From Sphingobium arseniciresistens (GTDB lineage Bacteria; Pseudomonadota; Alphaproteobacteria; Sphingomonadales; Sphingomonadaceae), in contig JARFNK010000005.1 of NCBI GenBank assembly GCA_029167225.1, forward strand, positions 62,001-126,000: a stretch of 64,000 nt of DNA, written 5' to 3'. The translations under genes and the position numbers were made by a program. Shown here in pieces: positions 1 through 64,000 of this stretch. The number at the start of each line of letters is the position of its first letter. The first letter of the stretch is position 1. The notes under the pieces are model-generated. The model saw only the letters and a program-made list of their open reading frames with translations, was not told the origin of the DNA and did no database searches.

Positions 1-1650
1 CTGGCGTCGACACAGGCGCGCGCGATCGCGACCGACGCGCAGGGCTTCAGCTATGTGGTAGGCACGACCGCCGGCGACCTGGGCAGCAACCTGTCGGACG
101 GGATGGACGACCTGTTCCTCACGAAGGTCGACAGCGAAGGCAAGGTCGTCTGGCAGCGTAGCCTGGGCGCCAGCGGCAAGGCCGAGGGCGCGGCCATCAG
201 CATCGCCGCCAATGGCGACATCGTCGTCGCCGGTACGGTGGATGGCGCGTTCAACGGCACCACCAGTTCCGACACCGACATGATGGTCGCACGGTTCAAG
301 GCCAATGGCGACGAGGTCTTCGCAAAGTCCATCCGCCAGACCGGCAATGAGACCGCCAGCGCCGTGACCGTGGGCGATGACGGCAGCATCTATGTCGGCG
401 GACGCTCTTCTTCCGGCAGCGGCGACGCCTTCGTCGTCAAGCTGAGCGCCACCGGCAGCGTCCAGCAGCGCCGGTCCATCGACAGCGGCGCCAATGATCA
501 GGTGACGGCGCTGGCGATCGACGGTTCGGGCGAATTGCTCGCGCTGACCAAGGAAAATGGCGTCGCGACCCTGCATCGCATCGATTCGACCTCGCTCTCG
601 ACCGACCTTGGCTCGATCAGCCTGGGTGCCGCAGACGCACGCGCCATCGCGGTATCGGACAGCGGCGAAATCGCGATTGCCGGCGCGACGGCAGCGGCGC
701 TGAGCGGTACGCAGGTCAATGGACTCACCGGCGGGCGCGACGCCTTCGTCACCCGCATCGACGCAGCGCTGTCTTCCGCCAGCACGACCTATATCGGTTC
801 TGCTGGAGACGACCAGATCGACAGCGTCACCTTCATGGACGGCGACATCTATGTCGGCGGCCGCACATCGGGCGTCGTCGGTGACAAGAAGGCCGGCAAG
901 GTCGACGGCTTCATCGGCCATGTCGACAGCGCCAGCGGGGCGGTGGAGAGCATCTCGCAATTCGGCCTCGCGACGCGCACGACCGAGCCGGTCAAGGTCT
1001 CGGCAGCGACCGGCGGCGGCAGTGTGCTCGGCGCGCTCGGCCTCAGCCGCGGTACGCTCAACCAGACGGTCGCGACATCCATCAGCGCCCAGACCAGCCT
1101 GCGCGAGGGCGACAAGTTCAGCCTGAGCGTGAACGGCGGATCGACGCGCACGATCACCATCGCCAAGGACGAGACGATGACGTCGCTCGCCGACAAGATC
1201 CGCAGGATCGCGGGCACGGCAGCCACCATCAGCACGCCCAAGGTGAACGGCGCGACCAGCCTGCGGATCAACATCAAGGCCGGCTCCACGCTGGAATTGC
1301 TCGCTGGCCCCGGCAATGCCGATGCTTTGCCCAAGCTGGGCCTGGAACCGATCCGCCTTTCCGCTCCCGCCCCCGTCCCGGACGATGCGCCGAAGGTCCG
1401 GCCCGGTGGCACGTTCAGCCTCCAGCTCAACAAGGGTCTGGACATCAGCGATGCGAAGACGGCGGCGGCCACGCTCAAGACCATCACGTCCGCCATTTCG
1501 ATGACGCAGACGGCCTATCGCTCGCTTTACTGGGATGCCTCGAAAGCACAGGCCGTCGATGGCGCATATTCCGGTGGCGGATCAGCCTATCAGCAAGCCC
1601 AGCTCGCCAACTACCAGGCAGCGCTCACCCGGCTGAGCAGTGGCTCTTAA
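1..1650 (+). CDS. FlaEY-like flagellar beta-propeller protein (5' partial)
   Basis: The reading frame is open from the first base, so the true start lies upstream. The N-terminal ~330 residues are repeats of the form G-D-A-F-V-x-K/R-x-D/S with recurring IYVGG and AIAGA strands, typical of SBBP-type beta-propellers. The C-terminal ~200 residues (FSLSVNGG, SLADKI, LRINIKAG) resemble flagellin or hook-protein domains. Proteins of this build lie in flagellar clusters of Caulobacter and sphingomonads as 'regulatory protein FlaEY'. It ends 12 bp before flgB, so co-transcription is likely. The biochemical role is uncertain: secreted structural or regulatory protein of the flagellum. Family call is inference from repeats plus context. 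Confidence 0.7.
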   Translation: MASTQARAIATDAQGFSYVVGTTAGDLGSNLSDGMDDLFLTKVDSEGKVVWQRSLGASGKAEGAAISIAANGDIVVAGTVDGAFNGTTSSDTDMMVARFKANGDEVFAKSIRQTGNETASAVTVGDDGSIYVGGRSSSGSGDAFVVKLSATGSVQQRRSIDSGANDQVTALAIDGSGELLALTKENGVATLHRIDSTSLSTDLGSISLGAADARAIAVSDSGEIAIAGATAAALSGTQVNGLTGGRDAFVTRIDAALSSASTTYIGSAGDDQIDSVTFMDGDIYVGGRTSGVVGDKKAGKVDGFIGHVDSASGAVESISQFGLATRTTEPVKVSAATGGGSVLGALGLSRGTLNQTVATSISAQTSLREGDKFSLSVNGGSTRTITIAKDETMTSLADKIRRIAGTAATISTPKVNGATSLRINIKAGSTLELLAGPGNADALPKLGLEPIRLSAPAPVPDDAPKVRPGGTFSLQLNKGLDISDAKTAAATLKTITSAISMTQTAYRSLYWDASKAQAVDGAYSGGGSAYQQAQLANYQAALTRLSSGS

Positions 1651-1662
1651 GGAACGCATATC

Positions 1663-2088
1663 ATGCCAACAGCACCGTCCCTGATGACCGGCATCGGCCA
1701 GTCGATGAAGCATCTGGCCGAGCGCCAGCGCGTCATCGCCGAGAATATCGCCAACAACGAAACCCCCGGTTTCAAGGCGAAGACCGTCGAAAAGCCGGAC
1801 TTTTCCGCGCTCGTCAACCAATATGGCGGCAGCCATGGCGTGCCGCGCATCGCCCGGCCCAGCATCACCCTGTCCAGCGGCATGACCGCGCTTGGCGCCC
1901 GGCCGCCGCGCGCGGGCAGCCACATCATCCTGGACAGCAATACCACGGAGACCAAGCCAGACGGCAACAATGTGACGCTGGAAGACCAGCTGCTCACCAT
2001 GGGCGAGGTCCAGGCCAACTTCGCGGCGATGACCAACCTCTACCGCAAGCAGCAGGGCCTAATGAAGACGGCGATCGGGCGCAACTGA
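1663..2088 (+). CDS. flgB: Flagellar basal-body rod protein FlgB
   Basis: A 141-residue protein of usual FlgB length. The N-terminus (QSMKHLAERQRVIAENIANN, then ETPGFKAK) is the rod-protein signature, in which N- and C-terminal helices form the coiled-coil of the rod. The C-terminal helix LLTMGEVQANFAAMTNLYRK is also typical. FlgB forms the proximal rod in the periplasm and is exported by the flagellar type III system. It starts 12 bp after the propeller gene. No further flagellar genes follow; a dyad (2140-2183) and an unrelated gene come next, so this looks like the 3' end of the flagellar unit. Confidence 0.93.
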   Translation: MPTAPSLMTGIGQSMKHLAERQRVIAENIANNETPGFKAKTVEKPDFSALVNQYGGSHGVPRIARPSITLSSGMTALGARPPRAGSHIILDSNTTETKPDGNNVTLEDQLLTMGEVQANFAAMTNLYRKQQGLMKTAIGRN

Positions 2089-2139
2089 CGAGGCGCCCGG
2101 CGCGGCATCGCCTTGTCATGACAGGGTAATCGCCACGGA

Positions 2140-2183
2140 GCATTTTCAAGTTGACCGTTTACGGTCAACGGCCTGGAAAATGC
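2140..2183. repeat. Nested inverted repeat after flgB
   Basis: Outer arms GCATTTTC (2140-2147) and GAAAATGC (2176-2183) enclose an inner perfect dyad GTTGACCG-TTTA-CGGTCAAC (2150-2169). There is no T-run after it. It could be a transcript-end hairpin for flgB or a protein-binding dyad. The structure is certain; the role is not. Confidence 0.6.
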
Positions 2184-2198
2184 GGTATCGAAAGACGA

Positions 2199-2227
2199 GA
2201 GTGTTTTCACTCCATGGGAAAACGCTC
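2199..2227. repeat. Short hairpin GAGTGTTTTC/GAAAACGCTC
   Basis: Arms 2199-2208 and 2218-2227 pair over 10 bp with one G-T wobble, followed by TAG. The GAAAACGCTCTAG end matches the start of a dispersed alphaproteobacterial intergenic repeat (compare AGAGCGTTTT at 38337), so this may be a minimal remnant of it. It lies just upstream of the PLP-enzyme gene. Confidence 0.45.
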
Positions 2228-2281
2228 TAGCTTCTCCTCATGCACCGCCAGCAGGCGGCACAAGATGATGAGGATGAGGAC

Positions 2282-3598
2282 ATGACCGGCGAAACCGAAG
2301 CCGAACTGACAGGCGCGAGCCCGCGCCGGCGCCCGCGCGCCAGCATCAAGCAAATCGACGGGCGGCGGCTGAAGCCCGCCACGCTGATGATGGGCCATGG
2401 CTATGACCCGGCCCTGTCGGAAGGCGCGCTCAAGCCGCCCATCTTCCTCACCTCCACCTTCGCCTTCGAGAGCGCGGCGGCGGGCAAGCGGCATTTCGAA
2501 GGGGTAACGGGCATCCGCCCGGGCGGGTCGGAAGGCCTCGTCTATTCCCGTTTCAACGGCCCCAACCAGGAAATCGCCGAGGATCGGCTGGCGCTGTGGG
2601 AAGATGCCGAAGACGCGCTGATTTTTTCCAGCGGCATGTCGGCGATCGCCACCACATTGCTGGCGCTCGTGCGGCCGGGCGACGTGATCGTGCATTCCGC
2701 GCCGCTCTATGCCGCGACGGAATCGCTGATCGGGCGCATCCTCGGCAGCTTCGGCGTGCGCTGGCTCGATTTCCCTGCCGGCGCCACGGAAGAGGAGATC
2801 GGCGCCGTGCTGGAACAGGCCAAGGCGCTTGGCCCCGTCGCGCTCATCTATCTGGAAAGCCCCGCCAACCCGACCAATGTGCTGGTGGATATCGACGCGG
2901 TAGTCGCGCGGCGCGACTTTCTGTTTGGCGATGATGGGAAGCGCCCGCCCATCGCGATCGACAACACCTTCCTCGGCCCACTTTGGCTGAAACCGCTGGA
3001 CCACGGCGCCGATCTCGTCATCTACAGCCTCACCAAATATGCCGGCGGGCACAGCGATCTGGTGGCGGGCGGGGTGCTGGGCTCCAACGCGCTGATCAAC
3101 ACCATCCGCATGATGCGCAATACCATCGGCACCATCCTCGATCCGCACAGCGCATGGATGCTACTGCGCAGCCTGGAAACGCTGGAACTGCGCATGACCC
3201 GCGCGGGAGAGAATGCGGCGAAGGTCTGCTCATGGCTGCGCGATCAGCCGCAGGTGGAGCGCATCGTCTATCTGGGCTTTCCGGAAAGCGCGCGGCAGCA
3301 GGATATCTATGCGCGCCATTGCAGCGGGGCCGGCTCCACTTTCTCGCTCTACCTGAAAGGCGGCGAGGCGGAGAGTTTCGCCTTTCTCGACGCGCTCAAG
3401 ATCGCCAAGCTCGCGGTCAGCCTGGGCGGCACCGAAACGCTCGCCAGCCATCCCGCCGCGATGACCCACCTGTCCGTCCCGGCCGAGCGCAAGAAGGCGC
3501 TGGATATCGGCGACAACATGGTGCGCATCTCCATCGGCTGCGAAGACCCCGACGATCTGATCGCCGATTTCGAGCAGGCGCTGGCGGCCATCGGATGA
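2282..3598 (+). CDS. Cystathionine gamma-synthase family PLP enzyme
   Basis: A fold-type I PLP enzyme of the Cys/Met metabolism family, 438 aa from the chosen start. The motif YSLTKYAGGHSD near residue 250 carries the PLP lysine. YSRFNGPNQE and the phosphate-binding FSSGMSAI are also present. The family does gamma-replacement or gamma-elimination on homoserine esters, cystathionine or methionine; the exact substrate cannot be read here. An in-frame ATG at 2240 exists, but 2282 has a strong GAGGATGAGG Shine-Dalgarno immediately upstream. The stop overlaps the next start (ATGA), so it is an operon with the dehydrogenase at 3595. Confidence 0.88.
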   Translation: MTGETEAELTGASPRRRPRASIKQIDGRRLKPATLMMGHGYDPALSEGALKPPIFLTSTFAFESAAAGKRHFEGVTGIRPGGSEGLVYSRFNGPNQEIAEDRLALWEDAEDALIFSSGMSAIATTLLALVRPGDVIVHSAPLYAATESLIGRILGSFGVRWLDFPAGATEEEIGAVLEQAKALGPVALIYLESPANPTNVLVDIDAVVARRDFLFGDDGKRPPIAIDNTFLGPLWLKPLDHGADLVIYSLTKYAGGHSDLVAGGVLGSNALINTIRMMRNTIGTILDPHSAWMLLRSLETLELRMTRAGENAAKVCSWLRDQPQVERIVYLGFPESARQQDIYARHCSGAGSTFSLYLKGGEAESFAFLDALKIAKLAVSLGGTETLASHPAAMTHLSVPAERKKALDIGDNMVRISIGCEDPDDLIADFEQALAAIG

Positions 3599-4527
3599 GC
3601 GACACGCTCCCGGTCGTCCTGATCGCACAGCCGCATCTCGCGCCGCTGCTGGCGATGCTGACGCCGCATTATGCCTGCTACCCGCTATGGGAGGAGGATG
3701 GCCGGGCGCGGCTGAACGAGGCGCGGGCGATCGTGACAGCCGGCGAGTTCGTTCTCGACCCCGCGCTGCTTGACCGGATGCCGGAGCTAAGCCTGATCGC
3801 CTGCTTCACCGTGGGCTATGACGGCGTCGACCTTGAATGGGCGGGGGCGCATGAGGTTGCCGTCACCCATGGCCGCGACGCCAATGCGGAGGATGTCGCC
3901 GACCATGCCATCGGCCTGATCATCGCCCATCATCGGCGGATCGTGGAGGGCGACAGGCTGCTGAGGGCCGGGCAATGGCACGCGGGCAGCAAGATGATCA
4001 CCCGCTCATTGGGCGGCATGGCCATCGGCATCGTCGGCATGGGCGGCATCGGCCAAGGCATCGCTCGCCGCGCGGAGGCTATGCGTATGCAGCCGCTCTG
4101 GTGGGGGCCGCGCGACAAGCCCACGCTGCGCTGGCCCCGCGCCGACAGCCTGGTCGCGCTCGCCGAGCGCAGTGACGTCATGGTGGTCGCGGCGCGGGCG
4201 GACGAGAGCAATCGCGGGCTGATCTCCGCCACCGTCATCGACGCGCTGGGGCCGAGGGGACTGCTCGTCAATGTCGCGCGTGGGCAGCTGCTGGACGAAG
4301 ATGCACTGATCGCTGCCCTCAGGGATGGGCGCCTTGGCGGCGCTGCGCTGGACGTGTTCTCGCAGGAACCGACCGATCCCGAACGCTGGGCCGATGTGCC
4401 GCACACCGTCCTTACCCCGCATACCGGCGGCGCGACGGATCAGGCGGTCGCCCGGATGACGCAGATGCTGCTCGCCAATCTCGCCGCACATTTCGCCGGA
4501 GAGCCGCTGCCGACGCCCGTGCCGTAG
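3595..4527 (+). CDS. D-isomer-specific 2-hydroxyacid dehydrogenase
   Basis: 310 aa. The Rossmann motif GIVGMGGIGQGIARRAEAM lies near residue 150. The catalytic set of the family is visible: Arg in NVARGQLLDEDAL, Glu in FSQEPTDPERW and His in LTPHTGGAT. The enzyme would reduce a 2-keto acid (glyoxylate or hydroxypyruvate class) with NAD(P)H in the cytoplasm. The ATG overlaps the stop of the upstream PLP enzyme, suggesting translational coupling. The 3' end is 6 bp from the convergent HAD gene. Substrate is not determinable from sequence. Confidence 0.9.
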   Translation: MSDTLPVVLIAQPHLAPLLAMLTPHYACYPLWEEDGRARLNEARAIVTAGEFVLDPALLDRMPELSLIACFTVGYDGVDLEWAGAHEVAVTHGRDANAEDVADHAIGLIIAHHRRIVEGDRLLRAGQWHAGSKMITRSLGGMAIGIVGMGGIGQGIARRAEAMRMQPLWWGPRDKPTLRWPRADSLVALAERSDVMVVAARADESNRGLISATVIDALGPRGLLVNVARGQLLDEDALIAALRDGRLGGAALDVFSQEPTDPERWADVPHTVLTPHTGGATDQAVARMTQMLLANLAAHFAGEPLPTPVP

Positions 4528-4533
4528 GCCGGA

Positions 4534-5280
4534 TCAGTTCCAGTCGAAGCGCGGCCAGCGCCGTTCGCTCGCCATGCGGGCGAGCGGCGGATGCGGATTG
4601 GTGGCGAAGGGTTCGTCGGCAAATTCCAGCATCGGCGCGTCAGACACATGGTCGGAATAGGCGCGGATATGGGCGTCCCCGCGCGCGATCCCCTGCCCGC
4701 GCATCCACGCCTGGATCATCCGCAGCTTGCCGGTGTCGTAGCAATTCTCGCCGGCGATCTTCGCGCGGACATAGGGCAGGCCCTGGGTGAGGTGATCCGT
4801 CGCGATCACCGCGTCGAAGCCCAGCCGCCGCGCGATCGCCTCCACATAGAGCCGGTAGGATGCGGTGGCGAGGACAAGCGTGTAGCCCTCCGCCCGGTCT
4901 GCCGCGACCCGCGCCAGGGCGCCGGCGCGGACATTGTGCTGCATGACCGCATCGGCATAGCTTTCCAGATGCGGCGCCAGCTTCGCCATGCTGACCTTGT
5001 GCCCGATCATCAGCGACTGGTTGAGTTCCTTCAGGCGCTTTCGACTGATCAGCTTGATGACATAAGCCAGCATCGCCAGCACGACCAGCGGCGCCAGCAC
5101 CAGCCGCCAGGGCGCCATCGCCCGCGCGACATGCAGCAGGAACGGGGTGTAGGTGCCCCGCACCGTGATCGTGCGATCCATGTCGTAGATGGCGAGGCGG
5201 ACAGGCTCCGCGCCGGAAGCCGTTTCATCCATATCTGTCGTGCCGCTCATGCCGGTTTCGAAACTTTTACGCTCGCTCAT
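4534..5280 (-). CDS. HAD-family hydrolase, subfamily IB
   Basis: 248 aa. The HAD motif I is YDMDRTITVRGTYTPF (the two Asp of DxD), motif II is ATASYRLYVEAIARRLGFD, motif III lysine is in GENCYDTGKL, and motif IV is YSDHVSDAPML. This is the SerB-like IB subfamily, which dephosphorylates small metabolites or phospholipid-derived phosphates. A hydrophobic stretch (LVLAPLVVLAMLAYVI, near residues 85-105) within the cap suggests membrane association, common in IB members acting on lipids. It is divergent from the Mla operon with a 69 bp gap; shared function with Mla is speculation. Confidence 0.88.
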   Translation of the reverse strand: MSERKSFETGMSGTTDMDETASGAEPVRLAIYDMDRTITVRGTYTPFLLHVARAMAPWRLVLAPLVVLAMLAYVIKLISRKRLKELNQSLMIGHKVSMAKLAPHLESYADAVMQHNVRAGALARVAADRAEGYTLVLATASYRLYVEAIARRLGFDAVIATDHLTQGLPYVRAKIAGENCYDTGKLRMIQAWMRGQGIARGDAHIRAYSDHVSDAPMLEFADEPFATNPHPPLARMASERRWPRFDWN

Positions 5281-5349
5281 CGTTCTGTCTTGCGGATGGG
5301 CCGTTTCGGCTTGCCGTGCAACCGTTTATGGATCACTTATTCCTCCCTC

Positions 5350-6462
5350 ATGAACCGGCCAGCCGATATTACCCACACGCCGAGCGAAGACGGCGGCGCG
5401 ATTGTGCGCCTTGCCGGCAATCTTACGCTCATTTGCCTGGGCGATCTGCCCGCGCGGCTTGACGCCATCGACGGAGAGGTGGCCGGTGTCGATCTTTCGG
5501 ATGTCGATCATATCGACACGGTGGGGGCGTGGCTCGTCCACCGATTCGCCAATCGCCATGGCGCGGCCGTATCCGGGGCGAGTTGCGACGCGGAGCGGCT
5601 GATCGCCGCGGTGGGCCAGGCCGATGGCCCGGTAGCCATCCGGCCCGATCGCATGAACCCGCTCAAGCGCGTGCTCGGCGAAATCGGCGCGGCAACGGTC
5701 ATTTCCGGTCAGACGCTGCTCGGGCTGCTCGGCTTCTTCGGCGGCACGCTGGTCGCAACCTGGACGCTGATCCGCCATCCCAGCCGCTTTCGCGTCAACG
5801 CCGTCATCCAGCGGTTCGAGGTGGTGGGTGTTTCCGCGCTCGCCATCATCGGGCTCATGAGCTTCCTGATCGGCATCGTCATCGCGCAGCAGGGTTCCGT
5901 CCAGCTGCGCCAGTTCGGCATGGAGATGCTGACGATCAACCTCGTCGGCCGCCTTACCTTTCGCGAGCTGGGCGTGCTGATGACCGCGATCATGGTCGCG
6001 GGTCGATCCGGCTCCGCCTTCGCGGCGCAGCTCGGCACGATGAAGCTCACCGAAGAGATCGACGCCATGCGCACCATCGGCGTGTCGCCCATGGAAGCGC
6101 TGGTGCTGCCCCGCGTGCTCGCCAGCGTTGTCATGATGCCGCTGCTCGGCTTCTATTCCTCGGTCATCGCAGTCATCGGCGGCGGCTTCCTCTGCGCCGT
6201 GGCGCTGGAGATCCCGCCAGTCACCTTCGTCCAGCGGCTGCGCGAAGTCGTGCCGATCACCGACCTGTGGGTCGGCCTGCTCAAGGCGCCGGTCTTCGGC
6301 CTCATCATCGGCATATCCGGCTGCTATCAGGGCATGCAGGTGAAGGCCAATGCCGAGGAAGTCGGCCTGCGCACCACATCGGCTGTCGTGCAGGCGATCT
6401 TCCTCGTCATCGTGCTCGACGCCTTTTTCGCGGTCCTCTTCACATGGATAGGCTGGAATTGA
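5350..6462 (+). CDS. mlaE: MlaE-family ABC permease with N-terminal STAS domain
   Basis: 370 aa. The first ~95 residues form a STAS-like domain (LTLICLGDLPARLDAI, VDLSDVDHIDTVGAWLV); the rest is the MlaE/PqiA permease core with several membrane segments and the conserved TFRELGVLMTAIMVAGRSGSAFAAQLGTMK coupling region. In E. coli the STAS protein (MlaB) is a separate gene, so here the regulatory partner is fused. It moves phospholipid or other lipid between inner and outer membrane with the ATPase and MCE protein downstream. ATG 5350 is the only sensible start before the STAS domain. It overlaps the ATPase gene by 19 bp. Confidence 0.92.
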   Translation: MNRPADITHTPSEDGGAIVRLAGNLTLICLGDLPARLDAIDGEVAGVDLSDVDHIDTVGAWLVHRFANRHGAAVSGASCDAERLIAAVGQADGPVAIRPDRMNPLKRVLGEIGAATVISGQTLLGLLGFFGGTLVATWTLIRHPSRFRVNAVIQRFEVVGVSALAIIGLMSFLIGIVIAQQGSVQLRQFGMEMLTINLVGRLTFRELGVLMTAIMVAGRSGSAFAAQLGTMKLTEEIDAMRTIGVSPMEALVLPRVLASVVMMPLLGFYSSVIAVIGGGFLCAVALEIPPVTFVQRLREVVPITDLWVGLLKAPVFGLIIGISGCYQGMQVKANAEEVGLRTTSAVVQAIFLVIVLDAFFAVLFTWIGWN

Positions 6463-7349
6463 GCGAGCAGGACCATATCAACGCCGAGGAAGCACGGGTG
6501 GACGAAGCGGTGGCGAATGCCGACGTCGCCATTTCCGTGCGCGGGCTGCAGAATGCCTTTGGCGAACAGGTCGTCCACGACAATCTGGATCTCGACGTGC
6601 GCAAGGGGGAGATCCTGGGCGTGGTCGGCGGATCGGGCACGGGCAAGTCCGTGCTGATGCGGTCGATCATCGGCCTGCAGACGCCGACGCAAGGCGAAAT
6701 CCACGTCTTTGGCGAATCGATGGTCGGCCGGCTGGACGACGAGGCGCTGGCCATCCGCAAGCGCTGGGGCGTGCTGTTCCAGGGCGGGGCGCTGTTCTCC
6801 ACCCTCACCGTCGCCGAGAATGTGGAAGTGCCGCTGCGCGAATATTATCCCAATATCGACGCACAGCTGCGGGACGAGATCGCCGCCTACAAGATCCAGA
6901 TGACCGGCCTGCCCGCCGATGCCGGCCCCAAATATCCCTCCGAGCTTTCGGGCGGCATGCGCAAGCGCGCCGGCCTCGCCCGCGCGCTTGCGATCGATCC
7001 CGACCTCCTGTTCCTCGACGAACCCACGGCGGGCCTGGACCCGATCGGCGCGGCGGCCTTCGACGAGCAGACGCGGCAATTGCAGCAGACGCTGGGGCTG
7101 ACCGTCTTCCTCATCACCCATGACCTCGACACGCTCTATTCGATCTGTGACAGGGTCGCGGTGCTGGCCGACAAGCGCGTGATCGCGGTGGGCACGATCG
7201 AGGAGCTGCTGGCGCTGGACCATCCGTGGATCCAGGAATATTTCAACGGCCCCCGCGGGCGGGCGGCAACGGCAGCACAGAAAAAGAACGCCGCACGCAA
7301 ATCCGACAAGAACGAACAGATGGACGGCAACGCGCCGGAAAGGCAGTAG
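6444..7349 (+). CDS. mlaF: MlaF-type ABC transporter ATP-binding protein
   Basis: 301 aa. Walker A GGSGTGKSVL, signature LSGGMRKRAGLARAL, Walker B LLFLDEPTAGLDP and switch His in FLITHDLDTLYSICD are all intact. It powers lipid transport with the MlaE permease. The start ATG lies inside the end of the permease gene. After the NBD there is a charged ~40-residue tail (PRGRAATAAQKKNAARKSDK) that E. coli MlaF lacks; it may contact MlaB/STAS or MCE subunits, which is a guess. Confidence 0.92.
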   Translation: MDRLELSEQDHINAEEARVDEAVANADVAISVRGLQNAFGEQVVHDNLDLDVRKGEILGVVGGSGTGKSVLMRSIIGLQTPTQGEIHVFGESMVGRLDDEALAIRKRWGVLFQGGALFSTLTVAENVEVPLREYYPNIDAQLRDEIAAYKIQMTGLPADAGPKYPSELSGGMRKRAGLARALAIDPDLLFLDEPTAGLDPIGAAAFDEQTRQLQQTLGLTVFLITHDLDTLYSICDRVAVLADKRVIAVGTIEELLALDHPWIQEYFNGPRGRAATAAQKKNAARKSDKNEQMDGNAPERQ

Positions 7350-7356
7350 GGAAGCG

Positions 7357-8319
7357 ATGGAGACACGATCCAACCATGTGCTGGTCGGCAGCGTCGTACT
7401 GATCCTGCTCGCCGCGGTGATGCTGGCAGCCTTCTGGTTCTCCCGCATTTCCGATGGGCAGGACAAGCTGTTCGACATCTATTTCAAGCAGTCGGTGAAC
7501 GGCCTCGCCAAGGGATCCAGCGTCAACTATTCGGGCGTGCCGATGGGCCAAGTGAAGACCATCGAGCTGTGGAAGCGCGACCCCAGCTTCGTGAAGGTCC
7601 GCATTGCCGTGAAGGACGGGACGCCCGTGCTGCAGGGCACCACCGCGACCATTTCCGGCGTGGGCTTTACCGGCGTGTCGGAAATCGTGCTGGACGGCGC
7701 GGTGAAGGGCGCCCCGCCGATCATCTGCCCGGAGATCAACACGCTCGCCTCCTGCCCAGACGGCGTTCCCGTGATCCCGACCAAGCCCGGCGCGCTGGGC
7801 GAGCTGCTCAACAATGCGCCGCAGCTGCTGGAGCGGCTGTCGACGCTGACAGAGCGGCTGACGGAATTGCTGAACGACAAGAACCAGCGTTCCTTCGCCG
7901 GCATCCTCACCAATATCGAGCGCGTTTCGGGCGCGCTGGCCGATCGCGGGCCGGAGATTGCGGCGACGCTGGCCGAAACCCGCATGGCCGTGCAGAAGGC
8001 CGGTATTGCCGCGGAACAGATTGGCAAGCTCGCCGGCACCACGAACACGCTGCTCGATGGCGAGGGCCGGCCGCTGATGTCTGACCTGCGCAAGTCGATC
8101 CAGTCGGCCAACCAGAGCATCGACACGCTGAACGCGACGATCGCCGATGCGCGGCCGGGCGTTCAGGCCTTCTCCAACCAGACCATGCCGGAAGTCGGCC
8201 AACTGGTCCGCGATTTGCGCGAAATGTCCCGGTCCATCCGCTCCGTCTCCGAAAAGCTGGACCAGCAGGGCGCCGGATCGCTGATCGGATCGCCCAAGCT
8301 GCCGGACTACAAGCCATGA
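7357..8319 (+). CDS. mlaD: MlaD/MCE-family lipid-binding protein
   Basis: 320 aa. One N-terminal membrane anchor (HVLVGSVVLILLAAVMLAAFWF) is followed by a single MCE domain (FDIYFKQSVNGLAKGSSVNYSGVPMGQVKTI) and a long helical C-terminal tail with repeated coiled-coil character up to the end. MCE proteins form hexameric periplasmic rings that carry lipids. The tail is longer than in E. coli MlaD (183 aa) and could extend a tunnel across the periplasm, as known for longer MCE members. Seven bp after mlaF; the stop overlaps the next start (ATGA). Confidence 0.92.
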   Translation: METRSNHVLVGSVVLILLAAVMLAAFWFSRISDGQDKLFDIYFKQSVNGLAKGSSVNYSGVPMGQVKTIELWKRDPSFVKVRIAVKDGTPVLQGTTATISGVGFTGVSEIVLDGAVKGAPPIICPEINTLASCPDGVPVIPTKPGALGELLNNAPQLLERLSTLTERLTELLNDKNQRSFAGILTNIERVSGALADRGPEIAATLAETRMAVQKAGIAAEQIGKLAGTTNTLLDGEGRPLMSDLRKSIQSANQSIDTLNATIADARPGVQAFSNQTMPEVGQLVRDLREMSRSIRSVSEKLDQQGAGSLIGSPKLPDYKP

Positions 8320-8972
8320 AGGAAGCCCGCTCCATGACCCCCGCCCCCTTCAAAAGCCCGCGCTTCGCCCATGCTCGCGCCGCCTTGCGCGCCTTGCCGC
8401 TGGCCGTCCTGATGGTTGCCGGCCTTTCGGGCTGCGTGTCCTTCGGGTCGAAGCCGCCCAAGAGCCTGCTGTCGCTGAGCGCCGACAACAAGGTCGCCGT
8501 GGGCGCCAGCCGGACTGCGGCCAAGGGCAAGAGCATCACGGTGGGCGATCCCGAAACACCCAAGAGTCTGGATACGGTGCGTATCCCCATCCAGGTGACG
8601 CCAACCTCCGTCGCCTATCTCACCGGCACGCAATGGGTCGACACCCCCCGTCACCTGTTCCGCAAGCTGTTGTCGGAAACGATCGCGGCGAGCGGCGACA
8701 TGATCGTGCTCGATCCGGGCCAATATTCGGCTGACCCGGGCCGTCGCCTGCTGGGCGAACTCGTCGATTTCGGCGTCGACGCAGGATCACGCACCGCCAT
8801 CGTCACCTATGACGCGACGCTCGCATCGGCCGATGGCAGCGCCATCACCCGCCGGCGCTTTTCCGCCAGCGTGCCTGTTGGTCAGATCGATGCTGCGACC
8901 GTGGGCGATCCGCTCAACCGTGCAGCAAACAAGGTAGCAGCAGATGTCGCCGCATGGGTCGCGCAGAACTGA
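8316..8972 (+). CDS. ABC-type transport auxiliary lipoprotein (PqiC/YrbC-like role)
   Basis: 218 aa. A signal peptide ends in the lipobox LSGC (near residue 38), so it is a lipoprotein. The body (SLSADNKVAVGASR, IQVTPTSVAYLTGTQWVDTPRHLFRKLL, VDFGVDAGSRTAIVTYDATL) matches the family of lipoprotein partners of MCE transporters, similar to PqiC. It takes the place of MlaC/MlaA in E. coli and would sit on the outer membrane as a docking factor. It is the last gene of the mla operon. An alternative start at 8334 is possible; 8316 is favoured by the ATGA overlap with mlaD. Confidence 0.85.
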   Translation: MKEARSMTPAPFKSPRFAHARAALRALPLAVLMVAGLSGCVSFGSKPPKSLLSLSADNKVAVGASRTAAKGKSITVGDPETPKSLDTVRIPIQVTPTSVAYLTGTQWVDTPRHLFRKLLSETIAASGDMIVLDPGQYSADPGRRLLGELVDFGVDAGSRTAIVTYDATLASADGSAITRRRFSASVPVGQIDAATVGDPLNRAANKVAADVAAWVAQN

Positions 8973-9114
8973 AATTCGCTCAGATTGACCGCCGAGGAAT
9001 TCGCATAAGGCGCGCTAAAGAGACGCCAAGACACAACTTCAAGTGATGTTTCTTGCGGTGCACCGTACGGAATTTTGCGTCGGAATCGCCCATTTTCCGG
9101 GGAAATGATAACGA

Positions 9115-9179
9115 TTGCAACCTTTGCAACCGGGGATCGGACTTTCGCACTTGCAGCATAGCAGCTTGCAACGCATATA
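9115..9179 (+). promoter_or_regulatory. Putative promoter with three TTGCAAC repeats
   Basis: TTGCAAC occurs at 9115-9121, 9124-9130 (9 bp apart) and 9166-9172. A -35-like TTGCAG (9151-9156) lies 17 bp from a weak -10 CATATA (9174-9179), or 19 bp from TATAGA (9176-9181). The set points into the terminator-bearing RNA at 9182. Spaced repeats suggest a bound regulator. The exact promoter is uncertain. Confidence 0.4.
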
Positions 9180-9181
9180 GA

Positions 9182-9249
9182 GGGTGCCTTTCAGGCATCC
9201 TCTCCTAAAACTTTCAATGGGCTGGTCTGCGGATCGGCCCTATTTTTTT
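9182..9249 (+). ncRNA. Probable trans-acting small RNA with CUCUCCU tract
   Basis: Two hairpins flank a single-stranded tract. The 5' hairpin is GGGTGCC-TTTCA-GGCATCC (9182-9200), the tract CTCTCCTAAAAC is at 9200-9211, and the 3' hairpin with T7 is an intrinsic terminator (9219-9249). No ORF lies inside or near it and nothing on the plus strand follows. A pyrimidine-rich anti-Shine-Dalgarno tract between hairpins is the usual build of alphaproteobacterial regulatory sRNAs. I cannot match it to a named family. The 5' end is a guess from the upstream promoter-like bases. Confidence 0.55.
9219..9249 (+). terminator. Intrinsic terminator
   Basis: A 9-bp stem (GGGCTGGTC, loop TGCG, GATCGGCCC; two G-U pairs) at 9219-9240 is followed by TA and seven T (9243-9249). 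It ends the putative sRNA, or read-through from the mla operon. Confidence 0.85.
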
Positions 9250-9348
9250 ATCTGGAGTTGCGTTATAGCGGTTTTTGCTGCTGCCGCGCCAAGATAATAA
9301 ATCGAGGAGCGGTGCCGCCGGTAAGACCGGCAATGGCGAGGCATCAGC

Positions 9349-9386
9349 ACGAGGGATCGAGCTGCGTCTGACGCGCTCTCCCTCGT
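9349..9386. other. Long interrupted hairpin
   Basis: ACGAGGGA (9349-9356) pairs with TCCCTCGT (9379-9386). After a TC bulge, GAGC pairs with GCTC (9375-9378), and GCGT with ACGC (9371-9374), closing on CTG. Sixteen base pairs form one rod. A run of eight G (9389-9396) follows shortly. There is no T-run, so it is not a classical terminator on either strand. Confidence 0.55.
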
Positions 9387-9630
9387 CCGGGGGGGGCTAT
9401 TCATATTATCAGAAAGCCGATATTTTCCTGCGGATTTGTGGGACAATAATGGGTTGCCGGCCGGCCCTCTTCACACTTTGCGATGCCACAGACATTGCCG
9501 GCTCCAGCCCGAGTTTCGCCACGAATCAAAGATATCCTGGGCTTTATCCCGCGTGTTCATCACGCTGATCGCCAGCTACTGGTCAGGCAGGCCGTTCCTT
9601 CATACCTCTGGCCAATCAGGCCGCAGTCGA

Positions 9631-12243
9631 TCAGGCCAAGCTTTTTGCGACCTGTTCCGTCACGTCCTTCGACAAGCCGGGATGATCGAGGATGCGCCTT
9701 AGCTCCGCCTGCATCATCGCGCCGCGCTGTTCACCGAATCGGCGCCAGCGTCCAAGCGGCGGCACGAGTCGCGCAGCAGTCTGCGGGTTCAGCGGATCGA
9801 GCGCCAGGATCAGGTCCGCGACCATGCGATAGCCCTTGCCATCCGCGCGGTTGAACGCCCACTGATTGGCCGCGAAGGCGCCGTAGAGCGCACGCACGCG
9901 ATTGGGATTGGACAGGGTGAAGTCCGGGTGCTGGCCCAGCCGCTCCACCAGTTCCACGGTCTCGGCATGCAGGGCCAGCGCCTGGGTCTGGAACCACTTG
10001 TCCAGCACCAGCGCATCGCCGGAATAGCGCTTGTAGAAGCTGCCCAGTGCCGCCGCCTTTTCCGCGCCGTCGCCATTGGCGAGCGTCGCCAGCGCCGCCT
10101 GTCGCTCCGTCATATTGTCGGCACGCTCGAACTGCTCATATGCGATCTTGTCGCCATCGGCCGCGCCCGAGGCGGCCAGATAGACCAGCGCACCGTTGCG
10201 CAGCTTGCGGGCACCGCGCGCCGCTGGAGACAGCGAAAAGCCGTTCGCCGCCGTGCGGGCGTGGATGTCTCGCCACAGCGGCTCAAGCTGCTCCCCGATG
10301 CGCCGCTGGAGCCCGTCGCGGGCGGCATGGATCGCATCCGGGTCCACCACCAGCATCTGGTCGCCGATATAGGCTTCGCTCGGCAGGCGGATCGCCTCGG
10401 CGACGAAGGCCGGATCGAGCGTCGCGTCGCTCGCCGTGTCGCGGATCGCGCCGATCACCGCCGCCTCGTCCACAGCGCTACCGGCAATCGTGCCGACCAG
10501 CGTATCGACCATCAACTGCTGGATCGCTTCATAGCGGGCGAACGGATCATCGTCATGGGCAGACAGGAAGGCGAGGTCTGCCGCGCTGCGATCCGCCTCC
10601 ACCACCACGGGCGCGGAAAAGCCGCGATTGATCGACAGGATCGGTGCCTTATCGGCGACAGGCCAAGCCCCTGGGAAGGTGAAGCGCTGCTCCGCCTCCG
10701 TCAGCATCAGCAGCTGCTCGCCGCCATGCGCGCCGGTCGCCCGGTCGAACAGCGCAGTGCGCAGCGGGATCGCCATCGGCAGCTTCTGGTCCTGTCCCGG
10801 CGTCGCCGGCACGCTCTGGCGCAGGCGCAGCACGGCGTCGCCGCTTGCCGGATCGCGCGCGAGCGCCACGGAAACGCGCGGCGTGCCCGCCTGTTCATAC
10901 CAGCGACGGAACTGGGTCAAGTCGATCTGGCCGCCATCCTCCATCGCCTTGACGAAATCCTCGCAGGTCGCGGCCTGCCCGTCATGCCGGTCAAAATAGA
11001 GATCGGTGCCGGCCCGGAAGCGCTCGCTTCCCAGCATCAGCGCCATCATGCGGATCAGCTCGGCACCCTTGTTGTAGATGGTGGCCGTGTAGAAATTGCT
11101 GATCTCCATATAGGATTCGGGCCGCACCGGATGGGCGAGCGGGCCTGAATCCTCCTGGAACTGCGCCGCGCGCAGGGTGCGGACATCCTCGATCCGCTTC
11201 ACCGCATGGCTGCTCATGTCGGCGGAAAAGCTCTGGTCGCGAAAGACGGTGAAGCCCTCCTTCAGCGACAGCTGGAACCAGTCGCGGCAGGTGACGCGGT
11301 TGCCCGACCAGTTGTGGAAATATTCATGCGCGACGACACCCTCGACCGCGTCATAATCGAAATCCGTCGCGGTATCGGGCTCGGCCAGGATGTAGCGCGA
11401 GTTGAAGATGTTGAGGCCCTTATTCTCCATCGCGCCGAAATTGAAATCGGACACGGCAACGATGTTGAACACGTCCAGGTCATATTCCCGGCCATAGACG
11501 CGCTCGTCCCAGGCCATCGAATCCTTGAGTGCCTGCATGGCATGGCCGGTGCGGGGCAGGTCGGCCTCCTTCACCCAGATGCCCAATGCCACCTTGCGGC
11601 CGGACATGGTGGTGAAGCTGTCCGCATTACAGGCAAGGTCGCCAGCGACCAACGCGAAGAGGTAGCAGGGCTTCAGGAACGGATCGGTCCAGCGCGCCCA
11701 GTGGCGTCCGCCCTCCAGATCGCCCTGCTCCACCGGATCGCCATTGGCGAGCAGCACCGGGTACAGCGCCTTGTCCGCTTCCATCCGCACCTCATAGCGG
11801 CTGAGCACATCGGGACGGTCGGGGAAGAAGGTGATACGGCGGAAGCCCTCCGCCTCGCACTGGGTGCAGAGCAGCCCGCCCGAGGCATAGAGGCCCATCA
11901 GCTGGGTGTTGTTCTCCGGCGCGATCTCCACCAGCGTCTCGACCACATGGCTCCCGCCGGTCAGTGGGATCACCAGCGCACCCGCCTCGAGCGACCAGCC
12001 GGCCTCCGTCAGCGCAATGCCATCGACCTTCACCGCCAGCGGCACCAACCCGTCCCCGTCCAGCCGCAACGGACGGTCATGATCACCATTGCGCGTCACG
12101 GACAGGCGGGCATGAACCTGCGTCAGCGCAGCATCCAGTCGGAAGTCGAGCGCGATATCGGGCACGAGCCAGTCGGGCACGCGATAATCGAGGCGGCGGA
12201 TAACGGTGGGCGCGTTGGCGCTGGTGGATTGCATGTCGGCCAT
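9631..12243 (-). CDS. pepN: Aminopeptidase N
   Basis: 870 aa from the chosen ATG, the usual size for M1 PepN. The GAMEN exopeptidase motif is near residue 269 and the zinc motif HEYFHNW near residue 305, with the third ligand Glu in KEGFTVFRDQ. It removes N-terminal residues from peptides in the cytoplasm. The frame is open further upstream, but MADMQSTSANAPTVIRR is the family-like start, and the extension overlaps the divergent epimerase gene at 12358. Single-gene unit; its 3' end faces the non-coding region. Confidence 0.93.
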   Translation of the reverse strand: MADMQSTSANAPTVIRRLDYRVPDWLVPDIALDFRLDAALTQVHARLSVTRNGDHDRPLRLDGDGLVPLAVKVDGIALTEAGWSLEAGALVIPLTGGSHVVETLVEIAPENNTQLMGLYASGGLLCTQCEAEGFRRITFFPDRPDVLSRYEVRMEADKALYPVLLANGDPVEQGDLEGGRHWARWTDPFLKPCYLFALVAGDLACNADSFTTMSGRKVALGIWVKEADLPRTGHAMQALKDSMAWDERVYGREYDLDVFNIVAVSDFNFGAMENKGLNIFNSRYILAEPDTATDFDYDAVEGVVAHEYFHNWSGNRVTCRDWFQLSLKEGFTVFRDQSFSADMSSHAVKRIEDVRTLRAAQFQEDSGPLAHPVRPESYMEISNFYTATIYNKGAELIRMMALMLGSERFRAGTDLYFDRHDGQAATCEDFVKAMEDGGQIDLTQFRRWYEQAGTPRVSVALARDPASGDAVLRLRQSVPATPGQDQKLPMAIPLRTALFDRATGAHGGEQLLMLTEAEQRFTFPGAWPVADKAPILSINRGFSAPVVVEADRSAADLAFLSAHDDDPFARYEAIQQLMVDTLVGTIAGSAVDEAAVIGAIRDTASDATLDPAFVAEAIRLPSEAYIGDQMLVVDPDAIHAARDGLQRRIGEQLEPLWRDIHARTAANGFSLSPAARGARKLRNGALVYLAASGAADGDKIAYEQFERADNMTERQAALATLANGDGAEKAAALGSFYKRYSGDALVLDKWFQTQALALHAETVELVERLGQHPDFTLSNPNRVRALYGAFAANQWAFNRADGKGYRMVADLILALDPLNPQTAARLVPPLGRWRRFGEQRGAMMQAELRRILDHPGLSKDVTEQVAKSLA

Positions 12244-12357
12244 GGCAGGCAACCTAGGGGCCATGATCCGCGCGCACAATCCGCCACCAGCCGAAAAGCG
12301 CATGAAAATGCCCGATATCGGCTTTCCTTGCCGCCAGGGACACGGCACAAGGCGCCC

Positions 12358-13152
12358 ATGGCAGACATGCTCATCCTTGGCCTTGGCTATACGGCCGGCC
12401 GCCTCGCCGACACCCTGCAGCGCGACGGGTGGTCGACCATCGGCGTCCGGCGGCAATCCGCGCCCGGCATTCTGGCCTTCGCCGATGACGAAGCGGTGCG
12501 GGCGGCGATCGCAACATCAACCCATATTCTCTCCTCCGTGCCGCCCGAGGGAGAAGACGACCCGGTGCTCGACCGCTATGGGGACGCGCTGGCGACCGCG
12601 CCGGCGCGCTGGATCGGCTATCTCTCCTCCACCGGCGTCTATGGCGATGCGGGCGGCGCATGGGTGGACGAAAGCGCGGTCATTGGCGGGGGGCGGCGGA
12701 CCGCGCGGGCGGACGCCGACCGCAGCTGGGGCGAGTTGCGCGGTGACGTCTTCCGCTTTCGCCTGCCCGGCATCTATGGCCCCGGACGATCGGCGATCGA
12801 CCGTGTGCTGGCTGGCAAGGCCCACCGCGTCGACTTGCGCACCCAGGTGTTCAGTCGGGTGCATGTGGACGACATTGTGAGCGGCATCGTCGCGTCCTTC
12901 GGGAAGACGCCGGGCATCTATAACCTGGCGGACGACCTGCCCTGCGCGCAGAACCAGCTGATCGAGGCCGCCTGCGCGCTCACGGGCACGCCGCTGCCGC
13001 CGCTGCAATCGCCCGATGAAGCCGGACTGTCCGATGCGGCGCGCGGTTTCTATGCCGAAAACCGCCGGGTCGCGAACGGGCGGGCCAAGCGCATGCTCGG
13101 CTGGGCACCGCGCTACCCCAGCTATGTCGAGGGCCTGCGCGCCTGCCTATGA
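12358..13152 (+). CDS. NAD(P)-binding epimerase/SDR-like protein (YeeZ-type)
   Basis: 264 aa. An N-terminal Rossmann motif (ILGLGYTAGRLADTL) is followed by YLSSTGVYGDAGGAWVDE and a GRSAIDRVLAG segment, as in extended SDR nucleoside-sugar epimerase relatives of YeeZ. The canonical YxxxK active site is not evident, so catalysis is doubtful or atypical. Divergent from pepN (114 bp apart). The 3' end overlaps the convergent DMT gene by 6 bp. Function unknown beyond dinucleotide binding. Confidence 0.8.
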   Translation: MADMLILGLGYTAGRLADTLQRDGWSTIGVRRQSAPGILAFADDEAVRAAIATSTHILSSVPPEGEDDPVLDRYGDALATAPARWIGYLSSTGVYGDAGGAWVDESAVIGGGRRTARADADRSWGELRGDVFRFRLPGIYGPGRSAIDRVLAGKAHRVDLRTQVFSRVHVDDIVSGIVASFGKTPGIYNLADDLPCAQNQLIEAACALTGTPLPPLQSPDEAGLSDAARGFYAENRRVANGRAKRMLGWAPRYPSYVEGLRACL

Positions 13153-14118
13153 GGCGCGGGCGCGGATGGCGATCAGCACCCCGGCAATGGCCAGCAGCGC
13201 GCCCGATGCGGCGAGCAGCGACCAGTCATAGCCCTCGAACAGGGTCGAGAGCAGCATCGCGATCACCGGCACCAATACGCCGCTGAAGGCCGCGCGCCCG
13301 GCACCGACCTGCTGGATCAGACGGAAATAGAGCGGGAAGGTAACGACCGAGCCGGCAAGCGCCAGATACAGTACGCCGCCGACATAGGCCGGGCGCGGAT
13401 CGAGCACCGGCGGGCCGAACAGCCACCAGGCAAAGGCCGCATCTGCCGCCGCGCCGATCATCATCGCCCAGGCCAGCACGCTCAGCATCGGCAGCCGCCG
13501 CGCGACGGGCGCGCCCTGCATCACATTGGCGACCGACGCGCTCATCATGCCGCACAGCGCGAAGGCCATGCCGCCAAGGACATGCGCAGGATCCGCCCGC
13601 GCATCGCGATATTCATGCATGAAAAGCAGCACGACGCCGATGACGGCGATGCCGCCGCCCAGCATCACCGCCCGACCCATCGGCTGGCGGAAGGCGATCC
13701 ACGCAAGCAGGCTGTTGGGCAGGATGAGCAGCGCGAAGAGCACCGCGACAACACCCGATGTCAGCCAGATTTCGGCGCGATAGACGAAGTTGAAATTGAG
13801 CACGAACTGCGTCAGCCCCAGCAGGGCAGCGAAGACCATGCCGGATCGCCCGATCGCCAGCGGCACGCCCCGCGCCTTCGCCAATGCCGCCATCGCGATC
13901 CCCGCCACGCCGAAGCGATAGGCGACCGACCAGCTTACTGGCACGCTGCTGATCTGGTCGCGGATCACCAGCCAGGTCGATCCCCAGATGAAGGTGACAA
14001 TCAGGAACGGCAGCAGGATGGCGGGGTCGGTGAGCGATGCAGGCGACTGCGCAGGGCTCGCCCCAGGCACCTCCGCCGCTCCAGATTCGGCCCCAGATTC
14101 AGCCGCAGCCTCAGCCAC
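13147..14118 (-). CDS. EamA/DMT-family transporter
   Basis: 323 aa with about ten predicted membrane segments in two EamA repeats (FIWGSTWLVIRDQ at the start of the first, LYLALAGSVVTFPLYF in the second). DMT proteins export small metabolites, often amino acids. The chosen GTG (14116-14118) overlaps the TGA of the upstream threonine aldolase; starting further upstream would add a poorly conserved stretch inside that gene. Co-transcription with a threonine aldolase fits amino-acid export, an inference. Confidence 0.82.
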   Translation of the reverse strand: MAEAAAESGAESGAAEVPGASPAQSPASLTDPAILLPFLIVTFIWGSTWLVIRDQISSVPVSWSVAYRFGVAGIAMAALAKARGVPLAIGRSGMVFAALLGLTQFVLNFNFVYRAEIWLTSGVVAVLFALLILPNSLLAWIAFRQPMGRAVMLGGGIAVIGVVLLFMHEYRDARADPAHVLGGMAFALCGMMSASVANVMQGAPVARRLPMLSVLAWAMMIGAAADAAFAWWLFGPPVLDPRPAYVGGVLYLALAGSVVTFPLYFRLIQQVGAGRAAFSGVLVPVIAMLLSTLFEGYDWSLLAASGALLAIAGVLIAIRARAS

Positions 14119-15127
14119 CAGCCTCGCCCAATGCGGCAATGGCGTCGGCCAGCGGCTGCACATCCGCCGTGCCATGCTGCCAGCTCGTCACCAGCCGCGC
14201 GGCGCCTTCGCCCCAGTCGTAGAAATCGAAACCCTGTGCCCGCAGGGTCGCCGCCTCGCTGGTGCCTAGCCGCAGGAAGATCTCGTTCGCCTCCACCGGC
14301 TGGAGCAACCGATCGCCGGCGGCGCGCGCGACGATCTGCGCGGCGGCATTGGCGGCCCGGCCATTGTGCAGCCACAGGTCGCCCTCCAGCATCGCCAGCA
14401 GCTGCGCGGCAAGGTAGCGCCCCTTCGACAGCAAATGCCCGCCGCGCTTACGCCGCCGCCTGCAGTCCTGCGCCATCGCCGGATCGAAGAAGATCAGCGC
14501 CTCCGCCATCATGCCGCCATTCTTGACGAAGCCGAAGGACAGGGCGTCGATGCCAGCCCGCCATGTGAGATCGGCAGGCGCGCAGCCAAGATGCGCAACG
14601 GCGTTCGCAAAGCGTGCGCCATCCATGTGGAAGCCCAACCCCCGCGCGCGACAGATATCACCCAGCGCGGCCACCGCATCGGGGGTGTAGACACGGCCAT
14701 ATTCGGTCGCGTTGGTGATCGTCAGGGCGCGCGGCTGCACCTGATGCACGTCGTCCCGAATGGTGGCGAGCCTCGCCGCCACCGCTTCGGGCGCAATCAG
14801 CCCGCCATCGCCCGGCAGCGTCATCAGCTTGGCGCCATGGGTGTAGAATTCCGGCGCGCCGCCTTCATCCACCTCCACATGCGCTTCCTCATGGCACAAT
14901 ATGCCGGCGAAGGGCGGGCACAGCGTGGCGAGGGCAAGGCTGTTGGCGGCGGTGCCGGTCGCAATCCACAGGGCCGCCACCGGCCGCTCGAACAGGTCGG
15001 AAAAGGCGCCGTCCAGTCGCGCGGACAGCGCGTCGCCATCATAGGCGGTATCCACCTTGTCGGCGGCGGCGATGGCCGCCATCACCTGCGGGCTGACCGG
15101 GGCGGCATTATCTGAAAAGAAGCGCAT
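14111..15127 (-). CDS. Low-specificity threonine aldolase / beta-eliminating lyase
   Basis: 338 aa. The start MRFFSDNAAPVSPQVMAAI is the family N-terminus. SHEEAHV-like CHEEAHVEVDEGGAPEF, GLGFHMDGARFANA and SFGFVKNGGM (PLP lysine) are present. It cleaves L-threonine or allo-threonine to glycine and acetaldehyde using PLP. Eighteen more in-frame codons exist upstream but lack a ribosome-binding site. Forms an operon with the DMT transporter through an 8-bp overlap. Confidence 0.87.
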   Translation of the reverse strand: MRFFSDNAAPVSPQVMAAIAAADKVDTAYDGDALSARLDGAFSDLFERPVAALWIATGTAANSLALATLCPPFAGILCHEEAHVEVDEGGAPEFYTHGAKLMTLPGDGGLIAPEAVAARLATIRDDVHQVQPRALTITNATEYGRVYTPDAVAALGDICRARGLGFHMDGARFANAVAHLGCAPADLTWRAGIDALSFGFVKNGGMMAEALIFFDPAMAQDCRRRRKRGGHLLSKGRYLAAQLLAMLEGDLWLHNGRAANAAAQIVARAAGDRLLQPVEANEIFLRLGTSEAATLRAQGFDFYDWGEGAARLVTSWQHGTADVQPLADAIAALGEAGG

Positions 15128-15222
15128 GGGAGGGGGATGATCGGCGGATCGGCTCAGGTCAACGGCCATTTCATGGCCCATGGCCTGATGACGTCATGGC
15201 CTTCGGCGAAATCCTGCCGGAT

Positions 15223-16635
15223 CTACACGCGGCGGAACGGATAGGGCGTGGAGGCGCGCAGATAATGGGTCGCCTCGATCGTCCGGGTGATCGGCGGCAG
15301 GGCGCGATCCGGGCACGCCTCCCGCTCGCACAGGTGGCAGGCCGGGCCGACGGTGGTGGGCGCCGCCCCCTCCGCCATCAGCGGATCGGCAAAGCCCAGG
15401 CGCGGGGCATATTTGATCTCGCAGCCCAGACCGATCGCCGCCCGCCCCAACCGCCCGCCGCCGCCCGCGCGCAGGCTTTTCGCGATGGTGACGAAGCGCT
15501 TGCCGTCGGGCGCCTCGATCAGCTGGGTCATCGGCCGGCCGTCGCCATAGAGACTCTCATACAGGTTCCAGCGCGGACAGGCGCCGCCGAAGCGGGCAAA
15601 GGGGAATGTCTCGCCATGGAAACGCTTGGAGACCGTGCCAGCCCCGTCGATCTTGAGCATGAAGAAGGGGATGCCGCGCTCGCCGCTGCGGCCGAGCGTC
15701 GTCAGCCGGTGCGCCAGCTGCTCGAAGGACACGCCGAAGCGCGCCTGCAGCTCGTCCAGGTCATAGCGGCTGGATTCCGCAAGGCTGCGGAAGCGCTCAT
15801 AGGGCATGATGAGCGCGGCGGCAGCATAGTTCATCAGCGCCACGGAGAGCAGCCGGCGCGCATCCTCGTCCGGCGCATCGGCCCGCAGGATCAGCGCGTT
15901 CATCGGTTCCGCCAGTTCGACCATGCACAGCTGATAGGCGAGCGCGAACAGCCGCGCCGCACTGTCCAGCCGGTCGGACAGCATCAGCCGGCGGCGGTGC
16001 AGGTCGTAGAGCCGGGTGGTGCCGACCAGCACCGATTGCGGCGTGACCTTTATCGTCACGCCATGGCGCGCGCGCAGTCGCTCGCGCAGGTCCGCCTCCA
16101 GCTGCCCCGGATCGGCGCCCAGCTCCGCAGCGATCTCCTCCGCGCCGCCGTCGATATCCGGGAAGTGATTGTTCCGCTGCCCGACAAACTCGCGCAGCCA
16201 GTCGAGGGAAGAGCTGGCGGCCTGCCCCTTGCCGTCCATCCGCTCCAGCATGTCCGGCACGCGGCGCAGGTCGACGAGCGCGCGATAGAAGCGTGTCACC
16301 GCCTCCACGACCGAGGGATAGTTTTCGGCGACGTCGAGAATCTCGTGCCGGGCGATGCCGATGTCGCGCACCAGATCGTCCGACAGGATCTCGCCCAGCC
16401 CCGCCGCGATGTCGCCCGCGCCGGCCACGAAATCGCGAATGTCGATGTCATAGGTGTTGGCGAGGCGCAGCAGCATCTGCGCGGTGAGCGGCCGCTGGTT
16501 GCGCTCCAGATGATTGAGATAGCTGGGGCTCACCCCCAGTTCCTCGGCCATCTGGCTCTGGTTCAGACCCAGGTCGCGGCGCAGCACCCGCAATCGCGGG
16601 CCGAGATAGAGCTTCCTGTCAGGCATGTCCGGCAT
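15223..16635 (-). CDS. ScfR-type short-chain fatty acyl regulator (XRE family)
   Basis: 470 aa. An N-terminal XRE helix-turn-helix (LGLNQSQMAEELGVSPSYLNHLERN, residues ~20-50) precedes an IrrE/ImmA-like middle part and a C-terminal domain with four conserved cysteines in CHLCEREAC and nearby. This matches the RamB/ScfR family, which in Actinobacteria and Alphaproteobacteria controls glyoxylate-cycle or propionate genes in response to acyl-CoA. No target gene lies beside it. The promoter overlaps a dyad (16646-16660) and the transcript is predicted to start at or next to the ATG, so it would be leaderless. Confidence 0.85.
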   Translation of the reverse strand: MPDMPDRKLYLGPRLRVLRRDLGLNQSQMAEELGVSPSYLNHLERNQRPLTAQMLLRLANTYDIDIRDFVAGAGDIAAGLGEILSDDLVRDIGIARHEILDVAENYPSVVEAVTRFYRALVDLRRVPDMLERMDGKGQAASSSLDWLREFVGQRNNHFPDIDGGAEEIAAELGADPGQLEADLRERLRARHGVTIKVTPQSVLVGTTRLYDLHRRRLMLSDRLDSAARLFALAYQLCMVELAEPMNALILRADAPDEDARRLLSVALMNYAAAALIMPYERFRSLAESSRYDLDELQARFGVSFEQLAHRLTTLGRSGERGIPFFMLKIDGAGTVSKRFHGETFPFARFGGACPRWNLYESLYGDGRPMTQLIEAPDGKRFVTIAKSLRAGGGGRLGRAAIGLGCEIKYAPRLGFADPLMAEGAAPTTVGPACHLCEREACPDRALPPITRTIEATHYLRASTPYPFRRV

Positions 16636-16641
16636 AATGTC

Positions 16642-16670
16642 ATTATGTCATACTATGACAGTATGAACAA
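16642..16670 (-). promoter_or_regulatory. scfR promoter with operator dyad in the spacer
   Basis: On the minus strand -35 TTGTTC (16670-16665) and -10 CATAAT (16647-16642) are 17 bp apart. The spacer holds a perfect dyad TGTCATA-c-TATGACA (16646-16660). The -10 is six bases from the ATG at 16635, implying a leaderless mRNA. The dyad position fits autorepression. Confidence 0.6.
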
Positions 16671-16792
16671 TTTATAATGTGACCTGCCGTCACTAATCGC
16701 CCTTCCGCCGATCGGCAAGCCAGTCCACATGGGGGTCATCGGCCAGCAAGGGCTGTCCGCGACAAGCAAACGCTTTGACAGGAGTAACTGGA

Positions 16793-16969
16793 ATGGATGC
16801 CGACACCACCATCGCCCCCACCGAACCCCGGCGTTCGCGCGCCGTGTTTTCGCAGGAAGATTTCGGCCTGATCCGCACCGCAATAGCCCATTATCTGCGC
16901 GAGGTCGAGGATCAGCCGGAATCGATCAAATACGCCAATCTCTACCACCGCCTCGGGCGCGTGGGCTGA
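16793..16969 (+). CDS. Small conserved-looking protein, function unknown
   Basis: 58 aa: acidic-to-basic soluble peptide with a helical middle (FSQEDFGLIRTAIAHYLREV). AGGAG lies 8 bp before the ATG, a strong ribosome site. It is divergent from scfR, with a TATAAT (16673-16678) upstream. I do not recognise a family. It could be a small helical partner protein. Two earlier in-frame starts add only six residues and lack the AGGAG spacing. Confidence 0.65.
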   Translation: MDADTTIAPTEPRRSRAVFSQEDFGLIRTAIAHYLREVEDQPESIKYANLYHRLGRVG

Positions 16970-17000
16970 TTACCGGGCGAAGTTCCGGGAGGCCGATAAC

Positions 17001-17052
17001 GTTTTAGGAGAGAACCTGCCGGGCGAGCACGTGCAGTTGCCCGCCCGGCAGG
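17001..17052 (+). other. AGGAG tract plus perfect 11-bp hairpin
   Basis: GTTTTAGGAGAG (17001-17012) is the exact reverse complement of CTCTCCTAAAAC in the 9182 RNA. Right after it, CCTGCCGGGCG (17015-17025) pairs perfectly with CGCCCGGCAGG (17042-17052). Read on the minus strand this is hairpin followed by CTCTCCTAAAAC, the same order as the 9182 RNA, but no terminator follows on that strand. Confidence 0.5.
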
Positions 17053-17141
17053 ATGAAGCTGACCCGCAAGTCTGCTACATCCACAAAATCCTGTGAGGGC
17101 CGCGCCCTCGAAATCCTGCCATCACGATACAGCGGCGATCC

Positions 17142-17194
17142 GAGCGGAGGCCCGAAGGCTGCTCTTGAACCGTGCGACAGGCACAAGAGGCCTT
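17142..17194 (+). ncRNA. Structured RNA element, copy A
   Basis: GAGC (17142-17145) can pair with GCTC (17161-17164) around a loop containing GGAG and CCCGAAGG. Alternatively AAGGC+CTCTTG (17155-17167, TG bulge) pairs with CAAGAGGCCTT (17184-17194) around a loop with CGTGCGACA. The two folds exclude each other. The same bases and both alternative folds recur at 53967-54017. Family unknown; strand chosen by comparison with the terminator-bearing copy B. Confidence 0.5.
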
Positions 17195-17205
17195 CTAAAA
17201 CATAA

Positions 17206-17261
17206 GACAGCGCTGTCAAGACAGCGATGTCATTGCCGTTTGTCTTTCAATGCGCTTAAGA
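17206..17261 (+). promoter_or_regulatory. Tandem LacI-type operators and promoter
   Basis: A perfect palindrome GACAGCGCTGTC (17206-17217) is followed two bases later by GACAGCGATGTC (17220-17231), one mismatch from it. CG-centred dyads of this kind are typical LacI-family operators. Downstream, -35 TTGCCG (17233-17238) and -10 TTAAGA (17256-17261) are 17 bp apart, 46 bp before the regulator's ATG. Autoregulation by the adjacent LacI protein is the natural inference. Confidence 0.7.
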
Positions 17262-17307
17262 TCACTCTCCGCCATGCGCCGCGGCGGACATGCAACGGGT
17301 GCAATGA

Positions 17308-18321
17308 ATGAAGAAAATCACGATCATGGATGTCGCCAGGCATGCGGGCGTGTCCATGAAAAGCGTGTCCAGGGTCATCAATGCGGAACCCAATGTCGGC
17401 GCAGGCCTGCGCGAACGGGTGATGACGGCGGTGCATGACCTTGGCTACCAGCCCAATCTCGCCGCCCGATCCCTGGCCGCCGGCCGCTCCTTCGTCATCG
17501 GGGTGCTGTTCGACAATCCCAGCCCGAACTACACGATGAAGGTGCAGGAAGGCATTTATGCCGCCTGCCGGCGCGCCGGCTACCAGCTGGTGATCGAACA
17601 TGTGGACATCAGCGCGCCCGATGTTGAGGCGACGATGGACAAGATGCTCGCCAACCGCCGGCTCGACGGCCTCGTCCTCACACCGCCGGTAACCGATTCC
17701 GACAGGGTGCTGGCCGGGATAGAGGCGCATGGCGTCGCCTATGTCCGGCTTTCCCCCGGCCGCTTCCCAGGTCGATCCTCGTTCGTCGCCACCAATGACA
17801 GCGCGGGTGCCGGGGAACTGGCGGACCATCTCTGGGCACAGGGTCATCGCATCTTCGGTATCGCAAACGGACCGCCTACCCATGCCGCGACCAATTGGCG
17901 GCGGGAGGGCTTTCTTGCCGCACTGGCACGCCACGGCCTGCCGGATGGCGACCTGATGGAAGTGGACGGCAATTTCACCTTCCAGTCGGGCATCGCGGCC
18001 GGACTGGCATTGTTGACGAGCGATCGCCGCCCCACCGCCCTGTTCGCCGCGAATGACGACATGGCCGCCGGCATCTTCGCCGCCGCGGCACAGCTCGACA
18101 TCCGCATCCCGGATCAGCTTTCGGTCGTGGGGTTCGACGATAGCTGGATCGCCGAAAGCGTGTGGCCGGCCCTCACCACCGTCCACCAGCCGATCGCCGA
18201 AATGGCCCAGCTGGCGGCCGACATGCTGATCGCGGGCAAGGGAGCCGCGGCGGGTTCGCGCACGGCCCATCTCGATTGCCGACTGATCCTCCGCGGATCG
18301 ACGGCGCCAGCTCACAACTGA
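17308..18321 (+). CDS. LacI-family transcriptional regulator
   Basis: 337 aa. The N-terminal HTH and hinge (TIMDVARHAGVSMKSVSRVIN then GYQPNLAARSLAAGRS) are followed by a periplasmic-binding-type effector domain (VIGVLFDNPSPNY, LSVVGFDDSWIAESVWPALTTV). Such regulators repress sugar-uptake genes until the sugar binds. Tandem dyads 17206-17231 upstream are likely its operators. No sugar genes are adjacent; the converging gene is an SDR. An ATG four bases earlier is out of frame. Confidence 0.92.
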   Translation: MKKITIMDVARHAGVSMKSVSRVINAEPNVGAGLRERVMTAVHDLGYQPNLAARSLAAGRSFVIGVLFDNPSPNYTMKVQEGIYAACRRAGYQLVIEHVDISAPDVEATMDKMLANRRLDGLVLTPPVTDSDRVLAGIEAHGVAYVRLSPGRFPGRSSFVATNDSAGAGELADHLWAQGHRIFGIANGPPTHAATNWRREGFLAALARHGLPDGDLMEVDGNFTFQSGIAAGLALLTSDRRPTALFAANDDMAAGIFAAAAQLDIRIPDQLSVVGFDDSWIAESVWPALTTVHQPIAEMAQLAADMLIAGKGAAAGSRTAHLDCRLILRGSTAPAHN

Positions 18322-18345
18322 GCCGCGCCTGAGCCAGAAGGTCGC

Positions 18346-18370
18346 ACCCCGGCATCTCTGGATGCGGGGT
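18346..18370. terminator. Hairpin between convergent genes, possible bidirectional terminator
   Basis: ACCCCG(g)CATC-TCTG-GATGCGGGGT: a 10-bp stem with one bulged G in the 60-bp gap between the convergent LacI and SDR genes. No T-run follows on either strand, so termination is inferred from position and stem strength. Confidence 0.45.
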
Positions 18371-18381
18371 ACGGCCATGCT

Positions 18382-19167
18382 TCAGGCGATGGTCGGCACG
18401 ATGCCGCCCTCCGCCCGGATCGCGGCACCATTGGTCACGGCGGCGAGCGGACTGGCGAGGAACGCCACCGTCGCGCCGATCTCGTCCGCCTCGATCAACC
18501 GGCGGATGAGCGAAAGCGGGCGCAGCTTGGTGAAGAATTCCGCCTCGCGCTCTTCTTCCGGCGCATCCTTGTTGTCGACGACCGAGCGGATGAACTCGAC
18601 GATCCCCTCCGACCGGGTCGGCCCGGGCAGCACGGAATTGACCGTCACGCCGGTGCCGCGCGTCTGTTCGGCAAGGCCCCGCGCGATGGTGAGCTGCGCG
18701 GTCTTGGTCATGCCGTAATGGATCATCTCGCCGGGGATGACGAGCGCGCTTTCGCTGGCGATGAAGATGACCCGGCCCCAATCCTTCGCGAGCATCTGCG
18801 GGAAATAATGCCGCGCCAGCCGCGCGCCGCTCACCACATTGACCTCGAAGAAATGATGCCAGTCCTCGTCGCTGATCTCGGTAAAGGGCTTGGCTTCATA
18901 AATGCCCAGATTGTTGACGAGGATGTCGACCGAAGGCACCGCTGCGATCAGCGCCTGCGCGCCGGCCGCCGTCGCAGGATCGGCAAGCACGCCGCGCACT
19001 GTGCCGACGGCCGCGATCTCCGCCGCCGCCGCGTCCAGCTTTTTCTGGTCGCGCCCGGTGATGAAGACGTCCACGCCCTCGGCCGCAAGCCTCTTGGCGA
19101 TGGCGAAGCCGATGCCGGCGGTCGATCCCGTTACCAATGCGGTCTTGCCGCCCAATTGCAGATCCAT
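18382..19167 (-). CDS. SDR-family oxidoreductase
   Basis: 261 aa classical SDR. TGSTAGIGFAIAKRLA binds the cofactor, VDILVNNLGIYE is the NNxG motif, and the catalytic YGMTK is near residue 155 with Ser in IASESALVIPG. It probably oxidises or reduces an alcohol or sugar with NAD(P). The start was set at the ATG at 19167 preceded by AGGAG; further upstream lies the divergent LysR control region. It is probably the target of that LysR regulator through the dyad at 19253-19273. Confidence 0.92.
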   Translation of the reverse strand: MDLQLGGKTALVTGSTAGIGFAIAKRLAAEGVDVFITGRDQKKLDAAAAEIAAVGTVRGVLADPATAAGAQALIAAVPSVDILVNNLGIYEAKPFTEISDEDWHHFFEVNVVSGARLARHYFPQMLAKDWGRVIFIASESALVIPGEMIHYGMTKTAQLTIARGLAEQTRGTGVTVNSVLPGPTRSEGIVEFIRSVVDNKDAPEEEREAEFFTKLRPLSLIRRLIEADEIGATVAFLASPLAAVTNGAAIRAEGGIVPTIA

Positions 19168-19252
19168 GACGAAACTCCTGTTGCGATGATGTGAGTGCTG
19201 GTGATGTGACCGGCAATGTGGCTCGTGCGCGGGTTGATGATTAGACCGCGCG

Positions 19253-19273
19253 GATGCACAACAGACGTGCATC
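19253..19273. promoter_or_regulatory. LysR-type operator dyad
   Basis: GATGCAC-AACAGAC-GTGCATC is a perfect 7-bp inverted repeat with a 7-base spacer and contains the T-N11-A core typical of LysR-family binding sites. It lies 23 bp before the lysR ATG in the divergent SDR/lysR gap, where such sites serve both genes. Confidence 0.7.
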
Positions 19274-19296
19274 AAAATCACGAATTGGGCAGCCCC

Positions 19297-20193
19297 ATGG
19301 ATAACCGCATCGGCGACATGCAGACCTTCCTCGCCGTCACGGACGGCGGCAGCTTTGCGGCGGCGGCCAAGGCACTGCGATTGACGCCCTCCGCCGTCAG
19401 CCGCTGCATCGCCAGGCTGGAGGCACGGCTGGGCGTGGTGCTGATCCACCGGACCACCCGTTCGCTGACGCTCACGCCGGAGGGCGAGCGCTATCGCGAT
19501 CGCATAGCCGGCCTGCTCGCCGAAATGGACGAGGTGGAGCATGGCCTCGGCCAGGACCAACGCGAGCCGCGCGGCCCCCTGCGGATCAACGCATCGGTGC
19601 CCTTCGGCATGCAGTGCCTGCTGCCCATCCTGCCGCGCTTCCTCGATCGCTGCCCCGCCGTGACGGTCGACCTCGCGCTGTCGGACACGCTGGTCGACCT
19701 GATCGAGGAACGGGCGGACATCGCCATCCGCATCGGCCCTCTGCGCGACACCCGGCTGCGCGCGAAGAAGCTGGGGCGCAGCGCCATGGCGTTGGTGGCG
19801 AGCCCGGATTATCTGGCGCGCAAGGGCACGCCCGCCCAGCCCGACGATCTGGACCGGCACCATTGCCTGCAGTTCAGCTTCCGTCGTTCGATCGACAGCT
19901 GGCCGTTCCGAATCGGCAGCCGCATCGTCCATCGCCCGGTGGAGAGCGCCTTTCTGGGCAATTCGGGCGAAGTCGTGCGGATGATGGCGGTGGTGGGCGG
20001 CGGCATTGCCCGGCTCGGCCGCTTCCATGTCGCGGCCGACATCGCGGCAGGGCGGCTGGTGGAAATTCTCGCGCCGTTCAACCCCGGCGACGGCGAGGAC
20101 ATCCACGCGCTCTACGCAGGCCATGCGCGACTGGCGCTGCGGACGCGGGCTTTTCTGGATTTCCTGGAGGAGGAGCTTGTCTTGCCGACATAG
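19297..20193 (+). CDS. LysR-family transcriptional regulator
   Basis: 298 aa, family length. HTH at residues ~5-60 (MQTFLAVTDGGSFAAAAKALRLTPSAVSR) followed by a substrate-binding domain (LRINASVPFGMQCLLPILPRFL). The ATG at 19297 starts at the conserved distance before the HTH. Divergent from an SDR gene, the standard arrangement for LysR control of a neighbour. The effector is unknown. Confidence 0.93.
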   Translation: MDNRIGDMQTFLAVTDGGSFAAAAKALRLTPSAVSRCIARLEARLGVVLIHRTTRSLTLTPEGERYRDRIAGLLAEMDEVEHGLGQDQREPRGPLRINASVPFGMQCLLPILPRFLDRCPAVTVDLALSDTLVDLIEERADIAIRIGPLRDTRLRAKKLGRSAMALVASPDYLARKGTPAQPDDLDRHHCLQFSFRRSIDSWPFRIGSRIVHRPVESAFLGNSGEVVRMMAVVGGGIARLGRFHVAADIAAGRLVEILAPFNPGDGEDIHALYAGHARLALRTRAFLDFLEEELVLPT

Positions 20194-20230
20194 CGGCCAG
20201 CGATGTGGCGCCGTCGGGCCGGTCGGAAAA

Positions 20231-20305
<75 letters not shown>

Positions 20306-20426
20306 ACACCATTTTCACGCCCGCTTGACCGAGTGGCCGTGCGGGAAGCGGGCCTATGGCCTTTTGTCTGCACGATTGTCAAGGCGGCTTGCCCCTAACA
20401 ATGCAATTTCGCTAAGCGTCGCGTCC

Positions 20427-20606
20427 ATGAACGGCGAAGATCAACGCAAGGCACGGCTGGCGCAGGCGCTGCGGGACAATCTGCGGCGGCGCAAGGCACA
20501 ATCACGCGAGGAACAGTCACGCGAGGAGCAGGCCCAGGCAAAGCCGGCGATGTCCGCCGATCAGGCGGACACGGACGATTCGCCGGACGATAGCCCGACC
20601 GCCTGA
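20427..20606 (+). CDS. Small charged protein, function unknown
   Basis: 59 aa. The N-terminus EDQRKARLAQALRDNLRRRKAQ is a basic amphipathic helix that I have seen as a recurrent small hypothetical protein type in sphingomonads. The C-terminal half is acidic and low-complexity. A short internal duplication encodes SREEQ twice in a row. It lies 121 bp after the 5' end of the tRNA on the opposite strand. The start is the first ATG before the conserved-looking helix. No function can be assigned. Confidence 0.6.
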   Translation: MNGEDQRKARLAQALRDNLRRRKAQSREEQSREEQAQAKPAMSADQADTDDSPDDSPTA

Positions 20607-20637
20607 TTACCGCGTCACGCCCGAATCGCAGCCGGCA

Positions 20638-22428
20638 TCACACCCGCATCAGAGGGGCGCACGCTTCCTTCAACCAGGCGGCCGCTTCGCCCTCCAGCTG
20701 CGGCCCGACAATCTGCAGCACCTGCGCATGATAGGCGTCCAGCCAGGCGCGCTCGTCGGCTGACAGCAACGACGTGTCGATGACCGCGCGGTCGATCGGT
20801 GCGAAGGTCAGCGTCTCGAAGCCCAGCATCGGCTGCTCGGCACCCGGCACGTCCCGCGCCTCGACCAGCACCAGATTTTCGATGCGGATGCCATATTCGC
20901 CCGCCTTGTAATAGCCGGGTTCGTTGGAGAGGATCATGCCGGGCTGCAATGGCTCGTCGCCGCCGCCGAAACCGGCGATCCGCTGCGGGCCTTCATGGAC
21001 CGACAGGAAGCTGCCGACGCCGTGGCCGGTGCCATGGGCATAATCCAGTCCCGCTGCCCACAGATATTGCCGCGCCAGCACGTCGAGCTGGCCGCCGCCG
21101 GTCTTCTGCGGGAAGACAGCGCGGGCGAGCGCGATATGCCCCTTGAGGACCAGCGTGAAGCGCGTCCGCATCTCGTCCGTCGGCGTGCCGATGGCGATGG
21201 TGCGGGTGACGTCGGTGGTGCCGTCCAGATATTGCCCGCCCGAATCGACCAGATAAAGCGTTCCCGGCGTGATCGGCAGGCTGCTGTCCTCGTCCACCCG
21301 GTAATGCGGCGAGGCGCCATTGGGACCGAAGGCAGAGATCGTGTCGAACGACAGATCCTTGAGCCGCCCCGTCTCCTCGCGGAATGCGTACAGCTTTTCA
21401 GCGACGCTCATTTCCGTCTGGCCGCCCTTTGGTGCTTCCACGGAAATCCAGTGCAGGAACCGGCTGAGCGCCGCGCCGTCGCGCGCCTGCGCGGCCTTGT
21501 GTCCGGCAATCTCGACCGGGTTCTTGATCGCCTTTGGCAGCACGGCGGGGTCACGCAGCGACAGCACATGCGCGCCGCCGGCTTCGAGCAGGTTGAAGAT
21601 GGCGGCGACGGCGCGCTGCGGATCAGCCACCACGGTCTTTCCACTCAGCGCCTGAAGCGCGGCGGGGAAGTCCGTGCGGGGATGGACGCGCACGGCATTG
21701 CCCAGATGCTTGACCACGTCCTCGCCGATCTTCTCCGGCGCGACATAAAGGTCGGCGGTCGCATCGGCATGGACGATGCCATAGGCGAGCGCGACCGGCG
21801 TGCGTTCCACATCCTGCCCGCGCACGTTGAACGTCCATGCAATCGAATCGAGCGCGGAAAGGACGACCGCATCGGCCTTCCTCTCGACCAGCCAGTCCGC
21901 CATCTCCTGCCGCTTGGCCGCCGCGCCCTTGCCGGCATGGAGGTCTTCATGCACCACCAGCTTGGCCATGCTCGGCTCGGGCCGGTCGCTCCACACCCGG
22001 TCGATGGGATTGGCCGCGACCGCCACCAGTTCCGCCCCGCGCTCGGCAAGGGCGGTCGTCGCCTGCTTCACCCAGGAGCTGGCGTGGAGCCAGGGATCAT
22101 AACCGATCCGCCCGCCGCCCGGCGCATGTTCCCCCAGCCAATGGGCGACGCTCGTCTGCGGCACGCTTTCATATTGCCAGTGCGTGCCGTCCACCTGCTC
22201 GCGCACCTGAAGCGTATAGCGGCCATCGACGAAGATTGCCGCCGCCTCGGGCAACACCACGGCGCTGCCGGCAGAGCCCTGGAACCCCGTCAGCCACGCC
22301 AGGCGCTGGGCATAGGCGCCCACATATTCGCTCATATGCTCGTCCGTCAGCGGCACGACGAAACCGTCCAGCCTGTCTTGCTTCAACTGCGCGCGCAGTG
22401 CTGCGAGGCGGGCTTCATAGGTGGACAT
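20638..22428 (-). CDS. pepP: M24 family Xaa-Pro aminopeptidase (aminopeptidase P)
   Basis: 596 aa, the long form with two N-terminal creatinase-like domains before the pita-bread catalytic domain. Metal ligands are visible: Asp in VDSGGQYLDGTTDVTRT, His in GTGHGVGSFLSVHEGP, and Glu in SNEPGYYKAGEYGIRIEN. It removes N-terminal residues before proline. Divergent from the S9 peptidase gene 84 bp away, so two proline-related peptidases share a promoter region. Confidence 0.92.
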   Translation of the reverse strand: MSTYEARLAALRAQLKQDRLDGFVVPLTDEHMSEYVGAYAQRLAWLTGFQGSAGSAVVLPEAAAIFVDGRYTLQVREQVDGTHWQYESVPQTSVAHWLGEHAPGGGRIGYDPWLHASSWVKQATTALAERGAELVAVAANPIDRVWSDRPEPSMAKLVVHEDLHAGKGAAAKRQEMADWLVERKADAVVLSALDSIAWTFNVRGQDVERTPVALAYGIVHADATADLYVAPEKIGEDVVKHLGNAVRVHPRTDFPAALQALSGKTVVADPQRAVAAIFNLLEAGGAHVLSLRDPAVLPKAIKNPVEIAGHKAAQARDGAALSRFLHWISVEAPKGGQTEMSVAEKLYAFREETGRLKDLSFDTISAFGPNGASPHYRVDEDSSLPITPGTLYLVDSGGQYLDGTTDVTRTIAIGTPTDEMRTRFTLVLKGHIALARAVFPQKTGGGQLDVLARQYLWAAGLDYAHGTGHGVGSFLSVHEGPQRIAGFGGGDEPLQPGMILSNEPGYYKAGEYGIRIENLVLVEARDVPGAEQPMLGFETLTFAPIDRAVIDTSLLSADERAWLDAYHAQVLQIVGPQLEGEAAAWLKEACAPLMRV

Positions 22429-22512
22429 GCGATAATCCTTGTTTCAACAATGCGATGCACAACATAAGCACGGCGCTTTCACGGCGCCACACCCTTCCGA
22501 TGGATTTCCTTG

Positions 22513-24597
22513 ATGACACTGACAGATAACGCTCCCGTCGCACAGCAGAAGCCCCATAGCGTCCGCGCGCATGGGCATGAGGTGAGCGACCCCTGGGCGT
22601 GGCTGCGCGATCCGGGCTATCCGCAAGTCACCGACACGAGCGTCCTTGGATACCTCAAGGAAGAAAATGACTGGTTCGAGGCCGCGATGGCGCCGCACCA
22701 GCCGCTGATCGAGACGCTGTTCCAGGAAATGAAGGGCCGGATCAAGGAAGACGACCGCTCGGTGCCGCAGAAGGATGGCGACTATGTCTATTGGCGCGCC
22801 TTCGAAACCGGCGGGCAATATCGCAAATGGTATCGCCGCCCGGTCGCGGCCGGCAACGACGCCGCGCAGGACCAGCTGATCCTGGACGAGCCGGCGCTGG
22901 CCGAGGGCCATGACTATTTCCGCCTGGGCGCGATGTCGGTGAGCCCGGACGGCAAGCTGCTCGCCTATGCCATCGATACCGACGGGTCGGAGCGGTTCGA
23001 GGCGAAGATCAAGGATCTGACGACCGGCGAACTGCTGCCTGAAGTGATCCCCGGCACCCTCTCAGCGCTCGTGTGGACCAGCGACAACAAGGGGCTGCTC
23101 TACAGCCTCGCCAATGAAAACTGGCGGACGGACAATGCCCGGCTGCACCGGCTCGGCACACCCATCACCGACGATGTCGAGCTGTTCCATGAGGATGACG
23201 AGGGCTTCCGGGTCTCGATCGGCCTCACCTCGTCGGAAAAATGGATCGTCATCGGCACCGGCGATCATGTGACGAGCGAGGCATGGCTGGTGCCCGCGGA
23301 TGACCCGACGGCCACGCCGCGCCTTGTTTCCGCGCGACAGCCGGGCCGCGAATATGATGTCGATGAGCATGAAGGCACGCTCTACATCCGCACCAACGAC
23401 ACCCATCCCAATTTCCGGCTGGTGAAGGCCGCGCTGGACACGCCCGACCAGTGGGAAGAGGTCATCGCGGCCTCCGTCCATTTCTACCTGACCGATTTCA
23501 CCCTGTTCAAGCGCTTCTACGTCACCGAAGGGCGCGAGGACGGGCTCGACCAGATCGAACTGCGCGACTATGCGACCCACGGCGCCGCCCGCATCCCCTT
23601 CCCCGAGGCGAGCTATTCCGCGTCGCTGGACGACAATCCCGAATATGACGTGACGACGCTGCGCATCGGCTATGAATCGATGGTCACGCCCGACACGATC
23701 TACGACTATCATCTGGACGAGACGTTCAAGGCCGGCACGATGGAAGTGCTGAAGGTCCAGGAAATCCCCTCGGGCTATGATGCCTCCCGCTATGCGACCG
23801 AGCGCCTGCTGATCACCGCGCGCGACGGGACGCAAGTGCCCGTCTCCATCGTCTACCCCAAGGATTTCCCGCGCGACGGCAGCGGGCCGCTGCACCTTTA
23901 TGGCTATGGCGCCTATGGCATCGCGATGGAGCCGGGCTTTTCCACCGGCCGGCTGTCGCTGCTCGACCGGGGCTTCGCCTTTGCGCTGGCGCATATCCGC
24001 GGCGGCGACGATCTGGGCCAGCAATGGTATCTGGATGGCAAGCTGGAGAAGCGCACCAACACGTTCAACGATTTCGTCGATGTCGCAAAGGGCCTGATCG
24101 CGCTGGGCTATACCGCGCCCGGCCGCATCAGCATTTCGGGCGGATCGGCCGGCGGCGAGTTGATGGGCGCGGTCATGAATGCCAACCCGGAACTGTGGGG
24201 CGCGGTCGTCGCGCATGTGCCCTTCGTCGACGTGCTCAACACGATGATGGATGCCTCGCTGCCGCTGACGCCGGGCGAGTGGCCCGAATGGGGCAACCCG
24301 ATCGAGGACAAGGCCGCGTTCGAGACGATCCTGTCCTATTGCCCCTACAGCAATGTCTCGGCGCAGGATTATCCGCCGCTGCTGGTGACGGCCGGGCTCA
24401 ATGACCCCCGCGTCACCTATTGGGAGCCGGCCAAATGGGTGGCGAAGCTGCGCGCGACCAAGACGGACGGCAATGTGCTGCTGCTCAAGACAAACATGGG
24501 CGCGGGCCATGGCGGCAAGTCCGGCCGGTTCGACAGCCTGCGCGAGGGGGCGGAGGAGTTCGCCTTCATCCTGTGGCAACTGGGCGTGGCAGGCTGA
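22513..24597 (+). CDS. S9 family peptidase (oligopeptidase B-like)
   Basis: 694 aa. An N-terminal beta-propeller (residues ~80-420) is followed by an alpha/beta hydrolase domain with the nucleophile in ISGGSAGGELMGAVMN, Asp in TAGLNDPRVTYWEP and His in NMGAGHGGKSGRF. The length and SGGSAGG pattern fit oligopeptidase B (PtrB), which cuts after Arg/Lys in short peptides. An in-frame TTG immediately precedes the ATG; the ATG is preferred. The last 36 bases of the gene are contained in a perfect 50-bp tandem duplication. Confidence 0.88.
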   Translation: MTLTDNAPVAQQKPHSVRAHGHEVSDPWAWLRDPGYPQVTDTSVLGYLKEENDWFEAAMAPHQPLIETLFQEMKGRIKEDDRSVPQKDGDYVYWRAFETGGQYRKWYRRPVAAGNDAAQDQLILDEPALAEGHDYFRLGAMSVSPDGKLLAYAIDTDGSERFEAKIKDLTTGELLPEVIPGTLSALVWTSDNKGLLYSLANENWRTDNARLHRLGTPITDDVELFHEDDEGFRVSIGLTSSEKWIVIGTGDHVTSEAWLVPADDPTATPRLVSARQPGREYDVDEHEGTLYIRTNDTHPNFRLVKAALDTPDQWEEVIAASVHFYLTDFTLFKRFYVTEGREDGLDQIELRDYATHGAARIPFPEASYSASLDDNPEYDVTTLRIGYESMVTPDTIYDYHLDETFKAGTMEVLKVQEIPSGYDASRYATERLLITARDGTQVPVSIVYPKDFPRDGSGPLHLYGYGAYGIAMEPGFSTGRLSLLDRGFAFALAHIRGGDDLGQQWYLDGKLEKRTNTFNDFVDVAKGLIALGYTAPGRISISGGSAGGELMGAVMNANPELWGAVVAHVPFVDVLNTMMDASLPLTPGEWPEWGNPIEDKAAFETILSYCPYSNVSAQDYPPLLVTAGLNDPRVTYWEPAKWVAKLRATKTDGNVLLLKTNMGAGHGGKSGRFDSLREGAEEFAFILWQLGVAG

Positions 24598-24661
24598 GGC
24601 ACGCGGCGCGAGCCTTCATCCTGTGGCAACTGGGCGTGGCAGGCTGAGGCACGCGGCGCGA
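24562..24661. repeat. Perfect 50-bp tandem duplication over a stop codon
   Basis: Bases 24562-24611 and 24612-24661 are identical. The first copy carries the last codons and TGA of the S9 peptidase gene; the second is non-coding up to its last base, which is the A of the thioesterase ATG. With no divergence between copies it looks recent. Confidence 0.95.
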
Positions 24662-25104
24662 TGTCGGCCCCCTCCCCTCCTGTCGCGCCCCCGCCCCCAG
24701 CCACGCCGCCACCTACACCCTTCGTCACGCACATCACCTCGCAGCCGCAGGACATCGACGAACTCGGCCATGTGAACAATGCCGTGTGGGTGCGGTGGCT
24801 TCAGGATGTGGCGACGCAGCACTGGATCTCCGCCGCGTCGCCCGAACATGTCGCCGCCTATCTCTGGGTCGTGACCCGGCATGAGATCGACTATCGCGGC
24901 AATGTCGGGCCTGGCGAGACAGTCACGGCCAGGACATGGGTGGGGGAAGCCCCGCGCGGCGCGCGCTTCGACCGGATGGTGGAGTTTATCGGCGCCGACG
25001 GCAAGGTGAAGGTCGCGGCGAAATCCACCTGGGCGTTGATCGATCGCCAGACCGGCCGGGTGCTCCGTGTGCCTGCGGAAGTGGCGGCGCCGTTTCTCGC
25101 CTGA
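24661..25104 (+). CDS. Acyl-CoA thioesterase, 4-hydroxybenzoyl-CoA thioesterase type
   Basis: 147 aa hotdog-fold protein. QDIDELGHVNNAVWVRWLQ holds the catalytic Asp and the HVNN signature of the 4HBT family; YRGNVGPGETVTARTWV is the following strand. It hydrolyses an acyl-CoA, substrate unknown. The N-terminal 20 residues are Pro-rich and may be disordered. The start codon's first base is the end of the 50-bp tandem repeat, so the duplication placed a new upstream region in front of this gene; no Shine-Dalgarno is obvious. Confidence 0.85.
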   Translation: MSAPSPPVAPPPPATPPPTPFVTHITSQPQDIDELGHVNNAVWVRWLQDVATQHWISAASPEHVAAYLWVVTRHEIDYRGNVGPGETVTARTWVGEAPRGARFDRMVEFIGADGKVKVAAKSTWALIDRQTGRVLRVPAEVAAPFLA

Positions 25105-25257
25105 CCCCACCGCACGTCATTCCCGTGCAGGCGCCCCCCCATGTCCCGCCAGTTCCCCAAGCGCAAGGTAAGGAAGACCGTTTCTTATCTATTTGCACGG
25201 GACAACGGGAAGGCATTGCGAGCGGCGAGCGCATCGCATCCACCGAAATCGATCGGA

Positions 25258-25968
25258 TCAGTTCGCGATCAGGCTGGCCACGGTGCGGATCGCGCCCGGC
25301 GCGGCCACGAAGGCCATGTGGCTGCAATCCAGTTCCAGCGCGCGGTCGCGCTCGTGGCGGCGACCACGGGCAGACAACGGCGCGACGACACCGTCGCGCG
25401 GCGACCAGCAGGCGATGGTCTCGACCGGCGGCTTCTCGCCAAGGTCGCAGTTGATCGGCGGGCAATCGACGGGATGGCCGGCGATCCGCTCATAGGCGCG
25501 CCAGGCATTGTTCGCGCGCGGATCGCCCGAAAAGGGGCTGCCGAGCGTGATGACCCGCGCCACGCGACCCGGCCGATATTTCGCATATTCGCGCGCGATC
25601 AGGCCGCCAAGGCTCCAGCCGACCACCACCGCGGGCTCCGTCAGCCCCAGCGAATCGACATGCGCGTCCAGTCGCTGGAGCAGGGTCGCATCGACACCCT
25701 GATTGCGACCAAGGCCCCAGCCATGCACCGGGAAACCGGCCTGCCGCAGCGAGCGGCGCATCCGCGCGGTCGTCTTGTCGGATGCCATGAATCCGGGAAT
25801 CACAACGACCGGTGTAGGCCGATTCGCCAATGGCAGCGGCACCGCCCTACCGAACGCCGCCATGTAGCGGGTATAGGCAAAAGCCCCGATTTCGCGCGCC
25901 AGCAGTGCTGCCGGCGGCGGCGCGGCCGATATCTGCGCTCTGATCGAAAGGGCCGGTGCGGAAGCCAT
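25258..25968 (-). CDS. Alpha/beta hydrolase (lipase/esterase-like)
   Basis: 236 aa. VVVIPGFMASDKTTARM gives the oxyanion-strand region, GWSLGGLIAREYAKYRP the nucleophile elbow (GxSxG), and the His in LDCSHMAFV is plausible for the triad. It resembles PGAP1-like or triacylglycerol lipase-type hydrolases. No signal peptide is apparent, so it is probably cytoplasmic or membrane-associated. Gene start at ATG 25968; the substrate is unknown. Confidence 0.82.
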   Translation of the reverse strand: MASAPALSIRAQISAAPPPAALLAREIGAFAYTRYMAAFGRAVPLPLANRPTPVVVIPGFMASDKTTARMRRSLRQAGFPVHGWGLGRNQGVDATLLQRLDAHVDSLGLTEPAVVVGWSLGGLIAREYAKYRPGRVARVITLGSPFSGDPRANNAWRAYERIAGHPVDCPPINCDLGEKPPVETIACWSPRDGVVAPLSARGRRHERDRALELDCSHMAFVAAPGAIRTVASLIAN

Positions 25969-26064
25969 GCCGCACTATACGCACGCCCAATGTTTATGAA
26001 AGATTTATGACGGAAATTTTCCGTTTTCTTTGCAGTCGGTTCAGGAGCGTCCGCGCAGCCTCGC

Positions 26065-27018
26065 CTACGGGGCCAGCGGCGACGTCTGCGTCACCGGTGC
26101 GCCCGTGCCCGAACGGATCTGTCGCGGCTCCAGGATCGCGGCCGTCTCGATCAGGTCGAGCGCCCGCCGCGCTTCGCGATAGCGCCGGGCCATCTGCAGC
26201 CAGCGGTCGGCGGCGACATGGCCGGGCATGCGCTCTACCTCCGCCATCGCCGCGTCGATCCGGCCCGATTCCACCAGGCGGCGCGCGCGCTGATAGGCCT
26301 GTTCCGGCACCGGCGAGGGCGATGCCGTGCTGCGGATGGTGACAAGCCCGTTCACTTCGCGCAGCAGCGCCGACCACCAGTCCGTCTGCGGCGATACCGC
26401 AAGGTCGGGCGCGATCTCCGCAAGGCCCGCCTCCAGGTCGATCAGCGTCACCGGCTCGCGCGAGGCATTGATGATCGTCGCGACGGCGCGTGGCTGGGCC
26501 TGTCCGAAACGCAGGCGCAACTGGCCTTCGATATAGCCGAGCGGCCCCCCGCTATCGAGCGCGCGGCGGGCGGCGAAGGCCACCAGCAGCCCTTCGGCGC
26601 GCGCCGCATTGCCCGACGCCGCCTGCGCCTCGACATTGATCCGTGTCAGCCGGTCGTCCAGCTCGGCGGTGCGCAGTTCCAGCAGTTCCAGGCCATTGGC
26701 CGTAACCGGCCGCGCCGAGGCGGCCGACCGCGTATCGACCATGGGCAATTTGCCGGCCTGGGCCACCTGCGGCGCCCACCATTGCCTGATCCGGGGCATC
26801 GCCACGACGGTCGCGGCAACGCCGGCGGCAAAGCCCAGCAGCAACAGGATTGCCAGCAACGGCCCATAGGAACGGCGCCGCACCGGCATGGGCGCAGGCA
26901 TCACCGGTCCCGATGCGGGCCCAGGCCCTGGCCCGGATACAGGCACGGTCACGCCCGGTTCGATTGGCTGCTGGCCTTCCATCGCGCTCCCATGATCCAC
27001 CATTTCGTCGGACTTCAT
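26065..27018 (-). CDS. HemX-like membrane protein following hemD
   Basis: 317 aa. Pro/Gly-rich N-terminus, one membrane segment (YGPLLAILLLLGFAAGVAATVVAM, near residues 55-75), then a helical periplasmic-facing region. The position directly after hemC and hemD with ATGA overlap (ATG 27018 on the hemD stop) matches the HemX/mitofilin-like proteins found after hemD in Proteobacteria. Sequence identity to HemX is not obvious and the role in heme synthesis is unproven. A GTG two codons upstream is possible. Confidence 0.65.
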   Translation of the reverse strand: MKSDEMVDHGSAMEGQQPIEPGVTVPVSGPGPGPASGPVMPAPMPVRRRSYGPLLAILLLLGFAAGVAATVVAMPRIRQWWAPQVAQAGKLPMVDTRSAASARPVTANGLELLELRTAELDDRLTRINVEAQAASGNAARAEGLLVAFAARRALDSGGPLGYIEGQLRLRFGQAQPRAVATIINASREPVTLIDLEAGLAEIAPDLAVSPQTDWWSALLREVNGLVTIRSTASPSPVPEQAYQRARRLVESGRIDAAMAEVERMPGHVAADRWLQMARRYREARRALDLIETAAILEPRQIRSGTGAPVTQTSPLAP

Positions 27019-27689
27019 TCGCACAATCCCGTGGCAAGGGCCAGCATCGCTTCATCATCGGGTCTTGTCGCCGCCTGTGCCGAGGCCCAGCCCTCGCCAA
27101 CCTCGGCAAGAGCAGCAGGACTGATGGCGACGACATCCCATGATGACCGGTCAAAGCTGGCCGTGAGCGCCGCCAGCCGGCGCCCTGCACGGGGCGAATG
27201 GACGAGCAGGACGCTGTCCGGCGGGCTGGCCTGCGCAAAGCCTTCCGCCTCCCCGCTATCCACCGCCGCATAGACCGGCACGGAGGTCACGCGCAGCGCA
27301 CCAGGATCAAAAGGCCGGATATTATGGCCGGAAAGATGCAGGATCGCCCGATGCCCGGCGGCGGCCAGCGCATCGATCACCGCCTGCACGCCGGCCGTGC
27401 CGGCATGGACCACGTCGAAGCCGGCCTCTCGCGCCGCGGCGGCCGTCGCTGCGCCGACGGCAAAGGCCGGCAGATAGGTGTAGCGGCCAAGCTGTGGCCC
27501 GCCATGGCGCAGCGCATTGGCGCTGGTGATCATCACCGCGTCGACCAGGTTCGGTTCCGGCCCGGTCCAGGGCAGCGCCGCGACGTGGAACAGCGGATAG
27601 CAGCGCGCCGCAAGCCCCAGCGCCTGCGCCGCGGCGGCCGTGGCCGCATTGCCCGGCGCGGGCCGCAGGATGACGAGCGGCCGGCTCAT
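27015..27689 (-). CDS. hemD: Uroporphyrinogen-III synthase
   Basis: 224 aa. MSRPLVILRPAPGNAATAAAAQALG is a typical HemD start, with DAVMITSANALRHGG and VLLVHSPRAGRRLAAL further on, the two-domain pattern of the family. It closes and inverts ring D of hydroxymethylbilane from HemC. It starts 10 bp after the hemC stop and overlaps the HemX-like gene. The frame is open upstream into hemC, but AGG precedes the ATG at 27689. Confidence 0.88.
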   Translation of the reverse strand: MSRPLVILRPAPGNAATAAAAQALGLAARCYPLFHVAALPWTGPEPNLVDAVMITSANALRHGGPQLGRYTYLPAFAVGAATAAAAREAGFDVVHAGTAGVQAVIDALAAAGHRAILHLSGHNIRPFDPGALRVTSVPVYAAVDSGEAEGFAQASPPDSVLLVHSPRAGRRLAALTASFDRSSWDVVAISPAALAEVGEGWASAQAATRPDDEAMLALATGLCE

Positions 27690-27699
27690 GCAAACAACC

Positions 27700-28635
27700 T
27701 CATGCGAACAGCGCGCGCAGGGCGGGGCTGGCACGCGCCAGCAGGTCGCGGCCGAGCGCGGCCGGCGCGGCAAGATCGTCGCGGGCGAAGCGCGCCTCGC
27801 CCGTCACATGCTCGTCGCCCGCCTCGGTCAGGATTTCCGCGCGCAGGTGGATGCCCTCCCCCTCGATCACCGCCAGCGCGGCGATGGGTGAATGGCAGGT
27901 GCCGCCAAGCGCGAGCAGCAGCGCCCGCTCGGCCATCACGCAATCGAAGGTATCGATGTGCGAAATGGCGCCGAGCAGGTCGCGCACCGCGCCATTATCC
28001 GCCAGCGCCTCTATCCCCACGGCGCCCTGTGCCGGCGCGGGCAGCATCGTCTCGATGGCGATGGCCGCGCCAAGATCGCCCTGCCCCAGCCGATCGAGCC
28101 CCGCCGCCGCGAGCAGGGTGGCATCCACCTCTCCCGCGTCCAGCTTGGCCAGCCGGGTCGCGACATTGCCGCGAAACAGCACGATCCTCGCATCCGGCCG
28201 GGCGCGGCGCACCTGCGCGGCGCGGCGCGGCGAACTGGTGCCGACCACCGCGTCGGCGGGCAGCGCGGCAAGGCTCTGCGCGCCCATCAGCCGGTCGCGT
28301 ACATCGGCGCGCGGCAGCATCGCGGCGATCGCGATCGCCTCCGGCCGGATCGTCTCCACATCCTTCATGGAATGCACGGCGAAGTCGATCTCGCCATCGA
28401 TCAGTGCCCGGTCCAGCTCCTTGGTCCACAGCGCCTTGCCGCCGATTTCGGCCAGCGCGCGGTCCTGAATGCGGTCGCCGCTGGTCTTTATGGTGACGAT
28501 GCGGACGGCATCCTCATCCCAGCCATGCACGACGCGCAGGGCGGCGGCGACCATATTGGCCTGCGCCAGCGCCAGTGGCGAACCACGGGTGCCAAGGTTG
28601 AGGGGAAAGGGCGGGGAAGAAGGCTGCTCTGACAT
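27700..28635 (-). CDS. hemC: Porphobilinogen deaminase
   Basis: 311 aa. LGTRGSPLALAQANMVAAAL, FAVHSMKDVETIRPE and the cofactor-binding cysteine in LGGTCHSPIAALAVIEG are diagnostic. It polymerises four porphobilinogen units to hydroxymethylbilane on a dipyrromethane cofactor. First gene of hemC-hemD-hemX; divergent from tsaD with only 43 bp between, a pairing common in Alphaproteobacteria. Confidence 0.95.
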   Translation of the reverse strand: MSEQPSSPPFPLNLGTRGSPLALAQANMVAAALRVVHGWDEDAVRIVTIKTSGDRIQDRALAEIGGKALWTKELDRALIDGEIDFAVHSMKDVETIRPEAIAIAAMLPRADVRDRLMGAQSLAALPADAVVGTSSPRRAAQVRRARPDARIVLFRGNVATRLAKLDAGEVDATLLAAAGLDRLGQGDLGAAIAIETMLPAPAQGAVGIEALADNGAVRDLLGAISHIDTFDCVMAERALLLALGGTCHSPIAALAVIEGEGIHLRAEILTEAGDEHVTGEARFARDDLAAPAALGRDLLARASPALRALFA

Positions 28636-28678
28636 ATCGGCTTTTCTCTAGAGACCATGACGACTAGAGGGAAGCGCA

Positions 28679-29713
28679 ATGACCATCATCCTCGGCCTGG
28701 AATCGAGCTGCGACGAAACGGCAGCGGCGCTGGTGACGGGCGAGGGCAAGATTCTTGCCCACCGCCTCGCCACGCAGGAGGCGGAGCATCGCCCCTATGG
28801 CGGCGTCGTGCCGGAAATCGCGGCGCGTGCCCATGTAGAAGCGCTGACCCCGTTGATCGAGGGCGCCTTCGCCGATGCCGGGCTGACCCTTGCCGATGTC
28901 GACGCCATTGCCGCGACGGCGGGACCGGGGCTGATCGGCGGCGTGATGGTGGGCCTCGTCACCGGCAAGGCGCTGGCCCATGCCGCCGGCAAGCCGCTGG
29001 TGGCGGTCAACCATCTGGAGGGCCATGCGCTCTCACCCCGCCTTGCCGATCCCTCGCTGCAATTCCCCTATCTGCTGCTGCTGGTCTCGGGCGGCCATTG
29101 CCAGCTGCTGCTGGTGCGCGGCGTGGGCGACTATGCCCGGCTGGCGACGACGATCGACGATGCGGCGGGCGAGGCCTTCGACAAGACAGCGAAGCTGCTG
29201 GGCCTTGGCTATCCCGGCGGGCCGGCGGTGGAACGCGCCGCCGCGAGCGGCAACCCCAAGGCCGTGCCCCTGCCCCGCCCCCTGCTAGGCACGGACGAGC
29301 CGCATTTCTCCTTCGCCGGCCTCAAGAGCGCGGTGATGCGCGCCGCCCAGTCGGGCCAGCACAGGATGGAAGACATCGCCGCGAGCTTCCAGCAGGCGGT
29401 GATCGATTGCCTGGTCGACCGCAGCCGGCGGCAGATGATCGCGAGCGAGGGCATCACCGCCTTCGTCGTCGCGGGCGGCGTTGCGGCAAACAACGCCATT
29501 CGCGGCGCGCTGGAAGCGCTGGCGGCCGAACATGGCCTGCCCTTCGTCGCGCCGCCGCTATGGCTGTGTACGGATAATGGCGCGATGATCGCATGGGCCG
29601 GGGCCGAACGGCTGGCGCTGGGGCTGACGGACGGACTGGACGTGGCGGCACGGCCGCGCTGGCCGCTCGATCCATCGGCGGAAAAGGCACGCGGGGCAGG
29701 GGTCAAGGCATGA
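28679..29713 (+). CDS. tsaD: tRNA N6-adenosine threonylcarbamoyltransferase
   Basis: 344 aa. [16 protein letters not shown] is the ASKHA start, the metal-binding HLEGH is near residue 115, and [17 protein letters not shown] lies in the C-terminal part. It transfers threonylcarbamoyl to A37 of ANN-decoding tRNAs. GAGGGAAG precedes the ATG. The stop overlaps the gpsA start (ATGA), an arrangement seen in many Alphaproteobacteria. Confidence 0.95.
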
Positions 29714-30681
29714 AGATCGGCGTGTTGGGTGCGGGCGCATGGGGCACGGCGCTGGCGCAGGTCGCCGCCGCCGGTGGTGATCCGGTGCTGCTATGGGCCT
29801 TCGAGCCCGAAGTGGTGGCAGAGGTCAACGCCGCCCACCGCAACCCGCTCTATCTGGACGGCGTCGCGCTGGCCCCCAGCCTGACCGCGACCGGCGACAT
29901 GGCGGACCTTGCGGCCTGCGACGCGCTGCTGGTCGTCACCCCGGCGCAGCATCTGCGCGGCATCATCGCCGCCGCGCCCGCCGGCATCCCGCTGATCCTC
30001 TGCGCCAAGGGCATAGAGGCGGGCACCGGCCTGCTGATGTCCGAAGTCGCTGAGCAGGTGCGGCCCGGATCGCCCATCGCCGTGCTTTCCGGCCCGTCCT
30101 TTGCGCATGAAGTCGCGCGCGGCCTGCCCTGCGCGCTGACCCTCGCCTGCGCAGACGCGGATCTGGGCGCGCAGATCGCCGCCCGGATCGCCCGCCCCGC
30201 CTTCCGCCTCTACCTGTCCGACGATGTGATCGGCGCGGAGATCGGCGGCGCGGTGAAGAATGTGCTCGCCATCGGCTGCGGTGTGGCCGAGGGCGCAGGG
30301 CTGGGCCTCAACGCCCGCGCGGCGCTCATCAGCCGGGGCTTTGCGGAGATGACGCGCTTCGGACTTGCTCGTGGCGGCCGCACGGAGACGCTCGCCGGCC
30401 TTGCTGGGCTGGGCGATCTCGTCCTCACCTGTTCCTCCACCGATTCGCGGAATTTCTCGCTGGGCAAGGCCCTGGGCCAGGGCGTGCCGGCGGCGGAATT
30501 GCTGGCGAACCGCCGGACCGTCGCGGAAGGCGCGTTCACCGCGCCGGTATTACATGACGCCGCGCGCACGGCAGGGGTCGACATGCCCATCGTCGAGGCT
30601 GTATGCGCGCTGCTCGACGGGAAGGCACCGGTCGGCGCCATCGTCGAAGCGCTGCTCGCCCGCCCCCTGCGCACGGAATAA
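29710..30681 (+). CDS. gpsA: Glycerol-3-phosphate dehydrogenase (NAD(P)+)
   Basis: 323 aa. [14 protein letters not shown] is the cofactor-binding motif, [17 protein letters not shown] and [12 protein letters not shown] contain the conserved catalytic lysine region, and [14 protein letters not shown] follows. It reduces dihydroxyacetone phosphate to sn-glycerol-3-phosphate for phospholipid synthesis. Start ATG overlaps the tsaD stop. The 67-bp gap after it leads to the flippase, so one transcript is likely. Confidence 0.95.
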
Positions 30682-30748
30682 CCTTTCGCGTTCGGGCCAT
30701 TTTCCCATAGCATTCATTCCAAGACGAGACGCAGGGCAGAGGACGCAT

Positions 30749-32278
30749 TTGGCGGCGAACGCAACTTCAGGCCCCGACAAGGGCGTAACGCCCACGCACC
30801 CTGCGCAGGATGAGGAAGACATCGCCGCGCTCGCCAAGGGCGGGCGTACGAACATCTTCGGCTTTCTGTTGCGCCTTGCCGCGCGCCTGCCCTTCCTGTT
30901 CGTCGCCGGGCGCCTTTATGGCCCGGACGTGCTGGGGCGCTTTGCCTATGCCATCCTGGTGGTCGAATTTGCCGCGCAGCTCGCAACGCTCGGGCTGAAG
31001 CGCGGCCTTGCCGGCGAGCTTTCGCGCACGGACCGCCCCCACGCCCATGTCGTGACCGATGCCATGCTGGTGACGCTGATCGCCGCGCTCGCCGCCGCAG
31101 CCGTGCTGATGGCCTTTCCGCAGGCGATGTTCCCCAATAGCGGTCTCAACGGCCTCGACCGGCTGCTGCCGCTCATCATCATCGCAGTCGCGGGATCGGA
31201 CGTGGCGCTGGCCGCCTGCGCCTATCGCTTCGACATCGGCGCGACGGTGCGCGCGCGCTCCATCATCGAGCCATGGACGATCAGCATCGGCGCCCTCGCC
31301 TTCTGCTTCTATTCCACGCGGGACGGGCTGATCCTCTCCTATGTGCTCTCGATGATCGCCGCGCTGGTCGCCTCGATCATCCCGATGAGCCGCCATTATG
31401 GCTTGCCCGTCGGCTGGCGCCCCTCCCCCATGCGGCTGTGGCGCATGGCACGGCACAACCTGCCGCTCGCCGCCGCCGACGCGGTGGAATGGGGATCGCG
31501 CCGGCTGGACATGGCGATCCTGGGCCTGTTCTCGACGCCGTTCGTGGTCGGCATCTATTATGTCGCGCAGCAGGTCGCCTCGCTGCCGCAGAAGCTCAAG
31601 ACCAGCTTCGATCCCATCCTTGGCCCGGTCATCACCCGCAACCTGGCCGATGGCAACCTGACCGGCATCGCCCGGCAGGTGAGCCAGGTCGGCTTCTGGA
31701 TCATCGCCGCGCAGGCCGGCATTGCCCTCGCGCTGGGCCTGCCCGGCGAGGCGGTGATGGGGTTGGTCGGCAAGGAATTTGTCGGCGGCACCGGCGCGCT
31801 CGCCTTCCTGCTCGCCGCCGAGGTGGTCGCCGCGACCGCCGTGGTCAGCGAATCCGCGCTCGTCTACATGGCGCGGATGCGCAACCTGATGATCTCGCTG
31901 GGCATGATCGCGCTGCAGGCGACGCTCAGCTTCGCGCTCATCATGGTCGCGCGCCGGCTGGAGCTTGGCCCGCTCGCGGTCGCGGCCGCCCCGGCGCTGG
32001 CGCTGTGCATGGCGCTGGGCGTCGGCTCGTTGGTGAAGGCGCGCCTGCTCTCCAGCCTGCTCGACGCACCGGTCAACGCCTGGCGCTGGGCGCTGCTGTG
32101 GGCGGCCGCCGTGGGCGCGCTCATCGGCGCCGCCTTCGTGGCCCTTCCGCCGCATCTGGAATGGGTGGAGCTTGTGTTCGGCGTGCCGGCCATTCTCGCC
32201 GGCTATGGCTTCGTCATCTGGCGCCGGGGCTTCGGGCCGGACGACCGCGCCCTCTTCCGCCGCGCGCAGCCGACCTGA
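30749..32278 (+). CDS. Polysaccharide flippase / oligosaccharide exporter (MATE-like, Wzx type)
   Basis: 509 aa with twelve to fourteen hydrophobic segments. TNIFGFLLRLAARLPFLFVAG at the N-terminus and RLYGPDVLGRFAYAILVVEFA are typical of Wzx-like polysaccharide_synt proteins. It would flip a lipid-linked glycan across the inner membrane. I chose the TTG at 30749: it follows CAGAGG at good spacing and no ATG precedes the first membrane segment in a suitable place. Starting earlier would run into gpsA. No glycosyltransferases are nearby, so the glycan is unknown. Confidence 0.8.
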   Translation: MAANATSGPDKGVTPTHPAQDEEDIAALAKGGRTNIFGFLLRLAARLPFLFVAGRLYGPDVLGRFAYAILVVEFAAQLATLGLKRGLAGELSRTDRPHAHVVTDAMLVTLIAALAAAAVLMAFPQAMFPNSGLNGLDRLLPLIIIAVAGSDVALAACAYRFDIGATVRARSIIEPWTISIGALAFCFYSTRDGLILSYVLSMIAALVASIIPMSRHYGLPVGWRPSPMRLWRMARHNLPLAAADAVEWGSRRLDMAILGLFSTPFVVGIYYVAQQVASLPQKLKTSFDPILGPVITRNLADGNLTGIARQVSQVGFWIIAAQAGIALALGLPGEAVMGLVGKEFVGGTGALAFLLAAEVVAATAVVSESALVYMARMRNLMISLGMIALQATLSFALIMVARRLELGPLAVAAAPALALCMALGVGSLVKARLLSSLLDAPVNAWRWALLWAAAVGALIGAAFVALPPHLEWVELVFGVPAILAGYGFVIWRRGFGPDDRALFRRAQPT

Positions 32279-32291
32279 AGAGCCTCCCACG

Positions 32292-32317
32292 AAAAAGGGG
32301 GCCTTTTCAGACCCCCT
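32292..32317 (-). terminator. Intrinsic terminator for the PfkB-kinase gene
   Basis: On the minus strand AGGGGG (32317-32312), loop of ten, CCCCCT (32301-32296) and then TTTTT before CG. It lies 26 bp past the kinase stop. Reading on the plus strand there is no T-run, so it mainly serves the minus strand. Confidence 0.75.
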
Positions 32318-32342
32318 GTTCCGATGTTGCTGTAACGATGGT

Positions 32343-33338
32343 TCAGCCGAGCAGCTTCGCCTTCATCAGCTTGAGGTCCGCTTCCGGCCGCGCGCCATAA
32401 TGCGAGATCACCTCAGCCGCCGCCGCAGCGCCCAGCGTCAGGCAGGCCGAAGGATCGCGCCCCTCGATCAACGCCGCCAGATAGCCCGCCGCGAACAGGT
32501 CGCCCGCCCCGGTAGTGTCGACGATCCGCTCGACCGGCGCCGCCTGCACCTCATGGCGCTGGCCATCGACGATCGCGACCGCGCCCTTTTCACTGCGGGT
32601 CGAGACCAGCACCGGCACCTTGCCCGCGAGTGCCGCCAGCGCGGATTCGAAATCGCCCGTTTCCGTCAGCGACGCGATCTCGCCCTCGTTGGAGAACAGG
32701 ATGTCGATCATGCCCTGGTCGATCAGGTCCATGAAGTCGGCGCGGTGGCGATCGATGACGAAGGTATCGGAAAGCGTGAAGGCCACCTTGCGGCCGGCCT
32801 CGCGCGCCATGGCGATGGCAGAGCGCATCGCCGCGCGCGGCTCCTCGGGATCCCACAGATAGCCCTCCAGATAGAGGATGCCGGCCGACTGGATGAGATC
32901 GCGGTCGATCGCGGCGGCCGGCAGGAACTGCGAGGCACCCAGGAAGGTGTTCATCGTGCGCTGGGCGTCCGGCGTCACCAGGATGAGGCAGCGGGCCGTC
33001 GGCGGCTCGCTTTCGCGCGTCGGCGTGTCGAAATGGATGCCCAGCGCGCGGATGTCATGCGCGAAGACCGCGCCCAGCTGGTCCTGCGCCACCTGGCCGA
33101 TGAAGCCGCAGCGCGCGCCCAGCATGGCGATACCCGCCAGCGTGTTCGCCGCCGAACCGCCGCTGATCTCGATCGCGGCACCCATGTCCGCATAGAGCAA
33201 TTCGGCCATCTGCGTGTCGATCAGCTGCATGCCGCCCTTGGTGAGCGCGTGGCTGGCGAGCAGCGCATCGTCTGCGCGGGCGATGACGTCGACGATCGCA
33301 TTGCCGATGGCGACGATGTCGAGGCTGGGCTGGGTCAT
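32343..33338 (-). CDS. PfkB-family carbohydrate/adenosine kinase
   Basis: 331 aa. ISGGSAANTLAGIAMLG is PfkB signature 1 and VDTTGAGDLFAAGYLAALI signature 2 with the catalytic Asp in GAGD. The family includes adenosine kinase, ribokinase and fructokinases; the adenosine-kinase-like sequence IVAIGNAIVDVIARADDALL is common in alphaproteobacterial annotated adenosine kinases. ATG 33338 is preceded by CAGGAA. The frame is open far upstream but overlaps the divergent EI24 gene there. Confidence 0.9.
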   Translation of the reverse strand: MTQPSLDIVAIGNAIVDVIARADDALLASHALTKGGMQLIDTQMAELLYADMGAAIEISGGSAANTLAGIAMLGARCGFIGQVAQDQLGAVFAHDIRALGIHFDTPTRESEPPTARCLILVTPDAQRTMNTFLGASQFLPAAAIDRDLIQSAGILYLEGYLWDPEEPRAAMRSAIAMAREAGRKVAFTLSDTFVIDRHRADFMDLIDQGMIDILFSNEGEIASLTETGDFESALAALAGKVPVLVSTRSEKGAVAIVDGQRHEVQAAPVERIVDTTGAGDLFAAGYLAALIEGRDPSACLTLGAAAAAEVISHYGARPEADLKLMKAKLLG

Positions 33339-33482
33339 GCGTGTTCCTGAAACTGGCGTGGAAAAGGCGCCCGGCAGAGCCTGCGGGCGATGGTTATGAT
33401 CCCCCGCATAAATGCCCCGCCGCGCGGAGGCAACCGGGGGCGGCGATTGACGCAGGCGGGCGCGGCGGGGATAAGCATTGCC

Positions 33483-34178
33483 ATGATCGCAAAGGCGCTG
33501 TGGCGGGCTCTGCCCCAGATATTCCATCCCGCCGCCCGCGCGGTGCTCTTCAAATCCATGGCGCTGACGCTGATCGTCTTCGCGGGCGCCGGCGTGCTCG
33601 CATGGCTGGGGCTGCGCGCCTTCTTCATATGGATCGGCTGGGAGGGCACGGGCAGCAGCCTGGCGCAGGCCGCGGGCGCCGCCGCCATGGCCATATTGAT
33701 CGGCTGGTTGCTGTTCCGCACGGTCGCGACCATCATGGTCGGCCTGTTTTCCGATGCGGTCGTCGTCGCGGTGGAGCGCGAGAGCTATCCCGGCGCGGCA
33801 CGCACCGCGCGGCCGGTGACGTTCGCGGCAGGCGCGGGCCTCGCGCTGCGATCGGTCGGGCGGAATCTCGGCTGGAATTTCCTCGCCCTGCCCTTCTACA
33901 TCGCGCTGCTGGTGACGGGGGTCGGCACGATGCTGCTGTTCCTGGCGGTGAACGCCTATGTCGCCGGGCGCGACCTCGCCGACATGGTCGAGAGCCGCCA
34001 TCCGGACCTTCACGCCATCCCGCCACGCGCCCGCTGGCTGATGGGGCTCGTTTCGGCGCTCCTCTTCCTGGTGCCCGTCGTGAACCTGCTTGCGCCGATC
34101 TGGAGCGCGGCTATGGCCGTGCACATTCTGCATGGCCGCGACCGGCCGCGACCGGAGGGAGAAGGCGCCAGTGGCTGA
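33483..34178 (+). CDS. EI24-domain membrane protein (CysZ-like)
   Basis: 231 aa with four hydrophobic segments (LTLIVFAGAGVLAWLGLRAFF, AAMAILIGWLLFRTVATIMVGLF, ALPFYIALLVTGVGTMLLFLA, MGLVSALLFLVPVVNLLAP). RSVGRNLGWNFLALPFY and LVPVVNLLAPIW are EI24/CysZ motifs. CysZ is a sulfate permease in enterics; the alphaproteobacterial relatives are uncharacterised. The start ATG was chosen after a basic leader; it overlaps the downstream lipoprotein by 8 bp. Confidence 0.8.
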   Translation: MIAKALWRALPQIFHPAARAVLFKSMALTLIVFAGAGVLAWLGLRAFFIWIGWEGTGSSLAQAAGAAAMAILIGWLLFRTVATIMVGLFSDAVVVAVERESYPGAARTARPVTFAAGAGLALRSVGRNLGWNFLALPFYIALLVTGVGTMLLFLAVNAYVAGRDLADMVESRHPDLHAIPPRARWLMGLVSALLFLVPVVNLLAPIWSAAMAVHILHGRDRPRPEGEGASG

Positions 34179-34620
34179 AGCGACGATGCAGCGGGCGATC
34201 CGGCCAATAATCCCACAGGCAATCCGGCAGCCATGGCGACAGGCGGGCGCTTTCACGCGCCGCTGGGCGCTCGCCCTCGGGTCCGCGATGGCGCTCTCCG
34301 CCTGCGCCGCCGTGCCGCAGGGCGGGCCGAGCGTGGCCCCGCAGCCCCCGGTGATGCCGAGCGCCGGCAGCTATGCCAAGGCACCCGAGCTGATGGGCCT
34401 CACCGCCCGCGCGCTCACCGGCATGTTCGGCCAGCCCCGGCTCGACATCCGTGAGCAGACGATGCGCAAGCTGCAATTCGCCAATGGCCGGTGCGTGCTG
34501 GACGCCTATCTCTATCCGCAGGGGAAGAAGGAACCGGCCGTCGCCCATGTCGACGCGCGGCTGCCCAATGGCACGGATACCGACGTTCAGGGCTGCGCGG
34601 CGACCTTGCGGGTCAAATAG
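34171..34620 (+). CDS. Hypothetical lipoprotein
   Basis: 149 aa from GTG 34171. A signal sequence ends in the lipobox ALSAC (near residue 45), so it should be lipidated. The mature part (LMGLTARALTGMFGQPRLDIREQTMRKLQFANGRC-like region, split here) resembles small outer-membrane lipoproteins; I do not recognise the family. GGAGGGAGAAGG precedes the GTG; an ATG at 34186 is the alternative. Overlaps the EI24 gene, so translationally coupled. Confidence 0.65.
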   Translation: MAEATMQRAIRPIIPQAIRQPWRQAGAFTRRWALALGSAMALSACAAVPQGGPSVAPQPPVMPSAGSYAKAPELMGLTARALTGMFGQPRLDIREQTMRKLQFANGRCVLDAYLYPQGKKEPAVAHVDARLPNGTDTDVQGCAATLRVK

Positions 34621-34668
34621 CCCTGCCCGTCCGGGCGCTGTCTCCCCAAATGCCGGCCCGCCAGCACG

Positions 34669-35889
34669 CTATGCCATCGCCAGCACCATGTTGCGCACCT
34701 GGGGATAGACCTGCTTCTCCCATTTGCTGCCGGCGAAGATGCCATAATGGCCCACGCCGGGCTGCAGATGGTGGCGCTTGAGATGCGGGCGCAGGCTTGA
34801 GCAGAGCAGGTGCGCGGCCGATGTCTGGCCGACCGCGCAGATGTCGTCCCGCTCGCCCTCCACGGTCAGCAGCGCGGTGCGATGGATCGCCTCCGGCCTC
34901 ACGGGCCGACCGCGATGGGTCAGCTCGCCCGACGCAAGGGCCGCGCGCTGGAACACGATGTCGACGGTCTCCAGATAATATTCGGCCGGCATGTCGAGCA
35001 CGGCGAAATATTCGTCGTAGAAAGTCTTGATCTTCGCCGCTTCCACGGGCTCGCCATCGGCCAGATGCTGGTAGAGCTTGCGATATTGCGCGCCATGCCG
35101 TTCCATGTTCATCGACATGAAGGCGATCAGTTGGAGGAAGCCGGGATAGACCCGGCGCCCGCCGCCCATGTGGCGCAGCGGCACATGCGAGATCAGGTTC
35201 TTCTCGAACCAGTCGAGCGACTTGCTGGTCGCGAGCCTGTTGACGACGGTGGGCGACACCCGCGTATCCACCGGCCCGCCCATCAGCGTCATCGTGCGCG
35301 GCTGGCTCGGATCATTATCCTCCGCCATCAGCGCGACGGCGGCCAGCGCGGGGACACAGGGCTGGCACACCGCCAGGATGTTGGTGCGCGGCCCCAGATC
35401 CTGGATGAAGTGGATCACATAATCGACATAGTCCTCGAAGCCGAAGCGGCCCGCCGACAGGGGCACGTCCCGCGCATTCTTCCAGTCGGTGATATACACG
35501 TCATGGTCGCGCAGCAGCGTGTGGACGGTATCGCGCAGCAGGGTCGCGAAATGGCCGGAGAGCGGCGCGATGACCAGCATCTTGGGCTGTGGCGCGCCGA
35601 CATCGTCCTTGGCGAAATGCAGCAGGTTGCCGAACGGCAGGTCGGTGATGACCTCTTCCCGCACGCTGACGATGGCGTTGCCGGACTGGACCTGCGTAAT
35701 GTCATAGGATGGCCGGTCATGGGTGAACCTGGCCGAAAGCAGGATGTCTGCCAGCGCGAATCCCCGCCGCGCCATCGGCCCCTGCCCCAGCATGCCCCAG
35801 CTGTCGCGCCATGACAGCGAAAGCTGGGCCGCCAGGCGAAGCGGCGTCATCGCATCGGTAAAGGCCTGATATCCCTGATACAAAAACAT
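34669..35889 (-). CDS. phaZ: Intracellular polyhydroxyalkanoate depolymerase
   Basis: 406 aa. The start MFLYQGYQAFTDAMTPLR and the nucleophile region LAVCQPCVPALAAVALMAED match the intracellular PhaZ family, in which a cysteine acts in place of serine, with Asp and His (PGVGHYGIFAG) completing the triad. It degrades native PHB granules to mobilise stored carbon. ATG 35889 follows GGGGGAC; upstream lies an 8-bp inverted repeat in the leader (35897-35936). Divergent from the GST gene. Confidence 0.9.
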   Translation of the reverse strand: MFLYQGYQAFTDAMTPLRLAAQLSLSWRDSWGMLGQGPMARRGFALADILLSARFTHDRPSYDITQVQSGNAIVSVREEVITDLPFGNLLHFAKDDVGAPQPKMLVIAPLSGHFATLLRDTVHTLLRDHDVYITDWKNARDVPLSAGRFGFEDYVDYVIHFIQDLGPRTNILAVCQPCVPALAAVALMAEDNDPSQPRTMTLMGGPVDTRVSPTVVNRLATSKSLDWFEKNLISHVPLRHMGGGRRVYPGFLQLIAFMSMNMERHGAQYRKLYQHLADGEPVEAAKIKTFYDEYFAVLDMPAEYYLETVDIVFQRAALASGELTHRGRPVRPEAIHRTALLTVEGERDDICAVGQTSAAHLLCSSLRPHLKRHHLQPGVGHYGIFAGSKWEKQVYPQVRNMVLAMA

Positions 35890-35896
35890 GTCCCCC

Positions 35897-35936
35897 GAAC
35901 CACCGCCGGGCATCCGCCTTCTGATCGAGGTGGTTC
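35897..35936 (-). other. Inverted repeat in the phaZ 5' leader
   Basis: GAACCACC (35897-35904) and GGTGGTTC (35929-35936) are perfect 8-base arms, 24 bases apart. On the phaZ transcript the 3' arm ends directly before the GGGGGAC ribosome site and the ATG, so folding could affect translation. Alternatively it is a protein-binding dyad. Confidence 0.5.
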
Positions 35937-36032
35937 GCCCTTTTCCTTTGCCGACATTTGTGCATCTATGCTGCGGCGCATCATGATCGAAAGCAAGCAC
36001 GATCGTCGTGCCGGCTGGGCGCGGAGGATGAA

Positions 36033-36689
36033 ATGGCCAAGGCTCAGCTCACGCTTTCCAGCAAGAACTATTCCTCCTGGTCGCTGCGCGGATGGCTGCT
36101 GTGCCGCCTTGCCGGGCTTGAGGTGGAGGAGCAGATCATCAGCATGGACGACCCCGGCAACCGGGCCGAACTGCTGCTCCTCTCCCCCTCCGTACTCGTC
36201 CCGCGCCTGACCCATGAAGGGGCCAGCGTATGGGATACGCTGGCGATCGCGGAATATCTGAACGAGCTTTATCCCGAGGCCGGCATGTACCCCGCCGATC
36301 GGATCGCCCGCGCCCATTGCCGCTCGATTTCCGGCGAGATCCACTCAGGCTTCACCAACCTGCGATCGGCCCTGCCGATGAACCTGCATGTGCGGCACGA
36401 TGTCTTCCCGATCTTTTCAGGCGCGAAGCCCGATATCGAGCGGATCGAAACCATCTGGCAGGAATGCTTCGCCCGCTATGGCGGCCCGTTCCTGATGGGG
36501 AAGGCACCCACCGTCGCCGACGCGATGTTCGCCCCGGTCGCTACCCGCTTCCTCACCTATGCCGTGCCGATGTCGGAACAGGCCGCCGCCTATTGCGACA
36601 CGATCATGGCCTGGCCGCCGATGATCGAATGGCTCGAAGCGGCCAAGGCCGAGCCGGTCGAGATGATCGAGCTCGAGGTGGAGTTCTAG
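36033..36689 (+). CDS. Glutathione S-transferase-like protein
   Basis: 218 aa. KNYSSWSLRGWLLCRLAGL is the N-terminal thioredoxin-like domain, SVLVPRLTHEGASVWDTLAIAEYL includes the cis-Pro and the Glu/Ser glutathione-binding step, and the C-terminal helical domain follows (FLMGKAPTVADAMFAPV). GGAGG lies 8 bp before the ATG. Substrate not known. The 3' end is followed after 71 bp by a convergent secreted-protein gene. Confidence 0.9.
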   Translation: MAKAQLTLSSKNYSSWSLRGWLLCRLAGLEVEEQIISMDDPGNRAELLLLSPSVLVPRLTHEGASVWDTLAIAEYLNELYPEAGMYPADRIARAHCRSISGEIHSGFTNLRSALPMNLHVRHDVFPIFSGAKPDIERIETIWQECFARYGGPFLMGKAPTVADAMFAPVATRFLTYAVPMSEQAAAYCDTIMAWPPMIEWLEAAKAEPVEMIELEVEF

Positions 36690-36760
36690 GGGGCGGTCGA
36701 ACGCCCAATCCGCAGGAGGCTCGATGTCCTCCCGCGCAAACCCAACCACCCCAGTGTCGC

Positions 36761-37309
36761 TTATCGGGAGTCTTCGGCAGGCGGGCAGGCCGCCTTGCGA
36801 AGTGCGTAGCTGGCAAAGTGCTTCTCCACGCCTTTGCCGTTGCGCGCGACAATCTGCCATGTGAGCCGATCGCCATCGATCCGCCAGCGATTGACGAAGG
36901 CATTGTCAGGATATTGATAGGCGATGTCGAAGCCGTCCAAGCGGCTTTCACCGCGTCCCAGCGCCGTGAACGCTCCCCCGAAGCTGTCCGCCCAGAAACC
37001 GACGATGGGATCTGCCGACGCTCCCGGCGCCTTGTCGGCGCCGCCAAAGATCAGGTGCGCAGAATAGCGATCCTTGTCGTCGGCCACGGCGCGGCTTTCG
37101 GCATCCACGGCAAGCAGCGCGTCCTGCACGATCGGCTTTGCGGCAATGGCCACGGTGACAGCCTTGCCCATCACCTCGCCACGACCGTCCCAGCATCCGT
37201 TGAGGGCAACCACCGCCGCCGGCACTGGCGCGGTTCCGGATTCGGCGGCATGCGCCACGGGTGAAAGCATGATCATGACCTGGACAGCACAGACGCGTTT
37301 TTTGAACAT
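36761..37309 (-). CDS. Secreted hypothetical protein
   Basis: 182 aa. FKKRVCAVQVMIMLSPVAHAAE is a signal peptide with an AHA cleavage site. The mature protein has GCWDGRGEVMGKAVTVAIAAK and SAHLIFGGADKA, a small periplasmic beta-rich protein pattern near DUF1579-like families, though this is not certain. The ATG at 37309 follows GGGGGA; a TTG one codon upstream is less likely. No operon partners. Confidence 0.6.
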   Translation of the reverse strand: MFKKRVCAVQVMIMLSPVAHAAESGTAPVPAAVVALNGCWDGRGEVMGKAVTVAIAAKPIVQDALLAVDAESRAVADDKDRYSAHLIFGGADKAPGASADPIVGFWADSFGGAFTALGRGESRLDGFDIAYQYPDNAFVNRWRIDGDRLTWQIVARNGKGVEKHFASYALRKAACPPAEDSR

Positions 37310-37512
37310 CAATCCCCCTTACGTCCCATTTGCTCCCTGAAGCCGGAGCAAGCGGCATGAAATCAGATGCAGGTCGCGCGTTCCAGTCTCACGTCGCGCA
37401 CGACTTCATGCGCACATCCGCTTGCCACGTCTCCGCGCCATGCTCTAGCGGCGGACGAGGCGCGCGCCGACTGACGCAAGCCGCCCGAGCCGGTCCGTCA
37501 ATTCACGGTGGT

Positions 37513-38220
37513 TCACCCCGGCATCCGCACGCCCGCGAGCCATTCGCCGATCATCGCGCGGCCAGCCGCAACCGCGGCCGGGCCGTGCTCCGCGTGATCG
37601 TCGCGCAGGGCGTTGGGGCATTGGGCGCAGCTGTCGAGATCGGCCCAGAAATGGGTGAGCCAGTCCTCGAAGCGCGGGTCTTCGCCCATTTCGGCGTGGA
37701 ATTGCAGCGCCAGCAGATTGGGGCCGCGCCGGAAGGCCTGATGCGCATAGGCAGCTGTCGAGGCGAGCAGTTCCACCCCCTCGGGCAGGTCGAAGGTGTC
37801 GCTGTGCCAGTGCAGCACCGGCACATCCTCCACATGGCGCACGGGCGAAGCGTGCCCCGCCGGCTGGATCGTGACCGGCGCAAACCCCAGTTCCATCGTC
37901 CCACCGGGATAGACCGGCGCGCCCAGTGCCGCCGCGATCATCTGGCTGCCCAGGCACACACCCAGCGTTGGCCGATCCTGCGCCAGCCGGGCGGCGAGCT
38001 TTTCCAGCTGCAGCGCGATCCAGGGATGCCGGTCCTGCTCATAAACGCCCATCGGGCCGCCCATCATGATGAGCAGGTCGGGCGAGATCAGGTCAGCCTG
38101 CGCAAAGGCCGGATCGACCACGTCGACCCGAACGATCTCATATCCAGCCGCTTCGATGGGCTGGAGAAAACCCGCTGCGCCTTCGCGGGGAACATGGCGG
38201 ACGATAAGGGCGGTCTTCAC
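37513..38220 (-). CDS. Class I glutamine amidotransferase
   Basis: 235 aa. The nucleophile elbow is LGVCLGSQMIAAALGAPVY and the catalytic His lies in LALQFHAEMGEDPRFEDWL. Many relatives are stand-alone GATase1 enzymes (GMP synthase-like glutamine hydrolases). I chose the GTG at 38220, which gives MKTALIVRHVP-like family start; 19 further in-frame codons upstream look non-conserved. The donor/acceptor reaction is unknown, as no synthase partner is adjacent. Confidence 0.85.
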   Translation of the reverse strand: MKTALIVRHVPREGAAGFLQPIEAAGYEIVRVDVVDPAFAQADLISPDLLIMMGGPMGVYEQDRHPWIALQLEKLAARLAQDRPTLGVCLGSQMIAAALGAPVYPGGTMELGFAPVTIQPAGHASPVRHVEDVPVLHWHSDTFDLPEGVELLASTAAYAHQAFRRGPNLLALQFHAEMGEDPRFEDWLTHFWADLDSCAQCPNALRDDHAEHGPAAVAAGRAMIGEWLAGVRMPG

Positions 38221-38336
38221 GATGGCGGTGCTGGTGAACTTTCTGGTTTCACCGATGCATAGGGCGCCCAGCGGCAAAGCGCTACATACTGCTTCTTGGC
38301 GAGGATGAACGCCGCCTATCGGCGTGGGCGGTCGCC

Positions 38337-38437
38337 AGAGCGTTTTGAAGCGGGCTGAATCAGATGCTGCCCCGGGAAACGCGCAAAATGAAAAATCTGG
38401 AACAGCCGAGCCGATCCCATCGGATCGGAATCGTTCC
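38337..38437. repeat. Dispersed intergenic repeat-like element
   Basis: AGAGCGTTTTGAAG (38337) through GGGAAACGCGCAAAATG and then CCGATCC-CATC-GGATCGG (38411-38428, perfect 7-bp stem), ending GGAATCGTTCC. This order (AGAGCGTTTT, GAAACGCG-AAAAT, CGATCCGATCGG) is what I recall of a common alphaproteobacterial intergenic repeat. The hairpin is certain; family membership is inference. Confidence 0.5.
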
Positions 38438-38488
38438 CAGGCGCCTGACTTCAGGTGATAGGCACCGCCTCAGGCCTCATGGCACGGC

Positions 38489-38884
38489 TTACAGCCGCCA
38501 TTGGCCGTGCTGGATGACGACCCGATAGCCATCGGGATCCTCGAATGTCACGCCATCCCTGTCCCAATAGGGATTGAACGCCGCGACCGGCGCGAACCCG
38601 GCGGCGTGCATCCGCGTGACGGCCCGGTGCCAGTCGTCATGGCCGGGCACGTAGAAGACCAGCAGATTGTCCTGCGTCGGCGCCCGGCCCGCAGCGTGCC
38701 CGTGCGCGCGCGTGAACTCCAGATGATAGGGCGCACCGGCATGGCCGAGCATCACGCCATCGAAGCCTTCATGATCGCTGAACCGGTACAGGACATCCAT
38801 GCCCAGTCCGTCGTGATAGAAGCGCAGCAGCGCCTCCAGATCGTCACTAGGTCGTGCGACACGGAGCCTGGGAACGCTGGTCAT
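38489..38884 (-). CDS. VOC/glyoxalase-family protein
   Basis: 131 aa. Two beta-alpha-beta-beta-beta modules as in glyoxalase/bleomycin-resistance proteins: VARPSDDLEALLRFYHDGLGM and GVTFEDPDGYRVVIQHGQW. Metal ligands (His near the start of module 1, Glu in DPDGYRVVI) are only partly evident. Catalytic function unknown. The gene is isolated, with a repeat element upstream of its 3' neighbour. Confidence 0.8.
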   Translation of the reverse strand: MTSVPRLRVARPSDDLEALLRFYHDGLGMDVLYRFSDHEGFDGVMLGHAGAPYHLEFTRAHGHAAGRAPTQDNLLVFYVPGHDDWHRAVTRMHAAGFAPVAAFNPYWDRDGVTFEDPDGYRVVIQHGQWRL

Positions 38885-38989
38885 GGATGCAGGATAGGGA
38901 CGTCACCCCGATCGGGCAATTGAAGCGGAGCCCGAAAAGGCAAGACCGCGCTCAGGCAGGATTGCGATCAGCCAGCGGCCAGATCGCTC

Positions 38990-39025
38990 GCCGGATCAGA
39001 ACTTGAAGCCGGATCAGAACTTGAA
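38990..39025. repeat. Perfect 18-bp tandem duplication over a stop codon
   Basis: GCCGGATCAGAACTTGAA occurs at 38990-39007 and again at 39008-39025. The second copy contains the TGA of the minus-strand gene 39014-39733, so the last residues of that protein are read from one copy and the other copy is just past the stop. Confidence 0.9.
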
Positions 39026-39733
39026 GATCGTGCCCAGATAGACGGCCTGGCTGTCCTGCCGGTCGTCGGTCATCGGTGCGAGGCGTGCGGAGCCGCGATA
39101 GCGGACACCGGCGGTCACATTGACATTCTTCGTCAGCGAATAGGAGCTGGCGAGATCAAGCGAATAGGGCTTTTCCGCGCCCAGCGTCACGCCGGTTTCG
39201 GCGTCGCGCTTCGCATCGACCACGACATTGGTGCTGAACCGGCTCTTCTTGGCGGTGTCGAGCGAGAAGCTGCGCGCATTGCCGGAGAGCGTCACGATCG
39301 GCGCTTCGTCCAGATCGCGCTTGCCCATCGATTCGGGCAGGGCGAACTTGCGCCAGCCGCGCGAGAGATCGAGATTGAAGGCGACCGGCGCGATGGACAC
39401 GCCCGGCACGGAGCGATCCGCGCGATCGGCATTGTCGCCGGCGCGCACCATCACCGTGATCGACCGGCGGCCGCTCATAGATCCGCTTGTCGGCGTGAAG
39501 CGGAAGCTCTTGCGCGCGCCGCTCAGCACGGCCTTTTCATAGGCGGCGACGAGGCGCGGGTCTTTCGTGACCGGGGTGAAGGAGCCGATGCTGCCGAGGC
39601 GGGCAAGCGACACGGGCATGTCGCCGCGCGCCTGCATCAGCGCGCCAGCGGCACCCATGGCCGGAGACATAGCAACGGCCATCGCGGCGATCGCCACGAC
39701 TCCTGATGCCAGATATCCCCTTTTGATGCCCAT
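39014..39733 (-). CDS. Exported hypothetical protein, outer-membrane-like C-terminus
   Basis: 239 aa. Signal peptide (ASGVVAIAAMAVAMSPAMGAAG). The C-terminal half has alternating strands (PYSLDLASSYSLTKNVNVTAG, YLGTIFKF) ending in Phe, as in outer-membrane beta-barrel proteins. Middle region (VSIAPVAFNLDLSRGWRKFALPE) is not recognised. The final codons are part of an 18-bp tandem duplication. Function unknown. Confidence 0.6.
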   Translation of the reverse strand: MGIKRGYLASGVVAIAAMAVAMSPAMGAAGALMQARGDMPVSLARLGSIGSFTPVTKDPRLVAAYEKAVLSGARKSFRFTPTSGSMSGRRSITVMVRAGDNADRADRSVPGVSIAPVAFNLDLSRGWRKFALPESMGKRDLDEAPIVTLSGNARSFSLDTAKKSRFSTNVVVDAKRDAETGVTLGAEKPYSLDLASSYSLTKNVNVTAGVRYRGSARLAPMTDDRQDSQAVYLGTIFKF

Positions 39734-39857
39734 GGACTCGACTCTATTGCCCCAACTTCAATCGTTATAACGCCATAACATTGCCAAACCGCCATTGGCT
39801 AGTGCGGTCCGGGCGCTTTTGTATCCACTGTTGCAAGGACCACACAGAATCGCGGGC

Positions 39858-39885
39858 TTGCCGATTGGCGCTGCGGCACTATAGA
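39858..39885 (+). promoter_or_regulatory. Putative promoter for the DUF3576 lipoprotein-leuS unit
   Basis: -35 TTGCCG (39858-39863) and -10 TATAGA (39880-39885) are 16 bp apart, 39 bp before the ATG at 39924. It is the only good promoter-like pair upstream of the leuS cluster. Confidence 0.5.
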
Positions 39886-39923
39886 TGCCCGGATTGCCCG
39901 CTCGCCTGCAAGGAAGTGCCCAG

Positions 39924-40379
39924 ATGACCCGCCGGCCCCCCATTCGCCGCCTTTCCGCCATCCTCCTCGCCGCCGTGGCGCTGACATCGCTCGCTGCCTG
40001 TGGCGGCGGCGCGAAGGGCCGCCCGAAGGCGGACCTCGCCGCATCGAAGATCACGACCATCGGCGTCAACAGCTATCTGTGGCAGGCGAGCCTGGACACG
40101 CTGTCGTTCATGCCGCTGGTGCAGACCGATTCCAACGGCGGCGTCATCGTGACTGACTGGTATGCGAACCCGCAGACGCCTTCAGAACGGATGAAGCTCA
40201 CCGTCTTCATCCTCGACCAGGATCTGCGCGCGGATGCCGTGCGCGTCGCCGCCAGCCGCCAGACGATGCAGGGCGGACAGTGGGTGGACGCGCCGGTACA
40301 GGCCGCGACCGTCCAGAAGCTTGAGGAAATCATCCTCACCAAGGCGCGCGACCTGCGCCGCATGGCCATTAACGGCTGA
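39924..40379 (+). CDS. DUF3576-type lipoprotein
   Basis: 151 aa. Signal peptide with lipobox SLAAC (near residue 25), then IGVNSYLWQASLDTLSFMPLVQTDSNGGVIVTDWY-like sequence (positions ~45-80), characteristic of DUF3576 proteins that precede leuS in Alphaproteobacteria. It is an envelope lipoprotein of unknown function. AAGGAA precedes the ATG at 39924; an upstream frame extension lacks a ribosome site. Upstream of leuS by 73 bp in the same direction. Confidence 0.83.
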   Translation: MTRRPPIRRLSAILLAAVALTSLAACGGGAKGRPKADLAASKITTIGVNSYLWQASLDTLSFMPLVQTDSNGGVIVTDWYANPQTPSERMKLTVFILDQDLRADAVRVAASRQTMQGGQWVDAPVQAATVQKLEEIILTKARDLRRMAING

Positions 40380-40452
40380 TATTCAGCAGGGGCTGTCACC
40401 AGCCCGGCGGGCGCCGGCCATGCCGCCGCCCGCGCCCCGCAAGGAGTAATTG

Positions 40453-43014
40453 ATGCAGAGGCGGTTCAATCCGTTTGAGGCCGACGCGCGCTGGCAGGGC
40501 GTGTGGGACGAGCGGCAGAGCTTTCGCGCGTCCGACGACGCCGACAAGCCGCGTTCCTATGTGCTGGAAATGTTCCCCTATCCTTCCGGGCGCATCCATA
40601 TCGGCCATGTCCGCAACTATTCCATGGGCGACGTGCTGGCCCGCTTCCGCCGGATGACCGGCCATGAAGTGCTGCACCCCATGGGCTGGGACGCCTTCGG
40701 CATGCCGGCCGAGAATGCGGCGATGGAAAAGAAGGTGCATCCCGGCGCCTGGACCCGCCAGAACATCGCCACCATGCGCGCGCAGCTCAAGAAGCTGGGC
40801 TTCGCGCTGGACTGGTCGCGTGAACTCGCCACCTGCGAACCCGATTATTACGGCCATGAGCAGGCGCTGTTCCTGGACATGCTGGAAGCGGGCCTCGTCT
40901 ATCGCAAGGAATCGGCGGTCAACTGGGATCCGGTCGACATGACCGTACTCGCCAATGAGCAGGTGATCGACGGCAAGGGCTGGCGCTCCGGCGCGCCGGT
41001 GGAAAAGCGCAAGCTTTCCCAGTGGTTCCTCAAGATCACCCAGTTCGCCGACGATCTGGTCGAAGGGCTGAAGTCGCTCGATCACTGGCCCGAGAAGGTC
41101 AAGCTGATGCAGGAAAACTGGATCGGCAAGAGCCAGGGCCTGCAGTTCAGCTTCACGCCCATCGCGCCGTTCGACCAGCCGATCGAGGTCTATTCGACCC
41201 GGCCGGACACGATTTTCGGCGCGAGCTTCGTCGCCATCTCCGCCGATCACCCGATCGCGACGCAGCTGGCCGCGAGCAATGCCGATGCGGCCGCCTTCAT
41301 CGCGCTGTGCAAGGCCGGCGGCACCACCGCCGCCGAGCTGGAAACCGCCGAGAAGCTGGGCTTCGACACCGGCTTCACCGTGCAGCATCCCTTCGATGCG
41401 ACTTGGACGTTGCCGGTCTTCATCGCGAATTTCGTGCTGATGGACTATGGCACCGGCGCCGTGATGGGCGTGCCCGCGCATGACCAGCGCGACCTTGATT
41501 TCGCGCGCAAATATATGCTGCCCGCCGAGCGCGTGGTCGCGCCCGAAGGCGACGAGCAGGCCCCCATCCATGACGAGGCCTATACCGGCCCCGGCAAACT
41601 GGTGAACAGCCGCTTCCTGGACGGCATGGCCGTGGAGGACGCGAAAGCCGAAGTGATCCGCCGCGCCGAGGCGGAAGGCTGGGGCACCGGCACCACCGTA
41701 TGGCGCCTGCGCGACTGGGGCGTTTCGCGTCAGCGCTACTGGGGTACGCCGATCCCGGTCATCCACTGCGCGGATTGCGGCCCCGTGGGCGTGCCCAAGG
41801 CGCAGCTGCCCGTGGTGCTGCCCGAGGATGTCAGCTTCGACATTCCCGGCAATCCGCTGGACCGGCACCCGACATGGAAGCATGTCGATTGCCCCGCCTG
41901 CGCCAAGCCCGCCGTGCGCGAGACCGACACGCTCGACACCTTCGCCGATTCAAGCTGGTACTTCATCCGCTTCGCCAGCCAGCCGAAGGACAAGCCCTTC
42001 GACCGCGCGACGGTGGAGAAGTGGCTACCGGTCGGCCAGTATATCGGCGGCGTCGAACATGCGATCCTGCACCTGCTCTACGCCCGCTTCTGGACCCGCG
42101 CGCTGCAGCATATGGGCCAGCTTGGCTTTGCCGAGCCGTTCACCGGCCTGTTCACGCAGGGCATGGTGACGCACGAGACGTATTACCGTGAGGTTCAACC
42201 GGGCGATCAGGGGGTGAAATTCACTTTGTGGTATTCTCCTCAAGAAATCGTGAGAAAACCTGAGGGAACGTTTGTAACTCTAGATAGCGGTGTGGAGGCG
42301 AAAGTCACCATCGGACGCGTCGAGAAAATGTCCAAGTCCAAGAAGAATGTCGTCGATCCCGATGACATCATCGCCCAATATGGCGCGGACGCGGTGCGCT
42401 GGTTCATGCTGTCGGACAGCCCGCCGGAGCGCGACCTGCCCTGGACGGAAAGCGGCATCGAGGGGAGCTGGCGCTTCGTGAACCGGCTGTGGCGGCTGTT
42501 CGGCCAAATCGACGCCGCTGCCGAAGGGCAGGACAAGCCGCTCGACCGCAAGCTGCACCAGACCGTCGATGGGGTCGCCAGGGATATCGAGGCGCTGTCC
42601 TTCAACAAGGCGGTCGCCAAGATCTATGAACTGACCAACGCGGTGGAGAAAGCCGCGCCGTCCGCCTCGCGCAGCGCCGCGATCCGGGCGCTGGCGCTGC
42701 TCGTTGCGCCGATGACCCCGCATCTCGCCGAAGAGGCCTGGGCGGACATGGGCGCGGAGAATGGCTGCGAAGGCCTGATCGCGGACGCGGCATGGCCCGC
42801 GGTCGATCCGGCGCTGCTGGTCGAGGATGAAGTGACCATCGCCTGCCAGGTGATGGGCAAGCTGCGCGACACCATCACCGTGCCCAAGGGGACGGCGAAG
42901 GAGGAACTGGAACGTCTGGCGCTGGCCGCACCCAATGTCGCCCGCACGCTGGATGGCGCAACGCCCAAGAAAGTGATTGTCGTGCCCGATCGCCTGGTCA
43001 ATCTGGTGCTGTGA
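40453..43014 (+). CDS. leuS: Leucine--tRNA ligase
   Basis: 853 aa. Class I motifs are intact: HIGH-like [20 protein letters not shown], the CP1 editing domain ([14 protein letters not shown]), and [12 protein letters not shown] before the anticodon-binding region. AAGGAG lies just before the ATG. A stretch at ~42200-42300 has lower GC and rare codons unlike the rest of the gene (see findings). The DUF3576 gene upstream and lptE-holA downstream form the usual alphaproteobacterial cluster. Confidence 0.97.
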
Positions 43015-43027
43015 TCGTCCCAAAGCG

Positions 43028-43096
43028 CCGTTCGGCCTGGCCTGTCGAAGTCCCGTTCAGCAAAGAACGGCCCTTCGACAAGCCCAGGGCGAACGG
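43028..43096. repeat. Palindromic intergenic repeat, copy 1
   Basis: CCGTTCG at 43028 mirrors CGAACGG ending at 43096. Inside, TGTCGAAG and CCCGTTC mirror GAACGG and CTTCGACA around a central AGCAAA. This is a typical sphingomonad REP-like element. It separates leuS from lptE; the long hairpin may stop or attenuate transcription. Confidence 0.85.
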
Positions 43097-43111
43097 ATAT
43101 AGGTTGTGCCC

Positions 43112-43669
43112 ATGAAGCCCTTGCTCCCCCTTCTCGCCGCCACGGCCCTGCTTTCCGCCTGCGGCCTGCGGCCCGTCTATGGCGGCGGCAGCAATGGCCC
43201 GGTCGCGCGCGCGCTCTCCAATGTCGAGATCGCGCCGATCGAGGGCAAGGCCGGATGGCTGGTGCGCAATGCGCTGGTCGATCGCCTGCCCAAGGGCGGG
43301 GCGGGGCCGCAATATCGGCTGGTCGTGAAGCTGGACGACAATATCCAGGGCTTCGGCGTGCGCGCCGACGATGCGATCACCCGCGAACGGCGGACCCTGC
43401 GCGCCCGCTATCAGCTGTTCGACGGTGCCACCGGCGTTCAGATCGTCGATGACACCGCCGCATCGGATGCCGGCATCGACGTCGTCAGCAGCGAATATGC
43501 GACCATCGCGGCGGAAGATACTGCGCTTGAGCGGTTGTCGGGCACGGTTGCCGACCAGATCATCGGCCGCCTGGCACGCTTCGCCAGCAAGGGCGACGCA
43601 GCGTCAGCCCCTGTTCCGACCGCGATTCCGGCTCCGGCCCCGGCGGCTCAGCCCCGTGAAGGCCAATAA
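43112..43669 (+). CDS. lptE: LPS-assembly lipoprotein LptE
   Basis: 185 aa. Lipobox LLSACGLRPVYGG near residue 17-25 and a short conserved LptE start. LptE plugs the LptD barrel at the outer membrane and helps place LPS. The position between leuS and holA is the conserved one in Proteobacteria. The C-terminal tail is Pro/Ala-rich. The ATG at 43112 is chosen over an upstream GTG at 43106. The end overlaps the holA start by 14 bp. Confidence 0.88.
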   Translation: MKPLLPLLAATALLSACGLRPVYGGGSNGPVARALSNVEIAPIEGKAGWLVRNALVDRLPKGGAGPQYRLVVKLDDNIQGFGVRADDAITRERRTLRARYQLFDGATGVQIVDDTAASDAGIDVVSSEYATIAAEDTALERLSGTVADQIIGRLARFASKGDAASAPVPTAIPAPAPAAQPREGQ

Positions 43670-44672
43670 GGGCCAGATCGAGCGGGCGCTGGATGCACCG
43701 CCCGCCGACATCCGCCTGTTCCTGCTCTATGGCCCGGACGAATCGGGCAGCGCCGCGCTGGCCAAGCGGCTGGAGCGGGCGATGGGGCCGGATGCCGAGC
43801 GCATCGACCTCGATTCCGCCACGCTGAAGGGCGACCCCGCCCGGCTTGCCGACGAGGCGGCCGCGCTTTCCATGTTCGGCGACAAGCGCTGGATTCGCCT
43901 GATGCCGACCGGCGACGAGATCCTGCCGGCGGTCGAGGCGCTGCTGCAGGCGTCGCAGGCCGGCAATCCGGTGGTGGTGATCGCCGGCGCGCTCAAGGGC
44001 ACGTCGAAACTGGTCAAGCTGTGCCTTGATCACAAGGCTGCGATGGCCTGCATCAGCTATGTGCCCGATGGCCGCGATGCCGAGCAGATCGCCATCGGCA
44101 TCGCCCGCGATCGCGGGCTGCGCCTGTCGCCCGACCTTGCCCGCCGCATCACCGCGCTGGCTGGCGGCGACCGGGCCCTGATGGCCGGCGAGATCGAGAA
44201 GATCGCGCTGTATCTCGACGCAGCGCCGGATCGCCCCGCCGAAGCCACGGCCGAGGCACTCAACGCCTTGTCCGCCGACAGCGTGGACGAGGATAGCGGC
44301 GCGCTGGTGAACGCCGTGCTGGGCGGGGATCTGCGCGCGATGAACCAGGAAATGGCGCGGGCAGGGGGCAATCTTGCCGCCATGCTGCGCCCACTGCAAA
44401 ACCGCGCCATGCTGATCGCGAACATCCGCACCGATTTCGACCGCAACGGGCGGATCGAGGACGCGGTGAAGGCGGCGGGCAAGGCGGTGTTCTGGAAGGA
44501 CGAGAAGGTCGTGCAGCGGCAGGTGCGCCTGTGGGACGCGCATGGCATCGCCCGCGTGATCGCCCGGCTGGGCGCGGCAGAGCGGGCCAGCCGGTCGGGC
44601 CGTGGCTCCGCAGACGTCATGGTCGCGCATGAATTGCTGGCCATCGCCCGGCAGGCCGCGCGGGAACGCTAG
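43656..44672 (+). CDS. holA: DNA polymerase III subunit delta
   Basis: 338 aa. FLLYGPDESGSAALAKRLERA is the delta-subunit AAA+ like start (no functional Walker A, as known for HolA), with LMAGEIEKIALYLD and NAVLGGDLRAMNQE further on. It is the wrench that opens the beta clamp in the clamp loader. Start GTG at 43656 lies inside lptE; an earlier open frame is out-of-family. Conserved order leuS-lptE-holA. Confidence 0.93.
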   Translation: MKANKGQIERALDAPPADIRLFLLYGPDESGSAALAKRLERAMGPDAERIDLDSATLKGDPARLADEAAALSMFGDKRWIRLMPTGDEILPAVEALLQASQAGNPVVVIAGALKGTSKLVKLCLDHKAAMACISYVPDGRDAEQIAIGIARDRGLRLSPDLARRITALAGGDRALMAGEIEKIALYLDAAPDRPAEATAEALNALSADSVDEDSGALVNAVLGGDLRAMNQEMARAGGNLAAMLRPLQNRAMLIANIRTDFDRNGRIEDAVKAAGKAVFWKDEKVVQRQVRLWDAHGIARVIARLGAAERASRSGRGSADVMVAHELLAIARQAARER

Positions 44673-44748
44673 GGCCGACAGGCCTTGTACCGGCGCCGCA
44701 AATTGCGCTGCGCCATAATCTTCGACATAATCCGGCGTGGAGGCCGAA

Positions 44749-45240
44749 TTGAAAGACGAATTTGCAGCCCGATCCGTTGCACTGGCTGACAGCGAGCCGA
44801 TCATGGCGATCCTGGAAGAGGTCTGCCGGATCACCGACATGGGCTTCGCCGCCGTGGCCCGCGTGACCGAGGATCGCTGGATCGCCTGCCAGCTGCTCGA
44901 CAGGATCGAATTCGGCATGAACCCTGGCGACGAGCTGGAGATCAAAACCACGATCTGCGACGAAATCCGCGACAGCGGCCGGCGCGTGGTGATCGACCAT
45001 GTCGATGCCGACATCGAATGGCAGACCCATCACACCCCGCGGATGTACGGTTTCAAGAGCTATGTCTCGATTCCGGTGATCCTGCCCGATGGCGGCTTCT
45101 TCGGCACGCTGTGCGCCATCGATCCACGGCCCCGCACGATCAGCGGTTCGGAAACCATCGCGATTTTGGAGGATTACGCCCGTCAGGTAGCCCAGGTCCT
45201 CACCGCCAATGGCGCGATGGACGAAGGCAGGGAAAGCTAA
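44749..45240 (+). CDS. GAF-domain protein
   Basis: 163 aa from TTG 44749. A single GAF domain (MAILEEVCRITDMGFAAVARV, ELEIKTTICDEIRDSGRRVVI, YGFKSYVSIPVILPDGGFFG) with no kinase, cyclase or HTH attached, so it is either a stand-alone small-molecule sensor or a truncated relative of GAF histidine kinases. GGAGG lies 5 bp before the TTG; GTG at 44737 is a weaker alternative. No partner gene is adjacent. Confidence 0.75.
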   Translation: MKDEFAARSVALADSEPIMAILEEVCRITDMGFAAVARVTEDRWIACQLLDRIEFGMNPGDELEIKTTICDEIRDSGRRVVIDHVDADIEWQTHHTPRMYGFKSYVSIPVILPDGGFFGTLCAIDPRPRTISGSETIAILEDYARQVAQVLTANGAMDEGRES

Positions 45241-45268
45241 CGCTGCGGGATCATCCCGCACGGAACGG

Positions 45269-45895
45269 TCAGGCTCGACTGGAAAGGCGCAACAGCAGGC
45301 GTCTGACTTCCGCCGGCGTATCGCCCGGCTTGATCTCGACATAGCCGACACCAGCCTTGCGCAGCGCTTCACGCTTGATCGCGTCCCGGGTCGCGGCGGG
45401 GCCGAGATGATGGCCGCTCCCCTGATATTCGATCGCATGCACCGGGTAGCCCGCAGTGTTGATCAACAACAGGTCAACGCGTTTGGAATTGATCGCACGA
45501 AATGCAAGCTCGCTGGGGCTGGCGAGGATCTCGCCCAGGCTGACTTGAGCCATGACGCGCCAATCCAGATTTTCTTCAACGCAAATCCGTTCAAGAACCG
45601 CGAACAGCCGAGCTTCGCTCTGGTTCAACAATGTGCGAGGGACAAACTCCGCCAGTTCGACATGGCGCAATTGCGCGGCCGGATCGAAAAGGTCGATGGA
45701 CGCGGCGGGAACCGCGCGATTGGCTGGATGCTGCGGTCTCGGCTTTCTGAACGTGCCGAATTTTCCTTTTCGCCGCCGCCATGCTTCCCGTCGCGCCTCA
45801 GTCCGAAAACGCTCGAACAGCATGCCGGAGAGGAAGGCGAGCGCCATGACGGGAACCCATGGCGCGCCGTCCAAATAGGTATGAAGATCCGTCAT
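45269..45895 (-). CDS. DUF2726-domain protein
   Basis: 208 aa. One N-terminal membrane segment (APWVPVMALAFLSGMLFE) and a cytoplasmic DUF2726 domain (LLNQSEARLFAVLERICVEENLDWRVMAQVSLGEIL, KRVDLLLINTAGYPVHAIEYQGSGHH). DUF2726 is related to restriction-endonuclease-like folds; a D-(x)n-ExQ pattern (VDLLLIN...AIEYQG) is visible, but nuclease activity is unproven. GGGGAGG lies before the ATG at 45895; ten codons upstream are unlikely. Confidence 0.8.
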   Translation of the reverse strand: MTDLHTYLDGAPWVPVMALAFLSGMLFERFRTEARREAWRRRKGKFGTFRKPRPQHPANRAVPAASIDLFDPAAQLRHVELAEFVPRTLLNQSEARLFAVLERICVEENLDWRVMAQVSLGEILASPSELAFRAINSKRVDLLLINTAGYPVHAIEYQGSGHHLGPAATRDAIKREALRKAGVGYVEIKPGDTPAEVRRLLLRLSSRA

Positions 45896-46029
45896 GATTG
45901 CCTCCCCCTTCATTGTGTTTAACAAAATGGGGACGCGAGGGCATCGGCCTTCGCAACGGTGACCGCCCCGATATTGGACATGGGGAACATGGGATTGATC
46001 CCGCGCCTGCCTTTCCCCATATTCGGCCC

Positions 46030-46428
46030 ATGGAAAAGCTGCACCTCACCGAAGCCGAATGGCGCGAGAAACTTGGGCCCGAGCGCTATCATGTCCTGCG
46101 CGAGGGGGGCACGGAGCGCGCGTTCACGGGCGAATATAACGCCAACAAGAAGGACGGCGTCTATTATTGCGCGGGTTGCGGCGCCGAACTGTTCGATGCC
46201 GAGGAAAAATATGACAGCGGCTCCGGCTGGCCCAGCTTCACCGCGCCGGTCGATGCGGACGCGGTGGAGGAACTGCGCGACGCCAGCCATGGCATGGTCC
46301 GCACCGAGGTCCGCTGCGCCAAGTGCGAAGGGCATCTGGGCCATGTTTTCCCAGACGGGCCGGGCGTCACCGGCCTGCGCTACTGCCTGAACAGCGCCTC
46401 GCTCGACTTCCAGCCCCGCGAAGACTGA
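46030..46428 (+). CDS. msrB: Peptide-methionine (R)-S-oxide reductase
   Basis: 132 aa. Two CxxC zinc pairs ([11 protein letters not shown] and [11 protein letters not shown]), SGSGWPSF, and the catalytic Cys in [11 protein letters not shown]. It reduces methionine-R-sulfoxide in oxidised proteins. No signal peptide, so cytoplasmic. A good intrinsic terminator follows 12 bp after the stop. Confidence 0.95.
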
Positions 46429-46440
46429 TCGTCACGGCCG

Positions 46441-46465
46441 GGGCCGGTGCAACACCGGCCCTTTT
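46441..46465 (+). terminator. Intrinsic terminator after msrB
   Basis: GGGCCGGTG-CAA-CACCGGCCC, a perfect 9-bp stem, followed by TTTTC. It begins 13 bp past the msrB stop. Confidence 0.85.
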
Positions 46466-46587
46466 CAAATCCATGGCAGCCATCTGTCGATCCATGCGGG
46501 CAACGTTCAGCCGGCATAAATCGGCGATAGGCACTTACAGCCCCGCTTGAACGGCGCAGGGCAAGCGCGTATCCGAGGCGGCAGATC

Positions 46588-48702
46588 ATGGCACGAGCGG
46601 GCAAGAGCATCAAAGGGCGCGGGCGCGCGAAGCTGTGGGCGATCCGCGTCGTAAAGGCCGGGGCGTTGGCGGTTGTTGGCGGCTTCATCGCGCTGGTCAT
46701 CGCCGTCGTCGTCGCGATGCAATCCCTGCCCAGCTACGAATCATTGAAGTCATCCCCCAATGGCCAGATGATCCGCGTGCATGCCGCCGACGGCAGCGTG
46801 ATCGTCTCGCTCGGGCCGAGCTTCGGCCGGTGGCTCAGCTTCCGCGACATTCCGCCGGTGATGGCCAAGGCGATGGTCTCGGTCGAGGACAAGCGCTTCT
46901 ACATGCACCCCGGCGTCGATCCGCTGGGCATGGCGCGCGCGGCCTGGCTGGTGTTCGACCGGCGCGGCGAGGGGCGGCGTTGGCAGGGGGCCTCCACCAT
47001 CACGCAGCAGGTGACGCGCAACATCTTCCTCAACAACAGCTACAGCTTCGGCCGCAAGGCGCGCGAGATGATCCTGGCGCTGGCACTCGAACGCAAGTTC
47101 AGCAAGCAGCAGATCCTGGAGCTGTACCTGAACAAGGTCTATTTCGGTGGCGGCGCCTATGGCATCGATGCCGCCAGCCGCAAATTCTTCGGCCATGACG
47201 CCACCCATCTGAGCCTCGCGGAATCGGCGATCATCGCAGGCCTCGTAAAGGCGCCGTCCAGCTATTCGCCCACCGCCGACGCGGAGGCCGCGATCGGCCG
47301 CGCGGGCGTGGTGCTGAACGTGATGCGCGACAATGGCGACATCACCAGCCAGGAACTGGAGCAGGCCGACCTCGCTTCGGTGAAGATGGCGCCGGAGCCG
47401 CCGCAGAACAGCGTGCGCTACTTCACCGACTGGGCCTTGCCGCAGCTCGACATGCTGGTGGACGAGCCCAATGAGCCGCTGGAGGTGTGGACCACCATCG
47501 ACCTTGGCATGCAGAGCGCGGCGACGGCGGCGATCCAGGCCAATGTGCCCAAGGGCACACAGGGCGCGCTGGTCGCGCTCGACCGCGACGGCGCCGTCCG
47601 CGCGATGGTCGGCGGGCTCGATTATGTGGGGTCCAACTATAACCGCGCGACGCAGGCCGTGCGCCAGCCGGGATCGGCCTTCAAGCTGTTCGTCTACATG
47701 GCCGCGCTGGAGGCGGGCTATACGCCCGACACCGCCGTCACCGACGAGCCTGTCGACATCAACGGGTGGCAGCCGCGCAACAGTTCAGGCCGCTATTCGG
47801 GCAATATCGATATCCGCACCGCCTTTGCCTATTCGATCAACACGATCGCGGCGAAGCTGGGCGTGGAGGTGGGCTTCCCCACCATTGCCGACATGGCCCG
47901 GCGCTTCGGCATCTCGACGCCGATCAACACCCATCCCTCGATGGTGCTCGGCACGTCGGACGTGCGGCTGATCGACATGACCCGCGCCTATGCCTCGGTC
48001 GCGCGCAAGGGGATTGCGGTGGCGCCCTATGGCATCACCCGCGTCACCACGGCGGACGGCCGCGAGCTTTATCGCCATGAGGACGACACCAGTCGCGTGC
48101 TCGTCGCCCCGTGGGTCGCGGCCGGCATGACCGACCTGATGCAGACCGGCGTCTCCATCGGCACCGGCAAGGCCGCGCAGATCGGACGCCCGGTCGCGGG
48201 CAAGACCGGCACCACCAGCAGCAACAAGGATGGCTGGTTCATGGGCTTTTCCAGCGGCATCACCACCGGCGTCTGGATGGGCCGGGACGATGCCCGTGCC
48301 GTCGGCGGGCTGCAGGGCGGCCGTGCCCCGGCACAGGCCTTTGCCCAGTTCATGCGCGTCGCCGTCGCTAGGCGCCCGGTCGAGCAGTTCGATACCCAGG
48401 TGACATTGCCCGAATGGCAGCTGGAGCCCGATGCGGAGAGCTATTATGGCGAGCCCGACAACGGCCAGTATGTCGACGAAAACGGCATGCCGATCGAAGG
48501 GCGCGGACAGCCGCAGGAAGAGCAGGACGAGGAAAGCCCGGCTCCCGCCGCGACAGAACCCGCACAGCCCACGCTTGAGGCGCCGCCCCGGATCGACCAG
48601 CAGTGGATCGACAATGTGCTGGGCCGCGACCGCCAGCAACAGGGCCAGCGCCCCCAGCAGCCCCGCCAGCGCCCGCGCGAGACCGATCAGGGGAATAATT
48701 AG
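46588..48702 (+). CDS. PBP1A-family bifunctional penicillin-binding protein
   Basis: 704 aa. A cytoplasmic basic stretch and one membrane anchor (AVVGGFIALVIAVVVAMQSL) precede the GT51 transglycosylase domain (VEDKRFYMHPGVDPLG, GASTITQQVTRNIF, ILELYLNKVYFGGGAYGI). The transpeptidase has SAFK as the SxxK nucleophile, SIN (FAYSINTIAA) and KTGTT. The C-terminus is Gln/Pro-rich. It polymerises and cross-links peptidoglycan. It is slightly shorter than E. coli PBP1A because the OB insert is absent. No gene neighbours in the cluster share its role. Confidence 0.94.
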   Translation: MARAGKSIKGRGRAKLWAIRVVKAGALAVVGGFIALVIAVVVAMQSLPSYESLKSSPNGQMIRVHAADGSVIVSLGPSFGRWLSFRDIPPVMAKAMVSVEDKRFYMHPGVDPLGMARAAWLVFDRRGEGRRWQGASTITQQVTRNIFLNNSYSFGRKAREMILALALERKFSKQQILELYLNKVYFGGGAYGIDAASRKFFGHDATHLSLAESAIIAGLVKAPSSYSPTADAEAAIGRAGVVLNVMRDNGDITSQELEQADLASVKMAPEPPQNSVRYFTDWALPQLDMLVDEPNEPLEVWTTIDLGMQSAATAAIQANVPKGTQGALVALDRDGAVRAMVGGLDYVGSNYNRATQAVRQPGSAFKLFVYMAALEAGYTPDTAVTDEPVDINGWQPRNSSGRYSGNIDIRTAFAYSINTIAAKLGVEVGFPTIADMARRFGISTPINTHPSMVLGTSDVRLIDMTRAYASVARKGIAVAPYGITRVTTADGRELYRHEDDTSRVLVAPWVAAGMTDLMQTGVSIGTGKAAQIGRPVAGKTGTTSSNKDGWFMGFSSGITTGVWMGRDDARAVGGLQGGRAPAQAFAQFMRVAVARRPVEQFDTQVTLPEWQLEPDAESYYGEPDNGQYVDENGMPIEGRGQPQEEQDEESPAPAATEPAQPTLEAPPRIDQQWIDNVLGRDRQQQGQRPQQPRQRPRETDQGNN

Positions 48703-49024
48703 GGGCGTCGAGCCCTAATTCCGGACCGTTCGGGCTGCCTGGACGGGGCACGCACCTCGTCCAGATGTCGAAGCCTCGTCCTTCTTCAAAAAGGAGGAAC
48801 TGCCCTTCGACATGGGCACGAGTCACTTGCCTCGTGCCAACAGGGCGAACGGAGAAAAGTGATCTCGATAAAGGGCGAGATGCGATAGGCCGATCCGTTC
48901 AGCCTGAAAGGCGTAGCGCGGACAGGCGAGCAATCGGGCAAGCGACCTCTTCACGCCAGACCATCGCACGACGCTGATCCGGCCTGGGCCGATATGACAT
49001 GTAGGCGCGCTCCGCCGCCTTGCC
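48703..49024. other. 322-bp gap after the PBP1A gene
   Basis: It contains a REP-like repeat (48726-48852) and a small hairpin ATCTCG-CGAGAT near 48862-48881. Frames here are short and without ribosome sites. The convergent acyl-CoA ligase gene ends at 49025. Confidence 0.65.
48726..48852. repeat. Palindromic intergenic repeat, copy 2 (expanded)
   Basis: CCGTTCGGGCTG at the left and CAGGGCGAACGG at the right mirror each other, and TGTCGAAG mirrors CCTTCGACA inside, as in the repeat at 43028-43096. Between these shared blocks two extra hairpins are inserted (CCTGGACG...CGTCCAG and GGGCACGAG...CTCGTGCC), making it longer. Confidence 0.75.
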
Positions 49025-50812
49025 CTACGCCCGGTAGAGCGCGTCCAGCCGGTCCTGATAACGCGCCTTGAGCATATGCCGGCGGATCTTCAGCGACGGG
49101 GTCATCTCGCCATTTTCGATGCTGAAGGGTTCGTCCGCCAGGATGAACCGGCGGACCCGCTCGGTGACGGAGAGTTCCTCGTTCACCCGGTCCACCGCCG
49201 CGCGCAGGGCCGCGAGGAAATCGCCGTTGTCACGCAGATCTTCCAGCGTTCCTTCCATTCGCCGCGCGCGCGCCCATTCGCGCATCCAGTCCGCATCGGG
49301 CACGATCAGGCCCACGATATGCGGACGCCGGTCGCCCGAGACCATGGCCTGACCAATCTCCGGCTGCAGCGTCAGCATCCCTTCCACCTTCTGCGGGGCG
49401 ACATTGTCGCCCTTGTCGTTGACGATCAGGTCCTTCTTGCGGTCGGTGATGCGGATGCGCCCGCGCCGGTCGATCTGGCCGATGTCGCCGGTGTGCAGCC
49501 AGCCGTCCACCAGCACCCGCTCGGTCTCCGTGGGGTTGCGCCAATAGCCCAGCATCACCAGCTCACCGCGCACCAGAATCTCGCCATCGTCGGCGATCCT
49601 GACCTCCACGTCTTTCAGCGGCGGGCCGACGGTGTCCATGCTGATCCCGGCGGCGGGGCGGTTGCAGCTGATCACCGGCCCGGCCTCCGTCTGCCCATAG
49701 CCCTGCAGCAGCGGGATGCCGAGCCCCTGGAAGAAGATGCCGACATCGGGATTGAGCGGCGCCCCGCCCGACACCATCGCCTTCATGCGCCCGCCAAAGC
49801 GCCCGCGCACCTTGGGCCGGATGGTGCGATCGACCAGCAGCTTCATCGGCAAATCGAACAGGCTCTGCTTGCCCGCCAGATCGCGCGCGCCCAGCCTGAT
49901 CGCCTGTTCCAGAAGGAACAGCGGCACCTTGCCCTGCTTTTCCACGGCCTTGAGCACGCGGGTCCGCAGCACCTCGAACAGGCGCGGCACCACCACCATG
50001 ATGGTCGGGCGCACCTCCTCGATATTGGCGGCGAGCTTTTCCAGCCCCTCCGCATAGTATATCTGACCGCCCACGAAGATCGGCAGGAACTGGCCGCCGC
50101 TATGCTCATAGGCGTGGCTGAGCGGCAGGAAGGAGAGGAACACCTCATCGCCAACGCCGAAATCTTCTTCCACCAGCGCCGCGGCACCCTCGATATTGCA
50201 CAATATCGCACCATGATGCTGCATCACCCCGCGCGGCGCGCCGCCCGTGCCGCTGGTGTAGATGAGGCAGGCGAGGTCGTGGCGCTGCGCCGTCTGTGCG
50301 GCCATGCAGGCCGCGACATCGGCATCCCGGTCCGCCACCAGCGTCGCCCAATCCCGCACGCGCAGGGCGTCGCCCTGCATCGCGCGCAACGGCTCCATGC
50401 CGATCACCAGCCGCGCGCGCGAGCGCAGCACCGCCGGCATCAGCGTCTTGGCGAGCTTGGGTGTAGACACAATCACCGCACAGGCGCCGCTGTCGGTCAG
50501 GATATGCTCATGGTCGCGCGTCGTGTTGGTGGTGTAGGTCGGCACCGTGACGCAGCCGGCCGCCATGATCGCCAGGTCCGCGATGCAGAATTCCGGACGG
50601 TTCTCGCTGACCAGAATCACCGTGTCGCCGGGGCGCAGCCCCTCGCGCTTCAGCGCCGCGGCCAGCGCCGCGACCTGTCGCGCGGCCTCCGCCCAGCTGA
50701 TCGGCGCCCATTGCCCGTCGGTCTTGCGCCAGAGGAAGGGGGCGTCACCGCGCTCCGCCGCACGGGTAAAGAACATGGTGACGAGATTGGGGAATCTCAG
50801 GCTGTCAGACAT
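49025..50812 (-). CDS. Long-chain fatty acid--CoA ligase (AMP-forming)
   Basis: 595 aa, FadD15-type. The phosphate-binding loop LIYTSGTGGAPRGVMQHH differs from the common YTSGTTGxPKG: the second T is G and K is R, a form I believe occurs in alphaproteobacterial homologues. YGQTEAGPVISCNRPAAGI and the hinge WLHTGDIGQIDRRGRIRITDRKKD are intact. It activates fatty acids through an acyl-AMP. Start ATG 50812 is preceded by AGGAG; a longer frame overlaps nothing but lacks a ribosome site. Confidence 0.92.
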   Translation of the reverse strand: MSDSLRFPNLVTMFFTRAAERGDAPFLWRKTDGQWAPISWAEAARQVAALAAALKREGLRPGDTVILVSENRPEFCIADLAIMAAGCVTVPTYTTNTTRDHEHILTDSGACAVIVSTPKLAKTLMPAVLRSRARLVIGMEPLRAMQGDALRVRDWATLVADRDADVAACMAAQTAQRHDLACLIYTSGTGGAPRGVMQHHGAILCNIEGAAALVEEDFGVGDEVFLSFLPLSHAYEHSGGQFLPIFVGGQIYYAEGLEKLAANIEEVRPTIMVVVPRLFEVLRTRVLKAVEKQGKVPLFLLEQAIRLGARDLAGKQSLFDLPMKLLVDRTIRPKVRGRFGGRMKAMVSGGAPLNPDVGIFFQGLGIPLLQGYGQTEAGPVISCNRPAAGISMDTVGPPLKDVEVRIADDGEILVRGELVMLGYWRNPTETERVLVDGWLHTGDIGQIDRRGRIRITDRKKDLIVNDKGDNVAPQKVEGMLTLQPEIGQAMVSGDRRPHIVGLIVPDADWMREWARARRMEGTLEDLRDNGDFLAALRAAVDRVNEELSVTERVRRFILADEPFSIENGEMTPSLKIRRHMLKARYQDRLDALYRA

Positions 50813-50927
50813 CGTTGCTCCTGCGCGCGCTCTTGGGGCGCGCATCGAGATGCCCGCCGCCGTCGCCTGCGCAGCGCTATAAGGCGGCCGCCCCCACAGG
50901 GCTATCCGAAACTGACGTCCCCGCCGC

Positions 50928-52595
50928 CTATTCCTGTAGGGAAACGCCGGGGCTGCGCGGATCGGCGGCGCCCACCCAATGGTCGCCGACCTTCTCCGCC
51001 GCGTTGGCCTTCAGCCCCATCCGTGCCACCGACACGCTGTGACCCAGTGCCTCCAGCGGTGCCTTCATCTTCTCGGTATCGGTACCCTGTTCCAGCACGA
51101 GCCCGTCCTTGTTGAAGAATTCCAGCCCCATCGCGATCGAATCCTGCGCGGACAGGCCCCAGTCGAAATGCGCGATCAGCGCTTTTGCCACCTGCATGAT
51201 GATGGTCTTGCCGCCCGCCGCGCCGACGGTGAAGATCGGCTTGCCCGTCGCGTCATAGACGATGGTCGGCGACATGGAGGAGAGGGGGCGCTTGCCCGCC
51301 TCGACCCGGTTGGCGACCGGCATGCCGTCCTTTTCCGGCGCGAAGGTGAAGTCGGTCAGCTCATTGTTGATGCTGTAGCCATTGGCGGTCAGCTGGCTGC
51401 CGAAGAAGCTCTCGATCGTCGAGGTCATCGACACGATGTCGCCAGCCCGGTCGATCGCGACGAAATGGCTGGTGCCCGCGACTTCGGACGAGATCGCGGC
51501 GGTGCGCGGCTCGGCGCCCGGTGGCGTCCCGGCCTCATAGGCGGGCAGGGTCTTCTTGAGCGAAATCAGGCGCGAGCGGCGCGCCAGATAGGCGGGGTCG
51601 ATCATTCCGGCAAGCGGCACCGAGACGAAATCGCGGTCGCCCAGATATTTCTCGCGATCGGCATAGGCCAGCTGCATGGCTTCGCCGATGACATGCCAGG
51701 ACAGCGGATTGTCCTTGCCCAAGCCCTTGAGGTCGAAGCGCTCGACCATGCCCAGGATCTGCAGCACCGTCACCGCGCCGGAGGAGGGAGGCCCCATGCC
51801 GCAGATCGTATAGACGCGATATGTGCCGCAGACGGGCGGGCGCTCCTTCGCCTTGTATCCGGCGATATCCTCCAGCGTCATCGGCACCGGGTTCTTGGGC
51901 GCACGGGTCACGGCGTCGGACAGCGCCTGCGCATTCGACCCGCTGTAGAAGGCCTCCGGCCCTTCGGCGGCGATGCGCTTCATGATCGCGGCGAGCTTCG
52001 GGTTCTTGAAGACCGTGCCGGTCGGCGGGATCTTGCCGTCCTGATAATAGAGCGCCTGCATTTCGGGGAAGTCCTTCCACACCGCCTCCACGGCGTTCAG
52101 CGCCGTCGAGAGGCGCTGGCGGATTTCGAAACCCTCCTCGGCATAGCGGATGGCCGGCACGAACAGATCGGCCCAGGGCAGCTTGCCCCATTTGGCATGG
52201 GCCATCGCGGCGAGGCGTAGATTGCCCGGCACGCCGGCGGAATAGCCGCCCGGCCAGGCCTGGATGAAGGGCAGGGGCTTGCCATCGGGGCCCATGAAAC
52301 GATCCGGCCGAGCGGCCGCCGGCGCCGTCTCGCGCCCGTCGATCGTGTCGAGTACCCCGGTCTTGCCGTCATGATGGATCAGGAAGCCGCCGCCGCCGAT
52401 GCCGCTGTTGTGCGGCTCCACGACGGTCAGCGCCAGCATGATCGCGATCGCCGCATCGGTGGCACTGCCGCCCTTTTTCAGGATTTCCTGCCCCGCCGCG
52501 CTGGCGCGCGGATCGGCGGCGGAAACGACACCCTGGGCATGGACATTGGCGGGAAGGGCGAGAATGGCGAGCGCCATCAGCGTGCGACGGATCAT
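50928..52595 (-). CDS. ggt: Gamma-glutamyltransferase
   Basis: 555 aa. A signal peptide (RRTLMALAILALPANVHAQG) directs it to the periplasm. The autoprocessing nucleophile Thr is in EVAGTSHFVAIDRAGDIVSMT, the site where the precursor splits into large and small subunits. SGIGGGGFLIHHD and SSMSPTIVYDATGKPIFTVG are further family motifs. It hydrolyses glutathione or transfers its gamma-glutamyl group. The ATG at 52595 is chosen, as the 20 upstream residues are not signal-like. Confidence 0.93.
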   Translation of the reverse strand: MIRRTLMALAILALPANVHAQGVVSAADPRASAAGQEILKKGGSATDAAIAIMLALTVVEPHNSGIGGGGFLIHHDGKTGVLDTIDGRETAPAAARPDRFMGPDGKPLPFIQAWPGGYSAGVPGNLRLAAMAHAKWGKLPWADLFVPAIRYAEEGFEIRQRLSTALNAVEAVWKDFPEMQALYYQDGKIPPTGTVFKNPKLAAIMKRIAAEGPEAFYSGSNAQALSDAVTRAPKNPVPMTLEDIAGYKAKERPPVCGTYRVYTICGMGPPSSGAVTVLQILGMVERFDLKGLGKDNPLSWHVIGEAMQLAYADREKYLGDRDFVSVPLAGMIDPAYLARRSRLISLKKTLPAYEAGTPPGAEPRTAAISSEVAGTSHFVAIDRAGDIVSMTSTIESFFGSQLTANGYSINNELTDFTFAPEKDGMPVANRVEAGKRPLSSMSPTIVYDATGKPIFTVGAAGGKTIIMQVAKALIAHFDWGLSAQDSIAMGLEFFNKDGLVLEQGTDTEKMKAPLEALGHSVSVARMGLKANAAEKVGDHWVGAADPRSPGVSLQE

Positions 52596-52696
52596 GGCGC
52601 GCACCCTATCGGCCAGACGCGATGCCGCAAGTGCTTTGTCCCGCCATTTCAACATCCATTGCCCGTCCTTCCATAGCGTTAGTCGGGCATGACGGA

Positions 52697-53743
52697 TCAG
52701 GCGTCGGTTCCCACCATCTCGGCGATCGTACGGACACCGTCGCGCTGCATCAGCGCCTTCAGGCCGCGCGTGATCCGCCGGGCGAGCCAGGGGCCTTCAT
52801 AGACCATGGCGCTGTAGAACTGGATCAGGCTGGCGCCGGCACGGATGCGGGCATAGGCCTGGTCGGCGGTCTCGATGCCGCCGGCGCCGATCAGCGGCAC
52901 CGTGCCGCCGGTCGCCTTGCGGAAGTCGCGCAGCCGGGCCAGCGCCATGTCGTGCAGCGGCGCGCCCGAAAGCCCGCCCGCCTCGCCGGCATGGCGCGAG
53001 CGCAGCGCCGGACGGGCGAGGGTGGTGTTGGACACGATCAGCGCGTCGACCCGGTGATCGACGACACAGGCGACGATGTCGTCGATATCGGCAGGCTCCA
53101 GATCGGGCGCGACCTTGAGGAAAATGGGTGGGCCGTCCTCCCCCCGTGCGGCCATCACCGCCGCGAGCAGCGCGTCGAGCGCGCCGCGATCCTGCAGCGC
53201 GCGCAGCCCCGGCGTGTTGGGGGAGGAGATATTGACGGTCAGATAGTCGGCATGGGGCGCCATGGTGCGCACGCCGGTGGCATAGTCGGCGATCCTGTCT
53301 GCCGCGTCCTTGTTCGCGCCGATATTGACGCCGATGATGCCGCCACCATTGGGCAGGCGCGGGCGCAGCGCGCCCAGCCGCTGCGCCGCCGCTGCCTGAC
53401 CGCCATTGTTGAAGCCCATGCGGTTGATGACGGCCCGGTCCTCGACCAGCCGGAACACGCGCGCGCGCGGGTTGCCCGCTTGCGGCAGCGGGGTGAGCGT
53501 GCCCAGTTCGGCAAATCCGAAGCCCAGTGCCGGCATTTTGTGTGCGACAAGGCCGTCCTTGTCGAAGCCGGCGGCCAGGCCGACGGGGTTGGGAAAGTCG
53601 ATGCCGGCCACCCGAGTCGCCAGCATCGGATCCGCCGCCAGCGGCCCCGGCGTTGGAAAAACTCCCAAAAGCTTGATCGTCAGGAGATGCGCCGACTCGG
53701 GATCGAGGCGGAAAAGCAGCGGGCGGAGCAGGGCATAGGTCAT
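52697..53743 (-). CDS. pyrD: Dihydroorotate dehydrogenase (quinone)
   Basis: 348 aa, class 2 length with an N-terminal amphipathic helix (LLRPLLFRLDPESAHLL) for membrane attachment. GIDFPNPVGLAAGFDKDG, NRMGFNNGG, LTVNISSPNTPGL and VSNTTLARP (with the catalytic Ser region) are diagnostic. It oxidises dihydroorotate to orotate with quinone, the fourth step of pyrimidine synthesis. Located 101 bp after ggt on the same strand; transcription direction is from pyrD towards ggt. Confidence 0.95.
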   Translation of the reverse strand: MTYALLRPLLFRLDPESAHLLTIKLLGVFPTPGPLAADPMLATRVAGIDFPNPVGLAAGFDKDGLVAHKMPALGFGFAELGTLTPLPQAGNPRARVFRLVEDRAVINRMGFNNGGQAAAAQRLGALRPRLPNGGGIIGVNIGANKDAADRIADYATGVRTMAPHADYLTVNISSPNTPGLRALQDRGALDALLAAVMAARGEDGPPIFLKVAPDLEPADIDDIVACVVDHRVDALIVSNTTLARPALRSRHAGEAGGLSGAPLHDMALARLRDFRKATGGTVPLIGAGGIETADQAYARIRAGASLIQFYSAMVYEGPWLARRITRGLKALMQRDGVRTIAEMVGTDA

Positions 53744-53950
53744 GATCGGCCTATGCCAGCGACTTCCCGGTCGGTCAAAAGATCGAGTCGTGCCCCGATC
53801 CGCACCCTTTCAACCCTCGCTATGGCCCTGTTCAGCCCTCGCCAGGCGCCTGTCTAACGTTGTCATATTGATCTCGCGCAACATCCTTACGCAATCTACG
53901 CGAAATACCGCGTGCGCCGCGGCAAAATGTCGATTCCATACAATAAACTT

Positions 53951-54059
53951 GCGGGCGGACTCGCGTAGAGCCGGAGTGCGACCCGAAGGGCTCTTGGTCG
54001 TGCGACAAAGAGACCTTTTCCTGGCCCGGTGGGATTTATTCTGCCGGGCCATTTTTTTT
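53951..54059 (+). ncRNA. Structured RNA element, copy B, with its own terminator
   Basis: TACAAT (53939-53944) sits ~7 bp before the guessed start. AGAGCC (53967-53972) can pair with GGCTCT (53989-53994) around a loop holding GGAG and CCCGAAGG. Alternatively AAGGGCTCTT (53986-53995) pairs with AAGAGACCTT (54008-54017), one mismatch, around CGTGCGACA. These exclude each other. A strong terminator ends it. It may be a free sRNA or a leader/attenuator of the regulator 174 bp downstream. Copy A is at 17142-17194. Confidence 0.6.
54023..54059 (+). terminator. Strong intrinsic terminator
   Basis: GGCCCGG (54023-54029) pairs perfectly with CCGGGCC (54044-54050) across a 14-base loop, followed by A and eight T. 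Confidence 0.9.
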
Positions 54060-54169
54060 GCCCTTTCGCAACCACGCGAGCGCACCCGCATCTGCCTTCG
54101 CGGGCGATCGACTGTTGCGCTGCGGCAAGTCGTGCCGCAAGTAAGGGACTTTCCTAGGGGGGAAGAAAG

Positions 54170-54229
54170 ATGAAAATGTTCGCGTCAGGTCAAGCAGGCT
54201 GCGGCCAAGGGATGGTGGCGCGCGACTGA
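54170..54229 (+). CDS. Putative leader peptide ahead of the AraC-like regulator
   Basis: A 19-codon ORF (MKMFASGQAGCGQGMVARD) with a strong GGGGGGAAGAAAG ribosome site directly before its ATG. Its stop is three bases before the GTG of the next gene, which has no ribosome site of its own, so the ORF probably serves to load ribosomes for the regulator by translational coupling. The peptide itself resembles nothing I know and is not rich in one amino acid, so classical attenuation by starvation is not supported. Confidence 0.5.
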   Translation: MKMFASGQAGCGQGMVARD

Positions 54230-54232
54230 ATC

Positions 54233-55117
54233 GTGCCTGACCGCCACGCTTTTCTTCAACAGCTACCCGAAGGCTTCGTTGGCCTGCGCTATTTTGCGCC
54301 GCCTGAAACTCTTCGCCACGCCTTCGGCGCGCTCTATCTGTTCACCGCGGATCGACCGAATTTCACCGATACCACGCGCGCCGATTTCGGGCAGCTGCGC
54401 TTCATGCTCAACGGCTCGGGTTTTTATCGCTTTCACGACGGGCGAGAGATGCCGACGCCGCGGGTGTGCCTGCTCGGCCCGACCTTCGGCGCAACCCGTT
54501 TCGTGCTCGACAGCCCGGCCTGTGTATTGGGCGTCTCGCTGCTGCCGCTGGGCTGGCTCGCCATAGACGGCGACGATGCCAGCCGGATGAGCGATTGCCT
54601 GGCGGACATGACCCTTGCCGACGCCAGCTATGGGACACTGCTCCAGACATTATCCCAGATCGACGATGTGGACCGGGCGATCGACGCCATCTGGGGCTTC
54701 CTCGCGCCGCGCGTACCGCCGCCGCCGCCGGCTGTCGCGCGCTTCGTGGATGCGGTCGACAACTGGCTGGCGGACGAGACATCGCCCAGCATCGAAATGC
54801 TTGCCGCCGCGACGGACCTTTCCGGCCGCCAGCGGGCGCGGCTGGCCAACCGGCTCTATGGCGCGCCGCCCAAGCTGCTCGCCCGTAAATATCGGGCGTT
54901 GCGCTGCGCCGCCAAGATCGTCGTGGACAAGCAACCCTGGGCGGAATTGTGCGACGAGGGCACATTCTACGACCAGTCTCATTTCATTCGCGAGATCCGC
55001 CACTTCATCGGCCTCACCCCGCATCAGCTGATGTCGGACCCGACGGACGTTGCCCGCCTGACGCTGCAGCGACGCGACATGGGCGGCTCCGTGGCCGAGA
55101 TCAACCGTATCAGCTGA
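54233..55117 (+). CDS. AraC-like transcriptional regulator
   Basis: 294 aa starting with GTG. The N-terminal ~150 residues form a cupin-like sensing part (RFMLNGSGFYRFHDGREMPTPRVCLLGPT). The C-terminal third carries two HTH motifs (SIEMLAAATDLSGRQRARLANRLYG; TFYDQSHFIREIRHFIGLTPHQL), as in AraC proteins. Effector and targets are unknown. No ribosome site precedes the GTG; the preceding leader ORF ends 3 bp upstream. The next gene downstream is the suf regulator, 155 bp away. Confidence 0.82.
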   Translation: MPDRHAFLQQLPEGFVGLRYFAPPETLRHAFGALYLFTADRPNFTDTTRADFGQLRFMLNGSGFYRFHDGREMPTPRVCLLGPTFGATRFVLDSPACVLGVSLLPLGWLAIDGDDASRMSDCLADMTLADASYGTLLQTLSQIDDVDRAIDAIWGFLAPRVPPPPPAVARFVDAVDNWLADETSPSIEMLAAATDLSGRQRARLANRLYGAPPKLLARKYRALRCAAKIVVDKQPWAELCDEGTFYDQSHFIREIRHFIGLTPHQLMSDPTDVARLTLQRRDMGGSVAEINRIS

Positions 55118-55174
55118 TCGGCGATTGAAACGCCAACTTGCGGTTGATTTTCTGCGTCCAAGCGCCCACATGCG

Positions 55175-55215
55175 AAATCGGATCGAATCAATCTGATTTG
55201 AGAATGGTTCGCAAA
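55175..55215. promoter_or_regulatory. Suf control region: Fur-like dyad and a second dyad
   Basis: TTTGAGAATGGTTCGCAAA (55197-55215) is a near-perfect dyad (7 of 8 pairs); its core TGAGAATGGTTCGCA differs at two positions from the alphaproteobacterial Fur-box core TGCGAATGATTCGCA. Just upstream AAATCGGAT (55175-55183) and ATCTGATTT (55191-55199) form a second dyad with one mismatch, a candidate site for the Rrf2 regulator. The -10/-35 could not be fixed. Function is inferred from the suf operon downstream. Confidence 0.6.
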
Positions 55216-55272
55216 TAACGCAACAGACGGGCGCCATGCGGCCGATGAGCCAAAGCTTATGAGCCGGACATT

Positions 55273-55683
55273 ATGAGACTGTCGAGCTTCGCCGACTATG
55301 CGGTGGTCATGATGTCCGCCGCGGCGCGCCATTGCGGCGCCACGAAGATGAACGCGACGACGCTGTCCGCCGAAACCGGCATTCCGCTGCCGACCGCGCA
55401 GAAGCTGGTCAGCCGCCTGTCGGCCGCCGGCCTGCTCGAATCCAGCCGTGGCACGGGGGGCGGCGTGCGCCTCAGCCGACCGCCCGCCACGATCAGCCTC
55501 GCCGACGTGGTGGAGGCGGTGGAAGGTCCGATCGCCATGACCACCTGCGCCGATCAGGGCGCGCATGACTGCACGCTGGAGCAGGACTGCCGCGTGAAGC
55601 CGCATATGAACATCGCCAATGCCGCCGTGCGCCAGGCGCTCGCCGGCGTCAGCATTGCCAGCCTTTCCCGGGAACCCGCATGA
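55273..55683 (+). CDS. Rrf2-family Fe-S regulator of the suf operon
   Basis: 136 aa. An N-terminal winged HTH ([41 protein letters not shown]) and three cysteines in [21 protein letters not shown], spaced C-x7-C-x5-C as in Fe-S-sensing Rrf2/IscR proteins. It most likely represses the operon when clusters are plentiful. It is the first gene; its stop overlaps the sufB start (ATGA). Called 'SUF system regulator' in relatives. Confidence 0.9.
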
Positions 55684-57161
55684 CGCAAGACGTGACCATC
55701 AAGAACCGCGAAGCACAGGAAGCGGCCGACCGCGCGTCCGTCTACGAGCATGGCTGGTCGTCGGCGATCGAACAGGATTTCGCGCCCAAGGGGCTGAACG
55801 AGGATACCGTCCGCTTCATCTCCGCCAAGAAGAACGAGCCGCAATGGCTGCTCGACTGGCGGCTGAAGGCCTTTGCGATGTGGAAGACGATGACGCCGCC
55901 GGACTGGGCGAAGCTCAACGTCCCGCCGATCGACTATCAGGACGCCTATTATTACGCCGAGCCCAAGAAGAAGACCGAGCTGAATTCGCTGGACGAGCTC
56001 GACCCGGAGATTCTGGCGACCTACAAGAAGCTGGGCATCCCCATCGCCGAGCAGGAAGTGCTGGCCGGCGTCAAGGGCGCGCGCAAGGTCGCGGTGGACG
56101 CGGTGTTCGACAGCGTCTCCGTCGCCACCACCTTCCGCAAGGAACTGGAGGAGGCGGGCGTCATCTTCCGCTCGATCAGCGAGGCGGTGCGCGAATATCC
56201 CGATCTGGTGAAGAAGTGGCTGGGCAAGGTCGTGCCGATGCACGACAATTATTTCGCGACATTGAACTGCGCGGTCTTCTCCGACGGCACCTTCGTCTAC
56301 ATCCCTGAGGGCGTGCGCTGCCCGATGGAGCTTTCCACCTATTTCCGCATCAATGCGGAGAATACCGGCCAGTTCGAGCGCACGCTGATCGTCGCCGACA
56401 AGGGCAGCTATGTCAGCTATCTGGAAGGTTGCACCGCGCCGATGCGCGACGAGAACCAGTTGCACGCCGCCGTGGTCGAGCTGGTCGCGCTGGACGACGC
56501 CGAGATCAAATATTCGACCGTGCAGAACTGGTATCCCGGCGACGCGGACGGCAAGGGCGGCATCTATAATTTCGTCACCAAGCGCGCCCTGTGCCAGGGC
56601 CGCAACAGCAAGACCAGCTGGACGCAGGTGGAAACCGGCAGCGCCATCACCTGGAAATATCCCAGCTGCGTGCTGGCGGGCGAGAACAGCGTGGGCGAAT
56701 TCTATTCCGTCGCGCTCACCAACAACATGCAGCAGGCCGACACGGGCACGAAGATGATCCACCTGGGCAAGGGCAGCCGGTCGACGATCATCTCCAAGGG
56801 CATCAGCGCCGGCCGGTCGAACAACACCTATCGCGGCCTCGTCCGCGTCGGCCCCACGGCCGAGGGCGTGCGCAACTTCACCCAGTGCGACAGCCTGCTG
56901 CTGGGCGACCAGTGCGGCGCGCATACCGTGCCCTATATCGAGGTGCGCAACCCCAGCGCCCAGATCGAGCATGAGGCGACGACCAGCAAGATCAGCGATG
57001 ACCAGCTGTTCTACGCCATGCAGCGCGGGCTGGACCAGGAAAGCGCCGTGTCGCTGATCGTGAACGGCTTCGCCAAGGAAGTGTTGCAGCAGTTGCCGAT
57101 GGAATTCGCCGTCGAAGCGCAGAAGCTGCTGGGGATTTCGCTGGAGGGCAGTGTGGGGTGA
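55680..57161 (+). CDS. sufB: Fe-S cluster assembly protein SufB
   Basis: 493 aa. [30 protein letters not shown]-like ELSTYFRIN and [25 protein letters not shown] identify SufB, the scaffold on which clusters form in SufBC2D. The conserved Cys/Glu near the C-terminus ([14 protein letters not shown]-like [15 protein letters not shown]) lies in the DFH region. Second gene of the operon. After it comes a repeat (57181-57273) and then two unrecognised genes before sufC. Confidence 0.96.
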
Positions 57162-57180
57162 TGGGCACATTTCTCCTCAT

Positions 57181-57273
57181 TCGTCATGCTGAACTCGTTT
57201 CAGCATCTATTCCTCCTCTCGCGATGTGGTCGCGTCAGGCACGATGGACCCTGAAACAAGTTCAGGGTGACGA
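57181..57273. repeat. Inverted sphingomonad repeat between sufB and the next gene
   Basis: TCGTCATGCTGAAC...CAGCATC (57181-57207) and GACCCTGAAAC...GGTGACGA (57247-57273) are ~27-base inverted arms, each with its own small hairpin (GCTGAAC/GTTTCAGC and CCCTGAAAC/GTTCAGGG). It resembles the well-known alphaproteobacterial 'CCTGAAACAAGTTCAGGG' intergenic repeat. It lies inside the suf operon and may tune expression of the genes after it. Confidence 0.8.
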
Positions 57274-57286
57274 TTGAGGTGACGGC

Positions 57287-57487
57287 ATGACGAGGATCGA
57301 GCTTGCTGAAATGCTTGAGCGCTTCGTTGGCGACGCACCCAATTGCGGCGAGCGAGAATGGGATGCCTTCACTTCGGCGAAGGCAAGCCGTGAACTGGAG
57401 CCATTTCGCCAACGTCTGCTCGAGCAAGGTGACGGCTGGATGGATACGGATGCAATTCGCGAGATCATCGCTGAACTGAGAATTTGA
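57287..57487 (+). CDS. Small hypothetical protein in the suf operon
   Basis: 66 aa, acidic and helical (RIELAEMLERFVGDAPNCGEREWDAFTSAK). GAGG lies ~7 bp before the ATG. It sits between a repeat and the TTG-started gene at 57499, on the suf strand, so it is co-transcribed. I recognise no family. Base composition is near 53 %, lower than the neighbours, which may mean a recent addition. Confidence 0.55.
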   Translation: MTRIELAEMLERFVGDAPNCGEREWDAFTSAKASRELEPFRQRLLEQGDGWMDTDAIREIIAELRI

Positions 57488-57498
57488 AGGACTGAGAC

Positions 57499-57966
57499 TT
57501 GAGCGACGAAGACGATATCCAGGATGCCCTTGCCGATTTCGCGGAAGATGTCGGCAATGGACAGGCGTGGACCGCCGCGATCCGTATCCTGACCGAGGAT
57601 TACGAGCTGGAAGAGGGCGAGCTGGAACCCCGCGCGCGCAAGGATTTCGGTGATCTCGATGCCTATCAGGCGGAATGCCGCGACGCACTGGAAGCGGGCG
57701 ACAAGGCGATGACCGAGAAGCTGCGCACCGACAAGGCGTTCCACAAGGCGAAGGCACCCAACCTCGCCCGCATGGGGCCGGTCAGCGAGTTCGTCGTCGG
57801 CCTGCTGGAAAAGGGCGCGCCGGAGCCGGGCGCCGACTGGTGGCCTTATATGCCGATCAAGCGCCATATCGACACGCTGTTTCCCGCGCCGGGCGACGTG
57901 CGCGACATGGCCTTCTGGACCGCGCGCACGCTGCAGCGCGCCCATGAGAAAGAAAGCACCAAGTGA
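57499..57966 (+). CDS. Hypothetical protein between sufB and sufC
   Basis: 155 aa starting with TTG after AAGGA. Helical, acidic N-terminal half (DIQDALADFAEDVGNGQAWTAAIRILTEDYELEEGEL) and a more ordered second half (KAPNLARMGPVSEFVVGLLEKG, PGADWWPYMPIKRHIDTLFPAPGD). The stop shares bases with the sufC start (TGATG), so its translation is coupled to sufC. I do not recognise it; the position suggests an accessory role in Fe-S assembly or delivery. Confidence 0.75.
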   Translation: MSDEDDIQDALADFAEDVGNGQAWTAAIRILTEDYELEEGELEPRARKDFGDLDAYQAECRDALEAGDKAMTEKLRTDKAFHKAKAPNLARMGPVSEFVVGLLEKGAPEPGADWWPYMPIKRHIDTLFPAPGDVRDMAFWTARTLQRAHEKESTK

Positions 57967-58712
57967 TGCTCGACATCCAGAACCTCACCAATGAAATCGA
58001 CGGCAAGGCGATCCTGAAGGGCCTGTCGCTCAGCATCAATGCGGGCGAGATCCATGCGATCATGGGGCCGAACGGCGCCGGCAAGTCGACGCTCGCCTAC
58101 ACGCTGGGCGGCCGCCCCGGATACGAGGTGACGGGCGGCAGCGCGACCTTCGAGGGCGCCGACCTGTTCGAGATGGAGCCGCATGAGCGCGCCGCCGCCG
58201 GCTTGTTCCTGGGTTTCCAATATCCGGTCGAGATCCCCGGCGTCTCCAACCTGCAGTTCCTGCGCGAAAGCCTGAACAGCCAGCGCCGCGCGCGCGGCGA
58301 GAAGGAGCTGAACGGCGCGGAGTTCATCCGCCTCGCCAAGGAAAAGGCCGCGCTGCTCGGCCTCGACATGGAGATGCTCAAGCGCCCGGTGAATGTCGGC
58401 TTTTCGGGCGGCGAGAAGAAGCGCGCCGAGATGGTGCAGATGGGCATCCTCGACCCGAAGCTCGCGATCCTCGACGAGACCGACAGTGGCCTCGACATCG
58501 ACGCGCTCAAGACGGTCGGCGCCGGGATCAACGCCATCATGCGTAAACCCGACAAGGCCGTGCTGCTCATCACCCACTATCAGCGCCTGCTGGACTATGT
58601 GGCGCCCGATTTCGTCCATGTGCTGGCGGGCGGTCGTATCGTGAAGTCGGGCGGCCCTGAACTGGCGCTGGAACTGGAGCGTGAGGGTTATGCCGAGGTA
58701 CTCGCGGCGTGA
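57966..58712 (+). CDS. sufC: Fe-S cluster assembly ATPase SufC
   Basis: 248 aa. Walker A MGPNGAGKSTLAYTLGG, signature-region FSGGEKKRAEMVQMG, Walker B LAILDETDSGLDIDAL (with the usual SufC Glu-Thr/Asp pair) and switch His LLITHYQRLLDYV. SufC hydrolyses ATP to open SufBD. An upstream in-frame GTG is possible; the ATG at 57966 is favoured. Its stop overlaps the sufD GTG start. Confidence 0.96.
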   Translation: MLDIQNLTNEIDGKAILKGLSLSINAGEIHAIMGPNGAGKSTLAYTLGGRPGYEVTGGSATFEGADLFEMEPHERAAAGLFLGFQYPVEIPGVSNLQFLRESLNSQRRARGEKELNGAEFIRLAKEKAALLGLDMEMLKRPVNVGFSGGEKKRAEMVQMGILDPKLAILDETDSGLDIDALKTVGAGINAIMRKPDKAVLLITHYQRLLDYVAPDFVHVLAGGRIVKSGGPELALELEREGYAEVLAA

Positions 58713-59497
58713 ACGCACTGGCCCTCCCTACCCGCAAGGATGAAGCCTGGCGCTACAGCGATCTGGACGCGGTAGCCGCCGTCTGGCCGCCGGCCGCGCC
58801 CGTGCGCATCGCCGTGGCGGCGGGCGAGACCGCGCATCACCAGCTGCTGCAGGATGCGGCCGATGGCGAGACGGCCATCCATGACTATGCGATCCATGTC
58901 GCGGACGGCGCCACGCTCAACTTCCACCTGCTCAACATCGGCGGCGCGCTAGGCCGCGTGACGCTGGACGTGACCCTGAGCCGGGGCGCGCATTTCGCGC
59001 TGGGCGGGGCCATCATCGGCGGCGGCGAGCAGACGCTGGAAATCGTGACGACCGTGACCCATGCCGAGCCGGACGGCTCCTCGTCGCAGACCATCCGCTC
59101 CATCCTGGCCGGGCGGGCGACCGGCAGCTATCTGGGCAAGATCGCGGTCGCGCGCGGCGCGCAGAAGACCGACGCGGCACAGTCGGTCAAGGCAATGCTG
59201 CTGGATCGCACCGCCACCGCGAACGCCAAGCCGGAGCTTGAAATCTACGCCGACGACGTGAAATGCGCCCATGGCGCAACCGTGGGCGAGCTGGACAGGA
59301 ACGCGCTGTTCTACATGGCCAGCCGCGGCATGGACCCGGCGACGGCGCGGACGCTGCTGCTGCAATCCTTCGTCGCGGGCGTGTTCGACGGGGTAGCGGA
59401 CGAAGCCATGCGCGAGACGCTGGAAGCCGCCGCGCTCGCAAAGCTGGAGACACTTGCCGGCGTTGCGGCCGGCACCGGAACGGAGGCGAAGGCATGA
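58709..59497 (+). CDS. sufD: Fe-S cluster assembly protein SufD
   Basis: 262 aa starting with GTG overlapping the sufC stop. PTRKDEAWRYSDLDAVAAVWP is the SufD N-terminus and the C-terminal LDRTATANAKPELEIYADDVKCAHGATVGELD is the SufB/D core with the conserved His. It is short compared with the ~420-aa E. coli SufD, as in many Alphaproteobacteria. Forms the SufBC2D scaffold. Ends overlapping sufS (ATGA). Confidence 0.93.
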   Translation: MNALALPTRKDEAWRYSDLDAVAAVWPPAAPVRIAVAAGETAHHQLLQDAADGETAIHDYAIHVADGATLNFHLLNIGGALGRVTLDVTLSRGAHFALGGAIIGGGEQTLEIVTTVTHAEPDGSSSQTIRSILAGRATGSYLGKIAVARGAQKTDAAQSVKAMLLDRTATANAKPELEIYADDVKCAHGATVGELDRNALFYMASRGMDPATARTLLLQSFVAGVFDGVADEAMRETLEAAALAKLETLAGVAAGTGTEAKA

Positions 59498-60801
59498 GCG
59501 ACGACAGCGCCTCCACCATGCCGCCCGAACTGGTCGAAGGCCCGCTCTTCTCCGCAATGGAAGGGCAGGGCGGCGATGGGCCGAGCCTGGGTGCGGGCCT
59601 GGGCGGCTTCCTGAAGCTCCGACATGATTTCCCCGGCGTCGGCGACTGGCATTATCTGGACAGTGCCGCCACCGCGCAGAAGCCAAGGCAGGTGATCGAC
59701 GCCATCGCCCGCGCCTATGGCGAGGATTATGCGACCGTGCATCGCGGCGTCTATGCGCGCTCCGCCAACATGACGCTCGCCTATGAGGCCGCGCGGCGGA
59801 AGGTCGCGGGATTCATCGGCGCGGCGTCGGACAGCGAGATCGTCTATGTCCGCGGCGCGACCGAGGGGATCAACCTCGTCGCGCAAAGCTGGGGCGGGGC
59901 GAAGCTGAAGGCGGGCGACCGCATCCTGCTCTCCATGCTGGAGCATCACAGCAATATCGTGCCGTGGCAGCTGATCGCGGAGAAAGTCGGCGCCGCGATC
60001 GACGTCGTGCCGCTGACCGGCGAGGGCAAGATCGACCTGGACGCGATGGCGGCGATGATCCGGCCGGCGCACAGGCTCGTCGCTCTCGCCCATGTCTCCA
60101 ACGTGCTCGGATCGGTGCTCGATGCGCGGCGCGCGGCGGACATCGCCCACAGCGTCGGCGCGAAGATCCTGATCGACGGCTGCCAGGCGGTGCCGCGCCT
60201 TGCGGTGGATGTGCAGGCGCTCGATTGCGACTTCTACGTCTTTTCCGCGCACAAGCTGTACGGCCCGACCGGCATCGGCGTGCTGTGGGCGCGCAAGGAG
60301 ATCCTCGACGCCATGCCGCCCTATCAGGGTGGCGGGTCGATGATCGACAAGGTGACGTTCGAGAAGACCACCTATGCCCCCGCGCCGACCCGGTTCGAGG
60401 CGGGCACGCCGCATATCACGGGTGTCGTCGGCCTCTCCGCCGCCATCGACTATGTGCAGGGCATCGGGCTGGACGTGATCCACACGCATGAATGCGCGCT
60501 GCTCGCCAAGGCGCGCGACGCGCTGCACGGCATGAACAGCATCCGCCTGTTCGGGCCGGAAGATTCCGCCGGCATCCTCTCCTTCGAGGTGGAGGGGGTG
60601 CATCCGCACGATGTCGGCACCATATTGGATGAGGAAGGCGTGGCGATCCGCGCCGGCCACCATTGCGCCCAGCCGCTGATGCAGCATCTGGGCGTTGCGG
60701 CGACCGCGCGGGCGAGTTTCGGCATCTACAGCGACGAGAGCGACGTGGATGCACTGGTGCGCGGCATATCGCGCGTGAGGAAGATTTTCGGCAATGGCTG
60801 A
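59494..60801 (+). CDS. sufS: Cysteine desulfurase SufS with repeat-like N-terminal extension
   Basis: 435 aa. Class II desulfurase: PLP lysine in FSAHKLYGPTGIGVL and catalytic Cys in IRAGHHCAQPLMQHLG. It takes sulfur from cysteine for SufBCD. Its first ~40 residues (to the family start near DFPGVGDWHYLDSAATAQKP) are extra and contain PELVEGPLF (nt 59524-59550), a string typical of translated sphingomonad REP repeats, so a repeat may have been captured in frame. The start overlaps the sufD stop. Confidence 0.93.
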   Translation: MSDDSASTMPPELVEGPLFSAMEGQGGDGPSLGAGLGGFLKLRHDFPGVGDWHYLDSAATAQKPRQVIDAIARAYGEDYATVHRGVYARSANMTLAYEAARRKVAGFIGAASDSEIVYVRGATEGINLVAQSWGGAKLKAGDRILLSMLEHHSNIVPWQLIAEKVGAAIDVVPLTGEGKIDLDAMAAMIRPAHRLVALAHVSNVLGSVLDARRAADIAHSVGAKILIDGCQAVPRLAVDVQALDCDFYVFSAHKLYGPTGIGVLWARKEILDAMPPYQGGGSMIDKVTFEKTTYAPAPTRFEAGTPHITGVVGLSAAIDYVQGIGLDVIHTHECALLAKARDALHGMNSIRLFGPEDSAGILSFEVEGVHPHDVGTILDEEGVAIRAGHHCAQPLMQHLGVAATARASFGIYSDESDVDALVRGISRVRKIFGNG

Positions 60802-61291
60802 GCATATGAACGAAGAACGCAAGATCGTGGTGGAAGAAGTGAGCGAGGTGGCGGCCCCGCCCAAGGCGCGCGTCGATGACGTGGCGGACGATGCGGCGCC
60901 CGTCGCCGAGACGGGCGAGCGCAAGCGCGACTATCTGGACGGCTTCCTGTCCGCCGCGCCCACGCCCGTCGCCGCAGGCGAGCCGGGCGGCGACCTGTAT
61001 GACGCGGTGATCGACGCGCTGAAGGAAATCTTCGACCCCGAGATTCCGGTCAACATCTATGATCTGGGCCTGATTTACGGCGTGGACATCGCGGATGGCG
61101 GGCATGTGATCGTCACCATGACGCTGACGACGCCGCATTGCCCGGTCGCCGAATCCATGCCGGGCGAGGTCGAGTTGCGCGTCGGCGCGGTGCCGGGCGC
61201 GGGCGACGTGGAAGTGAACCTGGTCTGGGATCCGCCATGGGATCCGGGCAAGATGAGCGACGAGGCGAAGCTCGAACTGGGGATGCTGTGA
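60794..61291 (+). CDS. SufT-like DUF59 Fe-S assembly protein
   Basis: 165 aa. After an acidic, disordered-looking 65-residue N-terminus comes a DUF59/MIP18 domain (VIDALKEIFDPEIPVNIYDLGLIYGV, VIVTMTLTTPHCPVAESMP with the conserved Cys, LVWDPPWDPGKMSDEAK). DUF59 proteins such as SufT aid Fe-S maturation of specific targets. The start overlaps the sufS stop; the TGATG at the end couples it to sufA. Confidence 0.9.
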   Translation: MAEHMNEERKIVVEEVSEVAAPPKARVDDVADDAAPVAETGERKRDYLDGFLSAAPTPVAAGEPGGDLYDAVIDALKEIFDPEIPVNIYDLGLIYGVDIADGGHVIVTMTLTTPHCPVAESMPGEVELRVGAVPGAGDVEVNLVWDPPWDPGKMSDEAKLELGML

Positions 61292-61650
61292 TGACCACCG
61301 AAGTGAAGACCCGCGCCCGCCCCGCCGCCGTCATCCTGACGCCGAGCGCGGAAGCGCGCATCGCCGACCTGATGGCGAAGGCCCCGGAAGGCTCCATCGG
61401 CGTCAAGCTCTCCACCCCGCGTCGCGGCTGCTCCGGCCTTGCCTATTCGGTCGACTATGTGACGCAAGAGACGAAGTTCGACGAGAAGATCGAAACGCCG
61501 GGCGGCACCTTCTACATCGACGGGGCATCCGTGCTGTATCTCATCGGATCGACGATGAACTGGGTGGAGGATGATTTCACCGCCGGCTTCGTCTTCAACA
61601 ATCCCAATGCCAAGGGCAGCTGCGGCTGCGGCGAGAGCTTCACGGTCTGA
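61291..61650 (+). CDS. sufA: A-type Fe-S carrier SufA/IscA-like
   Basis: 119 aa. HesB/IscA fold with the three ligand cysteines in PRRGCSGLAYSV and CGCGESFTV at the C-terminus. It carries assembled clusters from SufBCD to targets. The ATG at 61291 shares a base with the upstream stop. It closes the suf operon, which has no sufE; the convergent peptidase gene ends 15 bp later. Confidence 0.95.
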   Translation: MTTEVKTRARPAAVILTPSAEARIADLMAKAPEGSIGVKLSTPRRGCSGLAYSVDYVTQETKFDEKIETPGGTFYIDGASVLYLIGSTMNWVEDDFTAGFVFNNPNAKGSCGCGESFTV

Positions 61651-61665
61651 GCATCGGTCGGCTGT

Positions 61666-63972
61666 TCAGAAGCCGACCGAATAACGCAGCGCCCCGCCCA
61701 GTTCGTCGCGCATCCAGACGATATTGCCGCCCTCATGCCGCCAAAAGCCATTGGCATCGATGCGCCCTGGCCCGATCGACAGGCCATAGCTGATCTCACC
61801 GTCGCGTTCGCGCCCGCGCGGAGCGAGGCCTAGCCGCTGGCGCGTCCATAGCGCCGTGCCGGTGTCATAATCATAGCTGCCCGGCAGGTTGAGCATGATG
61901 CCGCCGCCCGTCACCCGCAGCGGCTGGGCAAAACGCAGCGCCAGCCGATCCCCGCGCGCAAGCAGCCCCGCGCGCAGCAGGTCGGCCGACCAGGCATTGC
62001 TGCGCAGCCGTGTGTCCGCAGCGCTCGTCCATCCCTGCCGCGCCGTGAGCCCGAGCGCCCAGCCCCCCCCCAGCGCGACATTCGCCCCGACATCCAGGAA
62101 CAGGCTGCGCCCGGCCCGAGCGCCAATCGCCGGATCGAAGCGCGCGCCCAGCAATGTCCCCTCTTCGGCGAGCCGGCGGATGCCGATCGACAGGCCGACC
62201 GGCCCGAATTGCCGATCGATGGCGATCCCGGCGATCGCATAGCCATCGCGCCGGCTGCCCCGGTCAGGATCGAGCCTGGGCGCGGCCGCATCCGGCAGCG
62301 GATCGCCCGTGCCGACCCGTCCGCGCGCCATCGTCGCCGTCATCGCAAAGCCCCCGCCCAGCGACTGGCGCACCGCCATGCTCTCGACGCCCCGCGCCGT
62401 GAAGCCATTGTCGCCGTCCGCGCGCCGGGAGAGCAGGAAGTTGCCGTCATCCGTTCCGCCTGCCGCATCGGCCGGCAGCGCCATCTGGGAAAAGCCCATG
62501 CTGACGGCCGTGCCCGGCGCGATCTTCAGGCTGAACATGCCGGAGAGCGCCCGTCCCTGCCGCGCGCGCGTCGCCAGCAGCGACACGCCGCCACTCTCCT
62601 CCGGCACCGATGCGCCGGAGGCAAGGCTGAGCGACAGCGCCATCGGCCCGCTCGCTATCGCCACCTGCCGCTGGCCGATGGAGAGGGCGGGGGCCAGTAC
62701 CTGCTGGGGCGCGGCGCGCTGCAATGTCGCCTTCACGTCCAGCCCATAGGCCCGCCCCAGCCCATCCACCATCACCGCGGTCGGAGACGCAGAGGCCGAG
62801 GCATCGCCCATGGCGGCGGACAGCGTGCCATTGGCCGCGATGGACACCGGCGTCGCACTGCCCGCAAGGCTGGTCGTGCCGGAAGGCGCGAAGGCGGCCG
62901 CCACGTCCAATATCCCGCGCCCATAGATCGCATCGGTCCCGGTGGCGCCGGCATCCCGCGCCCGGTTCATCAGCAGCTGCACGATCTGCGCGCCGGAAAG
63001 ATTGGGAAAGGCCTGCGCCAGCAATGCCGCTGCGCCGGCGATCTGCGGCGCGGAAAAGGAGGTGCCGTCATAGAGATAGGGTGTGCCGTCCTTGTCCTGC
63101 GACAGCACGCCTTCGCCCAGCGCATAAAGCGTCGCCGCCTCGGCCCCCTGCGCACCATTGGAGAAGCTGCTCTTCACGCCCGCCGCGCTCACCGATCCCG
63201 CGACGATGACGAGCCCGCGTGCGACAGTGGACGCGGCCAGCGAAGCGGGCAGGGGGTCGGGCGCCGCATCGCCGTCATTACCGGCCGAGATGACGATCAC
63301 CACGCCCGCCGCCGTCGCGCGGTCCACCGCCGCGACAAGATCGCTGGTCGCCGCCGCGCCACCCAGCGAGATGTTGACGACGCGGGCGCCGTTCACCCGC
63401 GCATGGTCGAGCGCCCTTGCGATGGCGGCGGTGCTGTGGCTGCAGCTGCTGCCCTCGCTCGTCACCGTGCCCGCGCAGGTGCCCGGCGTATCGGTGCGCA
63501 GCGCCATGATCGTCGCGCCCCAGGCCATGCCGAGCACGAAGCGATTGTCCCGCGCGGCCGCCAGCACCGTCGCGACCGCCGTGCCATGGCCGCCCACATC
63601 CTCTATGCTGCCATTGCCCGCGAAATCGGCCGATGCCGTGCTGATCCGCCCGGCAAATTCGCTGTTGGCGGTGGCGATGCCCGAATCGATGATGCCCACG
63701 CTCACCCCGGCCCCGCTCGCGCCGGCCTGATAGGCGGTCAGCGCGCCATGGGCGACCGGGCCGCTTGATCGGTTATATTCGCTGGTGGCGAAGGCGCTGG
63801 GGGCGGGCGTGGGCGTAGGCGCCGGGGTAGGGGCAGGCGTGGGCGCTGGGGTTGGCGTCGGCGTGGAACCGACCCCGCCACCGCCGCCGCATCCCGCCAG
63901 CAAGGCAAAACCCGCACAGGACAGCAACCGCCAAGACACCGCGCGCCGCATCCCGCCGTTCCGGCTGGCCAT
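61666..63972 (-). CDS. Subtilisin-like (S8) lipoprotein peptidase with C-terminal barrel-like region
   Basis: 768 aa. A signal peptide ends in a lipobox (LLAGCGGGG). A Pro/Thr linker (PTPTPAPTPAPTPAP) precedes the S8 domain: Asp in VGIIDSGIATANSEF, His in VGGHGTAVATVLAAAR, Asn in ISAGNDGDAAPDP and Ser in YDGTSFSAPQIAGAAALLAQ. The last ~330 residues are Gly-rich alternating strands ending RYSVGF, which fits an outer-membrane barrel; but a lipid anchor on an autotransporter-like protein would be unusual. Peptidase substrate unknown. The GGGGGGAAACGGGAA before the ATG supports the start. Confidence 0.88.
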   Translation of the reverse strand: MASRNGGMRRAVSWRLLSCAGFALLAGCGGGGGVGSTPTPTPAPTPAPTPAPTPTPAPSAFATSEYNRSSGPVAHGALTAYQAGASGAGVSVGIIDSGIATANSEFAGRISTASADFAGNGSIEDVGGHGTAVATVLAAARDNRFVLGMAWGATIMALRTDTPGTCAGTVTSEGSSCSHSTAAIARALDHARVNGARVVNISLGGAAATSDLVAAVDRATAAGVVIVISAGNDGDAAPDPLPASLAASTVARGLVIVAGSVSAAGVKSSFSNGAQGAEAATLYALGEGVLSQDKDGTPYLYDGTSFSAPQIAGAAALLAQAFPNLSGAQIVQLLMNRARDAGATGTDAIYGRGILDVAAAFAPSGTTSLAGSATPVSIAANGTLSAAMGDASASASPTAVMVDGLGRAYGLDVKATLQRAAPQQVLAPALSIGQRQVAIASGPMALSLSLASGASVPEESGGVSLLATRARQGRALSGMFSLKIAPGTAVSMGFSQMALPADAAGGTDDGNFLLSRRADGDNGFTARGVESMAVRQSLGGGFAMTATMARGRVGTGDPLPDAAAPRLDPDRGSRRDGYAIAGIAIDRQFGPVGLSIGIRRLAEEGTLLGARFDPAIGARAGRSLFLDVGANVALGGGWALGLTARQGWTSAADTRLRSNAWSADLLRAGLLARGDRLALRFAQPLRVTGGGIMLNLPGSYDYDTGTALWTRQRLGLAPRGRERDGEISYGLSIGPGRIDANGFWRHEGGNIVWMRDELGGALRYSVGF

Positions 63973-64000
63973 TTCCCGTTTCCCCCCGAACTGAACCCGC

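What the first reader, a model, noticed from the sequence alone, without database searches (positions are those of the whole stretch)
53967..54017. A structured RNA element occurs twice, with two exclusive folds
17142-17194 and 53967-54017 share, in order, GGAG, CCCGAAGG, GCTCTTG, CGTGCGACA, AGAG and CCTT. In both, GAGC(C) can pair with (G)GCTC, or AAGG-CTCTT can pair with AAGAG-CCTT; the two folds compete for the CTCTT strand. The base-paired parts differ between copies while pairing is mostly kept (AAGGC/GCCTT in A; AAGG/CCTT with one mismatch in B). Copy B has a TACAAT box and a strong terminator, copy A does not. Each lies upstream of a transcription-regulator gene on the same strand. I know no named family that fits.
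Basis: partly seen in the sequence, partly recalled or inferred. Interest (0 to 1): 0.8.

Follow-up and report, generated by a model that had tools for sequence, protein, structure and literature searches.

The report
Sphingomonad small RNA with fixed seed
Next to the iron-sulfur assembly genes of this Sphingobium lies a gene for an undescribed small RNA of about 80 bases whose opening bases recur unchanged in relatives from about half of the sampled genera of its family while the rest varies, so it is probably a conserved regulator of other messages; the second copy that was reported is not one.

Summary
Copy B (53967-54017) is part of a real, conserved small-RNA gene. The likely transcript is 53978-54059 (+): a single-stranded 5' end GCGACCCG, a hairpin opening with AAGG, and an intrinsic terminator. 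Blastn matches occur in 86 of 91 same-genus (Sphingobium) genomes; of 50 such places read, 49 hold the exact 12-base 5' stretch. Its first ten bases plus a T-run at the right distance are found in 134 of 298 Sphingomonadaceae genomes and 51 of 96 genera; the reversed control hits 12 genomes. Outside the family the motif is at control level. The main locus is mostly syntenic: pyrD, RNA, (AraC-type gene), suf regulator, sufB. TA at the -10 place in 57 of 64 dissimilar promoters puts the start at or beside the first G. Many genomes carry sibling RNAs with the same opening and other bodies. Best reading: trans-acting base-pairing sRNAs with a 5'-terminal seed; no target was found. No Rfam family matches. 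Copy A is not a member; the switch and leader readings are not supported.

The parts
53978..54059 (+). Inferred sRNA (about 82 nt)
   Evidence: Conserved from GCGACC to the T-run in 54 aligned relatives; fold z -3.95; start inferred from TA at -12/-11; no transcript data
53978..53985 (+). Single-stranded 5' end GCGACCCG, proposed seed, start of the fixed stretch GCGACCCGAAGG
   Evidence: Exact 12 bases in 30 of 30 best and 19 of 20 weaker blastn places of the genus; first 6 nt unpaired in the MFE of 105 of 113 relatives. In alignments A1 and A3 the rows were picked by this motif, so invariance there is partly built in
53985..54019 (+). First hairpin (AAGGGCUCUU...AAGAGACCUU)
   Evidence: a first hairpin found in 113 of 113 relatives folded singly
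54022..54059 (+). Intrinsic terminator (13-bp stem and T8)
   Evidence: both-side changes at 8 of the 11 stem pairs modelled in Sphingobium
53966..53971 (+). -10 element TAGAGC
   Evidence: TA starting at -13 to -11 in 57 of 64 mutually dissimilar upstream regions
53928..53945 (+). Conserved upstream block TGTCGATTCCATACAATA (about -50 to -33), probable activator site
   Evidence: CAA at -38..-35 in 54 of 64 and TGTC near -50 in 44 of 64 dissimilar promoters
53932..53936 (.). GANTC site (GATTC) inside the upstream block
   Evidence: GANTC starting at -47..-42 in 15 of 64 dissimilar promoters
53958..53962 (.). GANTC site (GACTC) between -35 and -10
   Evidence: GANTC starting at -23..-18 in 18 of 64 dissimilar promoters
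52697..53743 (-). Neighbour: pyrD, quinone-dependent dihydroorotate dehydrogenase (divergent)
   Evidence: adjacent and divergent at 77 of 88 main-type loci
54233..55117 (+). Neighbour: AraC-type regulator gene
   Evidence: Pfam HTH_18; a relative at 66 of 88 main-type loci
55273..55683 (+). Neighbour: Rrf2-family regulator, probably of the SUF operon
   Evidence: TIGR00738 over its cut-off; best match TIGR02944 (SUF regulator) just under its cut-off
55680..57161 (+). Neighbour: sufB
   Evidence: Pfam SUFBD_core
17142..17194 (+). Copy A of the finding: judged not a member

Best explanation
53978-54059 (+) encodes a free-standing small regulatory RNA of about 80 nt. Shown by comparison: it is conserved in much of the Sphingomonadaceae, has its own promoter and terminator signals, and is built as an unpaired 5' GCGACCCG, a hairpin opening with AAGG, and an intrinsic terminator. 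Inferred: transcription starts at or next to the first G, so the fixed stretch is the very 5' end; this end acts as a seed that base-pairs with target messages, probably with Hfq on the U-tail, while the hairpin protects and spaces the seed. Sibling RNAs with the same 5' end and other promoters would bring several signals onto one set of targets. The promoter, with GANTC sites and a conserved upstream block, suggests activator-dependent and perhaps CcrM/GcrA-linked transcription. Targets are not known.
For: Conservation: matches in 86 of 91 same-genus genomes; exact 12-base 5' stretch in 49 of 50 of those blastn places that were read, chosen without regard to it; 178 of 313 family genomes with the 15-17 base motif and 0 of 83 genomes of other families of the order; 134 of 298 with 5' end plus T-run against 12 with the reversed control. 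Architecture: first hairpin in 113 of 113, first 6 nt unpaired in 105 of 113; fold z -3.95. Start: TA at -13..-11 in 57 of 64 dissimilar promoters, while each other position holds it in 0-16. Siblings share the first 10-12 bases and the layout. Free-standing: sibling neighbours vary; the main locus keeps the RNA where the AraC gene is missing.
Against: No transcript data were available. No target was found: the 11-base perfect complement is not enriched (17 in this genome against 36 for the reversed control); one candidate in the window (lipoprotein gene, 8440) is not conserved in orthologs; 30 TonB-receptor start regions show no excess pairing (75.5% of shuffled seeds do as well or better). 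164 of 298 family genomes lack the strict pattern; whether they lost the RNA or carry a changed 5' end was not settled. Twelve fixed bases are long for a seed and could be a protein-binding site. Hfq was not tested.
Confidence: 0.68

Rival explanations
1. The RNA acts by binding a protein or an abundant RNA: the fixed GCGACCCGAAGG is a recognition site, and the many siblings raise the dose of a decoy.
For: 12 fixed bases are long for a seed; siblings keep this stretch, the stem base and the layout; no complementary targets were found.
Against: The conserved part is mostly single-stranded and at the 5' end, where base-pairing sRNAs such as RybB hold their seeds (recalled); each RNA carries the stretch once at its start, not as a row of sites.
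Confidence: 0.2
2. It is a cis-acting leader: an attenuator or riboswitch of the downstream AraC or suf regulator gene, with the terminator as the off state.
For: Same strand and conserved order with the AraC/Rrf2/suf genes; a terminator ends the element.
Against: The proposed competing strand is not conserved: GAGC in 6 of 88 main-type RNAs, and it lies in the promoter. Siblings stand elsewhere, 4 of 11 callable ones with the downstream gene on the opposite strand by a rough gene caller. Terminator sequence differs between genera. No systematic search for other antiterminators was made.
Confidence: 0.08
3. A repeated DNA element (REP-like or mobile) rather than an RNA gene.
For: Several copies in many genomes; the 5' stretch also occurs inside a repeated, probably insertion-sequence, stretch (L103-L113).
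Against: Copies share the 5' end and secondary structure, most with a -10 at the same distance (TA in 85 of 88 and 21 of 26); the main copy is mostly syntenic. Flanking duplications were not searched for.
Confidence: 0.04

Closest known systems
SuhB/mmgR (Rfam RF00519)
   Same: Small Hfq-dependent trans sRNA known in sphingomonads (Sphingopyxis granuli, 61 nt; passages of PMC6563040)
   Different: Separate gene: this window holds its own RF00519 match at 9179-9255; no match at B
GsrN (Caulobacter)
   Same: Alphaproteobacterial sRNA with an exposed C-rich 5' element that pairs with a message (passages of PMC5869019)
   Different: BLASTn hits to GsrN are limited to Caulobacteraceae, with putative ones in Rhizobiaceae found by position; it is sigma-T dependent, and the paper names Erythrobacter litoralis as having no apparent gsrN-like gene. 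No EcfG-type promoter motif here (0 of 113)
Sibling sRNA sets such as Qrr, LhrC, AbcR (recalled)
   Same: Several RNAs per genome with a common pairing region, often under different control
   Different: Those siblings share much of their bodies (recalled); here the shared part is the 5' 10-12 bases and the layout
RybB-type sRNAs with a 5'-terminal seed (recalled)
   Same: About 80 nt, seed at the very 5' end, intrinsic terminator
   Different: No sequence relation was looked for beyond Rfam; targets unknown; 30 TonB-receptor start regions gave no signal
GANTC promoters of Caulobacter (CcrM/GcrA)
   Same: GANTC between -10 and -35, a class reported to be switched on at a fixed cell-cycle time (passages of PMC4287350); a GcrA match is in this genome
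   Different: GANTC is not in every promoter (18 of 64 at -23..-18) and there is a further strong upstream block

Membership tests
Intrinsic-terminated trans-acting sRNA (class) | Own promoter and intrinsic terminator bounding a short RNA | tested here: met
   (computational signals only)
Intrinsic-terminated trans-acting sRNA (class) | Transcript of the predicted size | not testable with these tools
   No RNA data
Intrinsic-terminated trans-acting sRNA (class) | Base-pairing with target messages | tested here: inconclusive
   No enriched complement, one candidate rejected, 30 of 96 TonB loci negative; most of the genome not examined
SuhB/mmgR (RF00519) and all Rfam 15 families | Score at or above the gathering threshold | tested here: not met
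   No family at B; best sub-threshold match NsiR1, 22 bits against 39 needed
GsrN | EcfG-type promoter (GGAAC-N16/17-CGTT, recalled) | tested here: not met
   GGAAC-N15..18-CGTT in 0 of 113 upstream regions
GsrN | Place near ecfG/phyR (typical, with exceptions) | tested here: not met
   Neighbours of the main locus are pyrD and suf genes; siblings not examined for it
Riboswitch or attenuator leader | Conserved mutually exclusive pairing | tested here: not met
Riboswitch or attenuator leader | Constant downstream gene on the same strand | tested here: not met
   Main locus mostly yes, siblings no
GcrA/CcrM promoter | GANTC between -10 and -35 | tested here: inconclusive
   52 of 88 main-type promoters, 18 of 64 dissimilar ones; methylation, GcrA binding and CcrM presence not tested
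Same family as copy A (17142-17194) | GCGACCCGAAGG at the start, -10 at the right distance, terminator | tested here: not met

The most novel reading that the evidence does not exclude
A family-wide regulon of sibling RNAs: one unchanging 5' seed placed on many different RNA bodies and promoters, the main one read from a methylation-sensitive (CcrM/GcrA) promoter beside the suf operon, so that replication state and other signals converge on one conserved set of messages, perhaps those of iron-sulfur metabolism.
Probability: 0.15. Interest if true: 0.8.

Novelty: new member of a known kind. Interest (0 to 1): 0.62.

Why it matters
The literature searches here showed few regulatory RNAs described in sphingomonads, which are much used for breaking down pollutants and lignin products. 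A conserved sRNA in about half of the sampled genera, with a fixed 5' end and many siblings, would be a good candidate for a central post-transcriptional regulator there. It also gives a clean case for asking how a seed stays fixed while what surrounds it turns over.

Tried and rejected
Copy A as a paralogue: rejected, although its likeness to B exceeds a simple shuffle. Switch between two folds: not supported. Known Rfam family: none.

Short second matches (bases 44-77 of the query) looked like extra copies; in 11 genomes (L103-L113) they lie in one near-identical repeated stretch, probably an insertion sequence (not tested), and were set aside. Of the same batch of 20, L114-L122 were sRNA-like.

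Motif hits outside the family: 10 of the 17 loci were read; none has a T-run at the right distance.

Targets: perfect 11-base complement, not enriched. Sixty-nine loci (some the same place twice; far from all hits) were read: most sites lie inside reading frames, and several were further sibling sRNAs. Lipoprotein gene at window 8316-8972 with an 11-base complement: 61 of 61 genomes hold the gene, 30 loci were examined, the lipobox stretch was read in 27, one of these at a doubtful place, and the full complement was kept only in this genome. TonB-dependent receptors: 30 of 96 matched loci examined, no excess pairing.

Plasmid collection: no match to the sRNA region.

Rows left out: from A1, L027, L058, L074 and L090 (near-identical, set aside, or end not found cleanly); from A3, L015, L116 and L130; L306 from the set of 114, because it lacks the AAGG stem and looked like a chance match. 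A terminator was a selection criterion for that set, so its presence there is not independent evidence; a few ends may have been cut at a T-run in the terminator loop. The pair types come from single-sequence folds and are always standard pairs; in the Sphingobium alignment the first stem's five modelled pairs do not vary. The alignments' rows were picked by the 5' motif; one search is the check that does not depend on it.

Full report
1. The observation. Both stretches read as quoted. B folds well (53978-54059: -37.7 kcal/mol, z -3.95); A less well (z -1.12 and -1.82 for two spans). A is the best secondary match to B in the window and beats 20 resampled windows (47 against at most 38), yet it fails the tests of kinship: the models built from B's relatives do not list it in the window at E<=10 (R1, R2); with filters off on 201 bases R1 gives it 8.1 bits (E 0.0074 for that short stretch), against 83.7 for B; no relative of its locus was found in 119 other genomes beyond 20-36 base pieces in 13 of them; and the block CGTGCGACA that ties A to B lies in B's freely varying loop, the joined pattern being absent from the other 149 genomes.

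2. B in the genus. A blastn search with 53930-54062 gave matches in 86 of 91 same-genus genomes, some covering only part of the query, and short terminator-side matches in 3 of 59 others of the order. A pattern scan of named genomes gave 58 stretches, most labelled Sphingobium, others Novosphingobium, Sphingomonas, Rhizorhapis, Qipengyuania flava or unnamed assemblies. In 54 aligned sequences GCGACCCGAAGG is followed by a variable hairpin, GAGACC and a terminator. Those rows were picked by the motif, so I read places chosen by blastn alone: the exact 12 bases are in 30 of 30 of the best and in 19 of 20 weaker ones; the exception is a sibling-like RNA beginning GCGACCCGAGGC. RNAalifold finds both-side changes at 8 of 16 pairs, all in the terminator; the first stem's five modelled pairs do not vary in Sphingobium.

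3. B in the family. The motif GCGACCCGAAGG-(0-2)-CTC occurs in 178 of 396 genomes of the order: 178 of 313 of this family and 0 of 83 of other families; the reversed control hits 25 genomes. In the class, outside the family, 17 of 285 have it and 17 of 285 have the control; of those 17 loci 10 were read and none has a T-run at the right distance. The stricter pattern, GCGACCCGAA plus six T 40-70 bases on, is in 77 of 94 Sphingobium genomes (control 6) and in 134 of 298 family genomes and 51 of 96 genera (control 12). Control genomes and family splits were counted by eye from the tables. A few matches look like chance.

4. Anatomy. From all loci held at that time, 185 occurrences of GCGACCCGAA with a terminator hairpin gave 114 distinct RNAs; one was dropped. 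Of the 113 left, all have a first hairpin, 105 have the first six bases unpaired in the MFE, and the length to the fifth T is 62-88 with a median of 78. Eighty-eight have the main body (CTC...GAG); 25 have other bodies. At the pyrD locus of some genera the body has changed while the layout stays (L146, L313-L315, L323).

5. Start site. Relative to the first G of the seed, TA starts at -12 in 57 of 58 Sphingobium promoters and at -13 to -11 in 57 of 64 promoters less than 60% alike. That is where a -10 element belongs if the RNA starts at or next to that G. Loci with other bodies keep it too: 21 of 26 (L306 included). Upstream lies TGTC and CAAT at about -50 to -34. GANTC is concentrated at -23..-18 (18 of 64) and -47..-42 (15 of 64), against 0-7 in the other six-base windows tested. 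In Caulobacter, promoters with GANTC between -10 and -35 form one timed cell-cycle class (passages of PMC4287350). A GcrA match is present in this genome (that search also rang in a Sulfolobus control genome). CcrM was not tested.

6. Neighbourhood. pyrD is adjacent and divergent at 77 of 88 main-type loci; an AraC-type gene follows in 66 and an Rrf2 gene lies downstream in 64 (flanks are often too short to see it); 7 have pyrD and Rrf2 with no AraC gene between. The Rrf2 gene of the window scores just below the cut-off of the SUF-regulator model and above that of the superfamily; sufB follows. Sixteen RNAs lie at loci where none of these three genes was seen: 13 with other bodies and 3 main-like. 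Of the 13, 11 had a downstream reading frame by a rough caller, 4 on the opposite strand.

7. Mechanism. A fixed, unpaired 5' end at the inferred start, a hairpin, a U-tail and siblings with the same 5' end are what a base-pairing sRNA with a 5'-terminal seed looks like. This step is inferred. Target searches gave nothing. The protein-binding rival stays open.

8. Literature. Searches for sphingomonad sRNAs and for the seed as text (listings; passages) showed no description of this RNA; the one text match to the seed is a nifH primer. Most subscription papers and all supplements were out of reach, so it may have been detected without being named.

Noticed in passing
9179-9255 (+): Rfam suhB/mmgR sRNA (49.7 bits), a known Hfq-dependent sRNA family in sphingomonads.
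   Followed up: no
17206-17217: Perfect palindrome GACAGCGCTGTC just downstream of copy A and upstream of a LacI-family gene (17308-18321): perhaps its operator. Copy A's hairpin may belong to that gene's leader.
   Followed up: no
L103-L113: A near-identical repeated stretch in 11 Sphingobium genomes, probably an insertion sequence, contains GAGTGCGACCCGAAGGGCCTCTTG; chance or capture not decided.
   Followed up: partly
window 8440-8450: 11-base complement of the seed at the lipobox of a lipoprotein-like gene; not conserved in orthologs.
   Followed up: yes
L324-L353: TonB-receptor genes of this genome (96 plug matches; 30 loci seen) often have a G-rich ribosome-binding site of the type AGGGG.
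   Followed up: no
53977-53989: The seed with the T before it equals the start of a nifH primer (PolFor); probably coincidence.
   Followed up: no
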